64,000 nt of DNA, from positions 248,001-312,000 of the forward strand of contig NZ_JACFRN010000001.1 in the NCBI RefSeq assembly GCF_016100975.1, written 5' to 3'. The stretch comes from Lactobacillus sp. W8174 (lineage in GTDB: Bacteria > Bacillota > Bacilli > Lactobacillales > Lactobacillaceae). Under the pieces are notes generated by a model, which saw only the letters and a program-made list of their open reading frames with translations, ran no database searches and was not told the DNA's origin. The translations under genes and the position numbers were made by a program. This document shows positions 1-64,000 of the stretch, in pieces. Positions within the stretch are counted from its first letter, which is position 1, and every line of letters begins with the position of its first letter.

Positions 1-611
1 TTATGGCTATTCTAGGTACTAGTGATGGTGATGTTCATGACCAGGTTTATAGCTTACCAAACAATATTCATGGTGATGACATTGAGCGTGCCGTACGTAT
101 GATTAACGATGAACTGGTTGGAAAAACCTTAGATCAAGTTACACCAGGTTTTCTCAAGAAGACCTTAGGAAAAAAACTAAAAGCTGCTCATGTTTCTGAA
201 TTAATAGATTTAGTTGAAGATGTGATTAGTGATGCTGCCAGCGAGCAAATGTATGTCGATGGTCAGATTAATTTACTCAATAATATTTCTTTAAGCGATG
301 TTTCTAATTTGCGTTCATTATATGAAATGATTGAGCATAATGATTTGATATCCAGTCTTTTGGATCGCGAGCAAAATTCTAAAAGTGACCGTTATCCTGT
401 TCGGGTTAGCTTAGGATCTGAATTGTCCAATGATCTGTTAAAGGATTATAGTCTGCTTACGGCAGAGTACAGTGTTGGTACCCATGGGAAAGGTATAATT
501 GCTCTACTTGGCCCTGATAATATGCCGTATTCTCAAGTTATAGGATTACTTGAATATTTTAGAAACGAGCTATCTAAAAAGCTGCTTGATTATTATGGTA
601 GATTCAAATAA
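1..611 (+). CDS. hrcA: HrcA heat-inducible transcription repressor, C-terminal part (5' end outside window)
   Basis: The reading frame is open from the first base, so this is the 3' part of a gene. About 202 residues are visible against roughly 340-350 in complete HrcA, so the N-terminal winged helix is missing. The visible part matches the inserted and GAF-like C-terminal dimerisation region, with a late [20 protein letters not shown]-type segment typical of HrcA ends. HrcA represses class I heat-shock operons by binding the CIRCE inverted repeat with help from GroEL. It is followed 12 bases later by grpE, then dnaK and dnaJ, the standard Gram-positive order. The CIRCE operator of this operon would lie upstream of hrcA, outside the window; I saw no good CIRCE elsewhere. 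Confidence 0.93.
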
Positions 612-623
612 AGGAGGTTAGCC

Positions 624-1211
624 GTGAGTAAAGAAGAAAATAATAGTAAAAACTCAAAAAAAGAGCAAAAGGAAGCGGCTGCATCAAAAGAAACTAAAAA
701 GGATTCTCAAACTAAGGCTAACGAAAAAAAGAAACCTGAATCTTTAGAAAGTAAATTACAGCATAATTTGACTCAGTTGCAAAAAGAAAAAGACGATTTG
801 GAAGATAAGTACTTGCGCAGTCAAGCAGAAATGCAAAATATGCAAAATCGTTATAATAATGAAAGAGCGCAGCTTATTAAATATGAATCACAATCCTTAG
901 CCAAAGATGTTTTACCAGCGATGGATAATTTAGAAAGAGCTTTGGCAACAAAGGTTGATGATGAAGCTTCAAAGCAGCTTAAAAAGGGAGTGCAAATGAC
1001 ACTTGATTCTCTGGTTAAAGCCATGAAAGATCACGGAATTAGTGAAATCACTGCTGAAGGTGTGAAGTTTGATCCCAATTTGCACCAAGCTGTCCAGACA
1101 GTTGAAGCTGAAAATGAGGATCAAAAAGATCATGTTGTGCGTGTTTTGCAAAAAGGATACTTATACAAAGATCGTACTTTAAGACCAGCAATGGTTGTTG
1201 TAGCACAATAA
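624..1211 (+). CDS. grpE: GrpE nucleotide exchange factor
   Basis: A 195-residue protein with a low-complexity Lys/Glu/Ser-rich N-terminus (about residues 1-40), a long coiled coil (about 45-95) and the C-terminal beta domain carrying the GrpE signature near residues 150-190, ending in RPAMVVVAQ. GrpE releases ADP from DnaK in the cytoplasm. The start is GTG, placed 6 bases after a strong AAGGAGG at 611-617, which also overlaps the end of hrcA. Length and neighbours (hrcA before, dnaK after) fit the family exactly. Confidence 0.96.
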
Positions 1212-1229
1212 TTGAAAGGAAGCATATCA

Positions 1230-3092
1230 ATGTCAAAAGTTATCGGAATTGACCTCGGAACTACCAACTCAGCGGTTGCTGTTCTTGAGGGTAAGGAACC
1301 AAAAATTATTACTAACCCTGAAGGAAATCGGACAACTCCTTCAGTAGTAGCTTTCAAGGATGGAGAAATTCAAGTCGGTGAAGTTGCTAAGAGACAAGCT
1401 ATTACTAACCCAAATACTATTTCTTCAATTAAGCGTCACATGGGTGAAGCTGATTATAAGGTCAAGATTGGTGATAAAGCATACACACCGCAAGAAATTT
1501 CTGCTATGATTTTGCAATATATCAAGAAATTCTCTGAAGATTATCTTGGTGAGAAGGTTACCGAAGCAGTTATTACCGTTCCGGCATACTTTAATGATGC
1601 TCAACGTCAAGCTACTAAGGATGCCGGTAAAATTGCGGGCTTAGACGTTAAGAGAATAATTAACGAACCTACTGCATCTTCACTTGCGTATGGCCTTGAC
1701 AAAGATGCTGAAGACGAAAAAGTTTTAGTTTACGACCTTGGTGGTGGTACTTTTGATGTTTCCGTTTTGCAATTAGGTGACGGAGTCTTCCAAGTACTTT
1801 CAACTAATGGTGATACTCACCTTGGTGGTGATGACTTCGATAACAAGATTATTGATTGGTTGATTAAGAACTTTAAAGATGAAAATGGTGTTGACCTTTC
1901 TAAAGATAAAATGGCTTTGCAAAGGTTAAAGGATGCTGCTGAAAAGGCTAAGAAAGATCTTTCTGGTGTGTCTTCAACTCACATTTCATTACCATTTATC
2001 TCGGCTGGTGAATCTGGTCCATTACATTTGGAAGCTGATTTAACTAGAGCAAAATTTGACGAATTGACTGCTGATTTAGTTGAAAAGACTAAAATTCCAT
2101 TTGATAATGCTTTGAAAGATGCTGAATTAACAGTTAATGATATTGACAAGGTTATTTTAAACGGTGGTTCAACTCGTATTCCTGCTGTTCAAGATGCAGT
2201 TAAGAAGTGGGCAGGAAAAGAGCCTGATCACTCAATTAATCCTGACGAAGCTGTTGCGTTAGGTGCCGCAATTCAAGGTGGTGTCATTTCTGGTGACGTT
2301 AAGGACGTTGTTTTACTCGATGTTACTCCACTTTCGCTAGGTATTGAAACCATGGGTGGCGTATTCACCAAGTTAATTGAAAAGAATACGACAATTCCAA
2401 CTTCAAAGAGTCAAATCTTTTCTACTGCTGCCGACAATCAACCTGCTGTTGATGTCCACGTCTTGCAGGGTGAACGCCCAATGGCTGCCGATGATAAGAC
2501 ATTAGGTCGCTTCGAATTAACTGATATTCCTGCAGCTCCTCGTGGTGTGCCACAAATTCAAGTCACTTTTGATATTGACAAAAACGGCATCGTTAATGTT
2601 TCTGCTAAGGATATGGGAACTGGTAAAGAACAAAAGATTACCATTAAGAGTTCATCCGGTTTATCCGATGAAGAAATTAAGAAGATGCAAAAAGAAGCTG
2701 AAGAACATGCTGAAGAGGATAAGAAGAAGAAAGAAGAAGTTGACCTTCGTAATGAAGTCGATCAATTAATCTTCTCAACAGAAAAGACTTTGAAGGATGT
2801 CAAAGGCAAGGTATCAGAAGATGATACTAAGAAAGTTCAAGATGCACTCGATGCTCTGAAGAAGGCTCAAAAGGACAACAACTTGGATGAGATGAAGACC
2901 AAGAAGGATGAATTGTCTAAAGTTGCCCAAGACTTAGCAGTCAAATTGTACCAAGCTAATGGCGGGGCTCAAGGTGCACAAGGACAAGCTGGACCTCAGG
3001 CAGGACCACAAAATCCTGGTTCCCAAGATGGTAATTCAGGCAGTGGTTCCGCAGGTGAAGGCGAGTTTCATAAGGTAGACCCAGATAAGTAA
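1230..3092 (+). CDS. dnaK: DnaK (Hsp70) chaperone
   Basis: A 620-residue Hsp70. The N-terminal ATPase domain begins with [14 protein letters not shown], contains the [14 protein letters not shown] phosphate loop around residue 165 and [10 protein letters not shown] around residue 310. The substrate-binding domain follows from about residue 360 and the tail is Gly/Gln-rich. The start was set at ATG 1230 because GAAAGGA sits just upstream and [10 protein letters not shown] is the family N-terminus; an in-frame ATG 18 bases earlier gives an atypical extension. It follows grpE by 18 bases and works with GrpE and DnaJ in protein folding, under HrcA control. Confidence 0.97.
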
Positions 3093-3116
3093 AGGGTTTA
3101 TAATTGAATAAATTAG

Positions 3117-3149
3117 AAAAGAACTGCCAAATAGTAGTTCTTTTCTTTT
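3117..3149 (+). terminator. Hairpin with T-tract between dnaK and dnaJ
   Basis: AAAAGAACT and AGTTCTTTT form a 9-bp stem with a 10-base loop, followed by a run of T. It sits in the 78-base gap between dnaK and dnaJ. It probably lowers dnaJ expression by partial termination, or it is an mRNA processing or stability hairpin, as seen in other HrcA operons. Confidence 0.6.
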
Positions 3150-3170
3150 GTAAAGTTAAGGAGCTTATAG

Positions 3171-4313
3171 ATGGCACAAGAAGATTACTATAGCGTTCTT
3201 GGTGTTGATCGCAATGCCAGTGATAAGGAAATTACCTCTGCTTATCGTAAACTTGCCAAAAAATACCACCCTGATTTAAACCATGAACCCGGTGCTGAGG
3301 AAAAGTATAAGAAGGTTAATGAAGCTTACGAAGTTTTGCATGACAAGCAAAAGAAAGCACAATATGACCAGTTTGGATCCGCCGGAGTTAATGGTCAAGG
3401 TGGCTTTGGCGGTGCAGGTCAAGGATATAGTGATTTTGGTGGCTTTGGTGATTTTGGCGATATTTTCAATGACTTCTTTGGTGGAGATACTGGTGGTAGT
3501 CAGCGTCGCGCCAACCCAACTGCGCCAACTCGTGGTGAAGACTTAGACTATACTTTGTCCATTGATTTTATGGATGCTATTACTGGTAAAAAGACTCAAG
3601 TTTCATACACACGCAGTGAAACCTGTCCTACATGTAAAGGTAATGGTGCTGAAAAAGGAACGCACCCGCTAACCTGTGATAAATGTCATGGTACTGGTTA
3701 TATGACTATCACCCAAAAATCTTTGTTGGGAGTTATTCGTCGTCAGACAGTTTGCGACAAATGTCATGGTAAGGGAGTAATCATCGAGCATCCTTGCCAG
3801 ACATGTCATGGTAAAGGCGTAATTGATAATAAAAATACCATTGAAGTTAATATTCCCGCCGGAATTGATAATGGTCAACAATTACGTTATGAAGGCCAGG
3901 GAGAAGCAGGTAAAAATGGTGGCCCTTATGGTGACCTTTATATCAGTTATCGCATCAAACCATCAAAAGATTTCGAGCGTAAAGGAACTACTATTTATAC
4001 TACTGTTCCAATATCGTTTGCGCAGGCAACTTTAGGCGATGAAATTAATGTTAAAACTGTGCATGGAGAAAAGAAGTTGAAAATTCCTGCTGGTACACAA
4101 CCTAACAAAGAATTTACCATACACGGTGAAGGTGTGCCGTATTTGCGTGGCAACGGTAATGGCGATCAAATTACCACTGTTCAAGTACAGATTCCAAAAT
4201 CAATTAATGAAAAACAGAAACAGGCCCTGGTTGATTTCGTTAAAGCCGGTGGTGGTTCAATAACACCACAAGAAAAGGGATTCTTTGAGAGATTAAAGGA
4301 AAAGTTGCAATAA
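3171..4313 (+). CDS. dnaJ: DnaJ (Hsp40) co-chaperone
   Basis: A 380-residue type I J-protein. The J domain (residues 1-70) has the HPD motif in KYHPDLN. A Gly/Phe-rich linker follows (about 75-125). Next come four CxxCxGxG zinc-finger repeats ([32 protein letters not shown], about 145-215) and the C-terminal substrate domains. It stimulates DnaK ATP hydrolysis and delivers substrates. A ribosome site, AAGGAGC, precedes ATG 3171. Last gene of the hrcA operon in this window. Confidence 0.97.
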
Positions 4314-4360
4314 AAATATGCTATTATTACTTTAAATGATGGTCTTCAAAGTGGAGAATT

Positions 4361-4528
4361 ATGATGTTGAGTTGCCCAAAAGGTTATAAATACTGGTGTC
4401 AAAATGATACTGGTTTGTCAATTAAATCCAGTGCTCCTTGCTGGGCAAAAAAAGAATTCAAAGATTATATGAGACTTTTTAAAGAAAATGGCAAGCTAGA
4501 TAAAAATGGCATCGCAAGATATTATTAG
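4361..4528 (+). CDS. Small Cys-containing hypothetical protein (about 55 aa)
   Basis: A short ORF lying alone between dnaJ and lepA. GGAG at 4353-4356 precedes two tandem ATG codons (4361 and 4364); spacing favours the second. The product contains CPKGYKYWCQ near its start and a third Cys in SSAPCWAKKEF, then a charged helix ending in IARYY. Three Cys and several aromatics in about 55 residues resemble a small metal-binding or compact domain, but I do not recognise the family. A strong terminator begins 20 bases after the stop, so it has its own 3' end. No membrane segment or signal peptide is apparent. Confidence 0.5.
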   Translation: MMLSCPKGYKYWCQNDTGLSIKSSAPCWAKKEFKDYMRLFKENGKLDKNGIARYY

Positions 4529-4548
4529 TATTATTTGAAAGTTTAACT

Positions 4549-4592
4549 AAAGGACTAATTCTTCAAAATTAGAGGGATTAGTCCTTTAAGTT
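4549..4592 (+). terminator. Rho-independent terminator after the small ORF
   Basis: AAAGGACTAAT (4549-4559) and ATTAGTCCTTT (4577-4587) form an 11-bp perfect stem. It separates the hrcA operon plus small ORF from lepA. Confidence 0.8.
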
Positions 4593-4621
4593 TGATAAGT
4601 AATTTCTTTACCCTAATTAAT

Positions 4622-4650
4622 TTTATAGGTGCTTACGAATTTGTTATAAT
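4622..4650 (+). promoter_or_regulatory. Promoter of lepA
   Basis: TTTATA, 17 bases, then a perfect TATAAT at 4645-4650, about 33 bases before the lepA start. Confidence 0.6.
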
Positions 4651-4682
4651 AATAAAGATAGAGTAAAGGGTGCAAATTATAT

Positions 4683-6521
4683 ATGGACATAACAAAATTA
4701 CAAGATTATCAGAAGCGTATTCGCAATTTTTCTATTGTAGCTCATATTGATCATGGTAAATCGACGATTGCCGATCGAATTTTAGAGTTGACTGATACGG
4801 TATCTGAACGCCAATTAAAAAATCAGATGTTAGACGATATGCCGCTGGAACGCCAACGCGGCATCACCATCAAGATGAACTCAGTAGAAATTAAATATCA
4901 TGCGCAAGATGGCGAAGACTACATTTTTCATCTAATTGATACACCAGGACACGTAGATTTTTCTTATGAGGTTTCCCGTTCCTTAGCGGCTTGTGAAGGT
5001 GCACTGTTAGTTGTAGATGCTTCACAGGGTGTACAAGCACAAACTTTGGCCAATACCTATTTAGCAATTGATGATGACTTGGAAATTCTGCCTGTTATAA
5101 ATAAAATTGATCTGCCTTCAGCTAATCCGGAGCAGGCTAAAGAGGAAATCACAGAAATGTTGGGGTTAGATGCTTCCGACGCTGTTGAAGTTTCCGGTAA
5201 AACTGGGCAGGGAATTAAGGAGTTGCTTGAACGCATAGTTAAAGATATACCAGCTCCTAATGGAGATCTCCAAGCACCGTTAAAAGCGTTGATTTTTGAT
5301 TCAAAATATGATGACTATCGCGGTGTTGTTTTATCTGTGCGGATTGAAGAAGGTACGGTTAAACCCGGCGATAAAATAAAAATCATGAATACCGGTAAGG
5401 AATATGAAGTTACTGAAGTTGGGGTTTCCAGTCCACACCCGGTTAAAAAAGATATTCTAATTGCTGGGGATGTTGGTTATTTAACTGCTAACATTAAGTC
5501 TGTTCGTGAAACTCGTGTTGGTGATACTATTACTTCGGCTGAGCACCCAACTGCTGAAGCACTTCCCGGTTATCGTCAGATACCACCGATGGTTTATTCA
5601 GGTATGTATCCCGTTGATAATTCTAAATACGATGATCTTAAAGAAGCTTTGCAAAAACTGCAGCTAAATGATGCTGCTCTAGAGTTTGAACCCGAAACTT
5701 CGACCGCTCTTGGGTTTGGATTTCGTTGCGGTTTTTTAGGCTTGCTTCATATGGATGTGGTCCAAGAAAGACTAGAACAGGAATTTGACCTAGACTTAAT
5801 CATGACTGCCCCTTCTGTTGATTATCATGCGATTATGAATGACGGTACGACCAAAGTAATTGATAATCCTTCTGATTTACCGTCTGCAGGTGAATATAAG
5901 GAAGTGCAGGAACCTTTTGTTAAAGCAGAAGTGATGGTCCCGAATGATTTTGTTGGTCCGGTGATGGAATTGTGTCAACGCAAACGGGGCGAGTTTGTGA
6001 CTATGGACTATTTAGACAAATATCGAGTTAACGTGATTTACAATATGCCGCTAGCTGAAATTATTTATGATTTTTTTGATGATTTAAAATCTTCCACTAA
6101 AGGTTATGCCTCACTTGATTATGAAATAACGGGTTATCGGGCAACTGATTTAGTTAAAATTGATATCCTGTTGAATAAACAAGTGGTCGATGCTCTTAGT
6201 TTCATTGCTCACCGTGATGAAGCTCAAAATAGAGCAAGACAAATGACATCAATGCTCAAGAAATTAATTCCCCGGCAGAACTTCGAAGTTGATATTCAAG
6301 GGGCAATTGGAGCAAAAATTATTTCTCGTGCCACTGTTAAGCCTTACCGCAAGGATGTTACTTGGAAAATTCATACGGGAGATCCTGATAGAAGGGCAAA
6401 ACTGCTTGAAAAGCAAAAGCGGGGTAAAAAACGGATGAAAGCAGTAGGTCATGTTGAAATTCCTCAAGATGCTTTTATGGCTGTTTTAAAAATGAATGAT
6501 GATGACTTAAATTCAAAATAG
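4683..6521 (+). CDS. lepA: LepA (elongation factor 4) GTPase
   Basis: A 612-residue translational GTPase. G1 AHIDHGKST is near residue 20, G3 is IDTPGHVDF and G4 is NKID. EF-G-like domains follow, then the LepA-specific C-terminal domain rich in Lys/Arg (about 490-612). EF4 acts on stalled ribosomes in the cytoplasm. Length matches the family (about 600). It has its own promoter and is followed 31 bases later by recJ. Confidence 0.96.
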
Positions 6522-6552
6522 AAAATAAATATAAAAAGGCTGAATTAAACGT

Positions 6553-8832
6553 ATGATTGAATGGCGTGAGCGTAAAGGTGAAGAATTAGCTCCGGAATTG
6601 ATTGAAAAGTATCAGCTTAGCCCTATTACGGCTAAGCTGCTTTCTTTGCGCGGAATAAATACTGCAGCAAAAATTGAATTTTGGTTTAATGCCACTGAAG
6701 ATGATTTAGCAGATCCCTATTTAATGCACGATATGAAAAAAGCTGTTGACAGGATTAACCAGGCAATTGATGCGGGCGAAAAAATTACCATTTATGGTGA
6801 TTACGATGCTGATGGCATTACTGCCACTACTATTATGGTGGAAACACTGGGCATTTTAGGTGCCGATGTTCATTTTTTCATTCCCGATCGTTTTAAAGAT
6901 GGCTATGGACCAAATCTAGAGTCTTACGAGAAAATTGTAGCAGATGGGACTAAGCTGATTATTACTGTAGATAATGGTATTACTGGGGTTGACGAGGTAG
7001 CTTTTGCCCAAAGTAAAGGTGTAGATACAATAATTACAGATCACCATAAATTTCAAGAGCAAGTTCCTGAAAGCTATGCGTTAGTGCATTGCAACTACCC
7101 TGGCCAAAAATATCCGTTTGATGATTATTGTGGTGCTGGAGTGGCCTATACTATTTGCCGAGCTTTAATGCAGGATTCAATGCCAGAATTATTGGAACTG
7201 GCAATGATTGGCACAATTGGAGATATGGTCAAGGTGTCAGGAGAAGGTCATATTATTGTTAAACGCGGTTTAAAAATGCTTAATGAGACTGAGCGGCCGG
7301 GCTTAAGGGCTCTTATAAAAAATGCCGGTTTACAAATGGGGCACATTGATGAAACTGATGTTGGCTTTAATATTGCACCAAGATTAAATGCTGTGGGCAG
7401 ACTTGCCAATGCAAGTTTAGACGTTGACTTACTATTATGTGAGACTGACGAGGAAGCTGAAAAAATAGCAGACAAGATTGAAGGTCTAAACGATGAACGT
7501 AAAAATTTAACTGCTGAAGTTTATCAATCTTGTATTAATCAAATTAAAAATAATGGTTGGCAAAGAGATAAAACTTTAGTTTTATATAATCCCAAGTTCA
7601 ATGAAGGGGTTTTGGGCTTGGTTGCAAATAAATTAGTTGAGAAAACTCATAAGCCAACCATAGTCCTGACAAAGAATGAAGATGGAATTATCAAAGGTTC
7701 GGGGAGGTCTGTAGATGGTTTTAATCTTTTTAACGCCTTAGAGCCTTTAAAGGATAAACTTTTTCTGAAATTCGGTGGTCACGATTTTGCGTGTGGCTTG
7801 TCTATGACCGAAAGCAAAATTTCCTCTTTACGCAAATCATTTGAAGATAGTTTTACGGGTACTTTTAATCAAAATATTCGTTATTATGATTGTGAACTAC
7901 CTTTTTCTCATCTTGATTTGCAAATTATAGCTGATATCAAACAGGTTGGTCCTTTTGGAACTGATAATGTCAAACCCATTTTTAGCATTACTCATCCGAA
8001 AATTAACAGCTGTTTTTACATGGGTAAAGATAAAAATCATATCAAATTAAGCATTAGTAAAGACCATAATAAGGTTGATGTTGTGGGATTTAACAAGAAG
8101 TTTCTTACAAAAATTCTTTTGCCATATATAGATCAGCTATTCCTAGAGCTACAGGAAAATTGTTTTCGTAAACAAATAAAATTGCAAGGCATTATAAAGG
8201 GGATCATTTTTGCTGCACCAAAATTAGCAGTTCCTGAGCCAGTGGTTGATCTGCGCAATGAAAAATATGTGATGGGTTTTGCAGACAGGTATTTGTTATT
8301 TGATAAAAGAAATAAAAACTCTGCTTCTAGTCTATTTGATATTGATCCTGCAAAAATTACATTGGTAAATGATTATGACAATGAAGGGGAAGTAGCAGTT
8401 TTTCTTGATGTACCTCACAATCAAAAAGAATTGGATTTTGCGTTGAACAATAGTTACGAACAACTTTATTTACACTTTCTGATGGATCAACTGCCAGTCC
8501 AACATTTGCCGCAAAAATCAGATTTTGAAATTTTGTTAAAATATATATACTCTCACCCCGGACTTACACTGCAGGACTATCGCAAAGTAGGTAATTTTAT
8601 CAAAATAAGTTACGATAGCATTCTCTTTATTTTGCGAGTATTCTTTGAACTTCATTTTATTCAATTAGAAGAAAACAAAATATTTGGCGTCACTAATCCT
8701 GTTAAAAATAAATTATCAAATTCAAAATATTATCAAGCTGCTAAGTCTCAAATAGTTTTTGTAAATGAATTGCGGCAAATGCCAAGTCAAAAATTACTAA
8801 TGTACGTGAATGGGCAATTAAAGCAACATTAA
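6553..8832 (+). CDS. recJ: RecJ single-strand-specific 5'-3' exonuclease
   Basis: A 759-residue DHH-family nuclease. Motif I is YGDYDADGITATT (about residue 80) and the DHH motif is ITDHHKF (about residue 158). A DHHA1 region contains FKFGGH-like residues near 410, then an OB-fold. The long C-terminal extension beyond about residue 570 is typical of Firmicute RecJ. It degrades single-stranded DNA in recombination and mismatch repair. The usual Lactobacillus neighbour is apt, which is present downstream. Confidence 0.94.
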   Translation: MIEWRERKGEELAPELIEKYQLSPITAKLLSLRGINTAAKIEFWFNATEDDLADPYLMHDMKKAVDRINQAIDAGEKITIYGDYDADGITATTIMVETLGILGADVHFFIPDRFKDGYGPNLESYEKIVADGTKLIITVDNGITGVDEVAFAQSKGVDTIITDHHKFQEQVPESYALVHCNYPGQKYPFDDYCGAGVAYTICRALMQDSMPELLELAMIGTIGDMVKVSGEGHIIVKRGLKMLNETERPGLRALIKNAGLQMGHIDETDVGFNIAPRLNAVGRLANASLDVDLLLCETDEEAEKIADKIEGLNDERKNLTAEVYQSCINQIKNNGWQRDKTLVLYNPKFNEGVLGLVANKLVEKTHKPTIVLTKNEDGIIKGSGRSVDGFNLFNALEPLKDKLFLKFGGHDFACGLSMTESKISSLRKSFEDSFTGTFNQNIRYYDCELPFSHLDLQIIADIKQVGPFGTDNVKPIFSITHPKINSCFYMGKDKNHIKLSISKDHNKVDVVGFNKKFLTKILLPYIDQLFLELQENCFRKQIKLQGIIKGIIFAAPKLAVPEPVVDLRNEKYVMGFADRYLLFDKRNKNSASSLFDIDPAKITLVNDYDNEGEVAVFLDVPHNQKELDFALNNSYEQLYLHFLMDQLPVQHLPQKSDFEILLKYIYSHPGLTLQDYRKVGNFIKISYDSILFILRVFFELHFIQLEENKIFGVTNPVKNKLSNSKYYQAAKSQIVFVNELRQMPSQKLLMYVNGQLKQH

Positions 8833-8931
8833 TTTTTCTTGCTTTTAATGCTTTTAAGCCCAAAATTTGTTAGAATATAAAGGTCGAATAAGCTTTAGCA
8901 AGAAAGTTAAGTTTTGGAGGTTTTTCTTCTT

Positions 8932-9459
8932 ATGGCAAACGATTTTGAGAAACATATTGCAAGTGTAAAGGATTTTCCGAACAAAGGAATAATCTTTCGC
9001 GATATTACACCTGTGCTACAAGATGGCAAATTGTTTCAGGCAGCTACGCACAAGTTAGCTGAATACGTTAAAAGTAAAAATGCCGATATAATTGTCGGCC
9101 CCGAAGCTCGTGGGTTTATAGTAGGTTGTCCTGTGGCAACAGAATTAGGTATTGGTTTTGTGCCAGCTAGAAAGCCACATAAATTGCCAAGGGAGGTCGA
9201 GCGTGCTTCATATGACCTAGAATATGGTTCGAATAGTTTGGAAATTCATAAGGATGCCATTAAACCCGGTCAGCGTGTTGTAGTTTGTGATGATTTACTT
9301 GCTACAGCAGGAACTTTAAGGGCGTGCAAGCAATTAATTGAAAATCTAGGTGGAAAATTAGTAGGTTCTTGTTTTTATATTGAACTACCAGATCTAAAGG
9401 GAAAAGAGAAATTACCAGGACTTGATGTCTATTCTTTAGTTAAATATCATGGTGCCTAA
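8932..9459 (+). CDS. apt: Adenine phosphoribosyltransferase
   Basis: A 175-residue PRTase. It has the N-terminal hood residues [17 protein letters not shown] and the PRPP-binding motif [13 protein letters not shown] near residue 123. It converts adenine and PRPP to AMP in purine salvage. I chose ATG 8932 because GGAGG at 8916-8920 lies 11 bases upstream and MANDFEKHI is the expected N-terminus; an in-frame TTG at 8914 overlaps the ribosome site itself and is unlikely. Confidence 0.95.
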
Positions 9460-9518
9460 TTTTTATTGATTAGATTTTTAAGCATCAAATTTTAAAAAAA
9501 TAATAAATGTGCATGAAG

Positions 9519-9567
9519 TGCTCTTTAATAGTTAGATTTTTGTAATCTGCTGTTAAGAGCATTTTTT
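9519..9567 (+). terminator. Terminator after apt
   Basis: TGCTCTT (9519-9525) pairs with AAGAGCA (9555-9561), extended by an imperfect inner stem and followed by six T. Confidence 0.65.
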
Positions 9568-9691
9568 CATGATTAAATATGTTTCAGCTAATAAAAACAG
9601 CAAATGCTGTAAAGTAAAAAATCTTAAAATTTCATCTAAATAAAAGCGCTTTCTGAAATTTGAAAAAACTTTAATTTTTGAGTCCAAATTT

Positions 9692-9720
9692 TTTACAAGC
9701 TCAGGTCAGGTATATATAAT
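9692..9720 (+). promoter_or_regulatory. Promoter of the GNAT gene
   Basis: TTTACA at 9692-9697, 17 bases, TATAAT at 9715-9720. A weak cre-like word (AAAAGCGCTTTC) lies about 40 bases upstream at 9642-9653. Confidence 0.65.
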
Positions 9721-9755
9721 GATACAGTATTTTAAAAAAAGGAGAATAGAATAAT

Positions 9756-10274
9756 TTGCAATTAAGAAAAGCAACAATGGCCGATTTTGACCAAATTATC
9801 GCTATTTTAAAAGATGGAGCAAATCAGTTGGCCGAGCATGGTGTCAATCAATGGCAAGGAGACTATCCTTCTAAAGGTCAAATTAAAGAAGATATTGAAA
9901 ATGGCTGGGCTTTTTTAGCTGTTTCCGAGGATAAAGAAACTGTTGGTGCAATTGCCATAGTGGATGGCCCTGACCATGTATATGATCATTTGGACGGCAA
10001 GTGGCTGTGTAATACAGACAAATATGTTGTTATTCATCGTGTAGCGATTCATTCTCAGCATTCTGGTAAAGGTTATGCTACCAAGCTTCTACAGGCTGTT
10101 ATTAATGATATAAAAACTAACCGTGACGATATTGATTCAATTCGAATTGATACTCATGAAGATAATAAAGCAATGCAGCATTTGATTGCAAAAATGGGTT
10201 TTACAAAAGTTGGCCTTTTACATGGTGTTTATCGTCCAAATGAAACGTCATATGTATATGAATTAAAAAAATAA
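9756..10274 (+). CDS. GNAT family N-acetyltransferase
   Basis: A 172-residue acetyltransferase. The N-terminus QLRKATMADFDQIIAIL is the usual first strand and helix of GNATs. The acetyl-CoA loop is in HSQHSGKGYATKLLQAV (about 108-125), and the late segment has DNKAMQHLIAKMGF. The start is TTG 9756, with GGAG at 9741-9744 upstream; the first ATG (9777) would cut the first strand. The acceptor substrate cannot be read from sequence. Monocistronic with its own promoter. Confidence 0.85.
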   Translation: MQLRKATMADFDQIIAILKDGANQLAEHGVNQWQGDYPSKGQIKEDIENGWAFLAVSEDKETVGAIAIVDGPDHVYDHLDGKWLCNTDKYVVIHRVAIHSQHSGKGYATKLLQAVINDIKTNRDDIDSIRIDTHEDNKAMQHLIAKMGFTKVGLLHGVYRPNETSYVYELKK

Positions 10275-10344
10275 AGTTAAAAGATAATTGTTATTTAAAT
10301 CTAAAAAAATATTGATTTAAAAGTAAAAAAGTTGTACAAAATTG

Positions 10345-10373
10345 TTTACTTTGGTTATTTTATGTATTAATAT
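10345..10373 (+). promoter_or_regulatory. Predicted promoter of the 10421 small ORF
   Basis: TTTACT (10345-10350), 17 bases, TAATAT (10368-10373). The 5' leader then contains a 10-bp hairpin, ATAACGAATG / CATTTGTTAT, at 10378-10407. Confidence 0.4.
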
Positions 10374-10420
10374 AAACATAACGAATGTAATTTAAAGCAT
10401 TTGTTATAAACGTATAACCA

Positions 10421-10513
10421 GTGAAAGGGGGGATTCAAGGGTCAATTAGCAAAATAATTATCTATCTTTGTTATTGGCTCGCCTCTAATCAAAAAATTAA
10501 CTTTCCTGATTAA
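10421..10513 (+). CDS. Candidate very short hydrophobic peptide, type I toxin-like (30 codons)
   Basis: A 30-codon frame from GTG 10421. It carries a hydrophobic core SISKIIIYLCYWLASNQK, about 12 apolar residues ending in Trp-Leu, followed by a polar tail. This is the size and layout of membrane-acting type I toxins. AAAGGGGGG lies inside this frame, so translation may start nearer the hydrophobic core, but there is no ATG/GTG/TTG there. A minus-strand extended -10 lies just downstream, pointing back over the ORF. The call is inference; the region could also be non-coding. Confidence 0.25.
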   Translation: MKGGIQGSISKIIIYLCYWLASNQKINFPD

Positions 10514-10540
10514 TTTAACTATTTTTTCCTATTCTAAATT

Positions 10541-10549
10541 ATTATACCA
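10541..10549 (-). promoter_or_regulatory. Extended -10 promoter element on minus strand, antisense to the small ORF
   Basis: On the minus strand the sequence reads TGGTATAAT, a perfect extended -10. The -35 is poor (GGTTTT/AGGTTT). A transcript would start near 10534 and run leftward across the 10421-10513 ORF. Confidence 0.4.
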
Positions 10550-10614
10550 AATAGCATATACAAAACCTTTTTACCGGTGTGATGGAAAATTCAGGAACTC
10601 ATCGGTAAACCTTA

Positions 10615-10657
10615 AAAAACCTGATTACGGAAATTTTCCGCAATCAGGTTTTTCTTT
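10615..10657. terminator. Bidirectional terminator downstream of the P-type ATPase gene
   Basis: AAAAACCTGATT (10615-10626) and AATCAGGTTTTT (10642-10653) form a 12-bp stem extended by GGAAA/TTTCC inside. There are A and T tracts on the two sides, so it can stop transcripts from either strand. Confidence 0.85.
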
Positions 10658-10671
10658 ATTTAAATTTAAAA

Positions 10672-12945
10672 TTAACGATTCTTCATTATTGGTTGATAGA
10701 ATAAATCAATAACAATTGCGGCTATCAAGGCAATGGCAAAGGTAAGTAATATATTTGTCCAGCTTATTTTTGTCATAGCTATACCAAATAATGCCAAGAT
10801 GACAGTTAGAAGGACGTCTCCTAATTGCGTCAAACCAACTGCTTTAGAAGGATAATCCTGCCAAAAGTATTTCTTAGTTCTTGTAATTAAGACGATAAAC
10901 ATTGCACTCAAAACCAGGTAAACATAAACCATCGTTGATACAGTACCATGACTATAGCCGTGCATATTAAGATAGGCAATAGCAGCAATCCCAATAGCAG
11001 TCCAACCGAAAGCTAATGAAAAAGCAATTTTAGCTAATTTAGCCATATTCCAGTTCTCTGGTTTATAGGTGATGTGCGTTCTATCAGTACCAATCATCAT
11101 TGTTACCATATTATTCATAATTGTGTAAATGACCATAGCGTTTAAGGCCATTGGAATGTAGTTAAAGAAAAGGTAGCCAAATGTTAAGAGCATTGTTAAT
11201 TGTGCAGTTCTGGCTAACTTTGTTAAGGACCAGGTAGTCATTCTTTGGTACACTCTGTGTCCAGCGTCAAGTATTTTTACTATTGAAGATAAACCGTCAT
11301 TTAAAAGTACCATTTTACCAGATCGTTTGGCTACATCAGCTGCATTAGAGACCGCTATACCAACTTCAGCTTGCTTTAGAGCAGGAGAATCATTCACGCC
11401 ATCTCCTGTCATACCTACTATATAACCTTTCTTCTGGAAGAATTTAACCATGCGCAATTTATCTTCTGGTAAAACGTCTGCAATACCGGCCAGTTTGCTG
11501 GTATCTGTTTGGTCAGTAAAATCACGAATAGAAATTACCTCCCCTTGCAAGTCAACCTGCTTTGCCACTGCAATAGCAGTTTTCTGATTATCTCCAGTCA
11601 GCATAATCGGCTTTACTCCCCGTTTTCTGAGCTCTTCGAGGGCAGCTTTGGAATCAGATCGCACCATATCTTGCAAAATGAAAACACCAGCCAGCTTATC
11701 ATCAATTAACAAGGCTACCGAACGTCCAGCGCTGAAATCTATTTCTTTTGCCTTTTCGTTAGCATCTTGATCAATTAACGAAAGTTGTTTAAATGAACCT
11801 AGTTTAATATTATGGCCATCACAGATTGCCATAGAATAGCCGGTGCTTGAAGTAAAAGGCGTAAATTTAGAAGCTGACTTGATGCTTAATCCTTGTTTTT
11901 TAACATATTCATCAATTGCAGTATCAATAAGTTTTTTGTTTCTCTGATCCGTAGCGGCTGATGCTAATTGCAGAACATCATTATTATTCATTGAACTGAA
12001 ATTGGTCCACTGACCGACTGCCGTTTTATTTTCCGTAATTGTTCCTGTCTTGTCTAACAGGATCAAATTAAGGTTTGCTGCATCTTGAATACCGGTTAAA
12101 TCAGAAGTTAATACACCTTCTTTACTTAAACGAGTTGCTTCAAAGGAGTTAGAAAGTGCAAATGTAGAAGGCATAGCAACTGGTATTGAAGCTATAAACA
12201 TCATTGCTAAAAATGGCAGCATGTTAATAAGATTATTCAAGTCACCGCCCTTAAAGAAAGAAGCAATGACAATTACTAAGGTTAAAATTCCGTCAAGAAT
12301 GCATAGATAATAAATAATTTTAGTTAGCAGTTGCTGCAAGTGACCAGGAGCTGCAGAATTATTAATTAGATTAATTGTCTTACCGGAACGTGAATCTGCA
12401 CCTGTGGCAGTAACGACGGCCAAACCATTTCCTTCAGTTACAGTAGTACCGGCAAAGGCTGTATCTTGTGGATTTTTTCGCACAGTTCTTGCTTCACCTG
12501 TAATTGAACTCTCGTCCGTAGAAATTTGTCCATCGATCAGCTTCACATCAGCAGCCAAGACGTCACCAGCTTGCATACTGATTAAGTCACCCGGGACTAA
12601 ATATTTTGAATCAAAATTTTGCCACTGCCCATCTCGTTGAACAGAAATGGTAGGAGTCAATTTGTGTGAAATATTATTTAGAACACGTCTTGACTGCTTT
12701 TTCTTAGAGGCACCATTCCAGGCGGCAAAAAGGAGCATCAAAAGCACAAATAATGATTGTATCCATTTTCCTAGCACACACTCTAAAAGTAGAGCAGCTT
12801 CAAGAATCCACGCTGATAAATTCCACAACTTGGATAGAAACTCTTTAAAAAAGTTGAATTGAGGCTCAGGCACCTCATTTAATCCTTTTTTCTGCAAAAG
12901 TTTATCTGCTTCGGCTTGAGTTAAGCCTTCAATTTTTTCAGACAT
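10672..12945 (-). CDS. P-type ATPase, probable proton-efflux (P3A-like) cation pump
   Basis: A 757-residue P-type ATPase. The actuator loop has SSITGEA at 149-151 (TGE). The phosphorylation motif LLDKTGT has Asp 298. The hinge motif MTGDGVNDSPALK follows around residue 490. There are two N-terminal helices, a pair before the P domain (PVAMPSTFALS) and several C-terminal helices. The short N-terminus starts directly with a cation-ATPase N domain, with no heavy-metal-binding domain and no CPx motif, so it is not a copper or zinc pump. Overall it resembles plasma-membrane H+-ATPases of the P3A type found in lactobacilli. The ion is inferred from family. Ribosome site TAAGGAAG precedes the start. 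Confidence 0.8.
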   Translation of the reverse strand: MSEKIEGLTQAEADKLLQKKGLNEVPEPQFNFFKEFLSKLWNLSAWILEAALLLECVLGKWIQSLFVLLMLLFAAWNGASKKKQSRRVLNNISHKLTPTISVQRDGQWQNFDSKYLVPGDLISMQAGDVLAADVKLIDGQISTDESSITGEARTVRKNPQDTAFAGTTVTEGNGLAVVTATGADSRSGKTINLINNSAAPGHLQQLLTKIIYYLCILDGILTLVIVIASFFKGGDLNNLINMLPFLAMMFIASIPVAMPSTFALSNSFEATRLSKEGVLTSDLTGIQDAANLNLILLDKTGTITENKTAVGQWTNFSSMNNNDVLQLASAATDQRNKKLIDTAIDEYVKKQGLSIKSASKFTPFTSSTGYSMAICDGHNIKLGSFKQLSLIDQDANEKAKEIDFSAGRSVALLIDDKLAGVFILQDMVRSDSKAALEELRKRGVKPIMLTGDNQKTAIAVAKQVDLQGEVISIRDFTDQTDTSKLAGIADVLPEDKLRMVKFFQKKGYIVGMTGDGVNDSPALKQAEVGIAVSNAADVAKRSGKMVLLNDGLSSIVKILDAGHRVYQRMTTWSLTKLARTAQLTMLLTFGYLFFNYIPMALNAMVIYTIMNNMVTMMIGTDRTHITYKPENWNMAKLAKIAFSLAFGWTAIGIAAIAYLNMHGYSHGTVSTMVYVYLVLSAMFIVLITRTKKYFWQDYPSKAVGLTQLGDVLLTVILALFGIAMTKISWTNILLTFAIALIAAIVIDLFYQPIMKNR

Positions 12946-13024
12946 AATTTTACTTCCTTAGTTATTAATACTTTATTTAAAGTAGCATAAAAAACTTACT
13001 TTTGCTAGCAAATTAAGATTATCA

Positions 13025-13053
13025 TTGACAAGATTACTTTAATTTATTATTTA
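13025..13053 (+). promoter_or_regulatory. Promoter of the YxeA-like gene
   Basis: TTGACA at 13025-13030, 17 bases, TATTTA at 13048-13053. The region between 12946 and 13176 is the divergent control region for the ATPase and this gene. Confidence 0.45.
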
Positions 13054-13176
13054 AAATAATCATAAAAAAGTGTAAAATAGGTATAGTAGTGTATTAGTAC
13101 ACTTGAATTTAAATATGTTTCCTAAAAGGAATTTCAAAAGAAAGTCTATTCCTAAAAGTTAGATAAAGGAGATATC

Positions 13177-13512
13177 ATGTTCGAAAAATTTTTGGTTCCA
13201 GTTTATGTCTTTTTTCTGATTATAACTAACCAAATTCCATTGGATCACAATTCTTGGATTGATAGAGCTAATCCTGCTATTCCAGAAGTAACTAGTTATG
13301 CTAAAGTCAAAAAAAATACGCAAAATTATCTAAACGTTCAGGCCTATAATCCTGAAACTGGTAAAAAATTACCATATAAAATTGAAAGAGTAGGTGGTTT
13401 TGATCCAAGTAGACAATATATTAAGATCGACCACAAGGGACAGTACGTGAGAAAAATTGTCTATATCTCCGAAAGTACTTACTTAAAAGCAATTAGTCAA
13501 AAAGACGACTAG
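13177..13512 (+). CDS. YxeA/DUF1093-like small exported protein
   Basis: A 111-residue protein with one N-terminal hydrophobic segment (about residues 5-18, LVPVYVFFLIITNQ). It is probably a signal anchor or a signal peptide with no clear cleavage site. The rest has the strand pattern of YxeA proteins: a Tyr-rich first strand (SYAKVKKN), a central NPETGKKLPYKIER, and a YIKIDHKGQYVRKIVYIS ending. Assignment to the DUF1093 family is by pattern only, and function is unknown. AAGGAG precedes the ATG. It converges on eno and shares its terminator. Confidence 0.6.
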   Translation: MFEKFLVPVYVFFLIITNQIPLDHNSWIDRANPAIPEVTSYAKVKKNTQNYLNVQAYNPETGKKLPYKIERVGGFDPSRQYIKIDHKGQYVRKIVYISESTYLKAISQKDD

Positions 13513-13529
13513 CCATAAAAATGGCACAA

Positions 13530-13557
13530 AAAAAGCCTGCATTATTGCAGGCTTTTT
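13530..13557. terminator. Bidirectional terminator between the YxeA-like gene and eno
   Basis: AAAAAGCCTGCA (13530-13541), 4-base loop, TGCAGGCTTTTT (13546-13557). A perfect 12-bp stem usable on both strands. Confidence 0.9.
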
Positions 13558-13568
13558 GAGTTTAAAAA

Positions 13569-14855
13569 CTAATCTTTGTCAACACTGTCTGGAAAAGTAG
13601 CTAGACGCTCGCCTTCACCAAGATCTTCTTCAATTTCGAGCAAACGGTTGTATTTTTCAACACGTTCTGAACGAGCAGGCGCACCAGTCTTAAGCTGACC
13701 ACCGTTAACAGCAACGGCAAAGTCAGCGATGAATGTGTCACCAGTTTCACCGGAACGGTGAGAAATCATAGTGTTGTAACCGTTCTTACGTGAAAGACGG
13801 ATAGTTTCCAAAGTTTCAGTAACAGTACCGATTTGGTTTAACTTGATTAATGAAGCGTTACCGGCACCTTCCTTGATAGCTTTAGTCAAAAGCTTAGGAT
13901 TAGTACAAATGAAGTCATCCAAAACAATTTGAATTCTGTCCTTGTGGCTTTGAGTAAACTTAATCATGCCGTCAACATCGTTTTCATCATATGGGTCTTC
14001 AATTGAAATTAATTCTGGGAATTCGTCAAGTAACTTGTCGTAGTATTGAGCTAATTCTTCGTCATCAAAGACTTTACCTTCAAAGTGATACTTGCCATCT
14101 TCTTTGTTGTAGAAGTATGAAGCAGCACAGTCACAGGCAATAGCAATGTCTTCGCCTGGCTTGTAACCAGCCTTAACGATAGCGTCATGTAAAGCTTGCA
14201 AAGCTTCTTCAGAGTTCTTCATGTTAGGAGCGAAACCACCTTCGTCGCCGAGGCCAGTTTCGTAACCCATGTCTTCAAGAACTTTCTTCAAAGTATGGTA
14301 AGTGTTAACGATCTTTTCAAAACCATCACGGAAAGAAGTCTTCTTAACTGGGGTAATCATGAATTCTTGAACGTCGATACCATTGTCAGCGTGCTCACCA
14401 CCGTTAATAACGTTATGGAAAGTTTGTGGCATTTCAAGATCGGTGCCGCCAAGGTATCTGTATAAAGGTTGGTGGCTGTCTTTTGCTGCAGCAGCTGCAG
14501 TAGCCATTGATACGCCTAAAATAGCGTTGGCACCAAGTTCAGCCTTGTTAGGGGTGCCATCTAAGTCGATCATTACACGGTCAATGTTTGGTTGATCATG
14601 TGGATCCAAGCCTTTTAATGCCTTAGCAATTTTAGTATTGACGTTTTCAACGGCTTTGGAAACACCTTTACCGCCTACACGACTGCCGCCATCACGTAAT
14701 TCAACTGCTTCGTTTTCACCAGTTGAAGCACCTGATGGAACTTCAGCTTTACCAACAACACCGTTTGATAAGGTTACAAAAGCCTCAACAGTTGGGTTAC
14801 CACGTGAATCATAGATTTCCAGTGCATGAACATTTTCAATGACTGATTTTAACAT
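13569..14855 (-). CDS. eno: Enolase
   Basis: A 428-residue enolase converting 2-phosphoglycerate to phosphoenolpyruvate in glycolysis. Visible motifs are SRGNPTVEAFV at the N-terminus, PSGASTGENEAVELRDG, NVINGGEHADN, GLGDEGGFAPN, the metal ligand region ISIEDPYDENDVDGM and the signature LIKLNQIGTVTETL with SHRSGETGDTFIADFAV. Length fits the family. It is expressed alone, leftward, with an AGGAGG ribosome site 9 bases before the start. Several inverted repeats lie in its leader or promoter region (14880-14965). Confidence 0.97.
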   Translation of the reverse strand: MLKSVIENVHALEIYDSRGNPTVEAFVTLSNGVVGKAEVPSGASTGENEAVELRDGGSRVGGKGVSKAVENVNTKIAKALKGLDPHDQPNIDRVMIDLDGTPNKAELGANAILGVSMATAAAAAKDSHQPLYRYLGGTDLEMPQTFHNVINGGEHADNGIDVQEFMITPVKKTSFRDGFEKIVNTYHTLKKVLEDMGYETGLGDEGGFAPNMKNSEEALQALHDAIVKAGYKPGEDIAIACDCAASYFYNKEDGKYHFEGKVFDDEELAQYYDKLLDEFPELISIEDPYDENDVDGMIKFTQSHKDRIQIVLDDFICTNPKLLTKAIKEGAGNASLIKLNQIGTVTETLETIRLSRKNGYNTMISHRSGETGDTFIADFAVAVNGGQLKTGAPARSERVEKYNRLLEIEEDLGEGERLATFPDSVDKD

Positions 14856-14911
14856 CTAAAAACCTCCTAAATAATAAATGCTGTACTAATTTTTATAAGT
14901 ACATACATTAG

Positions 14912-14962
14912 TGGAGCAACTGCTCCATATCTACATCACAAATTTTAGCCTAAGTTTGTGAT
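14912..14962. repeat. Two adjacent inverted repeats upstream of eno
   Basis: TGGAGCA-AC-TGCTCCA at 14912-14927 (16-base near-perfect palindrome) and ATCACAAA / TTTGTGAT at 14935-14962 (8-bp arms, 12-base loop). They lie 57-107 bases upstream of the eno start, in the gap before the DegV gene. They could be operators or leader hairpins. Confidence 0.6.
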
Positions 14963-15099
14963 TATGTAAACATTTGTAACCGATTTCTAATGTTAAAAAA
15001 TATTAAAAAATTTTTTATCGCTTTTTTTTGGTATTTGATTTATTATTTAGCTATATATTTTTTTAGATATATAGTTTATTTATATAAGGATACACAAAT

Positions 15100-15930
15100 A
15101 TGGATAAAGTAAAGTTAATAATAGACTCTGGCTCAAATGACAGAGCAAATGAAAATCTGACTGTAGTGCCATTAACAATGACAATTGCAGGAAAAGATTT
15201 TGTTGATGACGAAAATCTTGATATCGATGAGTTCATCAGCAGTATGGAGAAAAATACGGAGGAAGGAAAAACTTCCTGTCCCAGCATTAATGAATGGCTA
15301 GAAGCTTTAAAAGGAACTAAATTTGCAATAATGATAACAATTACTAGTGGCCTTAGTGGCAGTTTTTCATCTGCTTTTCAAGCTAAACAAATATATGAAA
15401 AAGATCACCCTGATAGCCATGTAATTGTGATTGATTCAAGGACTGCTGGCCCAGAAATTTCAGTTATTTTACAAAAAATTCGTAAATTGGCTAATAGCAA
15501 AATTCGTTTTGTAGATTTGGAACAAAAAATATCCGATTATAAGACACACACACATTTGTTATTCGTATTAAAATCACTGCATAATTTAGCACTCAATGGG
15601 CGAGTTAATATGGCTGTGGCTAAAGTCGCTAAAGTTTTAAATATTGATGTGGTTGGTACTGCTAGTGAGGAGGGTAAGCTAGAGCCTTTGGCAAAAGTAC
15701 GAGGAATAAAGCGTGCTTTTAAAGAAGTCCTGAAATTAATGAGTGAAATGAAATACAAAGGTGGTAATTTAATTATTGATCATTGTAAAAATGAAAAAGA
15801 TGCTGAAAGTTTAAAAGCAAAAATTTTAGCACTTTATCCAGAAGCAGAGATCAAAATTCGCTCAATGAGGGGACTTTGCACGTTTTATGCCGAAGAAGGC
15901 AGTTTGATGGTTGGTTTTGACGATTTGTAA
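15100..15930 (+). CDS. DegV family fatty-acid-binding protein
   Basis: A 276-residue DegV protein. The N-terminus KVKLIIDSGSNDRANENL, the segment EEGKTSCPSINEW and the ITSGLSGSFSSAFQAK loop are the fatty-acid-pocket signatures. The C-terminal domain has the usual GKLEPLAKVRGIKRAFKEV and ends FYAEEGSLMVGF. DegV (FakB-type) proteins bind a fatty acid for phosphorylation by FakA; no fakA lies nearby. Length matches the family. It is transcribed alone, divergent from eno. Confidence 0.85.
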   Translation: MDKVKLIIDSGSNDRANENLTVVPLTMTIAGKDFVDDENLDIDEFISSMEKNTEEGKTSCPSINEWLEALKGTKFAIMITITSGLSGSFSSAFQAKQIYEKDHPDSHVIVIDSRTAGPEISVILQKIRKLANSKIRFVDLEQKISDYKTHTHLLFVLKSLHNLALNGRVNMAVAKVAKVLNIDVVGTASEEGKLEPLAKVRGIKRAFKEVLKLMSEMKYKGGNLIIDHCKNEKDAESLKAKILALYPEAEIKIRSMRGLCTFYAEEGSLMVGFDDL

Positions 15931-16000
15931 TTTATTTGCAAATAAAAAATTCCTTTTTTACACTTGTTCTCTATATAACAGAATATAAAAAAAGGTGATT

Positions 16001-16034
16001 TAGCCCTAACTTAATAAAGTTAGGACTATTTTTT
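16001..16034 (+). terminator. Terminator after the DegV gene
   Basis: TAGCCCTAACTT (16001-16012) pairs with AAGTTAGGACTA (16017-16028) with one mismatch, followed by six T. Confidence 0.8.
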
Positions 16035-16043
16035 ATTTATTAA

Positions 16044-16057
16044 TGTAAGCGCTTTAT
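16044..16057 (+). promoter_or_regulatory. cre-like catabolite site 1 upstream of the lactate permease
   Basis: TGTAAGCGCTTTAT matches the CcpA consensus TGWAANCGNTNWCA at 12 of 14 positions. It lies just upstream of the promoter. Confidence 0.6.
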
Positions 16058-16085
16058 TATAAAAGATTGTGAAGTTAAATTCATC

Positions 16086-16114
16086 TTCAAAAGCGCTTAA
16101 CATAGTGCTATAAT
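16086..16114 (+). promoter_or_regulatory. Promoter of the lactate permease, overlapped by a cre-like core
   Basis: TTCAAA (16086-16091), 17 bases, TATAAT (16109-16114). The spacer contains AAAAGCGCTTAACA, a weaker cre-like word with the same AGCGCTT core. Confidence 0.6.
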
Positions 16115-16120
16115 GAAATT

Positions 16121-16134
16121 AGATAGCGCTTACA
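16121..16134 (-). promoter_or_regulatory. cre-like catabolite site 2, just downstream of the -10
   Basis: On the minus strand it reads TGTAAGCGCTATCT, 13 of 14 positions of TGWAANCGNTNWCA. It sits over the expected transcription start, where CcpA binding would block initiation or elongation. Confidence 0.65.
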
Positions 16135-16241
16135 TCACAAACTCATATAGTGTTGTCTAATAAGTTTTATCAAGTTCTATGTTAGAAAGTGAGAGAAATC
16201 AATCTGGTTTTTGCTAAATTGATTTCGTCGGAGGAATAAAA

Positions 16242-17795
16242 ATGGATATACTTAAAACAGTCCTTGCGATCATCCCTATCGTTTGGCTGATACTTTCCTT
16301 GGGTGTTTTTCGCATTCGAGGAGATTTGTCGTGCTTAATCGGCTTTGCTTTATCAATAATTCTCAGTATTGTCGGTTTCCACTTTTCGTTTTCAAACAGT
16401 ATTACCGCTGGAATTGACGGCATAATTATGGCTTTATGGCCAATAATTTATGTTATTATTTCCGCTCTGTTTATCTACAATATCAGTAGAAAATCAGGAG
16501 GAATGGATACAATAATGTCTATGTTAACTTCAATTACTAAGGATATGAGATTCTTAGTATTAATCTTAGCATGGGGATTAGGCGGATTCTTGGAAGCCAT
16601 TGCCGGTTTCGGTACTGCGGTAGCGATTCCTGCAAGTATCTTAATTATGTTGGGCATGAGTCCTATTAAAGCAGCTGTGGTTTGTTTGGTAGCAAACACT
16701 GCTCCTACTGCTTTTGGTGCCGTTGGTTTGCCAGTAACAACTCTGGCTAAAGTAACAGGTTTGGGAGTTACTGAATTAGGTTATTTAATTGCTATACAAT
16801 TATTTGTTTTAATGATGATAGTTCCATTCGTTTTGGTCATGATGACTGAAGGTAAGGGACTTAAGTCATTTAAAGGAAAAGGTGTTTTGGTTTGCACCCT
16901 GGTAGCTGGTTTAACATTTGCAGTTCCAGAAATTTTCATTACTAAATATTTAGGTCCTGAACTACCATCAATTGTAGGTTCAATAGTTTGTCTGCTATGT
17001 TTAGTAGTTATTATTAAGAAATACAGCAGCAAAGATGAAACTGAATCTGCTGGTACTGAAAAAGACGATAAGGCTCCTATTTCCACTGCTGATAAAATTA
17101 AGGCTTGGGTACCATTTATTTTGGTATTTTGCTTTATCATTTTCACTTCATCAATGTTCCCAGCAATTCATAATGCACTTGCAAGCGTTAAAACCAGTTT
17201 CCACTTCTATAATGGTGCAAATGCCAAGCCAGTTGACATTGACTGGTTGTCATCACCGGGTACTTTGATTTTACTGTCAAGTATCATTGGTGGTGCTATC
17301 CAAGGTTTGTCATTTAAGGAAATGTTTTCCGTTTTGACAAGTACGATCAAGCAATTAGTTAAAACAATTATCACAGTTTGTTCTATTGTGGGCCTGTCCA
17401 AAGTAATGGGTTACAGCGGAATGATTGATGTCATTGCAGTTAGCCTCGTAACTTTAACTGGTGCCTTTTACCCAGTAATTTCACCAATCATTGGTGTTCT
17501 AGGTATCTTTATCACTGGTAGTGATACTTCAGCTAATGTTCTCTTTGGTGAATTGCAAGTACAAGCTGCCCACGCACTGAAAGTAAGTCCATACTGGCTA
17601 GCAGCTGCTAACATGGTTGGTGCTACCGCTGGTAAGATGCTTTCACCACAGAACATCGCAATTGCTACAGGAGCTACTGGTCTTGAGGGTAAAGAAGGAG
17701 TTATTCTTAAGAAAGCTTTGCCGCATTGTGCATGGTACACTGCATTATTGTGTGTGATCGTGTTTGTGTTAGGAAAGATGCTTAGTTTCCTATAA
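16242..17795 (+). CDS. L-lactate permease (LctP/LldP family)
   Basis: A 517-residue polytopic membrane protein with about 12-14 hydrophobic segments. Family signatures visible include GFLEAIAGFGTAVAIPAS near residue 110, ANTAPTAFGAVGLPVTTLA near 155, ITGSDTSANVLFGELQ near 425 and ATGATGLEGKEG near 475. It moves L-lactate (and glycolate-type acids) with protons across the cytoplasmic membrane. AGGAGG... (CGGAGGAAT) precedes the ATG. Single gene with promoter and three cre-like sites, so it should be repressed when preferred sugars are present. The gap 15931-16241 holds the preceding terminator and these sites. Confidence 0.9.
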   Translation: MDILKTVLAIIPIVWLILSLGVFRIRGDLSCLIGFALSIILSIVGFHFSFSNSITAGIDGIIMALWPIIYVIISALFIYNISRKSGGMDTIMSMLTSITKDMRFLVLILAWGLGGFLEAIAGFGTAVAIPASILIMLGMSPIKAAVVCLVANTAPTAFGAVGLPVTTLAKVTGLGVTELGYLIAIQLFVLMMIVPFVLVMMTEGKGLKSFKGKGVLVCTLVAGLTFAVPEIFITKYLGPELPSIVGSIVCLLCLVVIIKKYSSKDETESAGTEKDDKAPISTADKIKAWVPFILVFCFIIFTSSMFPAIHNALASVKTSFHFYNGANAKPVDIDWLSSPGTLILLSSIIGGAIQGLSFKEMFSVLTSTIKQLVKTIITVCSIVGLSKVMGYSGMIDVIAVSLVTLTGAFYPVISPIIGVLGIFITGSDTSANVLFGELQVQAAHALKVSPYWLAAANMVGATAGKMLSPQNIAIATGATGLEGKEGVILKKALPHCAWYTALLCVIVFVLGKMLSFL

Positions 17796-17827
17796 TTTAA
17801 TTGTATAAAATAACTGTTGATAAGCAA

Positions 17828-17864
17828 AAAACAACCTCAAACCAAAAGTTTGGGGTTGTTTTGT
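17828..17864. terminator. Bidirectional terminator between lactate permease and PAP2 gene
   Basis: AAAACAACCTCAAAC (17828-17842) pairs with GTTTGGGGTTGTTTT (17848-17862) with one G-T pair. Confidence 0.85.
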
Positions 17865-17866
17865 TC

Positions 17867-18448
17867 TTAAATAACCATTAAAAGTAATTGTTGAGAAATA
17901 CTAAAACAAAAGACGGCTAGAGAAGTGGCCCCGATAATATCTGATGGAAAGTGAGCCTTAAGACTGATACGAGAAATTACAACCATCAGCCAAATTGCCA
18001 GCAAAATCCATAAAAGTCTATTTCCTAATCGTCCTGCAAAAAGTCGCCAAATGATTAAAGCCATAACAGTGCTACCTAAGACATGACCACTTGGAAAACT
18101 ATAGCCTTCTTCTAAATCTGAATGTAGGATTGGCCGTTTTCTGCGCATCCATTTTTTTAAAAAGATACCAATCAGATCAGTAAAGCCTAAAGTAAATAAT
18201 GCCCAAAAAGCTAGTAAACTTTCATTATTACTGATTAAAAAACTTGCCAGAAATACATCCAAAACAACTAAAAGTTTGGGATCGTTTATAAATGCAATAA
18301 TCTGCCAGCCGATTCCATCGCGTCTTCTGATTAATTTATGATGAAGCCAGTGATCAAATAAATTGAAACGTCGTGAATTTCTGACATTAAAGATAAGTAG
18401 TATTAGTATTAGAGCAGACAATGTTTCTACCCAAAAGTTAATATTCAA
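17867..18448 (-). CDS. PAP2 family membrane phosphatase
   Basis: A 193-residue membrane protein with about five hydrophobic segments. The three phosphatase motifs are visible: KKWMRRKRP (around residue 100), FPSGH (residue ~121) and a C-terminal SRISLKAHFPSDIIG (around 165). The family removes phosphate from lipid phosphates such as undecaprenyl pyrophosphate or phosphatidylglycerol phosphate; the lipid here is not known. It is convergent with the lactate permease gene and monocistronic. Confidence 0.85.
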   Translation of the reverse strand: MNINFWVETLSALILILLIFNVRNSRRFNLFDHWLHHKLIRRRDGIGWQIIAFINDPKLLVVLDVFLASFLISNNESLLAFWALFTLGFTDLIGIFLKKWMRRKRPILHSDLEEGYSFPSGHVLGSTVMALIIWRLFAGRLGNRLLWILLAIWLMVVISRISLKAHFPSDIIGATSLAVFCFSISQQLLLMVI

Positions 18449-18619
18449 ATCGAATCCCTACCTATAATTTGTATTCGATTATATTTTAACAGTAACGAGG
18501 CAAAGCGTAGAAATTAAAATCTACTCTTGAGCAAAACTTAAGATTTGTAATTTAAAGGAAATTCAGAATTTGAACTTTACTAAAATTAGTTTTAGCAAGG
18601 TAATTACTTTTAAAAAAGC

Positions 18620-18647
18620 TTGACTTTAATTAAAACCAACTTAAAAT
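18620..18647 (+). promoter_or_regulatory. Promoter of the duplicated membrane protein gene
   Basis: TTGACT (18620-18625), 16 bases, TAAAAT (18642-18647), 39 bases before ATG 18686, with AGGAGG between. Confidence 0.5.
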
Positions 18648-18685
18648 TATCATTATCAAGTTAGGGCGTAATTTAGGAGGAAAAA

Positions 18686-19606
18686 ATGAATAATAATCAT
18701 ACTTCTAAGCAAGAGACTGTGGGTGAAGCTATACGTGATATTGCTCACCATGAACATAACTTTGCTTTAGCTGATAATTCTACTAACCATCTTGGTGATC
18801 TCGTTATTTATGGCACCCTTTATCTTTTTACACTTTTATTTTCTGATATTTGGTTTGACTGGCTGTTTGTATTGTTGGCTATTGTTGCAATCATTAGCGT
18901 AATCCGTTATCAAAACTTCTTGCGACACAAGGTTAATTCCCAAAAAATGACTTCGTTTTTCGTAAATACTAGTTTGATTTCAACTGGTGTGAGGTGTTTT
19001 GTAATAGGAAACGCACCATTATTAGCTCTTAGTATGCATACTCAGGGAAAATTTAACTTCTCCATTTCTTTGCTGGTTGGCTTAATTACTGCTTTGATTG
19101 GAACAACTTGTCAATATCATTACCTGACTAATCATCAAGTCATTGACAGGCAAAAGGAATCACCAAGCGAGACCTGCAAAAAAGCTTTTGATTTTAGTAT
19201 TAAAAGTTGCAAAAAGGGTTATGTCAACCAAGGCTTTTTCTTTGATATTGCGTGTGGTTTTGCCCTTTTGGCAAATCATTTTTCTTATGAAGAATTAATC
19301 TTAGTTAAATTTGAAGCTTGGCAATTTGTTTTAATTACTATTTTGATAGTAATGGGTACAGTTCTATTTCAAAGGTTTTTACACAATAAAGTTGTTACAA
19401 ATAATATAAGTAAAGGCTTTAAGTGGGGTACTTTATTAATGACGGCTGCGCGCGGCTATCTGATAAGTATTGCACCATGGGTTGCAGTGTGTCTGTTCAC
19501 GGGCAATTCAATCAATTGGTTAGCGGCAAACCTGTTAGGTATATTTGTTGCACTTATTGGAACTGGATTGCAATACAAATATTTACATAAAGTCAGAGTC
19601 TTTTAA
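18686..19606 (+). CDS. Membrane protein with two internally duplicated halves, unknown function
   Basis: A 306-residue membrane protein, not assigned to a named family. After a hydrophilic N-terminus (about 40 residues) there are two similar halves of about four hydrophobic segments each. RYQNFLRHKV ... GVRCFVIGNAPLLAL ... LITALIGTTCQYHYL in half one lines up with LFQRFLHNKV ... AARGYLISIAPWVAV ... IFVALIGTGLQYKYL in half two. This is an internal duplication giving about eight helices. A perfect AGGAGG is 7 bases before ATG. It has its own promoter and terminator; neighbours give no clue to the substrate. Confidence 0.75.
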   Translation: MNNNHTSKQETVGEAIRDIAHHEHNFALADNSTNHLGDLVIYGTLYLFTLLFSDIWFDWLFVLLAIVAIISVIRYQNFLRHKVNSQKMTSFFVNTSLISTGVRCFVIGNAPLLALSMHTQGKFNFSISLLVGLITALIGTTCQYHYLTNHQVIDRQKESPSETCKKAFDFSIKSCKKGYVNQGFFFDIACGFALLANHFSYEELILVKFEAWQFVLITILIVMGTVLFQRFLHNKVVTNNISKGFKWGTLLMTAARGYLISIAPWVAVCLFTGNSINWLAANLLGIFVALIGTGLQYKYLHKVRVF

Positions 19607-19658
19607 ATGCAGAGCTAAGTATGAATATATTTGACCATGAGGACACTGATACAAAGAT

Positions 19659-19694
19659 AAGCCAGTAAAAGTAATTTCTTTTACTAGCTTTTTA
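19659..19694 (+). terminator. Terminator after the duplicated membrane protein gene
   Basis: AAGCCAGTAAAAG (19659-19671) pairs with CTTTTACTAGCTT (19678-19690) with one mismatch; T-rich tail. Confidence 0.7.
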
Positions 19695-20192
19695 TATGAC
19701 ATAAAAAAACTCCATAAAGCTTGTTTAAAGCTTGTTTTTGTGCAATGCCTTAAATACTTAGCTTGAACAAAAAGCAAATTAGACAATAGAATAAAATTAT
19801 TTTCATCAGAGAAAATTATGAAAAAAGAAAAAACAAGGTTTAAAGCTCTAAATGATATTGGGCATTAAATTGCTACATGTGTTAAACCTAATTTTACTTT
19901 GAAAATAGGTAATATCTTGCGGTTATCTGCGTTAATGTGCACGGATTTTAATTTAATTTGTTTGGAGGCAAAAATCCACATAAAAATGCAAGACTAATAA
20001 TTTTTTAACTTGTCTCAATTACTACAATTGTAGGTATTTTTATCTGCCCGAACCACTAAAAAATAATACTGCTTTTAAAGTCACCACGGTAATAGAATGG
20101 ACGAGCATTATTATGACTATATTGAAAAATTGTTTCTAATATAGTTTTTTGCGTATAATAAATATGATTTTGTTAAAAGGGATGTAGTAAAA
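19695..20192. other. AT-rich gap with no intact gene
   Basis: About 500 bases with no convincing ORF. There is an 11-base tandem word (AAAGCTTGTTT repeated once near 19716-19737). An orphan ribosome-site-like TTTGGAGG at about 19961-19970 has no start codon at the right distance. A short apolar frame (LVSITTIVGIFICP) follows at about 20010. This looks like decayed coding sequence. A promoter-like TATAAT-rich stretch precedes the next gene. Confidence 0.4.
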
Positions 20193-21287
20193 ATGAAGTG
20201 GTTAAAGAAATTAAATAAGCCCATCTGGATGCTTCATGAATTACTTGCTATTTTTATAGCAGTTTTATTATCATTTTTAATTCTGTATAACAAGTTTACT
20301 TGCTATCTTACTTCTCAATTTATAATTGCTTTTGGTATAAATACCTGTATTTGCTTTTTAAAATTTAGAAAAAATAAGAGATTAAATCAAACTTTTTTAC
20401 TCACCATATTTTTTATTTTAAGTTTAACTCTTTGTAGTCTTTTTTATGGGATTATATTTAGTTTACTTTTCTATTATTTTTTTGCAAATTATATAGAAAA
20501 TATATTTGGCTATCAATTTTTGTTTAGAATATATTTTACTATAAACATCATATTTTCAGGGATTTCTGGTTACGTTTTTTTAATATTAGTAAATTTTATT
20601 ACAAACATTGGATTATTTACTGGTAAAAAAGATCCTCAAAAAATGATTAATATACTAACCGTGGTTTTTGCAATTATTAGTCCGATAACTGCAAAAATTC
20701 TCACATCAAATATGCTTTATGATTTATTAAATAAAAATTTTGCTAAAATACCTGATAATTATGTCTATGACAATATAAATGTCATAGTTTGTATAATTTC
20801 AACTTTATCAATACTATATTTTCTTTTGGTTTTGTATTGTATTCTTTTATTAAAGATAGTTAAAAAAAGTTCCATTGATAAAGGTAAAATTTTTGTGGTT
20901 TTTATAAGAAGCCTTATAGTTACAATAGTTACACTTATAGGACTTTATACTATTATTCAACCAGATGCTACTCTAAATTCTTATACTTTTGTTATCAAAG
21001 ATAAATTAATAGGAAATAAATCTACTAATAAAATTACAGTGATTCCTAAAGGAAGTAAAAACAGAAAATCCGTACCAACAAAATACGATGAGGAAAAATT
21101 GTCATTTACTGCTGCAGCCGCAAGTGTTTACCCAATTCTTGATACATGGCAATGTGTAAATGATGAAATTAAATTAGAACTAAAGAAGAAAAAACGAAAA
21201 AAGAAGAAAAAACGAAAAAAGAAAAAAAAACGAAAAAAGAAAAAAAAACGAAAAAAGAAGCTCGATAGTAAAAATTTAAAAAAATAA
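20193..21287 (+). CDS. Membrane protein with Lys/Arg repeat tail, unknown function
   Basis: A 364-residue protein with about seven or eight hydrophobic segments in residues 15-270, unusually rich in Phe, Ile and Tyr and very AT-rich compared with its neighbours. A polar region (about 275-325) follows. The C-terminus is a run of Lys with a single Arg every six residues (KKKRKK units). The tail is encoded by an 18-base tandem repeat at 21183-21260. The Cys-Leu-Ile-rich composition and low GC suggest acquisition by transfer. Family not recognised. AAAAGGGATG precedes the ATG. Confidence 0.6.
   Translation: MKWLKKLNKPIWMLHELLAIFIAVLLSFLILYNKFTCYLTSQFIIAFGINTCICFLKFRKNKRLNQTFLLTIFFILSLTLCSLFYGIIFSLLFYYFFANYIENIFGYQFLFRIYFTINIIFSGISGYVFLILVNFITNIGLFTGKKDPQKMINILTVVFAIISPITAKILTSNMLYDLLNKNFAKIPDNYVYDNINVIVCIISTLSILYFLLVLYCILLLKIVKKSSIDKGKIFVVFIRSLIVTIVTLIGLYTIIQPDATLNSYTFVIKDKLIGNKSTNKITVIPKGSKNRKSVPTKYDEEKLSFTAAAASVYPILDTWQCVNDEIKLELKKKKRKKKKKRKKKKKRKKKKKRKKKLDSKNLKK
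21183..21260 (+). repeat. 18-base tandem repeat encoding the KKKRKK tail
   Basis: Four copies of an A-rich unit with CGA recurring exactly every 18 bases (C at 21195, 21213, 21231 and 21249). The unit length is a multiple of three, so copy-number change lengthens or shortens the tail without a frameshift. Confidence 0.8.
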
Positions 21288-21412
21288 AAATTTTTATTTA
21301 TTATACGTTAAGATTAAATCAATACTAATTTTCCCTTAATAAATTTAACTACATTACTCATGGTAGGACTAACCACATCATTTAATGATTTTTCACAAAA
21401 GAGGGTGAAAGA

Positions 21413-22120
21413 ATGGATACTTATTTAACCAAAAAATCTGCAATTAAAGAAGCAATTCCAACAATATTCGGCTATATTGGCATTAGTACGGCTTTTGGAA
21501 TTATTGGCAAAGCCAGTGGCTTTTCTACTTTGGAAGTTTGCTTGATGTCTATTCTGATTTATGCCGGATCCGTTCAATTAACCACTCTGAATATGCTGGT
21601 TGCGGGCAGCCCGATTGCTTCAATTGTTTTAGCCGCTTTCCTGGTCAATTCTCGAGTAATTCTTATGAGCACGACTGTAGCAGGTTACTTAAAACAAGAA
21701 AATTTAAAAAGTAATATTTTGATAGGAACTTTTCTCACTGATGAAAGTTTTGCTCTCGGTATGAATAAAATTAATTATACAAATGACAAGTTAAATTTTA
21801 ACTGGTTTAACACAGTAAATATTGTTTCTTACATAACCTGGCAAGTTGGAACACTTTTGGGAGCAGTATTGGGCAGTTTTATTACTGATCCTAAAAAATT
21901 AGGGCTTGACTTTGCTATTGTAGCAATGTTTATCGGTTTGCTTTATTTGCAGGTAATTGGGGACAAAAAACTAAATAAAGTACTCCAAATAATTGTGATA
22001 TTGATTTCTTTTGCGCTGACATATTTACTGACTATTATTTTACCTGCCAACTTAGTGGTAATAGTTGTAACCTTAATTGGTTGTAGTTTAGGAATGGTAA
22101 TAAAGCATGTCTTCTTCTGA
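21413..22120 (+). CDS. azlC: AzlC family branched-chain amino acid exporter, large subunit (copy 1)
   Basis: A 235-residue membrane protein. Motifs are AIPTIFGYIGISTAFGIIGKASGF, LIYAGSVQ, VNSRVILMSTTVAGYL and LGTFLTDESFALGMNKINY-type text, all diagnostic of AzlC. With the small AzlD partner it exports branched-chain amino acids or analogues. Start ATG 21413 follows GAGGGTG. The next gene overlaps by 14 bases. A second, closely similar pair lies at 25838-26858. Confidence 0.85.
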   Translation: MDTYLTKKSAIKEAIPTIFGYIGISTAFGIIGKASGFSTLEVCLMSILIYAGSVQLTTLNMLVAGSPIASIVLAAFLVNSRVILMSTTVAGYLKQENLKSNILIGTFLTDESFALGMNKINYTNDKLNFNWFNTVNIVSYITWQVGTLLGAVLGSFITDPKKLGLDFAIVAMFIGLLYLQVIGDKKLNKVLQIIVILISFALTYLLTIILPANLVVIVVTLIGCSLGMVIKHVFF

Positions 22121-22430
22121 ATACATTTTAACGACAATCATTTTCTGTGGAATCACCACTTTGTTATCTAGAGTGATACCTTTTGTCTTGTTGAAAAAAT
22201 TCACCTTGCCGCCAAAATTAGTTGAATTTTTGTCTTTTGTGCCTATAGTAATAATGGCTGCTCTTTGGTTTAGTAACTTATTAATAGCAAAACCAGGTCA
22301 TTTGCCTCAACTTAACATGCAGTATGCTTTGGCTTCACTGCCAACATTTATTTCCGCAATTATTAGTAAGTCACTCTTAATCATTGTGATAGTTGGTATG
22401 ATTTCACTAGCAGTTCTGCGTTTAATTTAA
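22107..22430 (+). CDS. azlD: AzlD small subunit (copy 1)
   Basis: A 107-residue membrane protein with about four helices. Family text is GITTLLSRVIPFVLLKKF and EFLSFVPIVIMAALWFSNLL. Its start lies within the last codons of azlC, indicating translational coupling. It forms the exporter with AzlC. Confidence 0.83.
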   Translation: MSSSEYILTTIIFCGITTLLSRVIPFVLLKKFTLPPKLVEFLSFVPIVIMAALWFSNLLIAKPGHLPQLNMQYALASLPTFISAIISKSLLIIVIVGMISLAVLRLI

Positions 22431-22646
22431 AAAACGAATGGTACTGTGTAAATTAAATACTAAAGTCGATCACCATGTGAACATTTTTTATATTTTATAA
22501 ATAGTTTGTAGTTTATTTATAATGTATAGAATAAGAAAAAACATGTAAAAAAGTATTGTGCCATATTGCTCAATGCCTTTTTGTAAAACAAAAAAATATA
22601 TAAGATTATTTTCATAGTAATGATAAAAGAAGGGTGCAGTTTATTT

Positions 22647-22844
22647 TTATAAAAATAATAGAAAATGAAATCTAGTAATTAATTTTAAAGTTGGCGAACA
22701 TTTTAATATGCTATTGACGATTTTTTCGATATTATCATCTTGCTGTGCTTTATATTCATCAAGCATATAGGCATATTCGCAGTTATTGTCATGTTTGAGT
22801 TTCCCAAACGTTTTGAAATGACATATAAAGCAATTCGTTTGCTG
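22647..22844 (-). pseudogene. Fragment of a Cys/His-containing protein gene
   Basis: A 65-codon minus-strand frame bounded by stops, with no usable start upstream. The first ATG is internal. It reads NCFICHFKTF then KLKHDNNCEYAYMLDEYK and QQDDNIEKIVNSILKCSP. The CxxC, His and later Cys spacing resembles a small zinc-binding motif followed by an acidic helix. Protein-like composition and lack of a start suggest a remnant. Family not recognised. Confidence 0.3.
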
Positions 22845-22890
22845 CTATGATAGAGAATGCAAAAGGGCATAACCCTGTTGTATTTGTATT

Positions 22891-22940
22891 ACTTCTAAGA
22901 AATCTAAATTCGAGCAGTGATTTCTTAGAAGTTTTTTATT
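22891..22940 (+). terminator. Strong terminator oriented on the plus strand
   Basis: ACTTCTAAGAAATC (22891-22904) and GATTTCTTAGAAGT (22919-22932) form a perfect 14-bp stem followed by TTTTTTATTT. On the minus strand there is no T-tract, so it is not the terminator of the minus-strand gene to its right. No plus-strand gene ends nearby. Confidence 0.75.
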
Positions 22941-22957
22941 TTCAAAATATTTAAATC

Positions 22958-23788
22958 TTATTTTTTACTTAAGCCAATTAATTCTATAGTAGACAATATA
23001 ACTTCTCCAGCAGTTAAATCAGCCGTTACTTTGCTGACTTGACCTTTTTCAGTATCTTTGCCTAATATTTCGTTTAAATTATCATCAGACCCATCTTCTG
23101 ATATCAAGTTACCTCTGCCTTTTATTGGCCGTATGACATACCTTCCGGGTTTAATATCAAGTCCTACTAACCATATACCAGCATTTATTTTTGTTTTATA
23201 TGTATATTTATCTGGTGTTGGCGTGAAGCTTGTAGACTCTATCCAGTCTAACTTGATTTTGTCATTTTTTACTAAGTTGGTAGTAAAAGAAGTTAACTGA
23301 TCTCCTTTATCATCGTTTCCTAAAATAACGTTAATAGTGAAATCGCTGTTAGATAAATTACCACTGCCCTTGACAGCTTTAATAACGTATCTGCCCGGCT
23401 TTATATCTCTACCGACCTTATACTTACCAGCGCCTAAAGTAACTGCTTTAGCTGTGTTCTTCACTGGTATAAATTTGGAAACCTTTTTGGAAGCATAGGC
23501 AGAAAGCTTTTTCCTCTTTTTTACAGGAGATGGTTTTATTGGATGAGGTACGGTAGTTTTGTATGTTTCATTATGACTCTGGGCTTTATTTGAAGTTGAT
23601 ACAAAGAAACCACAAATTAAAACTAGTATTAGTCCCCATACCAACCAACGTTTCACTAATGGCTCATTTGATGGATTTTTACTTGGTGTTGGTGCTTCTT
23701 TATAATCTTTTCTATTTTTTAATTTTCTTTCACTAATAATCATGTAAATAACAAATATTATTAGTGCAATTACCCATAAAAATTTCAT
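22958..23788 (-). CDS. Membrane-anchored protein with two repeated extracytoplasmic domains
   Basis: A 276-residue protein of unknown function. It has two hydrophobic segments (about residues 3-19 and 48-65), so an extracytoplasmic C-terminus is likely. A basic linker (KKRKKLSAYASKKV) leads to two repeats: GKYKVGRDIKPGRYVIKAVK (about residue 119) and LVGLDIKPGRYVIRPIKG (about residue 205), each followed by G(S/R)GNL and an acidic stretch. The VGxDIxPGxYxI pattern occurs in many Firmicute surface proteins without assigned function. A ribosome site, GGGAGAAGG, precedes the start. Confidence 0.65.
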   Translation of the reverse strand: MKFLWVIALIIFVIYMIISERKLKNRKDYKEAPTPSKNPSNEPLVKRWLVWGLILVLICGFFVSTSNKAQSHNETYKTTVPHPIKPSPVKKRKKLSAYASKKVSKFIPVKNTAKAVTLGAGKYKVGRDIKPGRYVIKAVKGSGNLSNSDFTINVILGNDDKGDQLTSFTTNLVKNDKIKLDWIESTSFTPTPDKYTYKTKINAGIWLVGLDIKPGRYVIRPIKGRGNLISEDGSDDNLNEILGKDTEKGQVSKVTADLTAGEVILSTIELIGLSKK

Positions 23789-23881
23789 TTGCCTTCTCCC
23801 ATTATATTTGTATCAGTATATTTATAATTTACCATTTTTATAAATGTCTTAAAAGAATAAATTTACATATGTTTTCAAGTA

Positions 23882-24137
23882 CTATTGAACATCGTATTCT
23901 ACTGGGATAACTTTACCTAAAATTTTTCCCGGCGTATCTTTTTTTAAAACAATCTAAATCATAGTCATTATTTTCAAAAATTAAGATGACTTTATCTCCA
24001 ACAAGCTTTACATGTTTTATCGTAGCCTCATTATCTATTAAGATAGCTGTCAAATCAGCATTTTCAACAGTTGGTTTTTTTATAGGCGTTACTAATGAGA
24101 CATCAGGAATAGTGGCGGCATGAAATTGCCTTTGCAA
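23882..24137 (-). pseudogene. Frameshifted 3' fragment of a gene
   Basis: On the minus strand a frame reads ATIPDVSLVTPIKKPTVENA then KVILIFENNDYDLDCFKK, and then hits a run of seven A. In the frame as given it ends KRYAGKNFR. Removing one A continues it as KKDTPGKILGKVIPVEYDVQ with a stop at 23882-23884, which looks much more like real protein. No good start is present: upstream only TTG, without a ribosome site. Most likely a decayed gene remnant, or a sequencing indel in the A7 tract. Confidence 0.45.
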
Positions 24138-24400
24138 TATAACATAAACAGCTTACAGAGGGCACATAGTCAAAAGCGTATTTTAATAAATCTTCCATTG
24201 TTTACTTTGATATCACTGTCCATTAAGTTACATATAACATCAAAACGCTATATAAGAAATTACAGCCTGACAATGTAAGACTGGTTAAAAGTTATGAGGG
24301 AGCATAAAATTGCTATCGTCGATAATGAAATAAAGTTAAGTAATACTAATCATATTGAAATACAATAAGCTTTTAAGTTAAACATTGGTTTATTAGGAAT

Positions 24401-24433
24401 AAAAGAGCAGTTTTTATAACTGCTCTTTTATAA
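24401..24433. terminator. Terminator downstream of tRNA-Ser
   Basis: AAAAGAGCAGTT (24401-24412) and AACTGCTCTTTT (24418-24429) form a 12-bp stem usable on both strands. It lies 100 bases beyond the 3' end of the minus-strand tRNA. Confidence 0.75.
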
Positions 24434-24530
24434 TGGATTCTGAATTACTATAATTAAATGGTTGGCGAACTTTTGGCGATCAAATAAATTAAAAATATTA
24501 ATATATCAAGCTTTAAAGCGATATATTTAA

Positions 24531-24619
24531 GGAGAGTACAGGATTTGAACCTGCGCGCCAAGGAAAAACTTGGTTCGCCGGATTTCGAGTCCGGTGCATT
24601 ACCACTCTGCCAACTCTCC
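24531..24619 (-). tRNA. tRNA-Ser (anticodon CGA)
   Basis: On the minus strand the sequence folds as a class II tRNA. The acceptor stem is GGAGAGT / ACTCTCC. The anticodon loop CTCGAAA gives anticodon CGA (codon UCG). A long variable arm ACCAAG-TTTTT-CTTGG is present, as is the T loop GGTTCAAATCC. CCA is not encoded. It is a single tRNA with its own promoter to the right. Confidence 0.95.
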
Positions 24620-24631
24620 ATAACGAATAAC

Positions 24632-24659
24632 ATTATACCTTAACTGAAATTTTTTTCAA
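24632..24659 (-). promoter_or_regulatory. Promoter of tRNA-Ser
   Basis: Minus strand TTGAAA (24654-24659), 16 bases, TATAAT (24632-24637), 13 bases before the tRNA 5' end. Confidence 0.65.
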
Positions 24660-24762
24660 CTTACCACTTACTCTAAACTGAACAAGTGCGTGTTTGTTGT
24701 GTATTTGCTTAATATAATATCGGAAAAAGCAATTAAATCAGTATTCACATTAGACAGCAATA

Positions 24763-25131
24763 TTACTCTTTTAAATCTCCAATTGTCTTGAGGTAGGTTT
24801 TAATTTTTTGTTCTACGAACTTGATATTATTGTCAATCTTCTTTTCTTGTTCATTCAAATCATCGAGCTGATTAAACAGTAAAACTAGTCGTTCAGGGAT
24901 GGTCTGGTCGCCTTTGTAGCGTAATTGGGCATATTTTTGCATTTTTTTGATACTCATGCCAGTCTTTTTTAAGCGAGAAATGAAACTAATCCAGGCAACA
25001 TCTTTTTCAGTATAGATGCGACGATTATTTTCATCCCGATTTGGGAAAATTAATTTTTGCTTTTCATAATAACGCAGTGTGTCAATTGAAAAGCCACTAA
25101 GTTTGGAAAATTGACCAATCGAATATTTCAT
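24763..25131 (-). CDS. MerR family transcriptional regulator
   Basis: A 122-residue MerR protein. The helix-turn-helix and wing is YSIGQFSKLSGFSIDTLRYYEKQKLI with NRRIYTEKDVAWI (residues 3-55), followed by a dimerisation coiled coil (about 80-115). It lacks Cys residues for metal sensing, so it belongs to the AdhR/NmlR-like group sensing organic or aldehyde stress. It is divergent from a carboxymuconolactone-decarboxylase-like gene whose promoter has the 19-base spacer expected for MerR activation. Confidence 0.88.
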   Translation of the reverse strand: MKYSIGQFSKLSGFSIDTLRYYEKQKLIFPNRDENNRRIYTEKDVAWISFISRLKKTGMSIKKMQKYAQLRYKGDQTIPERLVLLFNQLDDLNEQEKKIDNNIKFVEQKIKTYLKTIGDLKE

Positions 25132-25213
25132 CGTATTTCCTCCCTACAAATTCCAGCCAAATAAATGATACATTGTCATATTTTACCACTACCAAAAAAT
25201 TTTAAAATAGTGG

Positions 25214-25244
25214 TTGACATGGACTACACTCCAGCAATTATTCT
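25214..25244 (+). promoter_or_regulatory. MerR-type promoter and operator
   Basis: TTGACA (25214-25219), a 19-base spacer, TATTCT (25239-25244). The spacer carries the dyad TGGACT-AC-ACTCCA. Long spacers with an internal dyad are the hallmark of MerR-activated promoters. Confidence 0.7.
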
Positions 25245-25287
25245 GAAAACTGTTGAAAATTAGATTACAGAATAAAAGGAGAAAACT

Positions 25288-25695
25288 ATGACAAACGATG
25301 AACGCTATCAAAAAGGATTAGCAAATTTAAAAAAAGTTGACCGGGAAGGTGGCCAATCAGTTATTGATTCACTTGCTGGTTTATCTGAAGATGTAGGGCG
25401 CTACATTATTGAATTTGCATTTGGTGATGTATACGATCGTGGTGTTCTTGATCTGAAACAAAGAGAAATGATTACCATTACAACTTTGCTGACACAGGGT
25501 GACACAGAACCGCAGTTGAACGTTCATATCAATGGTGCCTTAAACGTGGGTTTAACGCCAGAAGAAATAATTGAGACATTTATTCAAACTATTCCTTATG
25601 TGGGTTTTCCGAAAGTGCTAAATGCGATTAATGTTGCTAAGAAAGTTTTCAAGGACCGAGGGATCGATTTCACAAAGACATCTAAAAGTGAATAA
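25288..25695 (+). CDS. Carboxymuconolactone decarboxylase / AhpD-fold protein
   Basis: A 135-residue protein with the CMD fold. It has YIIEFAFGDVYDRGVLDLKQ then REMITITTLLTQGDTEPQLNVHI and ALNVGLTPEEIIETFIQ, ending with a helix KVLNAINVAKKVFKD. The catalytic CxxC of AhpD peroxidase is absent, as in gamma-CMD-like proteins, so a redox role is not proven. Similar genes next to MerR regulators in lactobacilli are linked to aldehyde or oxidative stress. AAAGGAG precedes the ATG. Confidence 0.83.
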   Translation: MTNDERYQKGLANLKKVDREGGQSVIDSLAGLSEDVGRYIIEFAFGDVYDRGVLDLKQREMITITTLLTQGDTEPQLNVHINGALNVGLTPEEIIETFIQTIPYVGFPKVLNAINVAKKVFKDRGIDFTKTSKSE

Positions 25696-25705
25696 TGTCA
25701 TGATT

Positions 25706-25742
25706 AAACTAGTTGCTTGTAATAGGTAAACTAGTTTTTTAA
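25706..25742 (+). terminator. Terminator after the CMD-like gene
   Basis: AAACTAGTT and its complement AACTAGTTT-like arm (25731-25740) form a short stem with a 16-base loop and six T. Confidence 0.5.
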
Positions 25743-25837
25743 TCTAATATTTTAAACAGGGAGAGGACTTGGTTTTCAATAAACTAAGTCCAGCTTACGA
25801 AAATTTAAGTTAAAATTTTTTATTAAAGAAGTGTTAT

Positions 25838-26545
25838 ATGAAAAGTTCATTATCTAAACGTGCAGCCGTGACTGACACAATTCCAACTGTTTTCGGGTAT
25901 TTAGGAATTGCGACAGCTTTTGGTGTAATCGGCCGTGCGACCGGCTTTTCGACCATTACCGTAATTTTAATGTCGATCATAATTTATGCCGGATCAGCAG
26001 AATTTACAGCTGTTAGTATGTTGGCAGCAGGTAGTCCGATTATTTCAATTATCTTTGCTACATTTATGGTCAATTCAAGGATGATTTTGATGAGTACGAC
26101 CGTTGCACCCTATTTCAAAAAAGACAGCTTGGGCAAAGGTGTTTTAATTGGCACTCTTCTAACTGATGAAAGCTTTGCTTTAGCGATGAATAAAATTAAT
26201 TATACTAAAGGTAAAATGAGTTTTAGCTGGTTCAATACCGAAAATATGATTTCATATAAAACTTGGATATTTGCCACAGCGATTGGCGCCATACTGGGCA
26301 ACTTTATTAAAGATCCAAAACAATTAGGACTCGATTTTGCAAATGTGGCAATGTTTATTGGTTTGTTATATTTGCAAGTAAATAGTGATAAATCTTTAAA
26401 TAAGCTGTTACAAGTAATAGTAATTTTGTTGACATTGGTGTTGACTTACATTTTGACAATGATTTTGCCAGCTAGTCTAGTTATTATTGCTGTAACACTT
26501 ATTGGATGTACATTGGGGATGGTAATAAAAGGTGTCTTCTTCTAA
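25838..26545 (+). CDS. azlC: AzlC family branched-chain amino acid exporter, large subunit (copy 2)
   Basis: A 235-residue protein of the same length as copy 1 at 21413 and similar throughout: TIPTVFGYLGIATAFGVIGRATGF, IIYAGSAEF, VNSRMILMSTTVAPYF, LTDESFALAMNKINYTKGK. It has the same 14-base overlap with its azlD. The two pairs are clearly paralogues separated by about 3.4 kb. The ribosome site is poor (AAAGAAGTGTTAT). Confidence 0.85.
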   Translation: MKSSLSKRAAVTDTIPTVFGYLGIATAFGVIGRATGFSTITVILMSIIIYAGSAEFTAVSMLAAGSPIISIIFATFMVNSRMILMSTTVAPYFKKDSLGKGVLIGTLLTDESFALAMNKINYTKGKMSFSWFNTENMISYKTWIFATAIGAILGNFIKDPKQLGLDFANVAMFIGLLYLQVNSDKSLNKLLQVIVILLTLVLTYILTMILPASLVIIAVTLIGCTLGMVIKGVFF

Positions 26546-26858
26546 TTATATATATTTAACAATTATCGGTTGTGGCGTTGCAACTTGGCTTTCACGGGTT
26601 TTGCCCTTTTTTCTATTAAAAAAATTCTCATTACCGCAAATAGTGGTTGATTTTTTATCTTTTGTACCAATTGTTATAATGTCTACTATGTGGTTTACTA
26701 ACTTATTCGTAGCTCAACCAGGCCAATTACCAAAAGTTGATATTGAATATTTAATCGCGTCAATACCAACTTTGATAGCAGCCATTACCAGCAAGTCACT
26801 TTTAGTGATTGTGATAGTTGGAATAGTTTCATTAGCTCTATTAAGGTTCATTTTGTAA
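26532..26858 (+). CDS. azlD: AzlD small subunit (copy 2)
   Basis: A 108-residue partner of copy-2 AzlC. WLSRVLPFFLLKKFSLP and DFLSFVPIVIMSTMWFTNLF match copy 1. Four helices predicted; start overlaps the end of azlC by 14 bases. Confidence 0.83.
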   Translation: MSSSNYIYLTIIGCGVATWLSRVLPFFLLKKFSLPQIVVDFLSFVPIVIMSTMWFTNLFVAQPGQLPKVDIEYLIASIPTLIAAITSKSLLVIVIVGIVSLALLRFIL

Positions 26859-26989
26859 AGCTGCTAGTTGATTTACGTTTCTAAAAGTTTATCTTAAGAG
26901 AATTGTGAGTTATACTAGTAAAAGTTGTTAATTCATAACTATTAATCAAATTTGTTATTAAAAATAATATAAATATTTTGGTTGGAGTG

Positions 26990-27050
26990 AAAGACTTTCA
27001 AGAATTGTTCTCAGGTTTGGGTTGCCTGAGCAATTTTGAAGGTCTTTTTG
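26990..27050 (+). terminator. Long terminator-type hairpin just upstream of the antiporter gene
   Basis: Arms 26990-27015 and 27025-27049 pair over about 24 bases with three small mismatches (core TCTCAGG / CCTGAGC), followed by five T. It ends 22 bases before the antiporter ATG and 130 bases after azlD2. It is either the azlCD2 terminator or an attenuator in the antiporter leader. Confidence 0.75.
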
Positions 27051-27071
27051 CTGTAGAAGGCGGGAATGTAA

Positions 27072-28244
27072 ATGAAATTTTTAGGAATGCTAGTTGTTAT
27101 CTTAATAGCTACCTTAATTGGCGGACAATTTAGTGCAAGGTTAAAATTACCAGCTGTTGTAGGAGAATTATTAGCTGGGATAATAATTGGCCCGGCTGTT
27201 TTTAATCTGGTGCAACCTAGCGGTATCATCAAAGTATTCTCCGATATCGGTGTGATTTTTTTGATGTTTTTAGCCGGTCTTGACAGTGATATTAAAACAC
27301 TAAAAAGGCTTTTACGTCCTAGTGTACTGGTAGCTGCCTTTGGTATGATAGTACCAATTATTATCGCTTATATGACTGGTATTCTTTTTAAATTTTCACA
27401 GGTTGAAAGTTTATTTTTAGGCTTAACTTTTTCAGCTACCTCAGTATCAATTTCTGTTGCTGTTTTGCAGGAGATGGGGCGTCTGGAAGGAAAAGAGGGC
27501 ATGACAATTTTAGGCGCTGCAGTAGCAGATGACCTGCTTTCAATACTGCTTTTGAGCATTGTTAGTGGACTAACAGGTGTTTCTGAACCCGGATCAAATA
27601 TGGGAAAAGATCTGGCTTTGAGCTTGCTTATTCAGGCAGCCTTTCTTATTTTATTAGTCCTTCTTAGCGTTTATGTCATACCTCGGTTAATCAACTTAAG
27701 TCAGCGTCTGACATTGCCCGTTCCAGAGACCTTAGTAACAATGATAATTGTGGCATTTGCTTCATGGGGAGCTGAAGAAGTGGGACTTAGTAACGTAATT
27801 GGAGCCTTCTTTGCCGGATTAGCCCTAAATCGTACTTCAGCACAAAAAACACTCAAAAAGAATTTTACAGTAATCGGCTACAGCAGTTTTATTCCCATCT
27901 TTTTTGTCAGCATTGGTTTAGACATGAGCATTAAAGGAATATTGCACGACTTTATTTTATTTATTGTTTTGGTAATTGGCGGTGTTTTTTCAAAATTGGT
28001 TGGTGCAGGCTTGGGAGCAAAGATTGCGGGTTTTAGCAATTCAAGTTCTTTGTTAGTCGGGACAGGAATGGTTTCGCGTGGTGAAATGGCACTCGTCGTT
28101 GCACAAATAGGTTTAACCAACCATCTACTAGCGCCAGCAGCTTATTCAACAGTCATTGGAGCAATAATTATGACAACCGTAATTTCACCCTTTCTGCTCA
28201 AATGGTCAATATTAAAAATGGATAAGATGGATAAGAATGAATAA
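27072..28244 (+). CDS. Cation:proton antiporter (CPA2 family, NapA/Kef-like)
   Basis: A 390-residue membrane protein with about 12 helices. LKLPAVVGELLAGIIIGP near residue 25, DIGVIFLMFLAGLDSD near 60, the ion-binding loop LGAAVADDLLSILLL near 150 with paired Asp, and GLSNVIGAFFAGLAL near 240 are CPA2 signatures. The DD pair favours electrogenic Na+/H+ exchange of NapA type. There is no TrkA-N domain, so it is unlike full Kef. It maintains Na+/K+ and pH balance. A ribosome site (AAGGCGGGA) precedes the ATG. Confidence 0.85.
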   Translation: MKFLGMLVVILIATLIGGQFSARLKLPAVVGELLAGIIIGPAVFNLVQPSGIIKVFSDIGVIFLMFLAGLDSDIKTLKRLLRPSVLVAAFGMIVPIIIAYMTGILFKFSQVESLFLGLTFSATSVSISVAVLQEMGRLEGKEGMTILGAAVADDLLSILLLSIVSGLTGVSEPGSNMGKDLALSLLIQAAFLILLVLLSVYVIPRLINLSQRLTLPVPETLVTMIIVAFASWGAEEVGLSNVIGAFFAGLALNRTSAQKTLKKNFTVIGYSSFIPIFFVSIGLDMSIKGILHDFILFIVLVIGGVFSKLVGAGLGAKIAGFSNSSSLLVGTGMVSRGEMALVVAQIGLTNHLLAPAAYSTVIGAIIMTTVISPFLLKWSILKMDKMDKNE

Positions 28245-28379
28245 AGCAAAACAAGATACCTAAGATCAATATAGCGATCTGACCTTCTAGTTAAATTTCT
28301 TAAAGTCATTTAGAAGTTATGCTATGATTAAAACCGTGTTTTTTCACTGTTAAAATTAAACAGAAGGTAGGAAGGTCTG

Positions 28380-29093
28380 ATGAAAATAAAGCCGAGTGCT
28401 GGGATCTTTAAATTAAGATGGTATATAGAACAGATGCGAGGTTGGAGCTTTAAAACATATTTATTATTAATGTTGGGAATAGGCATTATTGTTGGTACTA
28501 CTGTAGCAGCACCCGTTACTCAAATTTCCTTGTTAACAATGGTAGCTGCAATTTTGGGTTTTACCTGTACACTTGCCATTACTAATGCCAGACAAATCAA
28601 TGGTATTTTAGGCTTAATTTCCTCTGCGATTTATATCATAGTTTCCATATACGCCCAAAATTATGCCAATGTTATTTTGCAAGCTATTTATATTTTGCTC
28701 TTAGATTTACCTGTATTAATGTTGCCGTCTTGGTCTAAAGATACGGAAAAACATATTCATGGTTTGACACTGATAAAGTGGCTTCTCACCATTATCTTTT
28801 TTGTCGTGGTGCTAGTTTTACTTTATCTGCTAGATACTAAACTTTTCACTAGTCCAAGGCCCCTAATTGATGCAACAGCTGGAGCAATTGGAATTACTGG
28901 TTCTCTTCTTTGTATGTTACATTTTCGCGAGCAATACTATTTTTGGACTATTCAGGGAATACTTTCAATTATTTTATGGGGAGTTACCGCATTTCAAGGG
29001 GATGCTAATCTAACTTTATTTTTAACATATATTTTGTATTTAACTAATGATTTACTAGCATTTACCGATAAGCATATTAGCTGGTTTAACTAA
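28380..29093 (+). CDS. pnuC: PnuC-like nicotinamide mononucleotide/riboside transporter
   Basis: A 237-residue membrane protein with seven to eight helices. NARQINGILGLISSAIYIIVS and YANVILQAIYILLLDLPVL match the conserved centre of PnuC, and the ending FREQYYFWTIQGILSIILWG matches its last helices. PnuC takes up NMN or nicotinamide riboside for NAD synthesis, driven by phosphorylation inside the cell. The ribosome site GAAGG at 28371-28375 lies close to the ATG (4 bases). The leader can pair with it (see findings). Confidence 0.75.
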   Translation: MKIKPSAGIFKLRWYIEQMRGWSFKTYLLLMLGIGIIVGTTVAAPVTQISLLTMVAAILGFTCTLAITNARQINGILGLISSAIYIIVSIYAQNYANVILQAIYILLLDLPVLMLPSWSKDTEKHIHGLTLIKWLLTIIFFVVVLVLLYLLDTKLFTSPRPLIDATAGAIGITGSLLCMLHFREQYYFWTIQGILSIILWGVTAFQGDANLTLFLTYILYLTNDLLAFTDKHISWFN

Positions 29094-29094
29094 C

Positions 29095-29175
29095 AAAAAA
29101 GGAGTCTTTTATGTAAAGTGACCCCCAAATTTAGGACAAATTTGGGAGTTCACATCAATGTAAAAGACTCTTTAT
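29095..29175. terminator. Bidirectional terminator containing an insertion-sequence-like inverted repeat in its loop
   Basis: Outer arms GAGTCTTTTA (29102-29111) and TAAAAGACTC (29161-29170), flanked by A and T tracts, form a normal convergent terminator. Inside the loop is a second, nearly perfect inverted repeat: GTGACCCCCAAATTT (29118-29132) and AAATTTGGGAGTTCAC (29138-29153). Confidence 0.75.
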
Positions 29176-29480
29176 TTTGCTAAATGCTTTTTAACAATTC
29201 TGCTTAATATCTTGGTTGCACCTTTGCCAGCCTTATCATCATAATAAGATTGATAGCGAGTATCATTATCGTAAGCATTGACTATTCCTAAGTGGATTTT
29301 GCTGGAATAATTAGGCATAATAATTCGCAGCCAATTTTGATGCTTTGTAAAGACATCATCACTCAAGTCGGCTTCTTTAGAGGGATCTTTAACAATTGCT
29401 TGTAAATCTCGTACTAGATCAGCTTCAGTTTGCTTCATTTTATTATATTTTGTTTCAGTAAATTGACTTTTTTCCGCCAT
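29172..29480 (-). CDS. Stand-alone TipAS-type domain protein
   Basis: A 102-residue protein matching the antibiotic-recognition (TipAS) domain of MerR-type TipA regulators: VFTKHQNWLRIIMPNYSSKI, then AYDNDTRYQSYYDDKAGKGA and a final helix. No DNA-binding domain is present, and the ORF starts with its own AGGAGG ribosome site, so it is a separate gene rather than an obvious truncation. In TipA this domain traps cyclic thiopeptides; a role in drug binding or sensing is only inferred here. Confidence 0.75.
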   Translation of the reverse strand: MAEKSQFTETKYNKMKQTEADLVRDLQAIVKDPSKEADLSDDVFTKHQNWLRIIMPNYSSKIHLGIVNAYDNDTRYQSYYDDKAGKGATKILSRIVKKHLAK

Positions 29481-29658
29481 GACTTCCTCCTGTAATTTAT
29501 TAAGATACTTAAATAACTATAGCAATATTATCTTGAAAAATCATGTCTAAATTTCTTCGTGGGAAAAAGCTGAATTTAAAAAGGCACAATTGGTAAAGTG
29601 GGGCAAAAGACAAGAAATCTCATAAATAAAGCGCTATAATTAAGGTAGAGGAGAACTA

Positions 29659-30168
29659 ATGATCACTTTTGTTTGGGCAGAAGATGAAAAACACCAAATT
29701 GGTATAGATGGACATTTACCTTGGAAACTGCCTGCCGACTTACATCATTTTAAAAAAATAACATATGGACATCCCATTGTCATGGGGCGAAGAACTTTTA
29801 TGAGCTTGCCTCATATTCTACCTGGTCGCAAGCATATTGTTTTAACAACTAGTCATGAATTGAAAAATAAATTTCATGCTGATCAAAGAGTTTTAATAAT
29901 ACCTACGATCAGTGAATTACAAAGTTGGATTGATAGACACAAAAATCTGGAAATTTGTGTTATTGGTGGTAACTCGGTTTTTGGTGCTTTGAAAAATCAG
30001 GTAGATTGCCTGGAAAAAACTGAAATCAAAGCCACTTTTACAGCTGATGTGACAATGACAAAACTTAATTATAGCGATTTTAAGCTAGTAAAAAGGGAAT
30101 TCCAGCAGCCTGACAATTTAAATTTGTATTCCTATGAATTTTTAACTTATATGAGGAAGGAGAAGTAA
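29659..30168 (+). CDS. folA: Dihydrofolate reductase
   Basis: A 169-residue DHFR reducing dihydrofolate with NADPH. Visible are FVWAEDEKHQIGIDGHLPWKLP (Met20-type loop, with Asp of GIDGHLPW), VMGRRTFMSLP and LPGRKHIVLT with ICVIGGNSVFGAL. Length fits (about 160-170). GAGGAG (ribosome site) precedes ATG 29659. The next small membrane gene starts 1 base after the stop. No thyA adjoins it here, which is unusual in many lactobacilli. Confidence 0.93.
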   Translation: MITFVWAEDEKHQIGIDGHLPWKLPADLHHFKKITYGHPIVMGRRTFMSLPHILPGRKHIVLTTSHELKNKFHADQRVLIIPTISELQSWIDRHKNLEICVIGGNSVFGALKNQVDCLEKTEIKATFTADVTMTKLNYSDFKLVKREFQQPDNLNLYSYEFLTYMRKEK

Positions 30169-30169
30169 C

Positions 30170-30358
30170 ATGAAACAAGTTATTACTTCAACCGTCGTTT
30201 TGATAATTTGTATATTAACTTTGATTAGCAGTTTTTTACTTGCAGAAAACTTAAATCATAATTATTGGTGGCAGGTAATTGGTATGGCCATTGTAACTTT
30301 TGCTGTGGGACAATATTTTTTAAAAATAATAAAATCATATCAAGCAACTAAAAAATAA
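30170..30358 (+). CDS. Small two-helix membrane protein
   Basis: A 62-residue protein with two hydrophobic segments (about 5-25 and 34-51) and a short basic tail. Its ATG follows the folA stop by 1 base, with AAGGAGAAG inside the end of folA as ribosome site, so it is co-translated with folA. Function unknown. Confidence 0.65.
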   Translation: MKQVITSTVVLIICILTLISSFLLAENLNHNYWWQVIGMAIVTFAVGQYFLKIIKSYQATKK

Positions 30359-30370
30359 TTTATTTTTTGG

Positions 30371-30399
30371 TTGACAGGAAAATTTTTAGATGTTAAATT
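30371..30399 (+). promoter_or_regulatory. Promoter of the metQNI T-box transcript
   Basis: TTGACA (30371-30376), 17 bases, TAAATT (30394-30399). Confidence 0.65.
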
Positions 30400-30429
30400 A
30401 ATAAACAATTAAATAAATAATACATCTTG

Positions 30430-30640
30430 AAAAGCAGAGTAGCTATTATTTTTACTAATAAAGAGAGCTGATGTTTGGTGAGAGTCAGTTAGTAAGGTGT
30501 AGTGAACATGGGCTTGAAACGATGACTGCTAGTGATATTTAGCTAGTGGCGGAGTTGCATCCGTTAACTTTGCAAGCTATTGTTAGATAGCTGTTGAGGT
30601 TTATTACGTGAGTAATAAGCAAATTAAAGGTGGTAACACG
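30430..30640 (+). promoter_or_regulatory. T-box riboswitch, probable methionine specificity
   Basis: Stem I starts with AGCAG near 30433 and closes with CTGCT near 30527. It contains the AGAGAG bulge at about 30461. TTACTAA/TTAGTAA pairs inside. The conserved T-box AAAGGTGGTAACACGAAG is at 30626-30643 and is followed by the terminator. Two ATG triplets in the specifier region (30508-30510 and 30522-30524) fit a methionine codon, but I cannot place the specifier exactly. It controls the methionine ABC transporter by reading uncharged tRNA. Confidence 0.85.
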
Positions 30641-30678
30641 AAGCACTCGTCCTTAGTTTAGGATGAGTGCTTTTTTTA
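30641..30678 (+). terminator. T-box terminator of the metQNI leader
   Basis: AAGCACTCGTCC (30641-30652) pairs with GGATGAGTGCTT (30661-30672), with T-run to 30677. The 5' arm overlaps the T-box sequence, as needed for antiterminator switching. Confidence 0.9.
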
Positions 30679-30702
30679 TTGAAAAATTGGGAGGTTTTTC
30701 TA

Positions 30703-31554
30703 ATGACTAAAAAAAGTCGCAATATAATTATTGGAGTAATTGCAGCCATTGCAATTATTGCAATTGCCTGGTTTAGCTTTGGCAAAAAAGGGGATAGCAA
30801 TCAAAAGAACCATGTTGTTACTGTAGGTATAGTTAGTGAGTCAAAACCAAAAGAGGTTATTTGGGATCACGCTGCGGCCTTGGCCAAGAAAAAATATGGT
30901 ATTACGATTAAAATCAAGAATTTCACTGATTACAATCAACCAAATAAGGCCGTAAAAAGCGGTGATATCGATCTAAATGCTTTCCAACATTATGCTTTTC
31001 TTAAAGCTTGGAATAAAGCCAATCATGGTGGATTAGTAGCTATCGGACGCACAGATATCAATCCAATTAGGCTATATTCAAAGAAATATCATAAATTGAG
31101 CGAATTGCCAAAAGGTGCCACAATAGCTGTGCCAAATGACGCAAGTAATGAATCCCGTTCTTTACTCGTTTTGAAAAATGCCGGATTAATTTCATTACGC
31201 AAAGGTAAAGCTCTTGTGACTGTTGCAGATATTGTGAAGAATCCTAAAAACATCAAAGTTAAAGAAATTAGTGCCGATCAATGCGGACGGGTAATTAATT
31301 CAGTAGATGCAGCAGTTATTAATAATGACTTTGCTCGTCCTGCAGGTTTGGGTGAAAAACAAACAATCTTTGTTGAACCGGTAAATAAAGATTCTTACCA
31401 ATGGATAAATATCATTGTAGCTAAGAAAGATCAAGCAAAGAATAAGGACTACCAGGCAGTAGTCAAATGTTATCAAACTGCTGAGACTAAACGGATACAA
31501 AAGAAATATTATGGAAACATGACTAGAAGTGCTTGGGACATTAAATTGAAGTAA
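30703..31554 (+). CDS. metQ: Methionine ABC transporter substrate-binding protein (MetQ/NlpA family)
   Basis: A 283-residue NlpA-type binding protein: VTVGIVSESKPKEVIWDHAA, then KSGDIDLNAFQHYAFLKAWN, ATIAVPNDASNESRSLLVLK and a C-terminal YQAVVKCYQTAETKR. The start is ATG 30703, 8 bases after GGGAGG; an in-frame ATG at 30667 lies inside the terminator. The N-terminus is one hydrophobic segment (about 8-27) with no lipobox Cys, so it appears anchored by an uncleaved helix rather than by lipid, which is unusual. It is followed by metN and metI. Confidence 0.88.
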   Translation: MTKKSRNIIIGVIAAIAIIAIAWFSFGKKGDSNQKNHVVTVGIVSESKPKEVIWDHAAALAKKKYGITIKIKNFTDYNQPNKAVKSGDIDLNAFQHYAFLKAWNKANHGGLVAIGRTDINPIRLYSKKYHKLSELPKGATIAVPNDASNESRSLLVLKNAGLISLRKGKALVTVADIVKNPKNIKVKEISADQCGRVINSVDAAVINNDFARPAGLGEKQTIFVEPVNKDSYQWINIIVAKKDQAKNKDYQAVVKCYQTAETKRIQKKYYGNMTRSAWDIKLK

Positions 31555-31581
31555 AAATTTTAATGATCGGAGAAGATTGTA

Positions 31582-32646
31582 ATGGGTATTATTGATTTAG
31601 AACACGTAAGCGTAGATTTTCCTGATAAGAAAGGCAAAATTGTACAAGCAGTTCATGATGTTAGTTTAACTGTAGAAAAAGGTGATATATACGGAGTCGT
31701 GGGCTTTTCTGGAGCTGGTAAGTCTACTTTAGTCAGAACAGTCAACCTTTTACAAAAGCCAACAGCCGGCAATATTAAAGTTAACGGAACTGATTTTGTT
31801 AAAGACGGTAAGCAGGTAATAGCTAATAAAGACTTACAACTAGCTCGCAGAAAAATTGGCATGATTTTTCAAAATTTCAATTTATTAAATGAAATAAGCG
31901 TCGTTGACAACGTGTCCTTTGCCCTGAAACATTCTGGATTAAAAGAAAAAGAAATTAAGGAAAAATCATTAAAATTATTAGACTTAGTAGATTTAAGAGA
32001 CAAAGCAAATTTTTATCCGGTACAGCTTTCAGGTGGCCAGCAACAAAGAGTTGCGATTGCCAGAGCTTTAGCGAATGAACCAGACATTCTAATCTCTGAT
32101 GAGGCTACCAGTGCTCTTGATCCCCAAAATACTCTCCAGATTCTGACACTGCTCAAAAAGCTCCAACAAGATCTTAATTTAACTATTGTCTTGATAACTC
32201 ACGAAATGGCAGCTATTAAGAAAGTTTGTAATAAAGTCGCATTAATGCAGTCTGGGCAAATTGTTGAAAAAGGCAGTTTAAGGGATGTTGTGCTACATCC
32301 TAAAAATGATTTGACCAAAAGTTTCGTGGGTGGCTCTTTGGAAGTAATCAACACTTTGAAGTCTCTTAATATTGATAAACTAGACAATGATAATGAAGCC
32401 ATATATCAACTTGTTTATAGTATGGCTAATGTCACTAAAACAATTGTTGTTGATTTGTATCGTGAAGTAGGGGTTGAAGCCAGCATGTTATACGGCAATG
32501 TTGAATTGCTTGATGATGAGCCAATTGGCACTTTACTTGTTCAAGTCAAAGGAGACAAGACAAAACAGCAGGAAACAGTTGCTTATTTAAGAAAAGCAGA
32601 AGTTGCTGTCACTCGTTTAAACGAAAAGGGGGATCTATATGAGTAG
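31582..32646 (+). CDS. metN: Methionine ABC transporter ATP-binding protein
   Basis: A 354-residue ATPase. Walker A is [12 protein letters not shown] (about residue 41), the signature [15 protein letters not shown] and Walker [14 protein letters not shown] follow. After about residue 265 is the NIL domain, which senses methionine and shuts the transporter. GGAGAAG precedes the ATG. metI overlaps its end by 8 bases. Confidence 0.93.
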
Positions 32647-33340
32647 TTGGTTTAGCAAAGTTTTTCCCAATGTTGTGCAATTAGGTTGGCTAGGAGACAC
32701 AGGCTGGGGCACCAGCATTATTCAAACTCTGTATATGACTTTTTGGGCCGGAATTTTTGGTGGCATTCTAGGAATGGTTTTTGGTATAGTTTTAGTCTTG
32801 ACAAAGAGTGACGGCATCAGGCCTAATAAATTTTGGTTTAACCTTTGTGATAAAATAGTTTCAATTTTTAGAGCTATTCCATTTATAATTTTGTTAGCAT
32901 TTATAGCTCCGGTAACGCAAAAAATTGTAGGTACCCAAATTGGCATTCAAGCGGCTTTAGTTCCTCTTACATTGGGCTGTTTCCCGTTTTATGCACGTCA
33001 GGTTCAAGTAGCACTAGAAAGTGTTGATCACGGGAAAATTGAAGCAGCACAGAGTTTAGGGGCAACGATCTGGGATATTATATTTAGCGTTTATTTAAAT
33101 GAAGCCAGATCGGAACTTGCTCGTGTTTCTACCGTAACGGTTATCAGTCTAATTGGTTTGACTGCAATGGCAGGTGCAATTGGAGCTGGTGGATTAGGTA
33201 ACACAGCAATTTCATACGGATATAATCGGTTTAATAATGATGTTACTCTTATTGCGACAATTTTAGTTATTATTTTAATATTTATTGTTCAAGTTATTGG
33301 TGATTTTTTCGCCAACAAATTAAATCATCAAAATCGTTAG
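32639..33340 (+). CDS. metI: Methionine ABC transporter permease
   Basis: A 233-residue permease with five helices. The cytoplasmic EAA loop reads [17 protein letters not shown] (about 140-156) and a late [20 protein letters not shown] is typical of MetI. It starts inside the end of metN and forms the transporter with MetN and MetQ. Confidence 0.92.
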
Positions 33341-33357
33341 AAATTTTGAAACAAAAT

Positions 33358-33388
33358 AAAAACAACGAGTTGAATCTCGTTGTTTTTT
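33358..33388. terminator. Bidirectional terminator between metI and the HU gene
   Basis: AAAAACAACGAG (33358-33369), 6-base loop, CTCGTTGTTTTTT (33376-33388). Confidence 0.9.
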
Positions 33389-33405
33389 CGTATTTAAATG
33401 TAGAG

Positions 33406-33687
33406 TTATTTAACTGCATCCTTCAATGCTTTACCTGGCTTGAATGCAGGTACTTTAGTTGCAGGAATAGTTAAAGTTTTACCAGTTTGTGGGTTTCTAC
33501 CTTTTCTAGCTGCACGATTACGTACTTCAAAAGAGCCAAAACCTATGATTTGTACTTTTTCGCCTTTAGCCAAGTTATCCTTGATTGATTCGATTAAAGC
33601 ATCGATAACTTTTTCTGCATCTTTTTGTTTAAGATCTGTCTTTGCTGAAACTTCTTTAGTAAGTTCAGACTTGTTAATTGAAGCCAT
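33406..33687 (-). CDS. hup: HU DNA-binding protein
   Basis: A 93-residue [19 protein letters not shown] at the N-terminus and the signature [20 protein letters not shown] (about 46-65) are diagnostic; the beta-arm has an [13 protein letters not shown] ending. It binds and bends DNA without strong sequence preference and compacts the nucleoid. Monocistronic, converging on metI. Confidence 0.95.
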
Positions 33688-33848
33688 AATTCTTCTCTTT
33701 TCTATAAAAAATATTACACATTCAATGCTATTAAATAGTTTGAACTTTTTCTATACCAATCCACCTAAAGCATTGTGTCGCTTGATATTCGGCAACTTTT
33801 ATTATTTTAGCACAGATAGGGCAACCTTCAACAGTAAAAAGCTAAATG

Positions 33849-34709
33849 TTAGCTTAATTTTTGTTGTTTTAACAAGCGGTTGACCATTTGCAAATAATTA
33901 AGATAAAGTGGTTTAAACCGGGAATGTTTCTCCTTTTGCCACGGTTTTGGTTTACCGCAAAAGTGTAAAATTGAGGTGTTTTTCATGACCCACTCGGTAT
34001 TGATTTCGCCTGTGCTCCTTGTTAAGTAAACTGAGAAAGCTCTGGCATCGTAATTCCAGCGAGTTTCTGGAATTTTTAAAATATCTTCGCCATATAAGTA
34101 ATTGAGAATATCTTGATCTGGCAAAATTAAAGTATCATGATGCTCTTCAATTGCCTGAGTAATTTCTTCAATTTTAATTTTTGTACGCATTTGATCTAAA
34201 TCCATTAACATTATTCCAGAGTTAAAGTAGCCGGTTGATGTGCCCAGCCTGATATTATTAATTGAACTCATAATGTCTGTTAACCCTTCATGAACTGAAG
34301 CTGCAAACATTTTTCCTTTAAGGTCTAACTCCCATAAAGGCACTATTGAATTAATAACTAATATGTCAGGATCAAGATAAATAATACGATGTAAATCAGG
34401 TGGCAAAATTTTACTTGAAAGTAATCTGAAATACATTTCTTTCGGATAATCATGCAAGTTGAGTAATGAATCAGGAAATTTAATATTCTTATTCATAGTT
34501 AAGGTGGATACTTTAATTCCTATTTTTAGCCCAAATTTTTTTAATTTATTCAGAGCGTGCTGGTTGATGTTATCGTAAATTAGCCAGACATGAAACTCTT
34601 CAGTCATATTGTTAAGCCTAAGGGAATACATCATAACTTCGAGTGGTTTGATATAGTTTTGGTCAATAGTGACTAGTATTTCAATTGGTTCTTTTTGCGA
34701 CTTTTTCAT
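33849..34709 (-). CDS. Family 8 glycosyltransferase
   Basis: A 286-residue GT8 enzyme. PIEILVTIDQNYIKPLEVMM at the N-terminus, the metal-binding DxD in IIYLDPDILVINS (about residue 105), TGYFNSGIMLMDLDQM, LPDQDILNYLY and the HFCGKPKPW ending are the family motifs. It transfers glucose or galactose from a UDP-sugar, probably onto a cell-surface polymer or glycoprotein. It is divergent from a SLAP-domain surface protein. Confidence 0.87.
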   Translation of the reverse strand: MKKSQKEPIEILVTIDQNYIKPLEVMMYSLRLNNMTEEFHVWLIYDNINQHALNKLKKFGLKIGIKVSTLTMNKNIKFPDSLLNLHDYPKEMYFRLLSSKILPPDLHRIIYLDPDILVINSIVPLWELDLKGKMFAASVHEGLTDIMSSINNIRLGTSTGYFNSGIMLMDLDQMRTKIKIEEITQAIEEHHDTLILPDQDILNYLYGEDILKIPETRWNYDARAFSVYLTRSTGEINTEWVMKNTSILHFCGKPKPWQKEKHSRFKPLYLNYLQMVNRLLKQQKLS

Positions 34710-34915
34710 GAATTTCTTCCTTTAATAACATTATTATGTTTTCACTATTTCTTAGTATAAAGCAAAAGTATGTAATGTACCTCATAATATAAGTTATGAA
34801 AATGATATATCACAAATCAAAGACGTAAATTAATTGTTTCGATTTTGTAAAAGAAATTATTTATTCAAAGTAGTAGAATGTATATAAATAAGTTTTTCAA
34901 TAATGAGGTGTCAAA

Positions 34916-35641
34916 ATGAAGAAAAAACTTTTGTTAAGTCTAGCTGGAATTGCATTTTTGACTTTGGGATTAAGTACCACTAAGCCAGTTTCGGCTGCAG
35001 AAACTGATGCAAATTCAACTAATCAAAGTCAGACTAATAATACAACTTCTAATACTACAAAGGGAGATTCGAATACGTCAAACACTACAGATCAAAGTAA
35101 AACCAATAATGAACAATCCAATACAACTAACAGTACAAATAAGCCTTCTATAACAGATACGACAAAGAAGCCCAAGAAAAATAATACTAATTCAAATAAT
35201 GCAATAAAATATTTAGGCAAAACTGTCAAATTAAAGAGAAATGCCTATATATATGACAGTAAGGGTAAAAGAATTAAAAACAAAAAACTGAAAAAAGGAA
35301 CAATTCTTTCGGTTATCGGTTTTACTACAGTTAAAAATAAGAGTTATCTGCAAATATCATTAAATGGCAAGAAAACTAAGAAGAAAGAATACGTAAAGCC
35401 AGGTAATGTAAAGCTTTTTAAAGTTGCCAGCTATAAAGTAAAACGCAATGCTAAAGTTTACGATAGCAAAGGCAAGCTTCTGGTAAAAGGAAATAAATAT
35501 TCATACGTTAAAAAAGGTACAACAGTTTTTGTATATAGTACTAAGAAGATTAAAGGTAAAAAGTTAGTAGGAATATCTGAAACACAGTTTTTAAAATGGT
35601 CTGATTTAGTTCATAAGACTGGTAAAGCTGTCATTAAATAA
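34916..35641 (+). CDS. Secreted protein with two SLAP (S-layer associated) repeats
   Basis: A 241-residue exported protein. The signal peptide covers residues 1-30 (KKKLLLSLAGIAFLTLGL, cleavage after VSA). A Thr/Asn/Ser-rich linker (about 31-95) follows. Two cell-wall-binding repeats come next: TVKLKRNAYIYDSKGKRIKN (about 103) and YKVKRNAKVYDSKGKLLVK (about 178). Such repeats attach S-layer and related proteins to wall polymers in the L. delbrueckii group. The lysine content is very high. TGAGGTG precedes the ATG. A surface structural or adhesive role is likely. Confidence 0.83.
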   Translation: MKKKLLLSLAGIAFLTLGLSTTKPVSAAETDANSTNQSQTNNTTSNTTKGDSNTSNTTDQSKTNNEQSNTTNSTNKPSITDTTKKPKKNNTNSNNAIKYLGKTVKLKRNAYIYDSKGKRIKNKKLKKGTILSVIGFTTVKNKSYLQISLNGKKTKKKEYVKPGNVKLFKVASYKVKRNAKVYDSKGKLLVKGNKYSYVKKGTTVFVYSTKKIKGKKLVGISETQFLKWSDLVHKTGKAVIK

Positions 35642-35673
35642 TTTGGGTTTTGTTTTTCATAGGGGGCACATAA

Positions 35674-36156
35674 ATGACTGATCCTGTTTTAAAAAGAGTA
35701 GCTATCAGAAAATATACGACTGAAAAAGTTGCTCAAGATGATATTGCTAAGTTGATCAACGCTTTTCAAGCATCTCCTTGTGGCATGCACCAAACTGACG
35801 TGATGCAGATGACCGTGGTTGAGAGTGAAGAATTATTAGCAGAAATAGAACAAGTTACAAGTAACGCTTGCTATAATGCTCCTTTATTATTTGTCATCAA
35901 TGTCAAAAAGAATAATGAGTTTGGTGAAAGAGACGCTTCTGTTGCTGCAGAAAACATAATGGTAGAGGCGGCAGAACTCAACCTGGGTTCGGTTTATCTA
36001 ATGAATGCGGCTAGTGTACTCAATTCTGCTAAAAACTTGGAAGAAAAGTTAGGTCTTCCGCAGAATTTTGAAACCTGTGTTATTGTTGCCTGCGGTCATG
36101 CTGCTGAAGAACCAGACGATGATAGATCAAATAGATATAAAGTAGTAAGAAGATAA
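35674..36156 (+). CDS. Small nitroreductase family flavoprotein
   Basis: A 160-residue protein, shorter than classical nitroreductases (about 200-220). The N-terminal VAIRKYTTEKVAQDDI gives the FMN-contact Arg. FQASPCGMHQTDVMQMTVVE and AAELNLGSVYLMNAA cover the flavin and dimer region. The end is VIVACGHAAEEP. Substrate unknown. AGGGGGC is its ribosome site. Confidence 0.8.
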   Translation: MTDPVLKRVAIRKYTTEKVAQDDIAKLINAFQASPCGMHQTDVMQMTVVESEELLAEIEQVTSNACYNAPLLFVINVKKNNEFGERDASVAAENIMVEAAELNLGSVYLMNAASVLNSAKNLEEKLGLPQNFETCVIVACGHAAEEPDDDRSNRYKVVRR

Positions 36157-36179
36157 GATTTTTAGTATAAGAACCAAAG

Positions 36180-36226
36180 ACTTTAGCTATCAGCTGTATT
36201 TTAATGATGCTAGCTAAAGTTTTTTA
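36180..36226 (+). terminator. Terminator after the nitroreductase gene
   Basis: ACTTTAGCTA (36180-36189) pairs with TAGCTAAAGT (36211-36220), then six T. Confidence 0.7.
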
Positions 36227-36281
36227 TTTTGAACAAAATATTCAATTTATTGCACCACAAATGGTTTAAATAAAGGTTACT

Positions 36282-36309
36282 TGGTATAATAGTTATGTAA
36301 GCGTTACAT
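36282..36309 (+). promoter_or_regulatory. Promoter -10 and cre-like palindrome upstream of dhaK
   Basis: TGGTATAAT (extended -10, TATAAT at 36285-36290) is followed by ATGTAAGCGTTACAT (36295-36309), a 15-base palindrome apart from its centre. The cre consensus half TGTAAGCG is perfect. Binding by CcpA here would block dhaKLM transcription. Confidence 0.55.
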
Positions 36310-36333
36310 TTATTTACTGAAGGAGCTAATTAC

Positions 36334-37329
36334 ATGAAAAAAATTATTAATGATCCTGCTAATGTTGTACCAGAAATGGTTAAAGGTATGGTGAGATCTT
36401 ATCCACAATTTATAACAAAAATAGAAGATGCTGAGGCTGTGATGAGAGCAGATAAAGAATCTATGACTGGTAAGGTAGGTATTGTCAGTGGTGGAGGTTC
36501 TGGTCACGAACCTACTCATGCTGGTTTTGTGGGTAAAGGGATGTTAAGTGCAGCTGTTTGTGGAGAAGTGTTTACATCCCCAACGCCGGATCAAATATAC
36601 GCAGCAATCAAAGCAGTTGACCAAGGTCAAGGTGTCTTTTTAGTAATTAAAAATTATTCTGGAGACGTCATGAACTTTGATATGGCAAAAGATATGGCTG
36701 ATATGGACAACATCAAAGTTAAATCAATTGTGGTTGACGATGATATAGCTGTTGAAAACAGTACTTTTACGCAAGGTAGACGTGGTGTAGCCGGTACTTT
36801 GTTTATGCATAAGATACTTGGCGCCATGGCTCAAAATGGTGCAAGTTTAGACGAAATTGCTGCAGCAGCTAAAAAAGTTTTGCCTAATATTAAAACAATT
36901 GCGGTAGCCTTATCAGCTGCTACCAATCCTGAAACAGGCAAACCTGGTTTTGTTTTAAAAGATGATGAAATTGAATATGGCGTAGGCATTCACTCAGAGC
37001 CTGGCTACCGCCGTGAAAAAATTAAGCCTGCTAAAGACTTGGTTTCTGAATTGGTAGGTAAATTAAATGATGAAATGCATTTGGATCACAACAAGAAATA
37101 TGCGGTATTGGTTAATGGCATGGGTGCAACTCCATTAATGGAACAATACATTTTTAGCAATGACTTGCTTGATAAATTGGCGGAGTTTGATGTTAAACCA
37201 GCTTTCATGAAAGTTGGTAATTACATGACATCATTGGATATGGCCGGTATTTCGCTCACATTTTTTGAAATAGCTGATGAAAAATGGCTCAAGTACCTTA
37301 ATCAGCCCGTTGAAACCATTGCTTGGTAA
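36334..37329 (+). CDS. dhaK: Dihydroxyacetone kinase subunit DhaK
   Basis: A 331-residue DhaK. VSGGGSGHEPTHAGFVGKGM (about residue 50) and the substrate-binding His in YGVGIHSEPGYRR (about residue 213) are the active-site motifs. It binds dihydroxyacetone covalently through that His. With DhaL (ADP carrier) and DhaM (phosphotransferase-system donor) it makes dihydroxyacetone phosphate. AAGGAGC precedes ATG. Confidence 0.94.
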   Translation: MKKIINDPANVVPEMVKGMVRSYPQFITKIEDAEAVMRADKESMTGKVGIVSGGGSGHEPTHAGFVGKGMLSAAVCGEVFTSPTPDQIYAAIKAVDQGQGVFLVIKNYSGDVMNFDMAKDMADMDNIKVKSIVVDDDIAVENSTFTQGRRGVAGTLFMHKILGAMAQNGASLDEIAAAAKKVLPNIKTIAVALSAATNPETGKPGFVLKDDEIEYGVGIHSEPGYRREKIKPAKDLVSELVGKLNDEMHLDHNKKYAVLVNGMGATPLMEQYIFSNDLLDKLAEFDVKPAFMKVGNYMTSLDMAGISLTFFEIADEKWLKYLNQPVETIAW

Positions 37330-37346
37330 AAGAAGGGAAGAATAAT

Positions 37347-37931
37347 ATGGGATTGACTGTAAACAATTTAATTGACTGGATGAATAATTTTTCTGCCAAA
37401 ATCGAACAAAATAAGCAATATTTAAGTGACCTTGATACAGCCATCGGTGATGGTGACCATGGCTTTAACATGAGTCGCGGGATGATCGCGGTTAGTCAAA
37501 AACTTTCCACTAAACCTGAAACTATCACTGACGTATTCAAGCAAATTGCCATGACTCTAATTTCGACGGTTGGTGGAGCTTCAGGCCCGCTGTATGGCAC
37601 CGCTTTTTTAGAAATGGCCAAGAAAAGCGCTACTAGTGATGACATTGGTGAATTACTGGACGCTGCTTTAGCTGGTATTAAAAAACGTGGCGGTGCTGAA
37701 CCAGGAGACAAAACGATGGTTGATGTTTGGTCAGTACTCGTACCTGAAGTAAAAGCGCATAATTTAACTCAAGAAAAAATTGATTCTGCTGTAACTGCAA
37801 CTAAAGATTTGATTGCTAAAAAGGGTCGTGCTTCATATTTAGGAGAGAGATCAAAAGGTCATGTTGATCCCGGCTCGCAATCTAGTGGCTATCTCTTTGA
37901 AGCTTTACTAGAAACTAAAGGTATACTATGA
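37347..37931 (+). CDS. dhaL: Dihydroxyacetone kinase subunit DhaL
   Basis: A 194-residue DhaL with the ADP/Mg-binding DTAIGDGDHGFNMSRG (about residue 30) and TVGGASGPLYGTAFL (about residue 72), plus KGRASYLGERSKGHVDPGS near the end. I start it at ATG 37347, 6-7 bases after GAAGGGAAG; an in-frame ATG at 37323 overlaps the dhaK end. dhaM overlaps its stop by 4 bases. Confidence 0.93.
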   Translation: MGLTVNNLIDWMNNFSAKIEQNKQYLSDLDTAIGDGDHGFNMSRGMIAVSQKLSTKPETITDVFKQIAMTLISTVGGASGPLYGTAFLEMAKKSATSDDIGELLDAALAGIKKRGGAEPGDKTMVDVWSVLVPEVKAHNLTQEKIDSAVTATKDLIAKKGRASYLGERSKGHVDPGSQSSGYLFEALLETKGIL

Positions 37932-38299
37932 GTTTAGGCATTACGTTAGTATCACATGTTCCTGAAATACCTACTGGATTGACTAAACTTTTAGATCAAG
38001 TTGCAAAAGATGTATCAATTACAACTGCTGGCGGAACAAATGAAGAAGATATAGGGACTAGCATGGACAAGGTTTTGCAGGCTTTTTCTGACAATAAAGC
38101 TGATGAAATTTTGGCTTTTTATGATTTAGGCAGTGCCAAAATGAATATTGAATTGGCTACTGAAATGACTTCCAAAAAAATTCACTTATATGATGTTGCC
38201 TTCATCGAAGGGGCATATACAGCAGCCACTCTGATTGAAGCCGGAGTTAATTTATCTGAAATAGAAAAACAGCTTGAGTGCTTAAAAATAAAAAAATAG
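37928..38299 (+). CDS. dhaM: PTS-dependent dihydroxyacetone kinase phosphotransferase subunit DhaM
   Basis: A 123-residue single-domain DhaM (mannose-type EIIA fold). The phospho-acceptor His is in GITLVSHVPEIPTG (His 10). GGTNEEDIGTSMDKV and LAFYDLGSAKMNIELATEM follow. It takes phosphate from HPr and passes it to DhaL-ADP. The enterobacterial HPr and EI extensions are absent, as in other Firmicutes. Confidence 0.92.
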   Translation: MSLGITLVSHVPEIPTGLTKLLDQVAKDVSITTAGGTNEEDIGTSMDKVLQAFSDNKADEILAFYDLGSAKMNIELATEMTSKKIHLYDVAFIEGAYTAATLIEAGVNLSEIEKQLECLKIKK

Positions 38300-38323
38300 G
38301 TTTAAAACAATATAATATTCGGC

Positions 38324-38344
38324 TTTGTCCTAATTTTTGGGTCA
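38324..38344 (-). mobile_element. Degenerate insertion-sequence end
   Basis: TTTGTCCTAATTTTTGGGTCA resembles the complement of the inverted-repeat arm at 29118-29140 (GTGACCCCCAAATTTAGGACA and on). No transposase is nearby. The rest of the 307-base gap 38300-38606 is AT-rich and holds the glpF promoter. Confidence 0.35.
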
Positions 38345-38500
38345 TATCAAAATTTCATAGCTTACTTTTTTAATAAAAATAACAGATGCAAAAATATAGT
38401 GGCAATTTTTAAGAAGCAGAATACAAATATGCTAAAAGCAGGAATATTAAATAACAATTATCAAAAAAGGATGCATTCACCATTTTATTTAAAGAAAGGG

Positions 38501-38529
38501 TTTACACAAGCAAGATTTTATAATATATT
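38501..38529 (+). promoter_or_regulatory. Promoter of glpF with a downstream inverted repeat
   Basis: TTTACA (38501-38506), 17 bases, TATATT (38524-38529). An inverted repeat TTAGGTT-TATTT-AACCTAA lies at 38563-38581, between promoter and ribosome site, and could be an operator. Confidence 0.5.
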
Positions 38530-38606
38530 TTGTTTGGGAGTAATTTGCTACTAAACATTATTTTAGGTTTATTTAACCTAATAATCGAAGTAGGAGATTT
38601 TAAAAA

Positions 38607-39326
38607 ATGAATAATAGCTTATCAATGCAATTAGTGGGAGAGTTCATCGGAACTATCATCTTAGTATTGCTTGGAGATGGCGTTTGTGCTGGTGTCAATT
38701 TGAACAAGTCAAAAGCAAAAGGCAGCGGCTGGATCGTTATTTCTTTTGGTTGGGGTTTCGCTGTAACTTTCGGTGTATTTTGTGTTAGTTGGCTTTGTCC
38801 GGGACACTTTAATCCAGCGGTTTCATTAGGAATGGCTATTGCAAATAAATTGCCTTGGTCTTCAGTTTTGCCATATATGCTGGCACAGACAGCCGGTGGC
38901 TTTATCGGCGGTATCTTAGTTTGGTTAACTTATTTTCCTCACTGGGAAGAAACAACTGATCAAGAGGGCATTCTAGGTTCTTTTGCAACTACACCAGCAA
39001 TTAGAAACTATATGTGGAATTTCTTTACAGAAATGATTGCTACTTTTGTTTTGGTTTTCGGCTTGCTCGGACTAACTAATACTAAATTGGCAGCGGGTCT
39101 CAATCCATTACTGGCAGGATTTTTGATCACAGCGATTTGTTTGTCCTTGGGAGGACCAACTGGTATCGCTATTAATCCAGCTCGTGATTTAGGACCAAGA
39201 CTTGCTCACCAATTTATGCCAATTGCCAATAAAGGCGGTTCAGATTGGGCTTATAGTTGGGTGCCAGTCTTTGGGCCACTTTTAGGTGGAGTAATTGCGG
39301 CATTATTATTCAATGTGATTGCTTAG
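38607..39326 (+). CDS. glpF: Glycerol uptake facilitator (aquaglyceroporin)
   Basis: A 239-residue major intrinsic protein with six helices and the two pore motifs HFNPAVSLG (about residue 70) and INPARDLGPR (about residue 190). The Asp after the second NPAR favours glycerol or dihydroxyacetone rather than water alone. Located directly after dhaKLM, it probably supplies that kinase. It has its own promoter, and TAGGAG precedes the ATG. Confidence 0.92.
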   Translation: MNNSLSMQLVGEFIGTIILVLLGDGVCAGVNLNKSKAKGSGWIVISFGWGFAVTFGVFCVSWLCPGHFNPAVSLGMAIANKLPWSSVLPYMLAQTAGGFIGGILVWLTYFPHWEETTDQEGILGSFATTPAIRNYMWNFFTEMIATFVLVFGLLGLTNTKLAAGLNPLLAGFLITAICLSLGGPTGIAINPARDLGPRLAHQFMPIANKGGSDWAYSWVPVFGPLLGGVIAALLFNVIA

Positions 39327-39330
39327 TTAA

Positions 39331-39366
39331 AAAGGCTTACGTTAAAAGGACGTAAGTCTTTTTTTA
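39331..39366. terminator. Bidirectional terminator between glpF and the LysR gene
   Basis: AAGGCTTACGT (39332-39342) pairs with ACGTAAGTCTT (39350-39360), with A and T tracts. Confidence 0.85.
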
Positions 39367-39374
39367 TGCCCAAA

Positions 39375-40268
39375 TTATTGATATTCATCTGGTTTAAAAT
39401 GTCGCAGAATTTCAATCCCTTTGCGCTGATACTTGTTAGGTATAAAGCTTTTTCTCATTGCTATCTGCATGTATGCCCACAATTTTTGACCCGGTTTTAA
39501 CCGAATGACGTGAATATCAGAAACCTCTTTTAAACTACTTTCCATAGCAAGAGCAATGCCCACATTGCGTTTAACTAATTCTATCATCATTCTCATTGTA
39601 GTAGCAGTGTATGAAATCTGTGGCGTAAAATCACCTAACTTCGCTTCCTGTTCCAAACATTCTCTGGTTAAATAGCCTCTTTTGCGAGCGACAAACTTGC
39701 GGTTGCGCAAGTCGGAAGCACTAATTTGATGGACATCCCGCCACTTGTCGCTCGTACTGGTAATAATGACTAGTTCGGTTCTTTGCAAGTTATGAATAAA
39801 ATATTCGGGGTCATTGATAGGAACCATCCACGAATATATTGCTACATCGACGGTACCGTTAGTTAAGTCGGAAAACGCGTTAGCCGATCTTTCAATTCTC
39901 GAATCAATTAGATTGGCAATATTTGCTTGATAAAATTTTTGAATAATATCGGCGATGTAAAGGCTACCGGCTTCCCCAGAAAAGGCAAGCCGAATTTTTT
40001 TGTCACTAGCATGCATCACATCATAATTGATGCTGGCGATATCCTGCAACAGTATTTTTGCTCTTTTATAGAGTAAGTCGCCGGCATCGGTCAAAGTTAT
40101 TTTACTTTTACGATTTTTTTGCAATATTAGTGGATCATCGAACTTATCTGCCAGCCGCTTCACTGCCATGGAAATTGTGGGCTGGGTAACATCAAAAAAT
40201 GCGGCTGTGGTGGTATAGTTACCAGTTTCGACTAATTTACAAAAATATAATAAGTCTTTTTCATTCAT
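39375..40268 (-). CDS. LysR family transcriptional regulator of the flavoprotein cluster
   Basis: A 297-residue LysR protein. The N-terminal helix-turn-helix is LLYFCKLVETGNYTTTAAFF with VTQPTISMAVKRL (residues 5-45). The effector domain runs from about 90. It is divergent from the tandem FAD/FMN-binding reductase genes at 40462, the usual layout for a local activator. The intergenic region (40269-40461) is AT-rich with a short palindrome TGCT-GTAAT-AGCA. Confidence 0.87.
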   Translation of the reverse strand: MNEKDLLYFCKLVETGNYTTTAAFFDVTQPTISMAVKRLADKFDDPLILQKNRKSKITLTDAGDLLYKRAKILLQDIASINYDVMHASDKKIRLAFSGEAGSLYIADIIQKFYQANIANLIDSRIERSANAFSDLTNGTVDVAIYSWMVPINDPEYFIHNLQRTELVIITSTSDKWRDVHQISASDLRNRKFVARKRGYLTRECLEQEAKLGDFTPQISYTATTMRMMIELVKRNVGIALAMESSLKEVSDIHVIRLKPGQKLWAYMQIAMRKSFIPNKYQRKGIEILRHFKPDEYQ

Positions 40269-40403
40269 GAGTACTTCCTAAATAAATAAAATTTATAAAT
40301 ATATCTAATTAAATTATATTAAATTTAGCTTTAATGTACAATAACAAGTTGCTGTAATAGCATTTTGTATTATGAAAATAAAATATTTTTTTAAAAAATT
40401 TAA

Positions 40404-40433
40404 TTAGACTTAAAAAGATGGTCAAGATATATT
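40404..40433 (+). promoter_or_regulatory. Promoter of the first flavoprotein gene
   Basis: TTAGAC (40404-40409), 18 bases, TATATT (40428-40433). The -35 is imperfect, in keeping with LysR-dependent activation. Confidence 0.45.
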
Positions 40434-40461
40434 TACGTTAAGAATAGTTTATAAGAAAGTG

Positions 40462-42258
40462 ATGGTGAAAAATTTGATCTACGATTCAACTCTCAAATGG
40501 GACGCCGTTTACGACGTAATTGTAGTCGGATTCGGCGGAGCTGGAGCCGGTGCAGCAAGATTCGCAGCAGATAATAATGCGCACGTTCTGCTCATTGACT
40601 CAGCCCCTGAAGGTCATGAAGGTGGCAATACCAGGTATGCTGGTGGTGCTTTTGCTTGGAGCGATAATTTTGCTGATCTGCGTGAATATTATAAGCAAAC
40701 TTATTATCCCTTTAAGTATGATCCAAAAGATTTAGACGCTTTTGTCAATAATGTTTTGAAGATGAAGGAGTACTCTCAAAAATATTTTGGCATTGAAGCA
40801 CAATACACCGGCAGAAGACCTCAAGGAGAATATCCGGAATACAAGCATGCAGAAACTATGCGCTCACAAAGCATGACTGCTGGTATGTATAATGGCGGAT
40901 TCTGGAAATTATTACGTAAAAAAGTTTACGAGCGTTTAGACAAAATTGATGTTTGGTTTGAAAGTCCTGCACAACATTTAATTCAGGACCCCAACACTAA
41001 AACCATTTTAGGTGTGCAAATTAAACATCAAGGTATAAATAGAAATGTGGCTGCCAGAAACGGTGTAGTTCTATCATGTGGTGGCTTTGAAAATAACCAA
41101 GATATGGTTCAAACATTTTTAGGTCAAGGTTCTTTAGCTCCAATTGGTACTTTATATAATCAAGGTAAAGGAATTGATTTAGCAGTTGAAGCTGGCGCTA
41201 GACTGTGGCATATGTCCAACTATGATTCACATGGTTTTTCTTTAAGAGAAGGTCAGCCAAGAGAAAAATTTGCTTACATGATCAACTGGAAGAGCTTGTT
41301 TAATGGCAGTATTTTCGTTGCTGGCGATGATGGCACCCGGTATTACCGTGAAGACGAAGAGGACCGTCATGGATACAAATATAACCACGGCAACTGGATT
41401 ATGCAGCCTAATCAAAATCATCCACATATCATCATGGATCAAAGGCAATTTGAGCAACTAGCTAATGACGATTCAGATAAGGCTGAACAAATTAAGAGCC
41501 TGATCACCTATGCCATAAAAGCTGAAACTATTGCCGAATTAGCTGACAAGATTGCCGCACCAAAATTGGCTGAAGCTGTCAGTGATTTTAACTTTTTAGT
41601 TAATGAAAAAAAGCGCGATATGTTTTTAAATCGCAAAATTGAAACAATGCGTGCTTTTGGCGCAGGACCATATTATGCTATCCCAATTCGCCACAACATT
41701 CTGCACACGCATGGTGGCGCTCGTCGTAATGAAAATTGCGAAGTTTTGGACATGGAGAATAATGTTATTCCTCATTTATATGAAGCTGGTGAATTAGGAG
41801 ATATTTTTGCTACCAAATATGTTGGTGCAAACAGTATTGCTGATTTGTTAATTTCTGGCAAAATTGCGGGAGAAAATGCTGCATGGCCAAAAAGAAAAAT
41901 GGCTGAAGTTGATGTAGTTACAGGTGCTTCAGAAAACCCTGATCTAAAATCTGACGCTCATGCTTCTTCAACTGATTTTGAAGCTGGACCCAATCAGGGA
42001 ATCGGAATTAGTGAAAATGGCATTAATGATGTTCCAATTGTAGTACGCGTCACGATGTCAGGTGATAAGATTTCTCAAATTGAAACACTGCAAGAAAAGG
42101 AAACTCCTTATTTGGGAGGCAAAGCAATTCCCGTTCTAACTAATGAAATGATTGAAAAGCAAACTACAGAGGTTGATGCGGTCAGTGGCGCAAGTACAAC
42201 TAGTGCTGCTTTTAAAGAAGCGGTCAACCAAGCAATTGAGAACGCTGAAAAGCAGTAA
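40462..42258 (+). CDS. FAD-dependent reductase with C-terminal FMN_bind domain (1)
   Basis: A 598-residue flavoprotein. Residues 15-500 are an FAD_binding_2 domain of the fumarate-reductase/3-ketosteroid-dehydrogenase class: VYDVIVVGFGGAGAGAARFA, EGGNTRYAGGAF and the late HLYEAGELGDIF. Residues ~510-599 are an FMN_bind domain with the flavinylation-type motif EVDAVSGASTTS. No signal peptide, so it is cytoplasmic. The HYTMGG and NRxGG signatures of true fumarate reductases are replaced by HTHGGARR and KYVGANS, so the substrate is probably another unsaturated acid. The start is uncertain (GTG 40459, ATG 40462 or GTG 40465; weak ribosome site). The next paralogue starts 12 bases after. Confidence 0.8.
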   Translation: MVKNLIYDSTLKWDAVYDVIVVGFGGAGAGAARFAADNNAHVLLIDSAPEGHEGGNTRYAGGAFAWSDNFADLREYYKQTYYPFKYDPKDLDAFVNNVLKMKEYSQKYFGIEAQYTGRRPQGEYPEYKHAETMRSQSMTAGMYNGGFWKLLRKKVYERLDKIDVWFESPAQHLIQDPNTKTILGVQIKHQGINRNVAARNGVVLSCGGFENNQDMVQTFLGQGSLAPIGTLYNQGKGIDLAVEAGARLWHMSNYDSHGFSLREGQPREKFAYMINWKSLFNGSIFVAGDDGTRYYREDEEDRHGYKYNHGNWIMQPNQNHPHIIMDQRQFEQLANDDSDKAEQIKSLITYAIKAETIAELADKIAAPKLAEAVSDFNFLVNEKKRDMFLNRKIETMRAFGAGPYYAIPIRHNILHTHGGARRNENCEVLDMENNVIPHLYEAGELGDIFATKYVGANSIADLLISGKIAGENAAWPKRKMAEVDVVTGASENPDLKSDAHASSTDFEAGPNQGIGISENGINDVPIVVRVTMSGDKISQIETLQEKETPYLGGKAIPVLTNEMIEKQTTEVDAVSGASTTSAAFKEAVNQAIENAEKQ

Positions 42259-42270
42259 AGAAGTGCAAAA

Positions 42271-44106
42271 ATGAAAATCAACGAAAAAACTAAGTGGAAT
42301 GGTGTGTATGATGTAGTCGTTTTAGGTTTCGGTGGAGCCGGAGGCACGGCAGCTCGTTTTGCGGCAGAAAATGGTGCTCAAGTCTTATTAGTTGACGCTG
42401 CTCCTTATGGTCATGAGGGTGGTAACACCCGTTATTCAGCACAGCATGTTGCTATGGCACATGATAGAAAGAAGATTGCTGAATATTATGAGCAGCTGGC
42501 AGCGCCATATAATTTTGATCAGAAAACAATGGCTGCTTATCTTGATGGCTTTGTTAATATGCCGCAATACTTTAAAAAGTATTTTGGTATTGATCCTTTT
42601 ATCTGGTCACGTGATAATCAACCGGGTGACCATTTAGCAAAGAAAAAGAATTTATGTGAGTATCCTGAATATCGCGGCTCTGAAACCTTTGATTTTGCCC
42701 TGGTTCATAACCAAGACTTTGATGCTGAACTATGGAAAGTAATTCGTGCTCAAGTCGTCAAAAATGCTGCCAACATTGATGTCTGGCTTAATTCTAAAGC
42801 AGAGCATTTATTGCAGGACGAGGCAACTGGTGAAATAGCTGGAGTAACTATTAATCGTAACAAGAAACAATATTATATTCATGCTCGCAAAGGAGTAATT
42901 GTTGCTACAGGTGGCTTTGAAAATAATAAACAGATGCAGCAGGATTACCTGCACGTCACTAAATTAACCCCGCTGGGTACTCTCTATAATAAGGGTGATG
43001 GGATTAAAATGACTAGTGAAGTTGGAGCAAAAATGTGGCACATGAGCAATTATGAATCATTGGGCATCGTTCCCAGCTATGTAATTGCTGAAGGTGAAAA
43101 TGAGCGTGGTCGGCAGGTTAGCGGCTGGCAAAATGTCAAATCAGGTGCAATTTTTGCGGTGGCAGACGACGGCACCCGCTTTATGCGCGAAGACGCTAAA
43201 TTCAGACATGGTCATATAGCTGAACACGGGGACTATTTATTGCCTCACGCTTACGACAATGCATGGCTAGTCTTTGATAATCAGCAATATCAAAAGTTTG
43301 TCTTAGAACAAAAGCAAGGAAAGCTCAAGTACGGTAAGTTCTTTGACAAGGTTGTTAGTGCCGGTTCACTGACTGAATTAGCCCAAAAGATGAATGTACC
43401 AGCCGCAAATCTGGAAAATACTGTTTTGCAATTTAACGAGTTTGCCACTAACGGCAAGGATTTGGAATTTGGTCGTGCACCTGAGTCAATGACTAGTTTC
43501 GATTTAAAAGATGACGTCCATGCAGTTAAATTGGCTCCTGCAGTGCTTAATACCCAGGGTGGACCAGAACATGATGAGTTTGCCCGTGTACTTGATGTCA
43601 ACAATCAATCAATCAAACGTCTCTACACAGCTGGTGAGCTTGGCGGAATGTGCGTCAATCGTTATCAGGGCGGTGGCAACTTAGCTGAATGCTTGATTTT
43701 TGGCAAAATTGCTGGAGAAAATGCTGCCAAGTTAGAGTCAATTGAGTATTCGATTAATTTAACGGGGAAGTTGCCGCGAATTAATGATCTTTTGGATGGT
43801 GAAAAGGACGATCAAATTGAGTTGGGACAAAATCAGTTTTTAGGATCTTCTGAAGCAGGTATTGGCGGCAGGATTTTGGTTCGTGTTACTTATTTTGATA
43901 ATAAAATCAAAAAAATCGAAGTACTGGAAAATCATGAAACGGAAGGAATTGGAGCTGTAGCCATTGACCGTATACCCCAAGAAATGGTAAGCAATAATTC
44001 TACGGATGTTGATGCAGTTTCAGGAGCTTCTACCACAACTAATGCTTTAAAGGAAGCCGTGAATGTGGCGATTAAGAAAGCACAAAATAGCTCTAAAGGA
44101 GAATAA
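42271..44106 (+). CDS. FAD-dependent reductase with C-terminal FMN_bind domain (2)
   Basis: A 611-residue paralogue of the preceding gene with the same order: FAD domain beginning VYDVVVLGFGGAGGTAARFA and ending in LYTAGELGGMCVNRYQGGGN, then FMN_bind with DVDAVSGASTTTNALKEAV near residue 590. It keeps the Arg of NRYQGGGN but has LNTQGGPEHDEF where fumarate reductases have HYTMGG. Probably a soluble NAD(P)H- or flavin-driven reductase of an enoate or a related acid. It sits between reductase 1 and a DASS transporter that may import the substrate. Confidence 0.8.
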   Translation: MKINEKTKWNGVYDVVVLGFGGAGGTAARFAAENGAQVLLVDAAPYGHEGGNTRYSAQHVAMAHDRKKIAEYYEQLAAPYNFDQKTMAAYLDGFVNMPQYFKKYFGIDPFIWSRDNQPGDHLAKKKNLCEYPEYRGSETFDFALVHNQDFDAELWKVIRAQVVKNAANIDVWLNSKAEHLLQDEATGEIAGVTINRNKKQYYIHARKGVIVATGGFENNKQMQQDYLHVTKLTPLGTLYNKGDGIKMTSEVGAKMWHMSNYESLGIVPSYVIAEGENERGRQVSGWQNVKSGAIFAVADDGTRFMREDAKFRHGHIAEHGDYLLPHAYDNAWLVFDNQQYQKFVLEQKQGKLKYGKFFDKVVSAGSLTELAQKMNVPAANLENTVLQFNEFATNGKDLEFGRAPESMTSFDLKDDVHAVKLAPAVLNTQGGPEHDEFARVLDVNNQSIKRLYTAGELGGMCVNRYQGGGNLAECLIFGKIAGENAAKLESIEYSINLTGKLPRINDLLDGEKDDQIELGQNQFLGSSEAGIGGRILVRVTYFDNKIKKIEVLENHETEGIGAVAIDRIPQEMVSNNSTDVDAVSGASTTTNALKEAVNVAIKKAQNSSKGE

Positions 44107-44110
44107 AGAA

Positions 44111-45526
44111 ATGTTAGATAAAATACAATGGAAAAAGTGGGTTTTGCCACTAGCTATTGGCATTGGCTTATGGCTGTTAACTCCATTAAAACCAGCGGCA
44201 ATTAACGTTCAAGCTTGGCATCTTTTCGCCATATTTATTGCAACTATAATTGCCTGTGTAACTAAACCATTACCAATGATGGCAACTACTATAATAGCGG
44301 TAGTGATTGCTACATTAACCGGTATTTTTAAGATGGAAGAAGTCACTGCCGGTTTTGGTAATTCCACGGCATGGATGGTCGCTATGTGTATGTTTATGGC
44401 GGCCGGCTTTATTAAATCAGGTCTTGGTAAAAGAATTGCCTACTTCTTTGTCAAAACTTTTGGCAAGAGAACTTTAGGTTTGGCTTATGCCTTATCGTTA
44501 GTGGAAACTGTTTTGGCAATCGGCATCCCAAGTAACAACGCTCGTGTTAACGGTATTATGTACCCAATTATTGATAATTTATCAAGAGAAATGGGTTCAG
44601 ATCCTAAAAAAGGAACTGAGCGTGACATGGGTTCATTCCTGGTCTTTACAGAATACGAAGTTAACATCGTTACTTCCACAATGTTTCTAACTGGTTTAGC
44701 CGGTAACATGGTGGCATTAGGAATAGCAAAGACCCAAAACGTTACTATTTCCTGGATGCAATGGTTTGTAGCTGCAATCGTACCGGGCATAATTTCATTA
44801 ATATTAGTACCTTTTATTCTATATAAAATTTACCCGCCTAAGATCAAAGAAACACCTAATGCTCATGCTTGGGCAGACAAAAAATTACAAGAATTAGGCA
44901 AAATGACAGCTGCAGAAAAAATTATGGGTGTGGTTTTTGTCCTGTCAGTTGCATTATGGCTAATAGGTTCTAAGTTTGGCATTGACGCTACTTTAGTCAG
45001 CTTTATTGCAGTTGCATTACTATTGGTATTTGGCGTCATCAATGTTAAGGATATTTTAGGTCAGAGTTTTGCTTGGAACATCTTAACTTGGCTTTCAATT
45101 ATCATGTTGATGTCTCAAAAATTAATGACTTTGGGCTTTTTCCCTTGGTTCTCAAAGACTTTAGGTAGTGCACTTCATGGTATGAACTGGGTTTTAGTAC
45201 TGGTAATCTTATTCTTGGTTTACTTCTACCTCCACTATTTATTCCCAAGTGTTTCTACACAAATTTCTGCTCTATATGCAGGATTTCTCTCGATTGCGAT
45301 TGGTGCTGGAGTGCCACCTATGATGGCAGCGTTAATGCTAGCTCTGGACGGTTCTTTATACTTGTCAACTTCAAGCTATTCGGCAGGTCCTGCCGCTTTG
45401 CTTTCTTCAACAGGCTACGTTTCTAATAAAGATTGGTGGAAACTAAGCGCCATAATTGGTGTTGTACTTAACATTATCTGGTTAGTCGGCGGTCTGGTTT
45501 GGACTAAAGTTATCGGCATGTGGTAA
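44111..45526 (+). CDS. DASS family anion:sodium/dicarboxylate transporter (1)
   Basis: A 471-residue transporter with about 12 helices. The start is ATG 44111, 8 bases after AAAGGAG at 44096-44102. ITKPLPMMATTIIAVV-type text, AFGNSTAWMVAM, ALGIPSNNARVNGIMYPI and a late SLYLSTSSYSAGPAALL are DASS family regions; the SNN and STS loops correspond to the substrate/Na+ sites. It could import the substrate of the two upstream reductases, or exchange a C4 acid. A terminator follows at 45529. Confidence 0.85.
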   Translation: MLDKIQWKKWVLPLAIGIGLWLLTPLKPAAINVQAWHLFAIFIATIIACVTKPLPMMATTIIAVVIATLTGIFKMEEVTAGFGNSTAWMVAMCMFMAAGFIKSGLGKRIAYFFVKTFGKRTLGLAYALSLVETVLAIGIPSNNARVNGIMYPIIDNLSREMGSDPKKGTERDMGSFLVFTEYEVNIVTSTMFLTGLAGNMVALGIAKTQNVTISWMQWFVAAIVPGIISLILVPFILYKIYPPKIKETPNAHAWADKKLQELGKMTAAEKIMGVVFVLSVALWLIGSKFGIDATLVSFIAVALLLVFGVINVKDILGQSFAWNILTWLSIIMLMSQKLMTLGFFPWFSKTLGSALHGMNWVLVLVILFLVYFYLHYLFPSVSTQISALYAGFLSIAIGAGVPPMMAALMLALDGSLYLSTSSYSAGPAALLSSTGYVSNKDWWKLSAIIGVVLNIIWLVGGLVWTKVIGMW

Positions 45527-45528
45527 TC

Positions 45529-45562
45529 AAAAGGGCTTTGATCTTGACTCAAGGCCTTTTTG
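45529..45562 (+). terminator. Terminator after DASS transporter 1
   Basis: AAAAGGGCTTTG (45529-45540) pairs with CAAGGCCTTTTT (45550-45561) with one mismatch; T-tail. Confidence 0.75.
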
Positions 45563-45652
45563 TTATTCTCTAAATTTTTAGCGTTAGGTAGTTGTTAGTT
45601 GAGCGGCTCTAGTTTAATATTATTACTATATTTAAGAAAAAGGACGAACAGA

Positions 45653-46618
45653 ATGAAAAATTGGGCTGCAATATCTACTTGGAGTATGTCATATGATGGG
45701 CTGGTAAAGGCCGGTAATCTGCTTAAAAAAGGCGCAAATGCTGGTGATGCTGTTGAAAATTTGATTATGGAAGTAGAATCATATCCCTTATATAAATCTG
45801 TAGGTTATGGCGGTTTGCCGAATGAGAATGGTGTCGTCCAAATGGACGCGGCTTTTATGAATGGAGATACCTTGTCTCAAGGTTCAGTAGCAGCAATTGA
45901 AAATGTCAAACACGCTGTTTCAGTAGCTAGAAAGTTAAGTTTAAATAAGACTAACAGCTTTTTAGTAGGAGAAGGAGCTACAAAGTTTGCGATGAAAAAT
46001 GGTTTTGAAATGACCAATATGCTGACAGAAAGAGCAAAGGCAATTTGGCAAGAAAAAGTCAAAGAGCAGGCTCAGCCTGGACTGCACCCTTATGATGGTC
46101 ATGATACTGTTGGGGCAATAACACTTGATCAAAATAATTCAATGGCTGCAGCCACTTCAACTTCAGGTTTATTTATGAAAAAAGAGGGTCGCATTGGTGA
46201 TTCGCCTTTGTCAGGGTCAGGTTTTTATGCAGATAGCAATATTGGTGCAGCTGCAGCCACTGGTTTAGGTGAAGATATAATGAAAGGGTGCCTTTCATAT
46301 GAAATTGTGCGAAAAATGTCAGAAGGTATGTCTCCACAGCAAGCTTGTGATGCTGCGCTTTATCCTTTTTGCCATAATTTAAAACACCGCTATGGTCAGG
46401 TAGGAGAAATTTCTTTAATCGCCTTAAATAACAAAGGTGAATGGGGAGTAGCAACCAATGTTGAATTTCCATTTTGCGTTGCCTGTAATGACCAGGATGC
46501 AAAGATTTTAATGGCTAATCCTGGTAAAAACAATAAAACCCAAATTGAGCCTATATCGCAAACATGGCTGGATAATTATCAAAAAGAAATCAATGCTCCA
46601 GTCGGTGAAAAATTTTAA
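45653..46618 (+). CDS. N4-(beta-N-acetylglucosaminyl)-L-asparaginase / isoaspartyl peptidase family
   Basis: A 321-residue Ntn-hydrolase. The precursor cleavage site is YDGHDTVGAITLD, where the Thr after HD becomes the N-terminal nucleophile. MAAATSTSGLFMKKEGRIGD and GSGFYAD are the conserved substrate region. It hydrolyses the GlcNAc-Asn bond of asparagine-linked glycans, or related amides, releasing aspartate. ATG 45653 was chosen over an upstream frame because AAAGGA precedes it and MKNWAAISTWSMSYDG is the family N-terminus. No signal peptide. cutC follows by 15 bases. It may supply aspartate to the acid metabolism here. Confidence 0.85.
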   Translation: MKNWAAISTWSMSYDGLVKAGNLLKKGANAGDAVENLIMEVESYPLYKSVGYGGLPNENGVVQMDAAFMNGDTLSQGSVAAIENVKHAVSVARKLSLNKTNSFLVGEGATKFAMKNGFEMTNMLTERAKAIWQEKVKEQAQPGLHPYDGHDTVGAITLDQNNSMAAATSTSGLFMKKEGRIGDSPLSGSGFYADSNIGAAAATGLGEDIMKGCLSYEIVRKMSEGMSPQQACDAALYPFCHNLKHRYGQVGEISLIALNNKGEWGVATNVEFPFCVACNDQDAKILMANPGKNNKTQIEPISQTWLDNYQKEINAPVGEKF

Positions 46619-46633
46619 GAGATGGTTTTTTAG

Positions 46634-47269
46634 ATGCTTAAAGAAGTATGTGTAGAGAATTTTACTAATATTCCGCATGTTATTGAAAATGGTGCTGACA
46701 GGATAGAATTGAACAACGACCTTTCATTAGGTGGAACTACACCAACATTTGGTGTCATAAAAAGGTCAATAATTTGTGCTAACAGGGTAAAAATTCCAGT
46801 AATTGTGATGATTAGACCTAGAGGCGGCAATTTTATTTATAATGAAGATGAAATTGCTATTATGGCTGATGATATGGCTGTTGCAGCTAAATTAGGCGCT
46901 CGAGGAGTTGCTTTTGGCTGTTTAACTGATCAGAATCAGTTAAATCGAGCTCAAATGGAACAGTTAATTGTTTTAGCTCATTCCTTAAATCTTACTGTGG
47001 TGATGCATATGGCTTTTGACCAAATATCTGAAACAAGACAAAGAGATGAACTAAACTGGCTAATTGAGCAAAAAGTAGCAAGGATTTTGACACATGGGGG
47101 AGATTTGAAATTTCCCATTGAAGCCACAATTACTCACCTTAAGCAGATCCTTGACTGGTCAAACGGAAGGATAGAAATTTTACCAGGTGGCGGTATTACG
47201 ACTAAAAATAGGGATAAAATAGCTGAAGCATTGCATGTTAATCAACTTCATGGGTCAAAAATTGTCTAG
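46634..47269 (+). CDS. cutC: CutC family TIM-barrel protein
   Basis: A 211-residue CutC-like protein: KEVCVENFTNIPHVIENGADRIELNNDLSLGGTTPTFG and MIRPRGGNFIYNEDEIAIM mark the family. Named for copper homeostasis in E. coli, but the biochemical role is unclear. It is co-transcribed with the glycosylasparaginase and could act on the same compound. The C-terminus is about 20-30 residues shorter than many CutC. Confidence 0.85.
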   Translation: MLKEVCVENFTNIPHVIENGADRIELNNDLSLGGTTPTFGVIKRSIICANRVKIPVIVMIRPRGGNFIYNEDEIAIMADDMAVAAKLGARGVAFGCLTDQNQLNRAQMEQLIVLAHSLNLTVVMHMAFDQISETRQRDELNWLIEQKVARILTHGGDLKFPIEATITHLKQILDWSNGRIEILPGGGITTKNRDKIAEALHVNQLHGSKIV

Positions 47270-47327
47270 ATTGGCCCTGAGAAATAATAAAGTTTAATAG
47301 AGTATACTAAAGCACTCTGACCTGTGG

Positions 47328-47438
47328 TATAATTTTGGCGCATTTAAATTGGTCTCCGATCTATTTGAGCTTGGTAAATAATATCAAGTCTAAGACAAAA
47401 TTTATACGAAAAAAGGCGTTGAATTCAACGTCTTTTTT
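47328..47438 (+). ncRNA. Candidate intergenic small RNA with promoter and terminator
   Basis: TGGTATAAT (TATAAT at 47328-47333) is an extended -10; its -35 is poor. A transcript from about 47340 would end at the terminator AAAAAAGGCGTTGAATTCAACGTCTTTTTT-like hairpin (47409-47438). That is about 100 bases with no ORF or ribosome site. Confidence 0.35.
47409..47438. terminator. Palindromic terminator downstream of cutC
   Basis: A perfect palindromic stem around GAATTC (GCGTTGAATTCAACG core) flanked by six A and six T, usable on both strands. A second hairpin, GTCTGGAAA / TTTCCAGAC, follows at 47440-47463 and could terminate the minus-strand gene. Confidence 0.8.
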
Positions 47439-47481
47439 GGTCTGGAAATACTTTTTTTCCAGACTTATTCTATAGATATTT

Positions 47482-49296
47482 TTAAAGATTTTGGATATAT
47501 TTCTCTGCGTTTTTAGCTGCTTGGCGTCCTGAATTGACGTTGTGTGCACAGGCTGAACCACCTAAAGTTATTGTGTAAACATCTCTATACTGCATGGTTG
47601 AATCCATACCGGAAGCATATAAACCAGGAATTTTTTCAAAATCATTGTTTATGACTTCGAATTTTCTGTTAGAACCAATGCCTCCTAGACCAATCAAGTT
47701 GGAAGGATCTAATCGAGCAATATAATACGGGCCTTCTTTCATCGAAATAAGCATATCTTGATCTTTATTAAACTCTAGGTCTTTACCATTGTCACAAAAC
47801 GAATTATAATCATTCACTGTTTTTACTAATACATCTGAAGGAAGATTTACTTTTTCAGCTAATTCTGCTATTGAATTTGCTTTAAATAATGAATTACCTT
47901 CGTTTTCTTTTAGTGCTTTAGCTAAAATTTCATCGGCTTTTGCAACATTCTGGGTTAGTTTGTCAAAAATTTCTTGTGTAAATATTTCATATGATACTTT
48001 GGTAGCTTTAATTGCCATTCTTTGATAAAGCAAATTATATTTTTTAACATTTTCATTTACAAAACGTCTACCATCTTGATTGACAAAAATTACTGGTCCT
48101 CCTGATGGCAAAGACATGAATCCGTTTATTGGATCTAGATACAAATGAACTCCTTCATGTGGGAAAGCTTGAATATAGTTCATCATGAATTCTGGTGATT
48201 CTTTTAGCATGTCTTTTGCACCGACTGACATAGCCATTTGATAACCATCACCAGTGTTGCTAGGCATTGAACAGTAATGAATATTCTTTGTTGACCAACC
48301 CTGTTGTTCCAAAAGATCAGGGTTATGACCAACACCTCCAGTATCCAATAGGGTTGCCTTTGCATTGATTTTTATATATCCATTTGGTGTTTTGGCATAT
48401 ACTCCTTTAATAGACCCGTTTTCTTCAATAATGCTCGTAGCTGATGTTTCCAGCAGAAATTTTACATTTAGCTCATCAGCCTTCTTTTTCATATAAGGTA
48501 CGTATCCAACAGATGCAAAACCACCTTTAAACCAATGAAAAGTAGGAAACATGCAAGTACCATGATAATCGTCAACCTTTGTCAATTGCACTCCCAGATT
48601 AACCAGCCAATCGATATTAGCAGCAGAATTATTGATTAAATCAACCCAAAACGAACCATCAGCTCTATATTGTCCCAGTTCAGCTTCTTTGGCAATTATG
48701 TCTTCTTTTTCAGCGTGTATGCCCGCTGCTTGTTGCATTTTAGTATTAATTCCAAAAATACCTTCAACGCCGCCACCGTTTCCAGCTACAAAACCATTTT
48801 TGTCAATAACAATTGTATCCATTTTGAGTTGGCGAGCTTGAACTGCAGCAGCTAATCCAGATATGCCGGCACCGACAATTAAAAAGTCCGTACTATATTC
48901 TTTAATAATATGATTTGGCTTTTTTCGCCAAAATGAATAGCTATTATCTAAACGCTTTTTTGTGTTTACCTTTAGTGGTACAACTTTTTGATCAGCTTCA
49001 GTTTTAAAATCTTGGGGATTTCCTCCAGCTTGCTCAATTACCTTTTCGACTGCATCTAGTAAACCGTTAACTGAATGTGTTGCTCCTGAGATAGCATCAA
49101 CTGATAAGCTCTGCTCATTTATAATTTCCTTAGGAATTTTTGTAAATACTGTTTCTTCCAAACTTCCTGGAATCATTGCTTTTTGAGTCTTAATTTTACT
49201 AATTTTGTTATTACTTATTTCTACCTTTATTGGCATTTGCTCATTTTCATATTCATGAGCAACAACTTGATAAGTACCTGATGTTAGATTTTTCAC
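47482..49296 (-). CDS. FMN_bind-FAD reductase (3), N-terminal FMN_bind
   Basis: A 604-residue flavoprotein with reversed domain order: FMN_bind first (residues 1-85, motif SVDAISGATHSVNG with Thr 73 as predicted flavin acceptor), then an FAD_binding_2 domain from about 115 (TDFLIVGAGISGLAAAVQA). It contains RRFVNENV and a fumarate-reductase-like MPSNTGDGYQMAM, but the H-Y-T-M-G-G and R-x-G-G signatures are replaced (LGGIGSNRKFE and TLGGSACAHN). This order is that of urocanate/hydroxycinnamate-type reductases; the substrate is not defined. No signal peptide or haem motifs. Divergent from a LysR gene. Confidence 0.82.
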   Translation of the reverse strand: MKNLTSGTYQVVAHEYENEQMPIKVEISNNKISKIKTQKAMIPGSLEETVFTKIPKEIINEQSLSVDAISGATHSVNGLLDAVEKVIEQAGGNPQDFKTEADQKVVPLKVNTKKRLDNSYSFWRKKPNHIIKEYSTDFLIVGAGISGLAAAVQARQLKMDTIVIDKNGFVAGNGGGVEGIFGINTKMQQAAGIHAEKEDIIAKEAELGQYRADGSFWVDLINNSAANIDWLVNLGVQLTKVDDYHGTCMFPTFHWFKGGFASVGYVPYMKKKADELNVKFLLETSATSIIEENGSIKGVYAKTPNGYIKINAKATLLDTGGVGHNPDLLEQQGWSTKNIHYCSMPSNTGDGYQMAMSVGAKDMLKESPEFMMNYIQAFPHEGVHLYLDPINGFMSLPSGGPVIFVNQDGRRFVNENVKKYNLLYQRMAIKATKVSYEIFTQEIFDKLTQNVAKADEILAKALKENEGNSLFKANSIAELAEKVNLPSDVLVKTVNDYNSFCDNGKDLEFNKDQDMLISMKEGPYYIARLDPSNLIGLGGIGSNRKFEVINNDFEKIPGLYASGMDSTMQYRDVYTITLGGSACAHNVNSGRQAAKNAEKYIQNL

Positions 49297-49429
49297 TTTA
49301 AATAACCCCTTTCAATAATCTATTTAAGCTAATATCTACAAAATTAAATATAACATTGTTCATTTGTTTACAAATAATCTAAAATATGATTGATTATCAG
49401 TTTCACTTATTAAAGAAAGAGAATAAAAA

Positions 49430-50326
49430 ATGAATCTTGAACACTTAGAAGTATTCGTAAATTTAGCGGAGACTTTAAATTTTTCTCGAACGGCCATTGA
49501 AATGAACCTTTCACAATCAGCAGTATCACAAATAATTTCATCAATGGAAAAAGAGCTTGACTTTTTATTATTTAAAAGAAGCAGAAAGCAAGTGGATTTA
49601 ACAGAGAGTGGCAAAGAGTTTTACTATTCTATAAAACCGCTATTAAGCGTTTATGATAAGTCGGTACAAAAGGCAAAATCAGCTGCAGCTAAAAAAAGAA
49701 ATAATTTAACTATCGGTTATAGCGGAACGCCATATGAAATTTCAATATTACCAAAGATAATTAAATATTATGAAAGAACTCATAAAGAAAATGCCTTATC
49801 TATTTTTTTAGAAAATTACGCACACAATGAATTAAAAGACAGACTAATTAATGGTGATTGTGACATTATATTTACGATGCCGGATATCATAGCCAAAATG
49901 GAAAACGTTAAGTATATAAATCTAGTTACGGGGCAGTATTGTGTTAACTTTTATAAGCCTGTTTTTGATAAACAGAACTGCTTTAAAATTTCAGGATTAA
50001 GCAATTTTAGGTTAGTTTTTTCTGATAGTAAGTGGTGTCCACCGTCACAAAATGCTTTACAGAAATATATCATTGCCATGAATGAGAATGTTAATATTGC
50101 ATATGCCAATAATATTTTAAGTGCTTATTTGATGGTTAAAGCAGGGCTGGGAATTGGCATTTGGGCAGATTTTGTCAATGCTTATCATGATGAAACAATT
50201 GTTAGTGTTCCTTTAAAATATGCTATTAAGCCCAATTATGGAATTGCTATGCTAAATTATGGTGAACCAATAAGTGCTAAACGTTTTGCCAATTGGCTCA
50301 CACAAAACTTTTCAAATTTTTGTTGA
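49430..50326 (+). CDS. LysR family transcriptional regulator
   Basis: A 298-residue LysR protein: LEHLEVFVNLAETLNFSRTA and LSQSAVSQIISSMEKEL form the HTH (residues 3-45), effector domain after about 90. It is divergent from reductase 3 and is its likely regulator. AAAGAGAATAAAAA precedes ATG; the ribosome site is weak. Its stop codon (TGA 50324-50326) lies within the -35 box of the next transcript. Confidence 0.87.
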   Translation: MNLEHLEVFVNLAETLNFSRTAIEMNLSQSAVSQIISSMEKELDFLLFKRSRKQVDLTESGKEFYYSIKPLLSVYDKSVQKAKSAAAKKRNNLTIGYSGTPYEISILPKIIKYYERTHKENALSIFLENYAHNELKDRLINGDCDIIFTMPDIIAKMENVKYINLVTGQYCVNFYKPVFDKQNCFKISGLSNFRLVFSDSKWCPPSQNALQKYIIAMNENVNIAYANNILSAYLMVKAGLGIGIWADFVNAYHDETIVSVPLKYAIKPNYGIAMLNYGEPISAKRFANWLTQNFSNFC

Positions 50327-50351
50327 CATGAAATAAGACATTGATTAAAAT
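50323..50351 (+). promoter_or_regulatory. Promoter of the brnQ T-box transcript
   Basis: TTGACA (50323-50328), 17 bases, TAAAAT (50346-50351). The -35 overlaps the LysR stop codon. Confidence 0.7.
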
Positions 50352-50359
50352 GTTATTAA

Positions 50360-50591
50360 TATTGATAAAGCGATGAAAAGATAAGTAAACTTGCAGGTAG
50401 CGTCAAAGAGAGTCCTGTAGCTGTGAATGGACCGTGATGGCAAGTTGAAAGTAACTTTGAGCTATGTAGTGAATGAAGTAGCTATAATTGGTGACACCCA
50501 TTATCGTGTTAGCGTATCGCATATTTGCCGTACGTGAAGCGACTGCAGTTATTTTAAGTAACCAAAGCAGTAATTTAGGTGGTACCGTGCC
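50360..50591 (+). promoter_or_regulatory. T-box riboswitch upstream of brnQ
   Basis: The AGAGAG bulge is at about 50406-50412, with GTCC/GGAC apical pairing. The conserved T-box TTTAGGTGGTACCGTGCC is at 50574-50591, and the terminator follows. The specifier is uncertain. GTA (Val) at 50451-50453, in GAAAGTAACT, sits where the specifier is expected. A branched-chain amino acid codon would suit BrnQ. It should raise brnQ when the cognate tRNA is uncharged. Confidence 0.85.
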
Positions 50592-50627
50592 AAAGCACCC
50601 TTGATTTATTTCAAGGGTGCTTTTTTA
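50592..50627 (+). terminator. T-box terminator of brnQ
   Basis: GCACCCTTGA (50595-50604) pairs with TCAAGGGTGC (50611-50620), six T follow. Confidence 0.9.
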
Positions 50628-50697
50628 TTCCCTTAATAATGACCAGAGTTTTTTATCAATTTTAATTTATGCTTTATTTCATTTAGGAGGAATTAGA

Positions 50698-52089
50698 ATG
50701 AAAGAAAATGAACAGGATCTTAATACTAAACCATTATCATGGAAACAGTATTTAATAGTTGCATCATTGTTATTTGGATTGTTTTTTGGTGCTGGTAACT
50801 TAATTTTTCCAATTCATTTGGGGCAATTATCCGGGGCAAACTGGGGAATGGCTACATTTGGCTTTTTAGTAACTGCCGTTCTCTTACCTTTGCTTGCTGT
50901 TTTGGCAATAAGTGCCAGCCATGCCAAAGGCGTTTATGATATCGGCACTCCACTAGGAAATAAATTTGCCCTTGTTTTTATGGTACTAATTCACTTAACC
51001 TTAGGGCCCTTGTTTGCGACACCAAGAACAGCAAGCATTTCCTTTTCGGTTGGCTTGCAGCCAGTGCTGCCTAAAGCTGCCGCTAAACCTGCATTACTGA
51101 TTTTTTCAGCAATATTTTTTATCTTAGCTTTTATTATTTCTTACGAGCAGTCGACAATTTTGGATAGTATTGGACGAATATTGAATCCTTTATTTTTATT
51201 ATTATTGTTTTCTGTGTTTTTATTAGCTGCTATCTCACCGATGGGTGCTGCTAAAGATCAAACTGTTACTGCGGCTTATCAGAGTGCTTCCTTTTTTAAC
51301 GGCTTTTTAGAGGGCTATAACACAATGGATGCTCTAGCAGGATTGGCCTTTGGATATACTATTGTTTCAGCTGTCAGGCAACTAGGAAAAACTTCAGCTA
51401 AAAGTAATGCAAAAGTTACTGCAAGAGCTGGGGTCTTGGCAACGGGTGCAATTGGAATTATTTATATTGGTTTAATCTGGCTAGGAGCAACAACACTAAA
51501 TCATTTTAAAATTTCGCAAGAGGGTGGCACAGTTTTCAACCAAATTGTTACCTATTATCTGGGCGATTTTGGTCATGCTTTACTTGCCACACTAGTTACT
51601 CTTACTTGTTTAACAACTGCAGTTGGTCTAATAGCGGCTTTTGCTCAGGACTTTCATCGTAGTTTTAACAAAATAAGTTATCATGGCTGGTTGACTATCA
51701 TGACTATTGTTTCCTTTATCACCGCTAATTTTGGCTTAGATACAATTATTTCCTGGTCAACGCCAATGCTCATGTTTTTATATCCAATTGCCATGGTTTT
51801 GATTATTTTGTCAATTTCTGGTTCTTTGTTCGACCGTGACGCAATCGTTTATTTTTGTGGGATACTTTTTACAATTGTACCGGCTATATTAGATATGATA
51901 GCTTCTTTTCCACCTATAATTAGTCACCAATCTTGGGCTTTACAGTTAAAAGCATTCCAACTAAAATTTTTGCCTTTTGCTGATATCGGTATGGATTGGG
52001 TTATTCCTGCGGTTATCGGCTTAGTTATCGGTTTGATTATTCATTTTATGAAAAAGCAAGGAGCAAAAGCTAATATCAATATATTCTAG
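50698..52089 (+). CDS. brnQ: Branched-chain amino acid transporter (BrnQ/LIVCS family)
   Basis: A 463-residue membrane carrier with about 12 helices. LLFGLFFGAGNLIFPIHLGQ near the N-terminus, GPLFATPRTASISFSVG and DALAGLAFGYTIVSA are diagnostic. It imports Leu, Ile and Val with Na+ or H+. The start is ATG 50698, 7 bases after a perfect AGGAGG; an earlier in-frame start at 50617 lies in the T-box terminator. Regulated by the T-box leader. Confidence 0.93.
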   Translation: MKENEQDLNTKPLSWKQYLIVASLLFGLFFGAGNLIFPIHLGQLSGANWGMATFGFLVTAVLLPLLAVLAISASHAKGVYDIGTPLGNKFALVFMVLIHLTLGPLFATPRTASISFSVGLQPVLPKAAAKPALLIFSAIFFILAFIISYEQSTILDSIGRILNPLFLLLLFSVFLLAAISPMGAAKDQTVTAAYQSASFFNGFLEGYNTMDALAGLAFGYTIVSAVRQLGKTSAKSNAKVTARAGVLATGAIGIIYIGLIWLGATTLNHFKISQEGGTVFNQIVTYYLGDFGHALLATLVTLTCLTTAVGLIAAFAQDFHRSFNKISYHGWLTIMTIVSFITANFGLDTIISWSTPMLMFLYPIAMVLIILSISGSLFDRDAIVYFCGILFTIVPAILDMIASFPPIISHQSWALQLKAFQLKFLPFADIGMDWVIPAVIGLVIGLIIHFMKKQGAKANINIF

Positions 52090-52107
52090 CTATTTCAGTT
52101 AAATTTT

Positions 52108-52136
52108 TTGACAACCTCTATTTATAAAAGTAGATT
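52108..52136 (+). promoter_or_regulatory. Promoter of the copper ATPase gene
   Basis: TTGACA (52108-52113), 17 bases, TAGATT (52131-52136). No CopY box (TACANNTGTA) is visible. Confidence 0.55.
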
Positions 52137-52169
52137 AAAGAAAAGAGCAATCTTGAGTATTATAAATAG

Positions 52170-54227
52170 ATGGGACTGAGTAATTTGAATAATATGAACA
52201 TGAACCATAATGGAAATATGAATCACTCAATGGATAACACATCGTCAATGAATATGGGTGGTCAGGATATGATGATGCATGGCGGACATATGATGCATAT
52301 GGGAAACCTGAAGAAAAAATTTTGGGTATCAGTCGTTTTATCCTTGCCAATCATATTTTTATCACCAGCAATGGGTGTACATTTACCATTCCAATTTTCT
52401 TTTTCCGGTTCAGAATGGGTAGTTGCACTTTTTGCTACAATTCTCTATTTTTATGGTGGACAACCATTTTTATCTGGTGCTTATTATGAAATTAAGGCTA
52501 AAAAGCCTGAAATGATGACACTGATTTCTTTAGGCATTACTACAGCATATATTTACAGTCTATATGCTTTTATTAAAAATGATTTATTAAACAGCAAAGT
52601 TCATGTCATGGATTTCTTCTGGGAATTAGCTACTTTAATTTTAATTATGTTACTAGGTCATCTGATTGAAATGAATTCGGTAATGAATGCCAATAGTTCA
52701 GTGCATGACTTAGCCAAACTTTTACCCGATAAGGTTCACGTACAACATAATGGTCAAACAATGGACATGGCAATAAACGATGTTCAAAAAGATGCAGTAA
52801 TTCTAGTCAAAGCAGGAGAAAGTATTCCTCTTGATGGTGTCATTCTAAATGGTTCCAGTCAGGTTAATGAATCTTTGGTTACTGGTGAATCGCGCGAAGT
52901 AACGCGGCAAAAAGACGATAAGGTTATTGGGGGTTCAATTAACGGCTCTGGAACACTAACAGTTAAGGTTACTAATTCTGCTAATTCAGGCTTTTTAGCC
53001 AGTGTTAATAAACTAGTTCAGTCATCCCAGATGAATAAGTCTAAACTACAAAATTTGGCAGATCGGGTTTCCAGCTGGTTATTTTATGCAGCGCTAATTT
53101 TTGGTATTATTGCTTTACTCGTTTGGACAAGTTTACGTGGTATAGCTGATGGTCTCGAAAGAATGGTGACAGTGTTGGTAATAGCTTGTCCCCATGCTCT
53201 GGGTTTAGCTATTCCATTAGTAAATGCTAAAAGCACATCAATTGGTGCCCAAAATGGCTTACTAATTAGAAATCGTAATGTTATTAGCATTAGTTCTAAA
53301 ATCAATTATTTGCTCTTAGATAAGACCGGAACTTTGACGCAAGGTAAGTTTCAGGTGCGCAAGTATAATACTTTAAGTAAATCCTACAATGCGGATGAAG
53401 TTATTAAACTAATTGCATCATTAGAACAAGATTCCAATCATCCGATTGCACAAAGCATTTTACAATTTACTAAGGAAAATAAGATTGAATTATATGCTTT
53501 ATCCGACAGTAAAACATTGGCTGGAAAGGGCGTTTCAGGAACAATAAATGGACAAGAATATCAATTAGTAAATGAAAAAACTGCCAGAGAAATAGTTAAA
53601 AACTTTCCTCAGGTTGATTCCTTAAATTATACTTCAAGTTACTTGATTAAAGGCAATGAGCTTTTGGGCTATGTTGCCGTTGGTGATGAAATTAAAAAGA
53701 ATGCAGCATCGTTAATTAAACAGATTAAGGCTCTCAACATTACACCGGTAATGTTGACTGGTGATAACGAAAAGGTAGCGCAAAACATTGCCCAGAAGTT
53801 AGGTATTACAGAAGTGCATTCTGGTCTGATGCCAGCAGATAAGCAAAAAATCGTAGCTACTTTGGAAAATCAAGGTAATAAGGTGATGATGGTCGGCGAT
53901 GGCATTAATGATGCACCTAGTTTGGCCAAAGCCGACATTGGAGTTGCCATTGGAGCTGGAACAGATGTGGCGGTGGACTCTGCGGATGTCATTTTGGTTA
54001 ATAGTGAACCTTTAGATATCATTAGTTTTTTAAAATTGGCCCAGCACACCCAAAGAAAAACAGTCCAAAATCTCTGGTGGGGAGCTGGCTACAATATTGT
54101 GGCTTTACCTCTAGCTGCCGGTATTCTGGCTCCTGTGGGAATTTTGCTTTCACCTGCAGTTGGAGCAATTCTAATGTCATTTTCTACTATAATAGTTGCT
54201 ATTAATGCAGAAACTTTAAAAATATAA
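52170..54227 (+). CDS. copB: Copper-transporting P1B-type ATPase (CopB-like)
   Basis: A 685-residue heavy-metal ATPase. The N-terminus (residues 1-45) is unusually rich in Met, His and Asn (MNMGGQDMMMHGGHMMHMG) and replaces the normal CxxC domain. The membrane metal motif is CPH (VIACPHALGLAIPL, about residue 345), typical of CopB-type pumps. TGES, LLDKTGTLTQ, SNHPIAQSI and MMVGDGINDAPSLAKAD are present. It exports copper from the cell. No CopY, CopZ or CopA gene adjoins. The start region lacks a strong ribosome site. Confidence 0.88.
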   Translation: MGLSNLNNMNMNHNGNMNHSMDNTSSMNMGGQDMMMHGGHMMHMGNLKKKFWVSVVLSLPIIFLSPAMGVHLPFQFSFSGSEWVVALFATILYFYGGQPFLSGAYYEIKAKKPEMMTLISLGITTAYIYSLYAFIKNDLLNSKVHVMDFFWELATLILIMLLGHLIEMNSVMNANSSVHDLAKLLPDKVHVQHNGQTMDMAINDVQKDAVILVKAGESIPLDGVILNGSSQVNESLVTGESREVTRQKDDKVIGGSINGSGTLTVKVTNSANSGFLASVNKLVQSSQMNKSKLQNLADRVSSWLFYAALIFGIIALLVWTSLRGIADGLERMVTVLVIACPHALGLAIPLVNAKSTSIGAQNGLLIRNRNVISISSKINYLLLDKTGTLTQGKFQVRKYNTLSKSYNADEVIKLIASLEQDSNHPIAQSILQFTKENKIELYALSDSKTLAGKGVSGTINGQEYQLVNEKTAREIVKNFPQVDSLNYTSSYLIKGNELLGYVAVGDEIKKNAASLIKQIKALNITPVMLTGDNEKVAQNIAQKLGITEVHSGLMPADKQKIVATLENQGNKVMMVGDGINDAPSLAKADIGVAIGAGTDVAVDSADVILVNSEPLDIISFLKLAQHTQRKTVQNLWWGAGYNIVALPLAAGILAPVGILLSPAVGAILMSFSTIIVAINAETLKI

Positions 54228-54239
54228 TACTTTTGTTTG

Positions 54240-54264
54240 AGCACTCATAAGGAGTGCTTTTTAT
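54240..54264 (+). terminator. Terminator after copB
   Basis: AGCACTC (54240-54246), 5-base loop, GAGTGCT (54252-54258), then T-rich tail. Confidence 0.8.
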
Positions 54265-54317
54265 ATTTTTTAATAAAGTTTAAATTTTTAAAATGATAGC
54301 CCTTTTATTTAAAAATA

Positions 54318-54346
54318 TTGAAAAAAGTCTGGAAAAACTGTATTAT
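54318..54346 (+). promoter_or_regulatory. Promoter of the fumC-frd transcript
   Basis: TTGAAA (54318-54323), 17 bases, TATTAT (54341-54346). A direct repeat TGTCAG lies downstream at 54374 and 54385. Confidence 0.65.
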
Positions 54347-54410
54347 GAATGAAAGAGTAATATAAAAGTTATTGTCAGAGAAATGTCAGCATTAAATAAG
54401 GAGACAGAAC

Positions 54411-55814
54411 ATGAGCAAAAAAGAATACCGTGTTGAAAGTGATACCATTGGCCCAGTAAAAATACCCAAAGAAGCTTTATGGGGACCCCAAACTGAACGC
54501 AGTCGCAATAATTTTCCTAGTGGCGAATTAATGCCTCTTGCAATTATCCGAGCATTTTTGCATTTGAAGAAAGCTGCAGCTGAATCAAATGTCGAAGTGG
54601 GGGATGAAACAGCTGATAAAGGTGCGGCAATTGAAGAAGCTATTGACCAGTTGTTAAAATTGAATGATAGCGAGCTTCGTAAAGATTTTCCGCTTCATGT
54701 CTTGCAAACAGGATCGGGAACCCAAAGTAATATGAACGTTAATGAAGTCGTTGCTAATTTAGCTAATAGACTTCATCCAGATTTAAACATTTTACCAAAT
54801 GATGATGTCAATCGGGGACAATCTTCAAATGATACTTATCCTACTGCTATGAATATTGTAGCTGTTGAAGCACTGGATAAACTTGAACCGGCGGTACAAC
54901 ATCTTATTGATGAACTTAAAATTAAACAAAATAAATATTGGAAAACTGTCAAGGTAGGCCGTACTCACTTGCAAGATGCTACGCCTATTACTTTTGGTCA
55001 AGAAATTTCGGGCTATATTTCCGCGTTAAAGCACGACTTGAATTATATTCAAGAACTCAAGCCAACATTGTATGAACTGGCAATAGGAGGGACAGCTGTT
55101 GGTACAGGACTTAATGCTGCGCCTGGAATGACTGCCAAAATTGCCAGTAAATTGTCTCAAGTATATGGACATGATTTTAAAGTTAATACCAATAAGTTCT
55201 GGGGCCTAGCTCATCATTCTGGTTTAGACGTTGTTCATGGTGCTTTAAAAACTTTAGCTGCTGATATGTTTAAAATTGCTCAAGACATCAGGTTTTTGGC
55301 TTCTGGCCCAAGAGCTGGCTATCATGAGCTTAATATACCAGCTAATGAACCCGGGTCTTCAATTATGCCTGGTAAAGTCAACCCCACGCAAGCTGAAGCT
55401 GTAACCATGGCAGCCGCAAAAGTTTTTGGTAATGATACTACTATTACTTTTGCGTGTTCACAAGGCAATTTTGAAATGAATGTCTATAAAACAGTAATGA
55501 TTACAGCTTTTCTTGATTCTTGTGATATTTTAACTGGTACTATTACGGGGTTTGCTGATAAAATGATTGCTGGCTTAACAGTTAATGCAGAGAAGATGGA
55601 TGATCTGCTTGAAAGCTCATTAATGACAGTTACGGCATTATCGCCTCATATAGGTTACCATGCAGCTGCGAAAATTGCTCAAACTGCAGATAAGGAAGGA
55701 ACCACTCTTAAGGAAGCAGCGCTTAAAAGTGGTAAATTAACCAAAGAAGAATATGATAAATGGATGGATTATATGGCGATGACCAATATATCACAAACTA
55801 ATCCTGAAAAATAA
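54411..55814 (+). CDS. fumC: Class II fumarate hydratase (fumarase C)
   Basis: A 467-residue fumarase of the aspartase/fumarase superfamily: GTQSNMNVNEVVANLA, the active-site HLQDATPITFGQE, and the signature GSSIMPGKVNPTQAE (about 318). It interconverts malate and fumarate without iron-sulfur. AAGGAGAC precedes ATG. It is followed 28 bases later by a fumarate reductase gene; together they turn malate into succinate. Confidence 0.95.
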   Translation: MSKKEYRVESDTIGPVKIPKEALWGPQTERSRNNFPSGELMPLAIIRAFLHLKKAAAESNVEVGDETADKGAAIEEAIDQLLKLNDSELRKDFPLHVLQTGSGTQSNMNVNEVVANLANRLHPDLNILPNDDVNRGQSSNDTYPTAMNIVAVEALDKLEPAVQHLIDELKIKQNKYWKTVKVGRTHLQDATPITFGQEISGYISALKHDLNYIQELKPTLYELAIGGTAVGTGLNAAPGMTAKIASKLSQVYGHDFKVNTNKFWGLAHHSGLDVVHGALKTLAADMFKIAQDIRFLASGPRAGYHELNIPANEPGSSIMPGKVNPTQAEAVTMAAAKVFGNDTTITFACSQGNFEMNVYKTVMITAFLDSCDILTGTITGFADKMIAGLTVNAEKMDDLLESSLMTVTALSPHIGYHAAAKIAQTADKEGTTLKEAALKSGKLTKEEYDKWMDYMAMTNISQTNPEK

Positions 55815-55842
55815 TTTTTTAACATTTTAGAGGAGAAATTAA

Positions 55843-57240
55843 ATGGGAAAATTTGTTTTTAGGCCTAACGGCAGTGCAGAAATTAAAGACCGTTATGATG
55901 CAGTAATCGTTGGAGCCGGTGGCGCCGGTTTAACGGCCGCAATTCAAGCAAAAGAACTAGGCTTGAATGTCGCAGTTTTTGAAAAAAATGCTGACCTTGG
56001 TGGAAATACTAACAGGGCTTCATCGGGCATGAATGCTTCTGAGAGTCTGGTTCAGCTTAATGAAGGAATTATAGATAATAAGGAAGACTTTTACCAGGAA
56101 ACTTTAAAGGGTGGAGGCAAACTAAATGACCGCGACCTTTTGAGATATTTTGTTGACCACTCTGCAGTAGCAATTGACTGGTTGATGAATCATGGCATCG
56201 AGTTAACAAATTTAACGATAACTGGTGGTATGAGTAAAAAAAGGGCTCACCGTCCTGCCTCAATGGCACCAGTTGGCAGTTATTTAGTAACAGGAGCTTT
56301 GAAGCAAATTCAAGAAAAAAATATTCCGGTTTTTAATAATTCTCGTGTAATTAGTTTATTACAAGATGAGCAGAAAAAAGTTGTAGGAATTGAAGTTGAA
56401 ACTGATTCAGGAATTAAAAAGGTTCAAGCTACAGCAATTTTACTTGCCTCTGGTGGCTTTGGCTCTTCAAAAGATTTAATACAAAAATACCGTCCAGACC
56501 TGGCGAATTACAAAACAACTAATCAACCCGGAGCTACAGGTGATGGTTTAATGTTAGCTGCCAAAATAGACGCTCAATTAGAGCAAATGGAATTTATTCA
56601 GGTTCACCCTACTGCTCAAACAGATACTGATCACGTCTATTTAATAGGTGAAGGTTTACGTGGCGAAGGTGCAATTTTAGTTAATAAATCTGGTCAGAGA
56701 TTTGTTAATGAGCTTAATACCCGAAAAATTGTATCGGATGCCATCACTGGTTTAGACGAAGATGGCGCATACCTCCTGTTCGACCAAACAATTCGTAATA
56801 ATTTTACTGCTGTTGAATTTTATGATCACGTAGGATTAGTTAGCCAAGGTTCTTCTATTGAGAAGTTGGCGGAAAACATCGGTGTGAATAGTGATAACCT
56901 TAAGGAAACAATCGCAAAATGGAATGAGGCTGTGAAAAGCAAAAATGATAGTGAATTTCAGCGTACTACTGGGATGGATCGCACTATCAAGCAAGGTCCT
57001 TTTTTTGCTATTCATATTAATCCAGCTATTCATTATACTATGGGTGGAATTCATATAACTCCAAAAACTGAAGTTTTGGATTCAGACGGAAATATTATTT
57101 CAGGACTCTATGCCGCAGGAGAAGTTTCAGGAGGATTGCATGGCAATAATAGAATCGGAGGAAACTCAATTGCTGAAACAGTGGTATTTGGAAGGCAGGC
57201 CGGAATACAAATGGCAGAGTTTACTAGACAATATAAATAA
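55843..57240 (+). CDS. Fumarate reductase flavoprotein (soluble, FAD domain only)
   Basis: A 465-residue FAD_binding_2 protein without FMN_bind or haem domain. FAD motif AVIVGAGGAGLTAAIQAKEL; EKNADLGGNTNRASSGMNAS; and all fumarate-reductase active-site elements: MEFIQVHPTAQTD with GEGLRGEGAILVN, RFVNEL, AIHYTMGGIHI and GNNRIGGNSIAE. This is the one flavoprotein here that looks like an authentic fumarate reductase. No signal peptide, so NADH or reduced flavin is the likely donor; its partner is unknown. A terminator follows at 57247. Confidence 0.88.
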   Translation: MGKFVFRPNGSAEIKDRYDAVIVGAGGAGLTAAIQAKELGLNVAVFEKNADLGGNTNRASSGMNASESLVQLNEGIIDNKEDFYQETLKGGGKLNDRDLLRYFVDHSAVAIDWLMNHGIELTNLTITGGMSKKRAHRPASMAPVGSYLVTGALKQIQEKNIPVFNNSRVISLLQDEQKKVVGIEVETDSGIKKVQATAILLASGGFGSSKDLIQKYRPDLANYKTTNQPGATGDGLMLAAKIDAQLEQMEFIQVHPTAQTDTDHVYLIGEGLRGEGAILVNKSGQRFVNELNTRKIVSDAITGLDEDGAYLLFDQTIRNNFTAVEFYDHVGLVSQGSSIEKLAENIGVNSDNLKETIAKWNEAVKSKNDSEFQRTTGMDRTIKQGPFFAIHINPAIHYTMGGIHITPKTEVLDSDGNIISGLYAAGEVSGGLHGNNRIGGNSIAETVVFGRQAGIQMAEFTRQYK

Positions 57241-57246
57241 ATATTT

Positions 57247-57276
57247 AAAATGCTTAGAATTTCTAAGCATTTTTTA
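57247..57276 (+). terminator. Terminator after the fumarate reductase gene
   Basis: AAAATGCTTAGA (57247-57258) pairs with TCTAAGCATTTT (57262-57273); T-tail. Confidence 0.85.
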
Positions 57277-57343
57277 TAATTTTAAAAATTAAAGTAATTT
57301 TATATTTTTAAAAAATTAAAATTTAAATTATTTATTTTAAATA

Positions 57344-57372
57344 TTGAAAAACACTATAATAAATTTTATAAT
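57344..57372 (+). promoter_or_regulatory. Promoter of the citrate operon (dehydrogenase to citF)
   Basis: TTGAAA (57344-57349), 17 bases, TATAAT (57367-57372), about 49 bases before ATG 57421. Confidence 0.75.
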
Positions 57373-57378
57373 TATAAA

Positions 57379-57392
57379 TGTAAAGGATTACA
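57379..57392 (+). promoter_or_regulatory. cre-like site at the start of the citrate operon
   Basis: TGTAAAGGATTACA matches TGWAANCGNTNWCA at 13 of 14 positions; the one mismatch is in the central CG (GG here). It is a palindrome (ATGTAA-AGGA-TTACAT) and sits over the likely transcription start, so CcpA would repress the operon when sugar is plentiful. Confidence 0.65.
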
Positions 57393-57420
57393 TTTTTAAA
57401 AATTGAAAGGAAATGACGTT

Positions 57421-58350
57421 ATGAATAAAAAGGTTTTACTAGTTGGTGATGGAGCAGTAGGTTCAACTTTTGCCAATGATTTATTACAACATACCAGAGT
57501 TGACGAGCTGGTTATTTGCGATGTGGTAAAAAAACGCCCACTGGGTGATTCAATGGACTTAGAGGATATACTGCCTTTTACCGGAGAATGTGATATTCAT
57601 TCCGGAGAATACTCTGATGCAAAAGATGCTGATGTTGTTGTGATCACAGCTGGTGTTCCCCGCAAGCCGGGAGAAAGCCGTCTGGATCTGGTTAATAAAA
57701 ACGTTAATATTTTAAAGAGTATTATTCAACCTGTAGTTGAATCTGGGTTTTCTGGCATTTTTGTTGTCTCTGCTAATCCAGTTGATATTTTAACAACGCT
57801 GACTCAGAAATTATCTGGTTTTCCTAAAAATAAAGTAATTGGAACGGGTACTTCCCTTGATTCAGCACGTTTAAAGGTTGACTTAGCCAGAAGACTACAT
57901 GTTCCTGTTGCTGAAGTAAATTCAATGGTTTTAGGAGAACATGGTGATACTTCTTTTGAAAACTTTGATGAGTCAACAGTTAGTGGCAAGCCACTTAAAG
58001 ATTTTGACGGTATTGACAACTCTGTGCTGGATCAAGTAGAATCAGGTATTCGTAAAAAGGGAGGAAAAATAATTGAAAATAAAGGTGCTACATTTTATGG
58101 CATTGCGATGATGTTGACCCAGATAGTTACTGCTATATTAACTAATCAATCAATTGCCTTGCCTTTATCAGCACCAATTAAAGGTGAATATGAAATTAAA
58201 AATGAGCTTTATCTAGGAACACCTACTGTAATAAATGGTGTTGGAATTAGTCAGGTGCTTGAGACTAAGCTTTCTGAAGCTGAAAAAACTAAGATGCTGA
58301 ACTCTGCTTCCAAAATGCAGGAAGTACTAGATAATATTACTTTAGATTAA
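57421..58350 (+). CDS. Lactate/malate dehydrogenase family protein, predicted malate dehydrogenase
   Basis: A 309-residue NAD-dependent 2-hydroxyacid dehydrogenase. LLVGDGAVGSTFANDL is the Rossmann loop; the substrate loop is TAGVPRKPGESRLDL; DSARL and VLGEHGDTSF (catalytic His) follow. At the specificity position (102 in LDH numbering, residue 81 here) LDHs have Gln, but this has Arg, the malate dehydrogenase residue; Arg 87 is catalytic Arg109. GATFYGIA retains the LDH Thr. Start ATG 57421 (an earlier ATG at 57403 is the ribosome-site region AAAGGAAATG). Heads an operon with citrate lyase genes, so reduction of oxaloacetate to malate fits. Biochemical proof is lacking. Confidence 0.8.
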   Translation: MNKKVLLVGDGAVGSTFANDLLQHTRVDELVICDVVKKRPLGDSMDLEDILPFTGECDIHSGEYSDAKDADVVVITAGVPRKPGESRLDLVNKNVNILKSIIQPVVESGFSGIFVVSANPVDILTTLTQKLSGFPKNKVIGTGTSLDSARLKVDLARRLHVPVAEVNSMVLGEHGDTSFENFDESTVSGKPLKDFDGIDNSVLDQVESGIRKKGGKIIENKGATFYGIAMMLTQIVTAILTNQSIALPLSAPIKGEYEIKNELYLGTPTVINGVGISQVLETKLSEAEKTKMLNSASKMQEVLDNITLD

Positions 58351-58369
58351 CCAAAAGAAGGCATGACGA

Positions 58370-59080
58370 ATGCAGGTTGGAAAAAGAATTTTTTTAAAAA
58401 GAAACCTTCCACAAAAAGAGGTAATAGATGCATACAAAAAATTGCCATCGTCAAATGTGGCTGATTGTATGAATAGAACAGGCGCAATGGCACCGAGAAT
58501 TAAGCTTATGTCCAATCCTCATGAGGAAATGTGTGGGCCAGCTTTTACAGTTCATAATCGTCCAGGTGATAATCTGACCATTTATGCAGCTTTAAAATAT
58601 TGTCATGAAGGCGATATCGTTGTCATTGACAATGAGAATGACAATACCAGGGCCGTTATTGGCGAAGTGATGATGACCTGGCTTCGCGACCAAAGACATA
58701 TTGCTGGAGTCGTAGTTGATGGGCCAATACGTGACATAGATAGTTTGCGTGATTGGGACTTGCCCATTTATGCGGTTAGCACGACACCTGACGGCCCATA
58801 TAAAGAGGGCCCAGGAGAAATAAATGTTCCAATTTCTTGTGGGAATGTGAGTGTTAATCCTGGTGACGTGATTTTAGGTGATGCAGATGGTGTTATAAAA
58901 ATTGCTTTAGAAGAAGCAAGTGAATTACTTCCAGCTGTCCAGGATTTTCACAAAAAAGATGATGCCAAAGCAGCAAGTTTTCATGATGGCACAGGAAATA
59001 TAAATTGGCTTGATGAAGAACTGAAGAATAAAAATTATGAAATTATCGACGATTTTTATCGCCCGGAAAATTACAGGTAA
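58370..59080 (+). CDS. RraA-like aldolase / oxaloacetate decarboxylase family protein
   Basis: A 236-residue protein of the RraA/HMG-aldolase family: NVADCMNRTGAMAPRIKLM, EGDIVVIDNEND with VVVDGPIRDID (Arg-Asp metal/substrate pair, about residue 122), and GNVSVNPGDVILGDADGVI. Bacterial members cleave 4-hydroxy-4-methyl-2-oxoglutarate and often decarboxylate oxaloacetate to pyruvate. In a citrate-lyase operon with no classic oxaloacetate decarboxylase visible, this is a good candidate for that step. Close spacing (19 bases) to the dehydrogenase and 5 bases to the DASS gene shows one operon. Confidence 0.8.
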   Translation: MQVGKRIFLKRNLPQKEVIDAYKKLPSSNVADCMNRTGAMAPRIKLMSNPHEEMCGPAFTVHNRPGDNLTIYAALKYCHEGDIVVIDNENDNTRAVIGEVMMTWLRDQRHIAGVVVDGPIRDIDSLRDWDLPIYAVSTTPDGPYKEGPGEINVPISCGNVSVNPGDVILGDADGVIKIALEEASELLPAVQDFHKKDDAKAASFHDGTGNINWLDEELKNKNYEIIDDFYRPENYR

Positions 59081-59085
59081 TTAAA

Positions 59086-60552
59086 ATGAAAACACTAGAA
59101 AAAGTTAATTACAAGGGATTTATCTTACCCCTGGCTGTTGGTGTTATACTCTGGTGCATCACGCCTTTGCGTCCTGCAGGTTTATCAGCTCCAGACTGGG
59201 AGATGTTTGCTATTTTCGTAGCAACTATCGTTGGATGTATCACTAAACCTTTGCCAATAGGCGGCACCACTTTAATCGGACTTATAGTAACGGTTTTAGT
59301 TGGTTTAGCCCCAATCAAGGACATTGCAGATCCTAAAACAGGTAAAGTAACAACAGGAATTCTCAGTGCCTTTAGTAATTCAGCTTCTTGGCTAATTGCT
59401 ATGGCTTTCATCATGGCCTATGGTATTAGTAAAACTGGTTTGGGCAATCGAATAGCCTATTGGATGATTAAACGTTTCGGAAAGAAGTCCATTGGTATCG
59501 GCTATGCCATTACTGGATTGGAATTAGTTTTAGGAGCTTTGATTCCATCAAACAGTGCCAGAACTGGAGGAGTCGTTTGGCCGGTAACCGAATCAATATC
59601 TAAAGATTATGATTCATATCCTAATGATCCTTCCCGCAAGAAAATCGGTGCCTACCTCAGCTTTATGGCCTTTCATGCCAATATTCTTTCAACTGCCCTC
59701 TTTATTACCGGCGCGGCACCGAATATGGTTGCTTCACAAATGGCAGCACAGAAAAATTATAACATGACCTGGATTAGCTGGTTTTCAGCAGCTGTAGTTC
59801 CTGTTCTGGTTGCGACTATAGTTATTCCACTTGTAATTTATAAAATTTTTCCACCTGAAATAAAAGAAACACCTAATGCTGAAAAATGGGCTACTGATCA
59901 TTTAAAGGACATGGGGCCAGTTACAAAACCAGAAAAAATTATGTCAATGGTGTTTTTACTAGCCATAATTTTATGGGTTTTATCTGGCGTTTTTGATATT
60001 CCTCAATTAGATTCAACTTTCGTTGCTTTTCTAGCGGTTGGTTTGTTGCTGTTAACTGGTGTTTTAACCATGAAAGACGCCTTAAACCAAACTGGTGCTT
60101 GGAATATTTTGATTTGGCTGTCAATTTTAATTTTTATGGCAAGTAAACTTATTTCATTTGGCTTTATTGACTGGTTCTCAAAGACTATTCAAACAAGTCT
60201 TCACGGCATCAGCTGGCAAATAGTATTAGTGGTTTTGGTAATATTGATGTTTTATACTCACTATTTCTTTGCTAGTGGAACCGCTCATATGACCGCCTTA
60301 TATTTGCCATTCTTGTCAGTGGCAGTAGCTACTGGTGCTCCTTTGGGACTTTCTGCAATGCTGCTTGCATTTACAGGTGCTTTCAATGCTTCAACCACTC
60401 ACTACGCCAATGGACCAGCTTCAATTTTAGCTACTACAGGTTACATTAAACAAGGTGAATGGTGGAAATACAACTTTATTTTAGGAATTATCTATTTACT
60501 GATTTTTGGTGTAATTGGAACTTTATGGATGAAAGTTATCGGAATCTGGTAA
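59086..60552 (+). CDS. DASS family citrate/dicarboxylate transporter (2)
   Basis: A 488-residue membrane transporter similar to the one at 44111 (both ITPLRPAGL/LTPLKPAAI near the start, SNSARTGG versus SNNARVNG, and the late substrate loop ASTTHYANGPASIL). Regions FSNSASWLIAMAFIMAYGIS and ALIPSNSARTGGVVWPV are DASS signatures. Position in the citrate lyase operon points to citrate uptake, perhaps in exchange for succinate as in CitT. About 12 helices. The alpha/beta hydrolase begins directly after its stop codon. Confidence 0.87.
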   Translation: MKTLEKVNYKGFILPLAVGVILWCITPLRPAGLSAPDWEMFAIFVATIVGCITKPLPIGGTTLIGLIVTVLVGLAPIKDIADPKTGKVTTGILSAFSNSASWLIAMAFIMAYGISKTGLGNRIAYWMIKRFGKKSIGIGYAITGLELVLGALIPSNSARTGGVVWPVTESISKDYDSYPNDPSRKKIGAYLSFMAFHANILSTALFITGAAPNMVASQMAAQKNYNMTWISWFSAAVVPVLVATIVIPLVIYKIFPPEIKETPNAEKWATDHLKDMGPVTKPEKIMSMVFLLAIILWVLSGVFDIPQLDSTFVAFLAVGLLLLTGVLTMKDALNQTGAWNILIWLSILIFMASKLISFGFIDWFSKTIQTSLHGISWQIVLVVLVILMFYTHYFFASGTAHMTALYLPFLSVAVATGAPLGLSAMLLAFTGAFNASTTHYANGPASILATTGYIKQGEWWKYNFILGIIYLLIFGVIGTLWMKVIGIW

Positions 60553-61347
60553 ATGCTTAATGAGAAGAGTTTTATCACTAATGATAATATACGAATAGCA
60601 TATTATGATACTGAAAAAGATAAACAGCCTGTATTGGCAGTTCCCGGTATAGGAAGCACCGCAATATTATGGGAAGAAGTTGCTAAACTCTTTGCATCTG
60701 ATTATCGTTTTATTGTAATAGATCCGCGTAATCAGGGACGGTCACAAAGAACATTTAAAGGACAGCGTATCAGTCGTCATGCAGCTGATTTAGAGGAACT
60801 GATTACCAAGTTAAACTTGAAAGGAATTGTTGCTATTGGAAATTCAATGGGTGCAGCAAATATTTGGGCTTATGTTTCATTGTTTGGCTATGACAGACTA
60901 AAGGCAATTATCGATTTGGATCAGCCTCCTAAAATGATTCGTGATAGCTCTTGGCAATATGGCTTTAAAGATTTAACTTGGCAGAATTACCCGGATTATT
61001 TGAAGGCGGATCTTGGCAATGGCATTTATGCTCATATTAATTATGAGATGTTTAAAAAGGCCAAAATGGAAACTCAAAAATATCCATATAATGCTGAAGA
61101 GAATTATCTTTGTCGTGTAGATCATGCTGAGCAGGATTGGAGAGATGTTTTAATTAATTTAAAAATCCCAATGCTGGTTTTAGCAGGACAGAATTCTCCC
61201 TTTTTTGACTATCACTTCGCCTTTGCCATGGAAAAGTTAAATGCAATAATTAGCGCAAAAGTTATTAAAAATTGTGGACACTTAATTCAGGCTGAACAGC
61301 CTCCTAGCATGTATAAAGAAGTTACGAATTTCTTAAAAAAGATTTAA
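60553..61347 (+). CDS. Alpha/beta hydrolase in the citrate operon
   Basis: A 264-residue alpha/beta hydrolase. Oxyanion text PVLAVPGIGSTAILWEEV, the nucleophile elbow GNSMGAAN (Ser 98) and NCGHLIQAEQP (catalytic His, about 245). The usual catalytic acid spot after strand seven reads AGQNSPFFDY, with Asn where Asp is common, so the acid may be the later Asp. Start codon ATG abuts the transporter stop (TAAATG), showing coupling. Its presence between a citrate transporter and citC is not standard; an esterase or thioesterase acting on an organic acid is possible. Confidence 0.8.
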   Translation: MLNEKSFITNDNIRIAYYDTEKDKQPVLAVPGIGSTAILWEEVAKLFASDYRFIVIDPRNQGRSQRTFKGQRISRHAADLEELITKLNLKGIVAIGNSMGAANIWAYVSLFGYDRLKAIIDLDQPPKMIRDSSWQYGFKDLTWQNYPDYLKADLGNGIYAHINYEMFKKAKMETQKYPYNAEENYLCRVDHAEQDWRDVLINLKIPMLVLAGQNSPFFDYHFAFAMEKLNAIISAKVIKNCGHLIQAEQPPSMYKEVTNFLKKI

Positions 61348-61359
61348 CTCAAAGTGAGA

Positions 61360-62424
61360 ATGAAACAAATGGATAAAACCGTAGAACTTTTTTTAACCTT
61401 GCCGGAAACCAAAAAAAGGTGGCAAAAATTCCTGATTAGTCAAGGAATTAATAATTTTAGCTCTCGTGAAGTTGCTGTGATTGATCATACAGTTGGCCTA
61501 ATTGATGAAGATGGTCAGTTAGTAGGCACAGGTAGCATTGCTGGAAATGTTCTCAAATATATTGCGGTTTCAAATAATGAATCTGTTCAAGGAGCAAGAT
61601 TTAATCAAATAGTTTCAGCACTACAAGAATATCTTTTTAGTCAAAGAATTTATCATTCGTTTGTATTCACTAAGTCAAAATATTCATCCAGTTTTTCTCA
61701 TTTAAACTTTAAGGAACTAGCTCATACCGATGAGGCTGCTTTTTTAGAGAGTGGAACACCAAATATTCAGGATTTTTTGGCAAAAATTCCCATAATAAAA
61801 GACCAAAATCATAAAAAAGTTGCAGCAATTGTCATGAACGCTAATCCATTTACTTTAGGTCATCAAGGGCTGGTAAAACTTGCTAGTAGCGAGAATGATC
61901 TGGTATATGTGTTTGTTGTTGCTACGGATGCTTCGTTATTTAAAACGAATGAAAGAATGGAACTTGTAAAAAAAGGAACCTCTGAATACAAAAATGTGTT
62001 AGTAGTTAGTGGTGGAGACTATTTAGTTTCTCAATCAACTTTTCCGGCATACTTTTTAAAATCACCTGATGAACTGATCGCTACGCAAACAGAAATTGAT
62101 GCATTAATTTTTAAAAATAAAATTGCACCGAAACTGGCAATAAAAAAGCGTTATTTAGGTACTGAACCATTTTCAAGAACAACTAATTTCTATAATCAAA
62201 GCTTAAAAAACACACTTAGTCCCAAAATTGACGTTGAAATTGTTAAGCGCTTTTGCAATAACGATCAAATAATTACAGCTACACGAGTCCGTCAGCTGAT
62301 CAAAAGTAATAATTTAAAAGACATTTCAAATTTAGTTCCACCAACTACTTTTGATTTTATTAATAAAAACTATCAAATTTTACAAGAAAGAATAGAGAAA
62401 GGAATGAACATCAATGGAAATTAA
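61360..62424 (+). CDS. citC: [Citrate (pro-3S)-lyase] ligase
   Basis: A 354-residue ligase that acetylates the citrate lyase prosthetic group using acetate and ATP. The N-terminal acyltransferase-like half holds SSREVAVIDHTVGLIDEDGQ. The C-terminal nucleotidyltransferase half starts at VMNANPFTLGHQGLVKLAS (about residue 165, HxGH-like motif in TLGHQ). The start is uncertain: GTG 61354, ATG 61360 and ATG 61369 are all in frame with only a weak ribosome site. citD overlaps its end by 11 bases. Confidence 0.92.
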   Translation: MKQMDKTVELFLTLPETKKRWQKFLISQGINNFSSREVAVIDHTVGLIDEDGQLVGTGSIAGNVLKYIAVSNNESVQGARFNQIVSALQEYLFSQRIYHSFVFTKSKYSSSFSHLNFKELAHTDEAAFLESGTPNIQDFLAKIPIIKDQNHKKVAAIVMNANPFTLGHQGLVKLASSENDLVYVFVVATDASLFKTNERMELVKKGTSEYKNVLVVSGGDYLVSQSTFPAYFLKSPDELIATQTEIDALIFKNKIAPKLAIKKRYLGTEPFSRTTNFYNQSLKNTLSPKIDVEIVKRFCNNDQIITATRVRQLIKSNNLKDISNLVPPTTFDFINKNYQILQERIEKGMNINGN

Positions 62425-62710
62425 GACTGTTGGAGTGGCAGGAACTTTAGAATCTTCAGATATTCAAATAATGGTATCAGCTGGTCAAAATGGCGTTGAA
62501 ATTGATTTGGAATCCGAAGTAGCCAAATCTTACGGGGATCAGATCAAAAAAGTAATAACAGATGTACTTAAAAAATTCGGAATTGAAAATGCAAAGGTTA
62601 AAGCAACTGATAAAGGCGCTCTTGACTGCGTAATTGCTGCACGTACATTGGCTGCAGCTCAAAGAGCAACCGAAACTACTGATAAACCAAGATTGGAGGT
62701 ACTACAATAA
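62414..62710 (+). CDS. citD: Citrate lyase acyl carrier protein (gamma subunit)
   Basis: A 98-residue protein. GVAGTLESSDIQIMV carries the Ser to which the phosphoribosyl-dephospho-CoA group attaches. It carries acetyl and citryl thioesters between the alpha and beta subunits. Start ATG 62414 overlaps citC; citE starts 0 bases after its stop. AGAAAGGAATG is its ribosome site. Confidence 0.94.
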   Translation: MEIKTVGVAGTLESSDIQIMVSAGQNGVEIDLESEVAKSYGDQIKKVITDVLKKFGIENAKVKATDKGALDCVIAARTLAAAQRATETTDKPRLEVLQ

Positions 62711-63625
62711 ATGACTTACGTAAAAAATCGTTTGCGTCGAACTATGATGTTTGTGCCGGGGAATAATCCAGCTATGGTTAAGGATGCCGGTATCTATGGT
62801 GCTGACTCCATTATGTTAGATTTGGAAGATGCAGTTTCTCTAACTGAAAAAGATGCAGCGAGAATGTTAGTATTTAATGCCATTAAAACCGTTGATTTTG
62901 GTGGTGCAGAAGTAGTTGTCAGAATTAATGGTCAAGATACGCCTTTTTATGACGAAGATGTAAAGGCAATGGTTCGAGCAGGAGTCGATGTTATTCGTCT
63001 GCCAAAAACTGAATCAGCTGCAATGATTAAAAAATTAGTAGCTGATATGGAAAAGGCAGAAGAAGAATATGGCGTTGAAAAAGGTTCTATTGGCGTAATG
63101 GCTGCAATTGAAAGTGCTAAAGGTGTTCTTAATGCACCTGAAATTGCAACGGCCACACCATTAATGATGGGTTTGGCAGTTTCTGGCGAAGATTATACTG
63201 CTGATATGCACACTCACCGGTATCCTGACGGACGTGAACTTGAATTTGCTCGTAATATGGTTTTACAAGCTGCTAGAGCTGCAGATGTTTATGCCTTCGA
63301 TACAGTTTTTTCAAATATGAACGACACCGAGGGATTTTACCGCGAGACAAAATATATTTATGAACTTGGGTATGATGGTAAGTCTTTGGTCAATCCACGG
63401 CAAATTCCAATGGTTAATAAAGTATTCAATCCTACTAAAGACGAAATTGAAAATGCACTTGCTGTGCAAAATGCAATTCAGGAAGCAAAAGCAAAAGGTT
63501 CTGGAGTAATTTCGATGAACGGTAAGATGGTTGACAAACCTGTAGTTGAAAAAGCTGATCGTGTTATTGAAACAGCAAAAGCTTCGAATTTAATTGATGA
63601 GGAGGGTAATTACATTGGAGAATAA
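62711..63625 (+). CDS. citE: Citrate lyase beta subunit
   Basis: A 304-residue HpcH/CitE-fold lyase: [51 protein letters not shown] and [17 protein letters not shown]. It cleaves citryl-ACP to acetyl-ACP and oxaloacetate. GGAGG lies inside the end of citD, 8 bases before ATG. citF starts 12 bases before its stop. Confidence 0.95.
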
Positions 63626-64000
63626 AGTAAAGCGCAATTTGCCGGATGATTTGATGACTGATATGAATCTTAAACCATTTAAGTCTGTTGTAGTTGGCAA
63701 TCCTGAAGTAAAGAGAGTTGCACCCAAAGTACAAGTTACCACCGGTGAATCAAAAGTGGTCGATTCTTTAGAAGAAGTTATCAAAAAGACGCTAAAAGAT
63801 GGTATGACTATCTCGTTTCACCATCACTTTAGAAATGGCGATTTTGCTTTTAATAAAGTAATGGATTTAATTATTAAAATGGGTTATCAAAATCTGACTT
63901 TAGCTCCTTCTTCTTTGACTGGTGTTATGAATGACAAAGTAATTGAAGCAATTAAAAAGGGTGTCATTACCAATATTACTTCTTCTGGAATGAGAGGCAG
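63614..64000 (+). CDS. citF: Citrate lyase alpha subunit, N-terminal part (runs off the right edge)
   Basis: A frame open to the window end, about 129 residues of a usual ~510. It begins TTG 63614, 9 bases after GAGGAGGG, and overlaps citE by 12 bases. [20 protein letters not shown] and [19 protein letters not shown] with [13 protein letters not shown] match CitF N-termini. It transfers the citryl group to the acyl carrier protein. citX/citG, needed for the prosthetic group, would lie beyond the window. Confidence 0.92.

Follow-up and report, generated by a model that had tools for sequence, protein, structure and literature searches.

The gene at positions 57421 to 58350 (+) of the window, the 64,000-nucleotide stretch of the Lactobacillus sp. 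W8174 genome that was analysed, likely encodes an L-malate dehydrogenase (MDH). To judge from sequence comparisons, this enzyme has a single origin within the Lactobacillaceae, where it would descend from a duplicate copy of an L-lactate dehydrogenase (LDH). The steps of this change can be proposed with somewhat less assurance: a canonical LDH bearing Gln102 was probably duplicated in this family and became an MDH through Gln102Arg, a convergent Gly-Gly pair and the loss of Glu199, while Thr246 was kept. The most likely role of the predicted enzyme would be to channel the oxaloacetate released by citrate lyase, via malate and fumarate, to succinate.

The gene product and its clade-specific residues

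The product of the gene (P0001) has 309 amino acids followed by a stop codon. A longer frame in the list of open reading frames begins at TTG 57403, but ATG 57421 is the likely start since the motif AAAGGA sits 9 bases before it. The domains of the LDH/MDH fold are present, with both Ldh_1_N (PF00056) and Ldh_1_C (PF02866) over their Pfam cut-offs, and the reading as a predicted NAD-dependent L-malate dehydrogenase draws on the translation, Pfam, NCBIfam and clade-specific residues. The closest solved relatives are the L-LDHs 9jlo, 1ez4 and 6j9s. Among the best 80 of 104 relatives, L. huangpiensis (97%), L. laiwuensis (96%), and L. kimbladii and L. kullabergensis (both 95%) are the nearest named ones; such species belong to the bee-gut Firm-5 group.

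Residue 81 of P0001, equivalent to position 102, is Arg (codon CGC, 57661 to 57663 (+), in the frame starting at 57421). It lies within AGVPRKPGESR, whereas the matching segment of the three solved LDHs reads AGAPQKPGE(T/S)R in the alignments, and P0001 thus lacks the Gln that is canonical in L-lactate dehydrogenases. The specificity loop has LDH length with this Arg, and the loop of the 2-hydroxyisocaproate dehydrogenase (HicDH) type is absent from P0001. The motif GATFYG retains the LDH-type Thr246 (residue 224). In the pocket, the Ala-Tyr of LDHs is replaced by Gly-Gly (residues 214-215) and Glu199 by Ser (residue 178). Counting from His195 and Thr246, residues 214-215 correspond approximately to positions 236-237, presumably a site of the substrate pocket, and residue 178 to position 199. 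The latter is a published signature site, the MDH/LDH signatures being R102/Q102, M199/E199 and A or S246/T246 (PMC9486893).

Relatives were searched for in a named genome collection (best 80 of 104 relatives, on 78 loci) and in 75 genomes of the genus, 397 of the family, 118 of the order and 119 of the phylum, after which stretches were fetched, mostly for best matches, Gln paralogues and outgroups. Position 102 was Arg in 156, Gln in 142 and another residue in 8 of the 306 LDH-family proteins extracted, a set in which one species may figure in both genome sets. The 156 Arg proteins comprised 149 that were more than 50% identical to P0001, five type-3 MDHs (classed as such here, with R102, M199, A246 and P250) and two distant singles, L271 and L080 from Lactonifactor. 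Profile score was rejected as a separator of Arg and Gln proteins, as the lowest Arg score (458.3 bits) and the highest Gln score (459.7 bits) overlap, and the residue was therefore read from the sequence wherever a stretch had been fetched.

Clustering at 88%, with one protein of fewer than 280 residues excluded, gave 65 representatives of the Arg clade, 41 Gln LDHs with at least 43% identity to P0001 (33 from Lactobacillaceae and 8 from other Lactobacillales), 42 other Gln LDHs and the 5 type-3 MDHs. These groups were picked by the residue at position 102 and by their identity to P0001, with thresholds of more than 50% for Arg proteins and 43% or more for Gln proteins. What does not depend on this choice is the separation of the groups in a tree built without the position 102 column. 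All 65 Arg representatives came from Lactobacillaceae and carry either one of nine genus codes or the name Lactobacillus, Companilactobacillus or Secundilactobacillus; codes and names may overlap.

In ten alignment columns, the Arg clade and the 41 Lactobacillales Gln LDHs differ with at least 80% agreement within each group, and four of these columns stand out. At residue 81, all 65 of the former have Arg and all 41 of the latter Gln, and residue 214 is likewise Gly in 65/65 against Ala in 41/41. Residue 215 is Gly in 54/65 against Tyr in 41/41, the pair 214-215 being Gly-Ser or Gly-Ala in 11 of the 65. Residue 178 is Ser in 58/65 against Glu in 41/41. The other 42 Gln LDHs have Ala at residue 214 (41, with one Gly), Tyr at 215 (all 42) and mostly Glu at 178 (36, with four Ser and two Gln); the single Gly214 and the four Ser178 among them weigh somewhat against the MDH reading, though Gly215 occurs in none. 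The type-3 MDHs have Arg81 and Gly214 in 5/5, Gly215 in 4/5 and Met at 178. Arg109, Asp168, Arg171 and His195 are retained in all 65 Arg representatives; as for the published LDH signature, D/E199 with Thr246 (PMC9486893), Thr246 was kept in 65/65 and Glu199 lost in 61/65. The initial annotation, which had noted Arg at residue 81 where LDHs have Gln102, was therefore right on this point. Its description of the rest of the protein as LDH-like applies to Thr246 in GATFYG but not to residues 178 and 214-215, and the MDH-type specificity that it proposed is supported at the level of sequence by Arg102 together with these further clade-wide pocket changes.

In the Gln group, position 102 is encoded by CAA (39) or CAG (2), whereas the Arg group uses CGT (29), CGC (18), AGA (10), CGG (5) and CGA (3); this diversity of Arg codons indicates that the replacement is not recent. 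The fructose-1,6-bisphosphate (FBP) site was dropped as an Arg/Gln marker: position 173 varies in both groups, and His188, a residue of that site, is found in 0/149 Arg-clade proteins but is missing from many Gln LDHs too. Some Arg-type copies have peculiarities of their own. Those at L158 and L166 read VPRQ, with Gln replacing Lys after the Arg, which perhaps reflects a further specificity change; neither has citrate genes nearby, and the neighbours of L158 resemble ribonucleotide reductase genes. Two others, L118 (G082) and L128 (G120), contain one in-frame TAA and are perhaps decaying copies.

In the LDH of B. stearothermophilus, the single change Gln102Arg yields an MDH with a 10^4-fold preference for oxaloacetate (Wilks 1988, cited in PMC4109310) and lowers pyruvate activity more than 8000-fold (PMC4109310). 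Like the Arg clade, this mutant combines Arg102 with an LDH scaffold; it is a laboratory enzyme with one change, whereas the Arg clade is natural and carries further changes throughout. In the predicted enzyme, Arg102 would pair with the second carboxylate of oxaloacetate, and the Gly pair, together with the absence of Glu199, would create room and take away negative charge, so that an NADH-dependent reduction of oxaloacetate to malate is expected. The retained Thr246, also present in the B. stearothermophilus LDH, counts against the MDH reading of the Arg clade. According to a published account, Thr at this position disfavours oxaloacetate, and both substrates are taken by some of the MDHs in which it occurs (PMC9486893).

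Given Thr246 and the LDH scaffold, the enzyme might accept pyruvate, or other 2-oxo acids, as well as oxaloacetate and double as the only L-LDH of the cell. The host genome (G000; 2.05 Mb, 20 contigs, 99.99% complete) lends this some weight, as its three PF00056 genes, P0001 and the paralogues L002 and L003, include no Gln-type L-LDH. L002 and L003 score slightly under the NCBIfam L-LDH cut-off and their loops differ from that of P0001, being HicDH-like by our reading. These loops, and a genome search that returned no Ldh_2-type enzyme, were counted in favour of the MDH reading. P0001 itself exceeds both L-LDH cut-offs (PRK00066, 403.9 against 339 bits; TIGR01771, 327.8 against 303.55 bits) and is under the cut-off of every NCBIfam MDH model among the matches listed. 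Dual specificity is nevertheless unlikely, in view of the loss of pyruvate activity in the B. stearothermophilus mutant and of the many other genomes in which a Gln LDH coexists with the Arg copy. Moreover, G000 has five D-2-hydroxyacid dehydrogenases, of which three (L213, L215 and L216) are nearest to D-LDH models, all under cut-off, and could serve lactate formation.

Descent of the Arg clade

A tree of 86 rows was built with the four trait columns removed and rooted on the type-3 MDHs. It comprised 34 Arg proteins, 20 Gln LDHs with at least 43% identity to P0001, 25 other Gln LDHs (5 from Lactobacillales), the 5 type-3 MDHs and 2 other Arg proteins. The Arg proteins formed one clade (100/99) within the Lactobacillaceae Gln LDHs, several starred branches deep. 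One of the other Arg proteins, L080 10001-10912 of Lactonifactor longoviformis, has Arg102 together with Thr246; it sits outside the Lactobacillaceae clade, on a long branch of its own, and is possibly a separate case.

The NAD-dependent L-LDHs of Lactobacillaceae (TIGR01771; 9jlo, 1ez4, 6j9s), which surround the Arg clade in the tree, share with P0001 the fold, the catalytic residues, Thr246 and 46-55% identity (33 representatives), and differ by Arg102, Gly-Gly for Ala-Tyr and Ser for Glu199. The type-3, LDH-like MDHs (TIGR01763/PRK06223) resemble the Arg clade in Arg102, the Gly pair and the predicted reaction. P0001, however, is only 33-35% identical to the five examples, is under the cut-offs of both MDH models and groups inside the LDHs; it has Ser199 and Thr246 and lacks the Met199, Ala246 and Pro250 of these examples.

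Arg102 could instead be ancestral, the clade being a remnant of the MalDH/LDH intermediate group, which is recognised by mixed pairs such as R102 and T246 (PMC9486893), and no reverted LDH. When all 45 Gln rows were held as one clade, the cost was 25.8 log units and this arrangement was not rejected by the AU test (p-AU 0.134). Forcing 18 Lactobacillales Gln LDHs into one group, with the Arg clade placed outside it, cost 50.3 units and was rejected (p-AU 0.023). This second test, on 72 rows after removal of the type-3 MDHs and of 9 rows that were long or divergent, among which were 7 Lactobacillales Gln LDHs, was devised after the outcome of the first, which is the stricter one. With the depth of the clade among the Lactobacillaceae LDHs and its greater identity to these than to type-3 MDHs, an ancestral Arg102 is improbable, slightly more so than dual specificity. 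An LDH origin, as put forward in the initial annotation, is supported by the tree and by the rejection at the Lactobacillales level, though the stricter test leaves room for the alternative.

Taken together, these features suggest that the Arg clade is likely derived from an LDH and probably represents a natural LDH-to-MDH reversal. Among published specificity transitions, those leading to the canonical, trichomonad, Plasmodium and Cryptosporidium LDHs also involve a change at position 102 or its loop but run in the opposite direction, from MDH to LDH (PMC4109310, PMC9486893). No description of the Lactobacillaceae Arg clade or of an LDH-to-MDH reversal was found in searches of open-licence papers.

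Linkage with citrate and succinate genes

Upstream of the MDH gene lie a class II fumarase gene, fumC (54411 to 55814 (+); best NCBIfam match TIGR00979, 584.5 bits, under the cut-off of 664.75), and a gene for a fumarate reductase-type flavoprotein of the flavocytochrome c family (55843 to 57240 (+); PRK06481 and TIGR01813 over cut-off). Downstream follow genes for an RraA-like protein, possibly an aldolase or oxaloacetate decarboxylase (58370 to 59080 (+); PF03737, PRK06201 just over cut-off), for a DASS-family anion transporter (59086 to 60552 (+); TIGR00785 over cut-off, PF00939) and for an alpha/beta hydrolase (60553 to 61347 (+); PF00561). The transporter may carry citrate or dicarboxylates, as suggested by its neighbour genes. 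The citrate lyase genes come next: citC, for the ligase (61354 to 62424 (+); TIGR00124 over cut-off), citD, for the acyl carrier protein (62414 to 62710 (+); TIGR01608 over cut-off), citE, for the beta subunit (62711 to 63625 (+); TIGR01588, 441.3 bits against a cut-off of 443.4), and the start of citF, for the alpha subunit (63594 to 63998 (+)), whose frame is open at the window end. Past this end (stretch L217), citF (TIGR01584) and citX (TIGR03124) are over cut-off, and a DeoR-like regulator gene, under its model cut-off, lies beyond citX on the other strand.

From the MDH gene through citF, adjacent genes overlap or are separated by no more than 20 bases, so the MDH gene probably opens a citrate transcription unit, predicted as mdh-rraA-dass-abh-citCDEF-citX. 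Consensus scans placed a terminator-like hairpin between the fumarate reductase and MDH genes (57247 to 57273 (+); a 12-pair stem, then a T-rich tail) and a promoter-like site, TTGAAA-17-TATAAT, upstream of the MDH gene (57344 to 57372 (+); 11/12). Neither kind of site is enriched in the region (7 terminator-like sites against 6.3 in shuffles; 30 promoter-like sites against 32.4). Elsewhere in the window, a second fumarate-reductase-like flavoprotein is encoded at 47482-49296 (-), its best NCBIfam match being the vinyl phenol reductase VprA, far under cut-off, and a LysR-looking regulator gene lies beside it at 49430-50326 (+).

Linkage was counted for distinct proteins on loci of at least 9 kb with flanks of about 10 kb, after 138 proteins on loci shorter than 9 kb, 8 identical ones and 1 unrelated Arg protein had been dropped. 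A citrate-lyase, fumarase or fumarate-reductase gene was found near 77 of the 98 Arg loci against none of the 61 Gln loci, 48 of which encode a protein at least 47% identical to P0001. Of the 98 Arg loci, 62 had cit genes nearby, 55 fumC, 50 frd, 60 DASS and 17 rraA. Given the single origin of the Arg clade, these counts are not independent. More telling are the 17 observed gene orders with at least one partner. The partners lie on either side of the Arg gene, and fumC-frd or cit may be present or missing, even if some of these orders differ only through contig or stretch ends. The other 21 Arg loci had no citrate, fumarase or fumarate-reductase gene in their flanks (19 without any partner and 2 with DASS alone), which counts against the proposed role. 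They include a Lactobacillus group (L172-L176, L178 and L180), L025 and L026, and copies from other genera such as L142, whose neighbours appear unrelated by eye, and L155.

In the L. johnsonii group, the Arg gene stands alongside fumC-frd without citrate genes, so that the shared context is better described as a reductive C4 pathway than as a citrate operon. The initial annotation had located the gene inside a citrate operon and had suggested comparing an LDH/MDH tree with the distribution of citrate lyase. The comparison revealed the expected association of the Arg clade with cit genes, and the operon holds for the window, where the gene probably opens the cit unit, but not for the L. johnsonii group.

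Co-occurrence across whole genomes was set aside as the main argument, being weaker than physical linkage. Within the genus, citF was found in 44 of 67 Arg genomes against 2 of 8 others (p 0.049), and fumC is near-universal (72/75). The 67 of 75 genomes with a P0001 match of at least 64% identity were counted as Arg because every such match that was read has Arg. Outside the genus, citF was present in 42 and absent from 10 of 52 Arg genomes, compared with 172 of 397 family genomes overall, those 52 being genomes among the best P0001 matches for which the residue was read, and not a random draw, with at least 7 genomes of similar rank left out. One Lactobacillus genome with citF and fumC, G015, gave no LDH-family match to P0001 at 1e-60.

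As the family of the RraA-like protein includes oxaloacetate decarboxylases and aldolases, the gene directly 3' of the MDH gene may offer a side exit for oxaloacetate, although its product scores under cut-off for the NCBIfam oxaloacetate decarboxylase models. The same neighbour, present in the window and in close relatives, and a pocket probably widened by Gly-Gly could also suit another 2-oxo dicarboxylate, such as 2-oxoglutarate or the product of an RraA-like aldolase, as the substrate in place of oxaloacetate. There is little to recommend this idea, since RraA is near few Arg loci compared with cit and fumC, whose frequent presence points to oxaloacetate and malate as the shared intermediates.

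Proposed pathway and database names

In the proposed pathway, citrate would be taken up through the DASS transporter and cleaved to acetate and oxaloacetate by CitDEF, the citrate lyase, with CitC and CitX serving its maturation. The predicted MDH would reduce oxaloacetate to malate, FumC would convert malate to fumarate and the flavoprotein fumarate to succinate. Such a route would re-oxidise NADH at the malate step and would not need a biotin-type oxaloacetate decarboxylase; no OadA/pyruvate carboxylase domain was found in a search of G000. One malic-domain protein, encoded on another contig of G000, represents a competing use of malate and was counted against this explanation. Conversion of citrate to succinate via MDH, fumarase and fumarate reductase or succinate dehydrogenase has been reported or predicted in several lactobacilli (PMC6680863, PMC3084715, PMC4604094, PMC7555314), among them L. 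panis PM1, L. reuteri and L. gasseri, with citrate lyase likewise included (PMC6680863, PMC3084715). The passages on these three species name an MDH without mention of a derivation from LDH, and none of the succinate-pathway passages cited from the four papers calls a lactobacillar MDH a former LDH.

The enzyme goes by another name in databases. All 11 Arg-clade members scored (P0001 and ten others) are over both L-LDH cut-offs and under those of the listed MDH models, and 30/30 members of the clade alignment match both L-LDH models, with their best E-values on these. The annotation of L. fermentum DR9 lists, in this order, fumarase, flavocytochrome c, 'L-lactate dehydrogenase', DASS, citC, citD and citE, and this 'L-lactate dehydrogenase' contains VPRKPGETR, GDTSF and RGGKII. 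A plasmid L-LDH of L. plantarum reads APQKPGETR, GDSEF and NKAYEII, with no citrate genes listed around it. That the enzyme is an ordinary L-LDH, as its name and these model scores would have it, is hardly credible, given that Gln102 and Ala214 are replaced throughout the clade and Glu199 is lost in 61/65, with all catalytic residues kept.

Since the NCBI models call it L-lactate dehydrogenase, some lactobacilli seem, to judge by annotation, to lack a step of their succinate branch. In the genome of L. fermentum 222, fumarase and fumarate reductase were reported and MDH was reported missing (PMC4604094). The Arg-type gene, seen in DR9, a strain other than 222, may supply the oxaloacetate-to-malate step missed by annotation. 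The mislabelling is not universal, since other papers do name a lactobacillar MDH gene (e.g. PMC3084715, PMC6680863). Across the Lactobacillaceae, this subfamily is likely, though not proven, to be an LDH reconverted to an MDH and still named after its ancestor.

The reconversion would constitute a natural experiment on the Gln102Arg laboratory switch, with one origin and with a Gln LDH retained alongside the Arg copy in many genomes, and its short list of accompanying changes makes their order and interplay measurable. Among mono-colonised bees, succinate was produced only with Firm-5, and citrate was used by several members (PMC5726620). The predicted MDH could also explain, at the level of the enzyme, the formation of succinate by Firm-5 lactobacilli in the bee gut.
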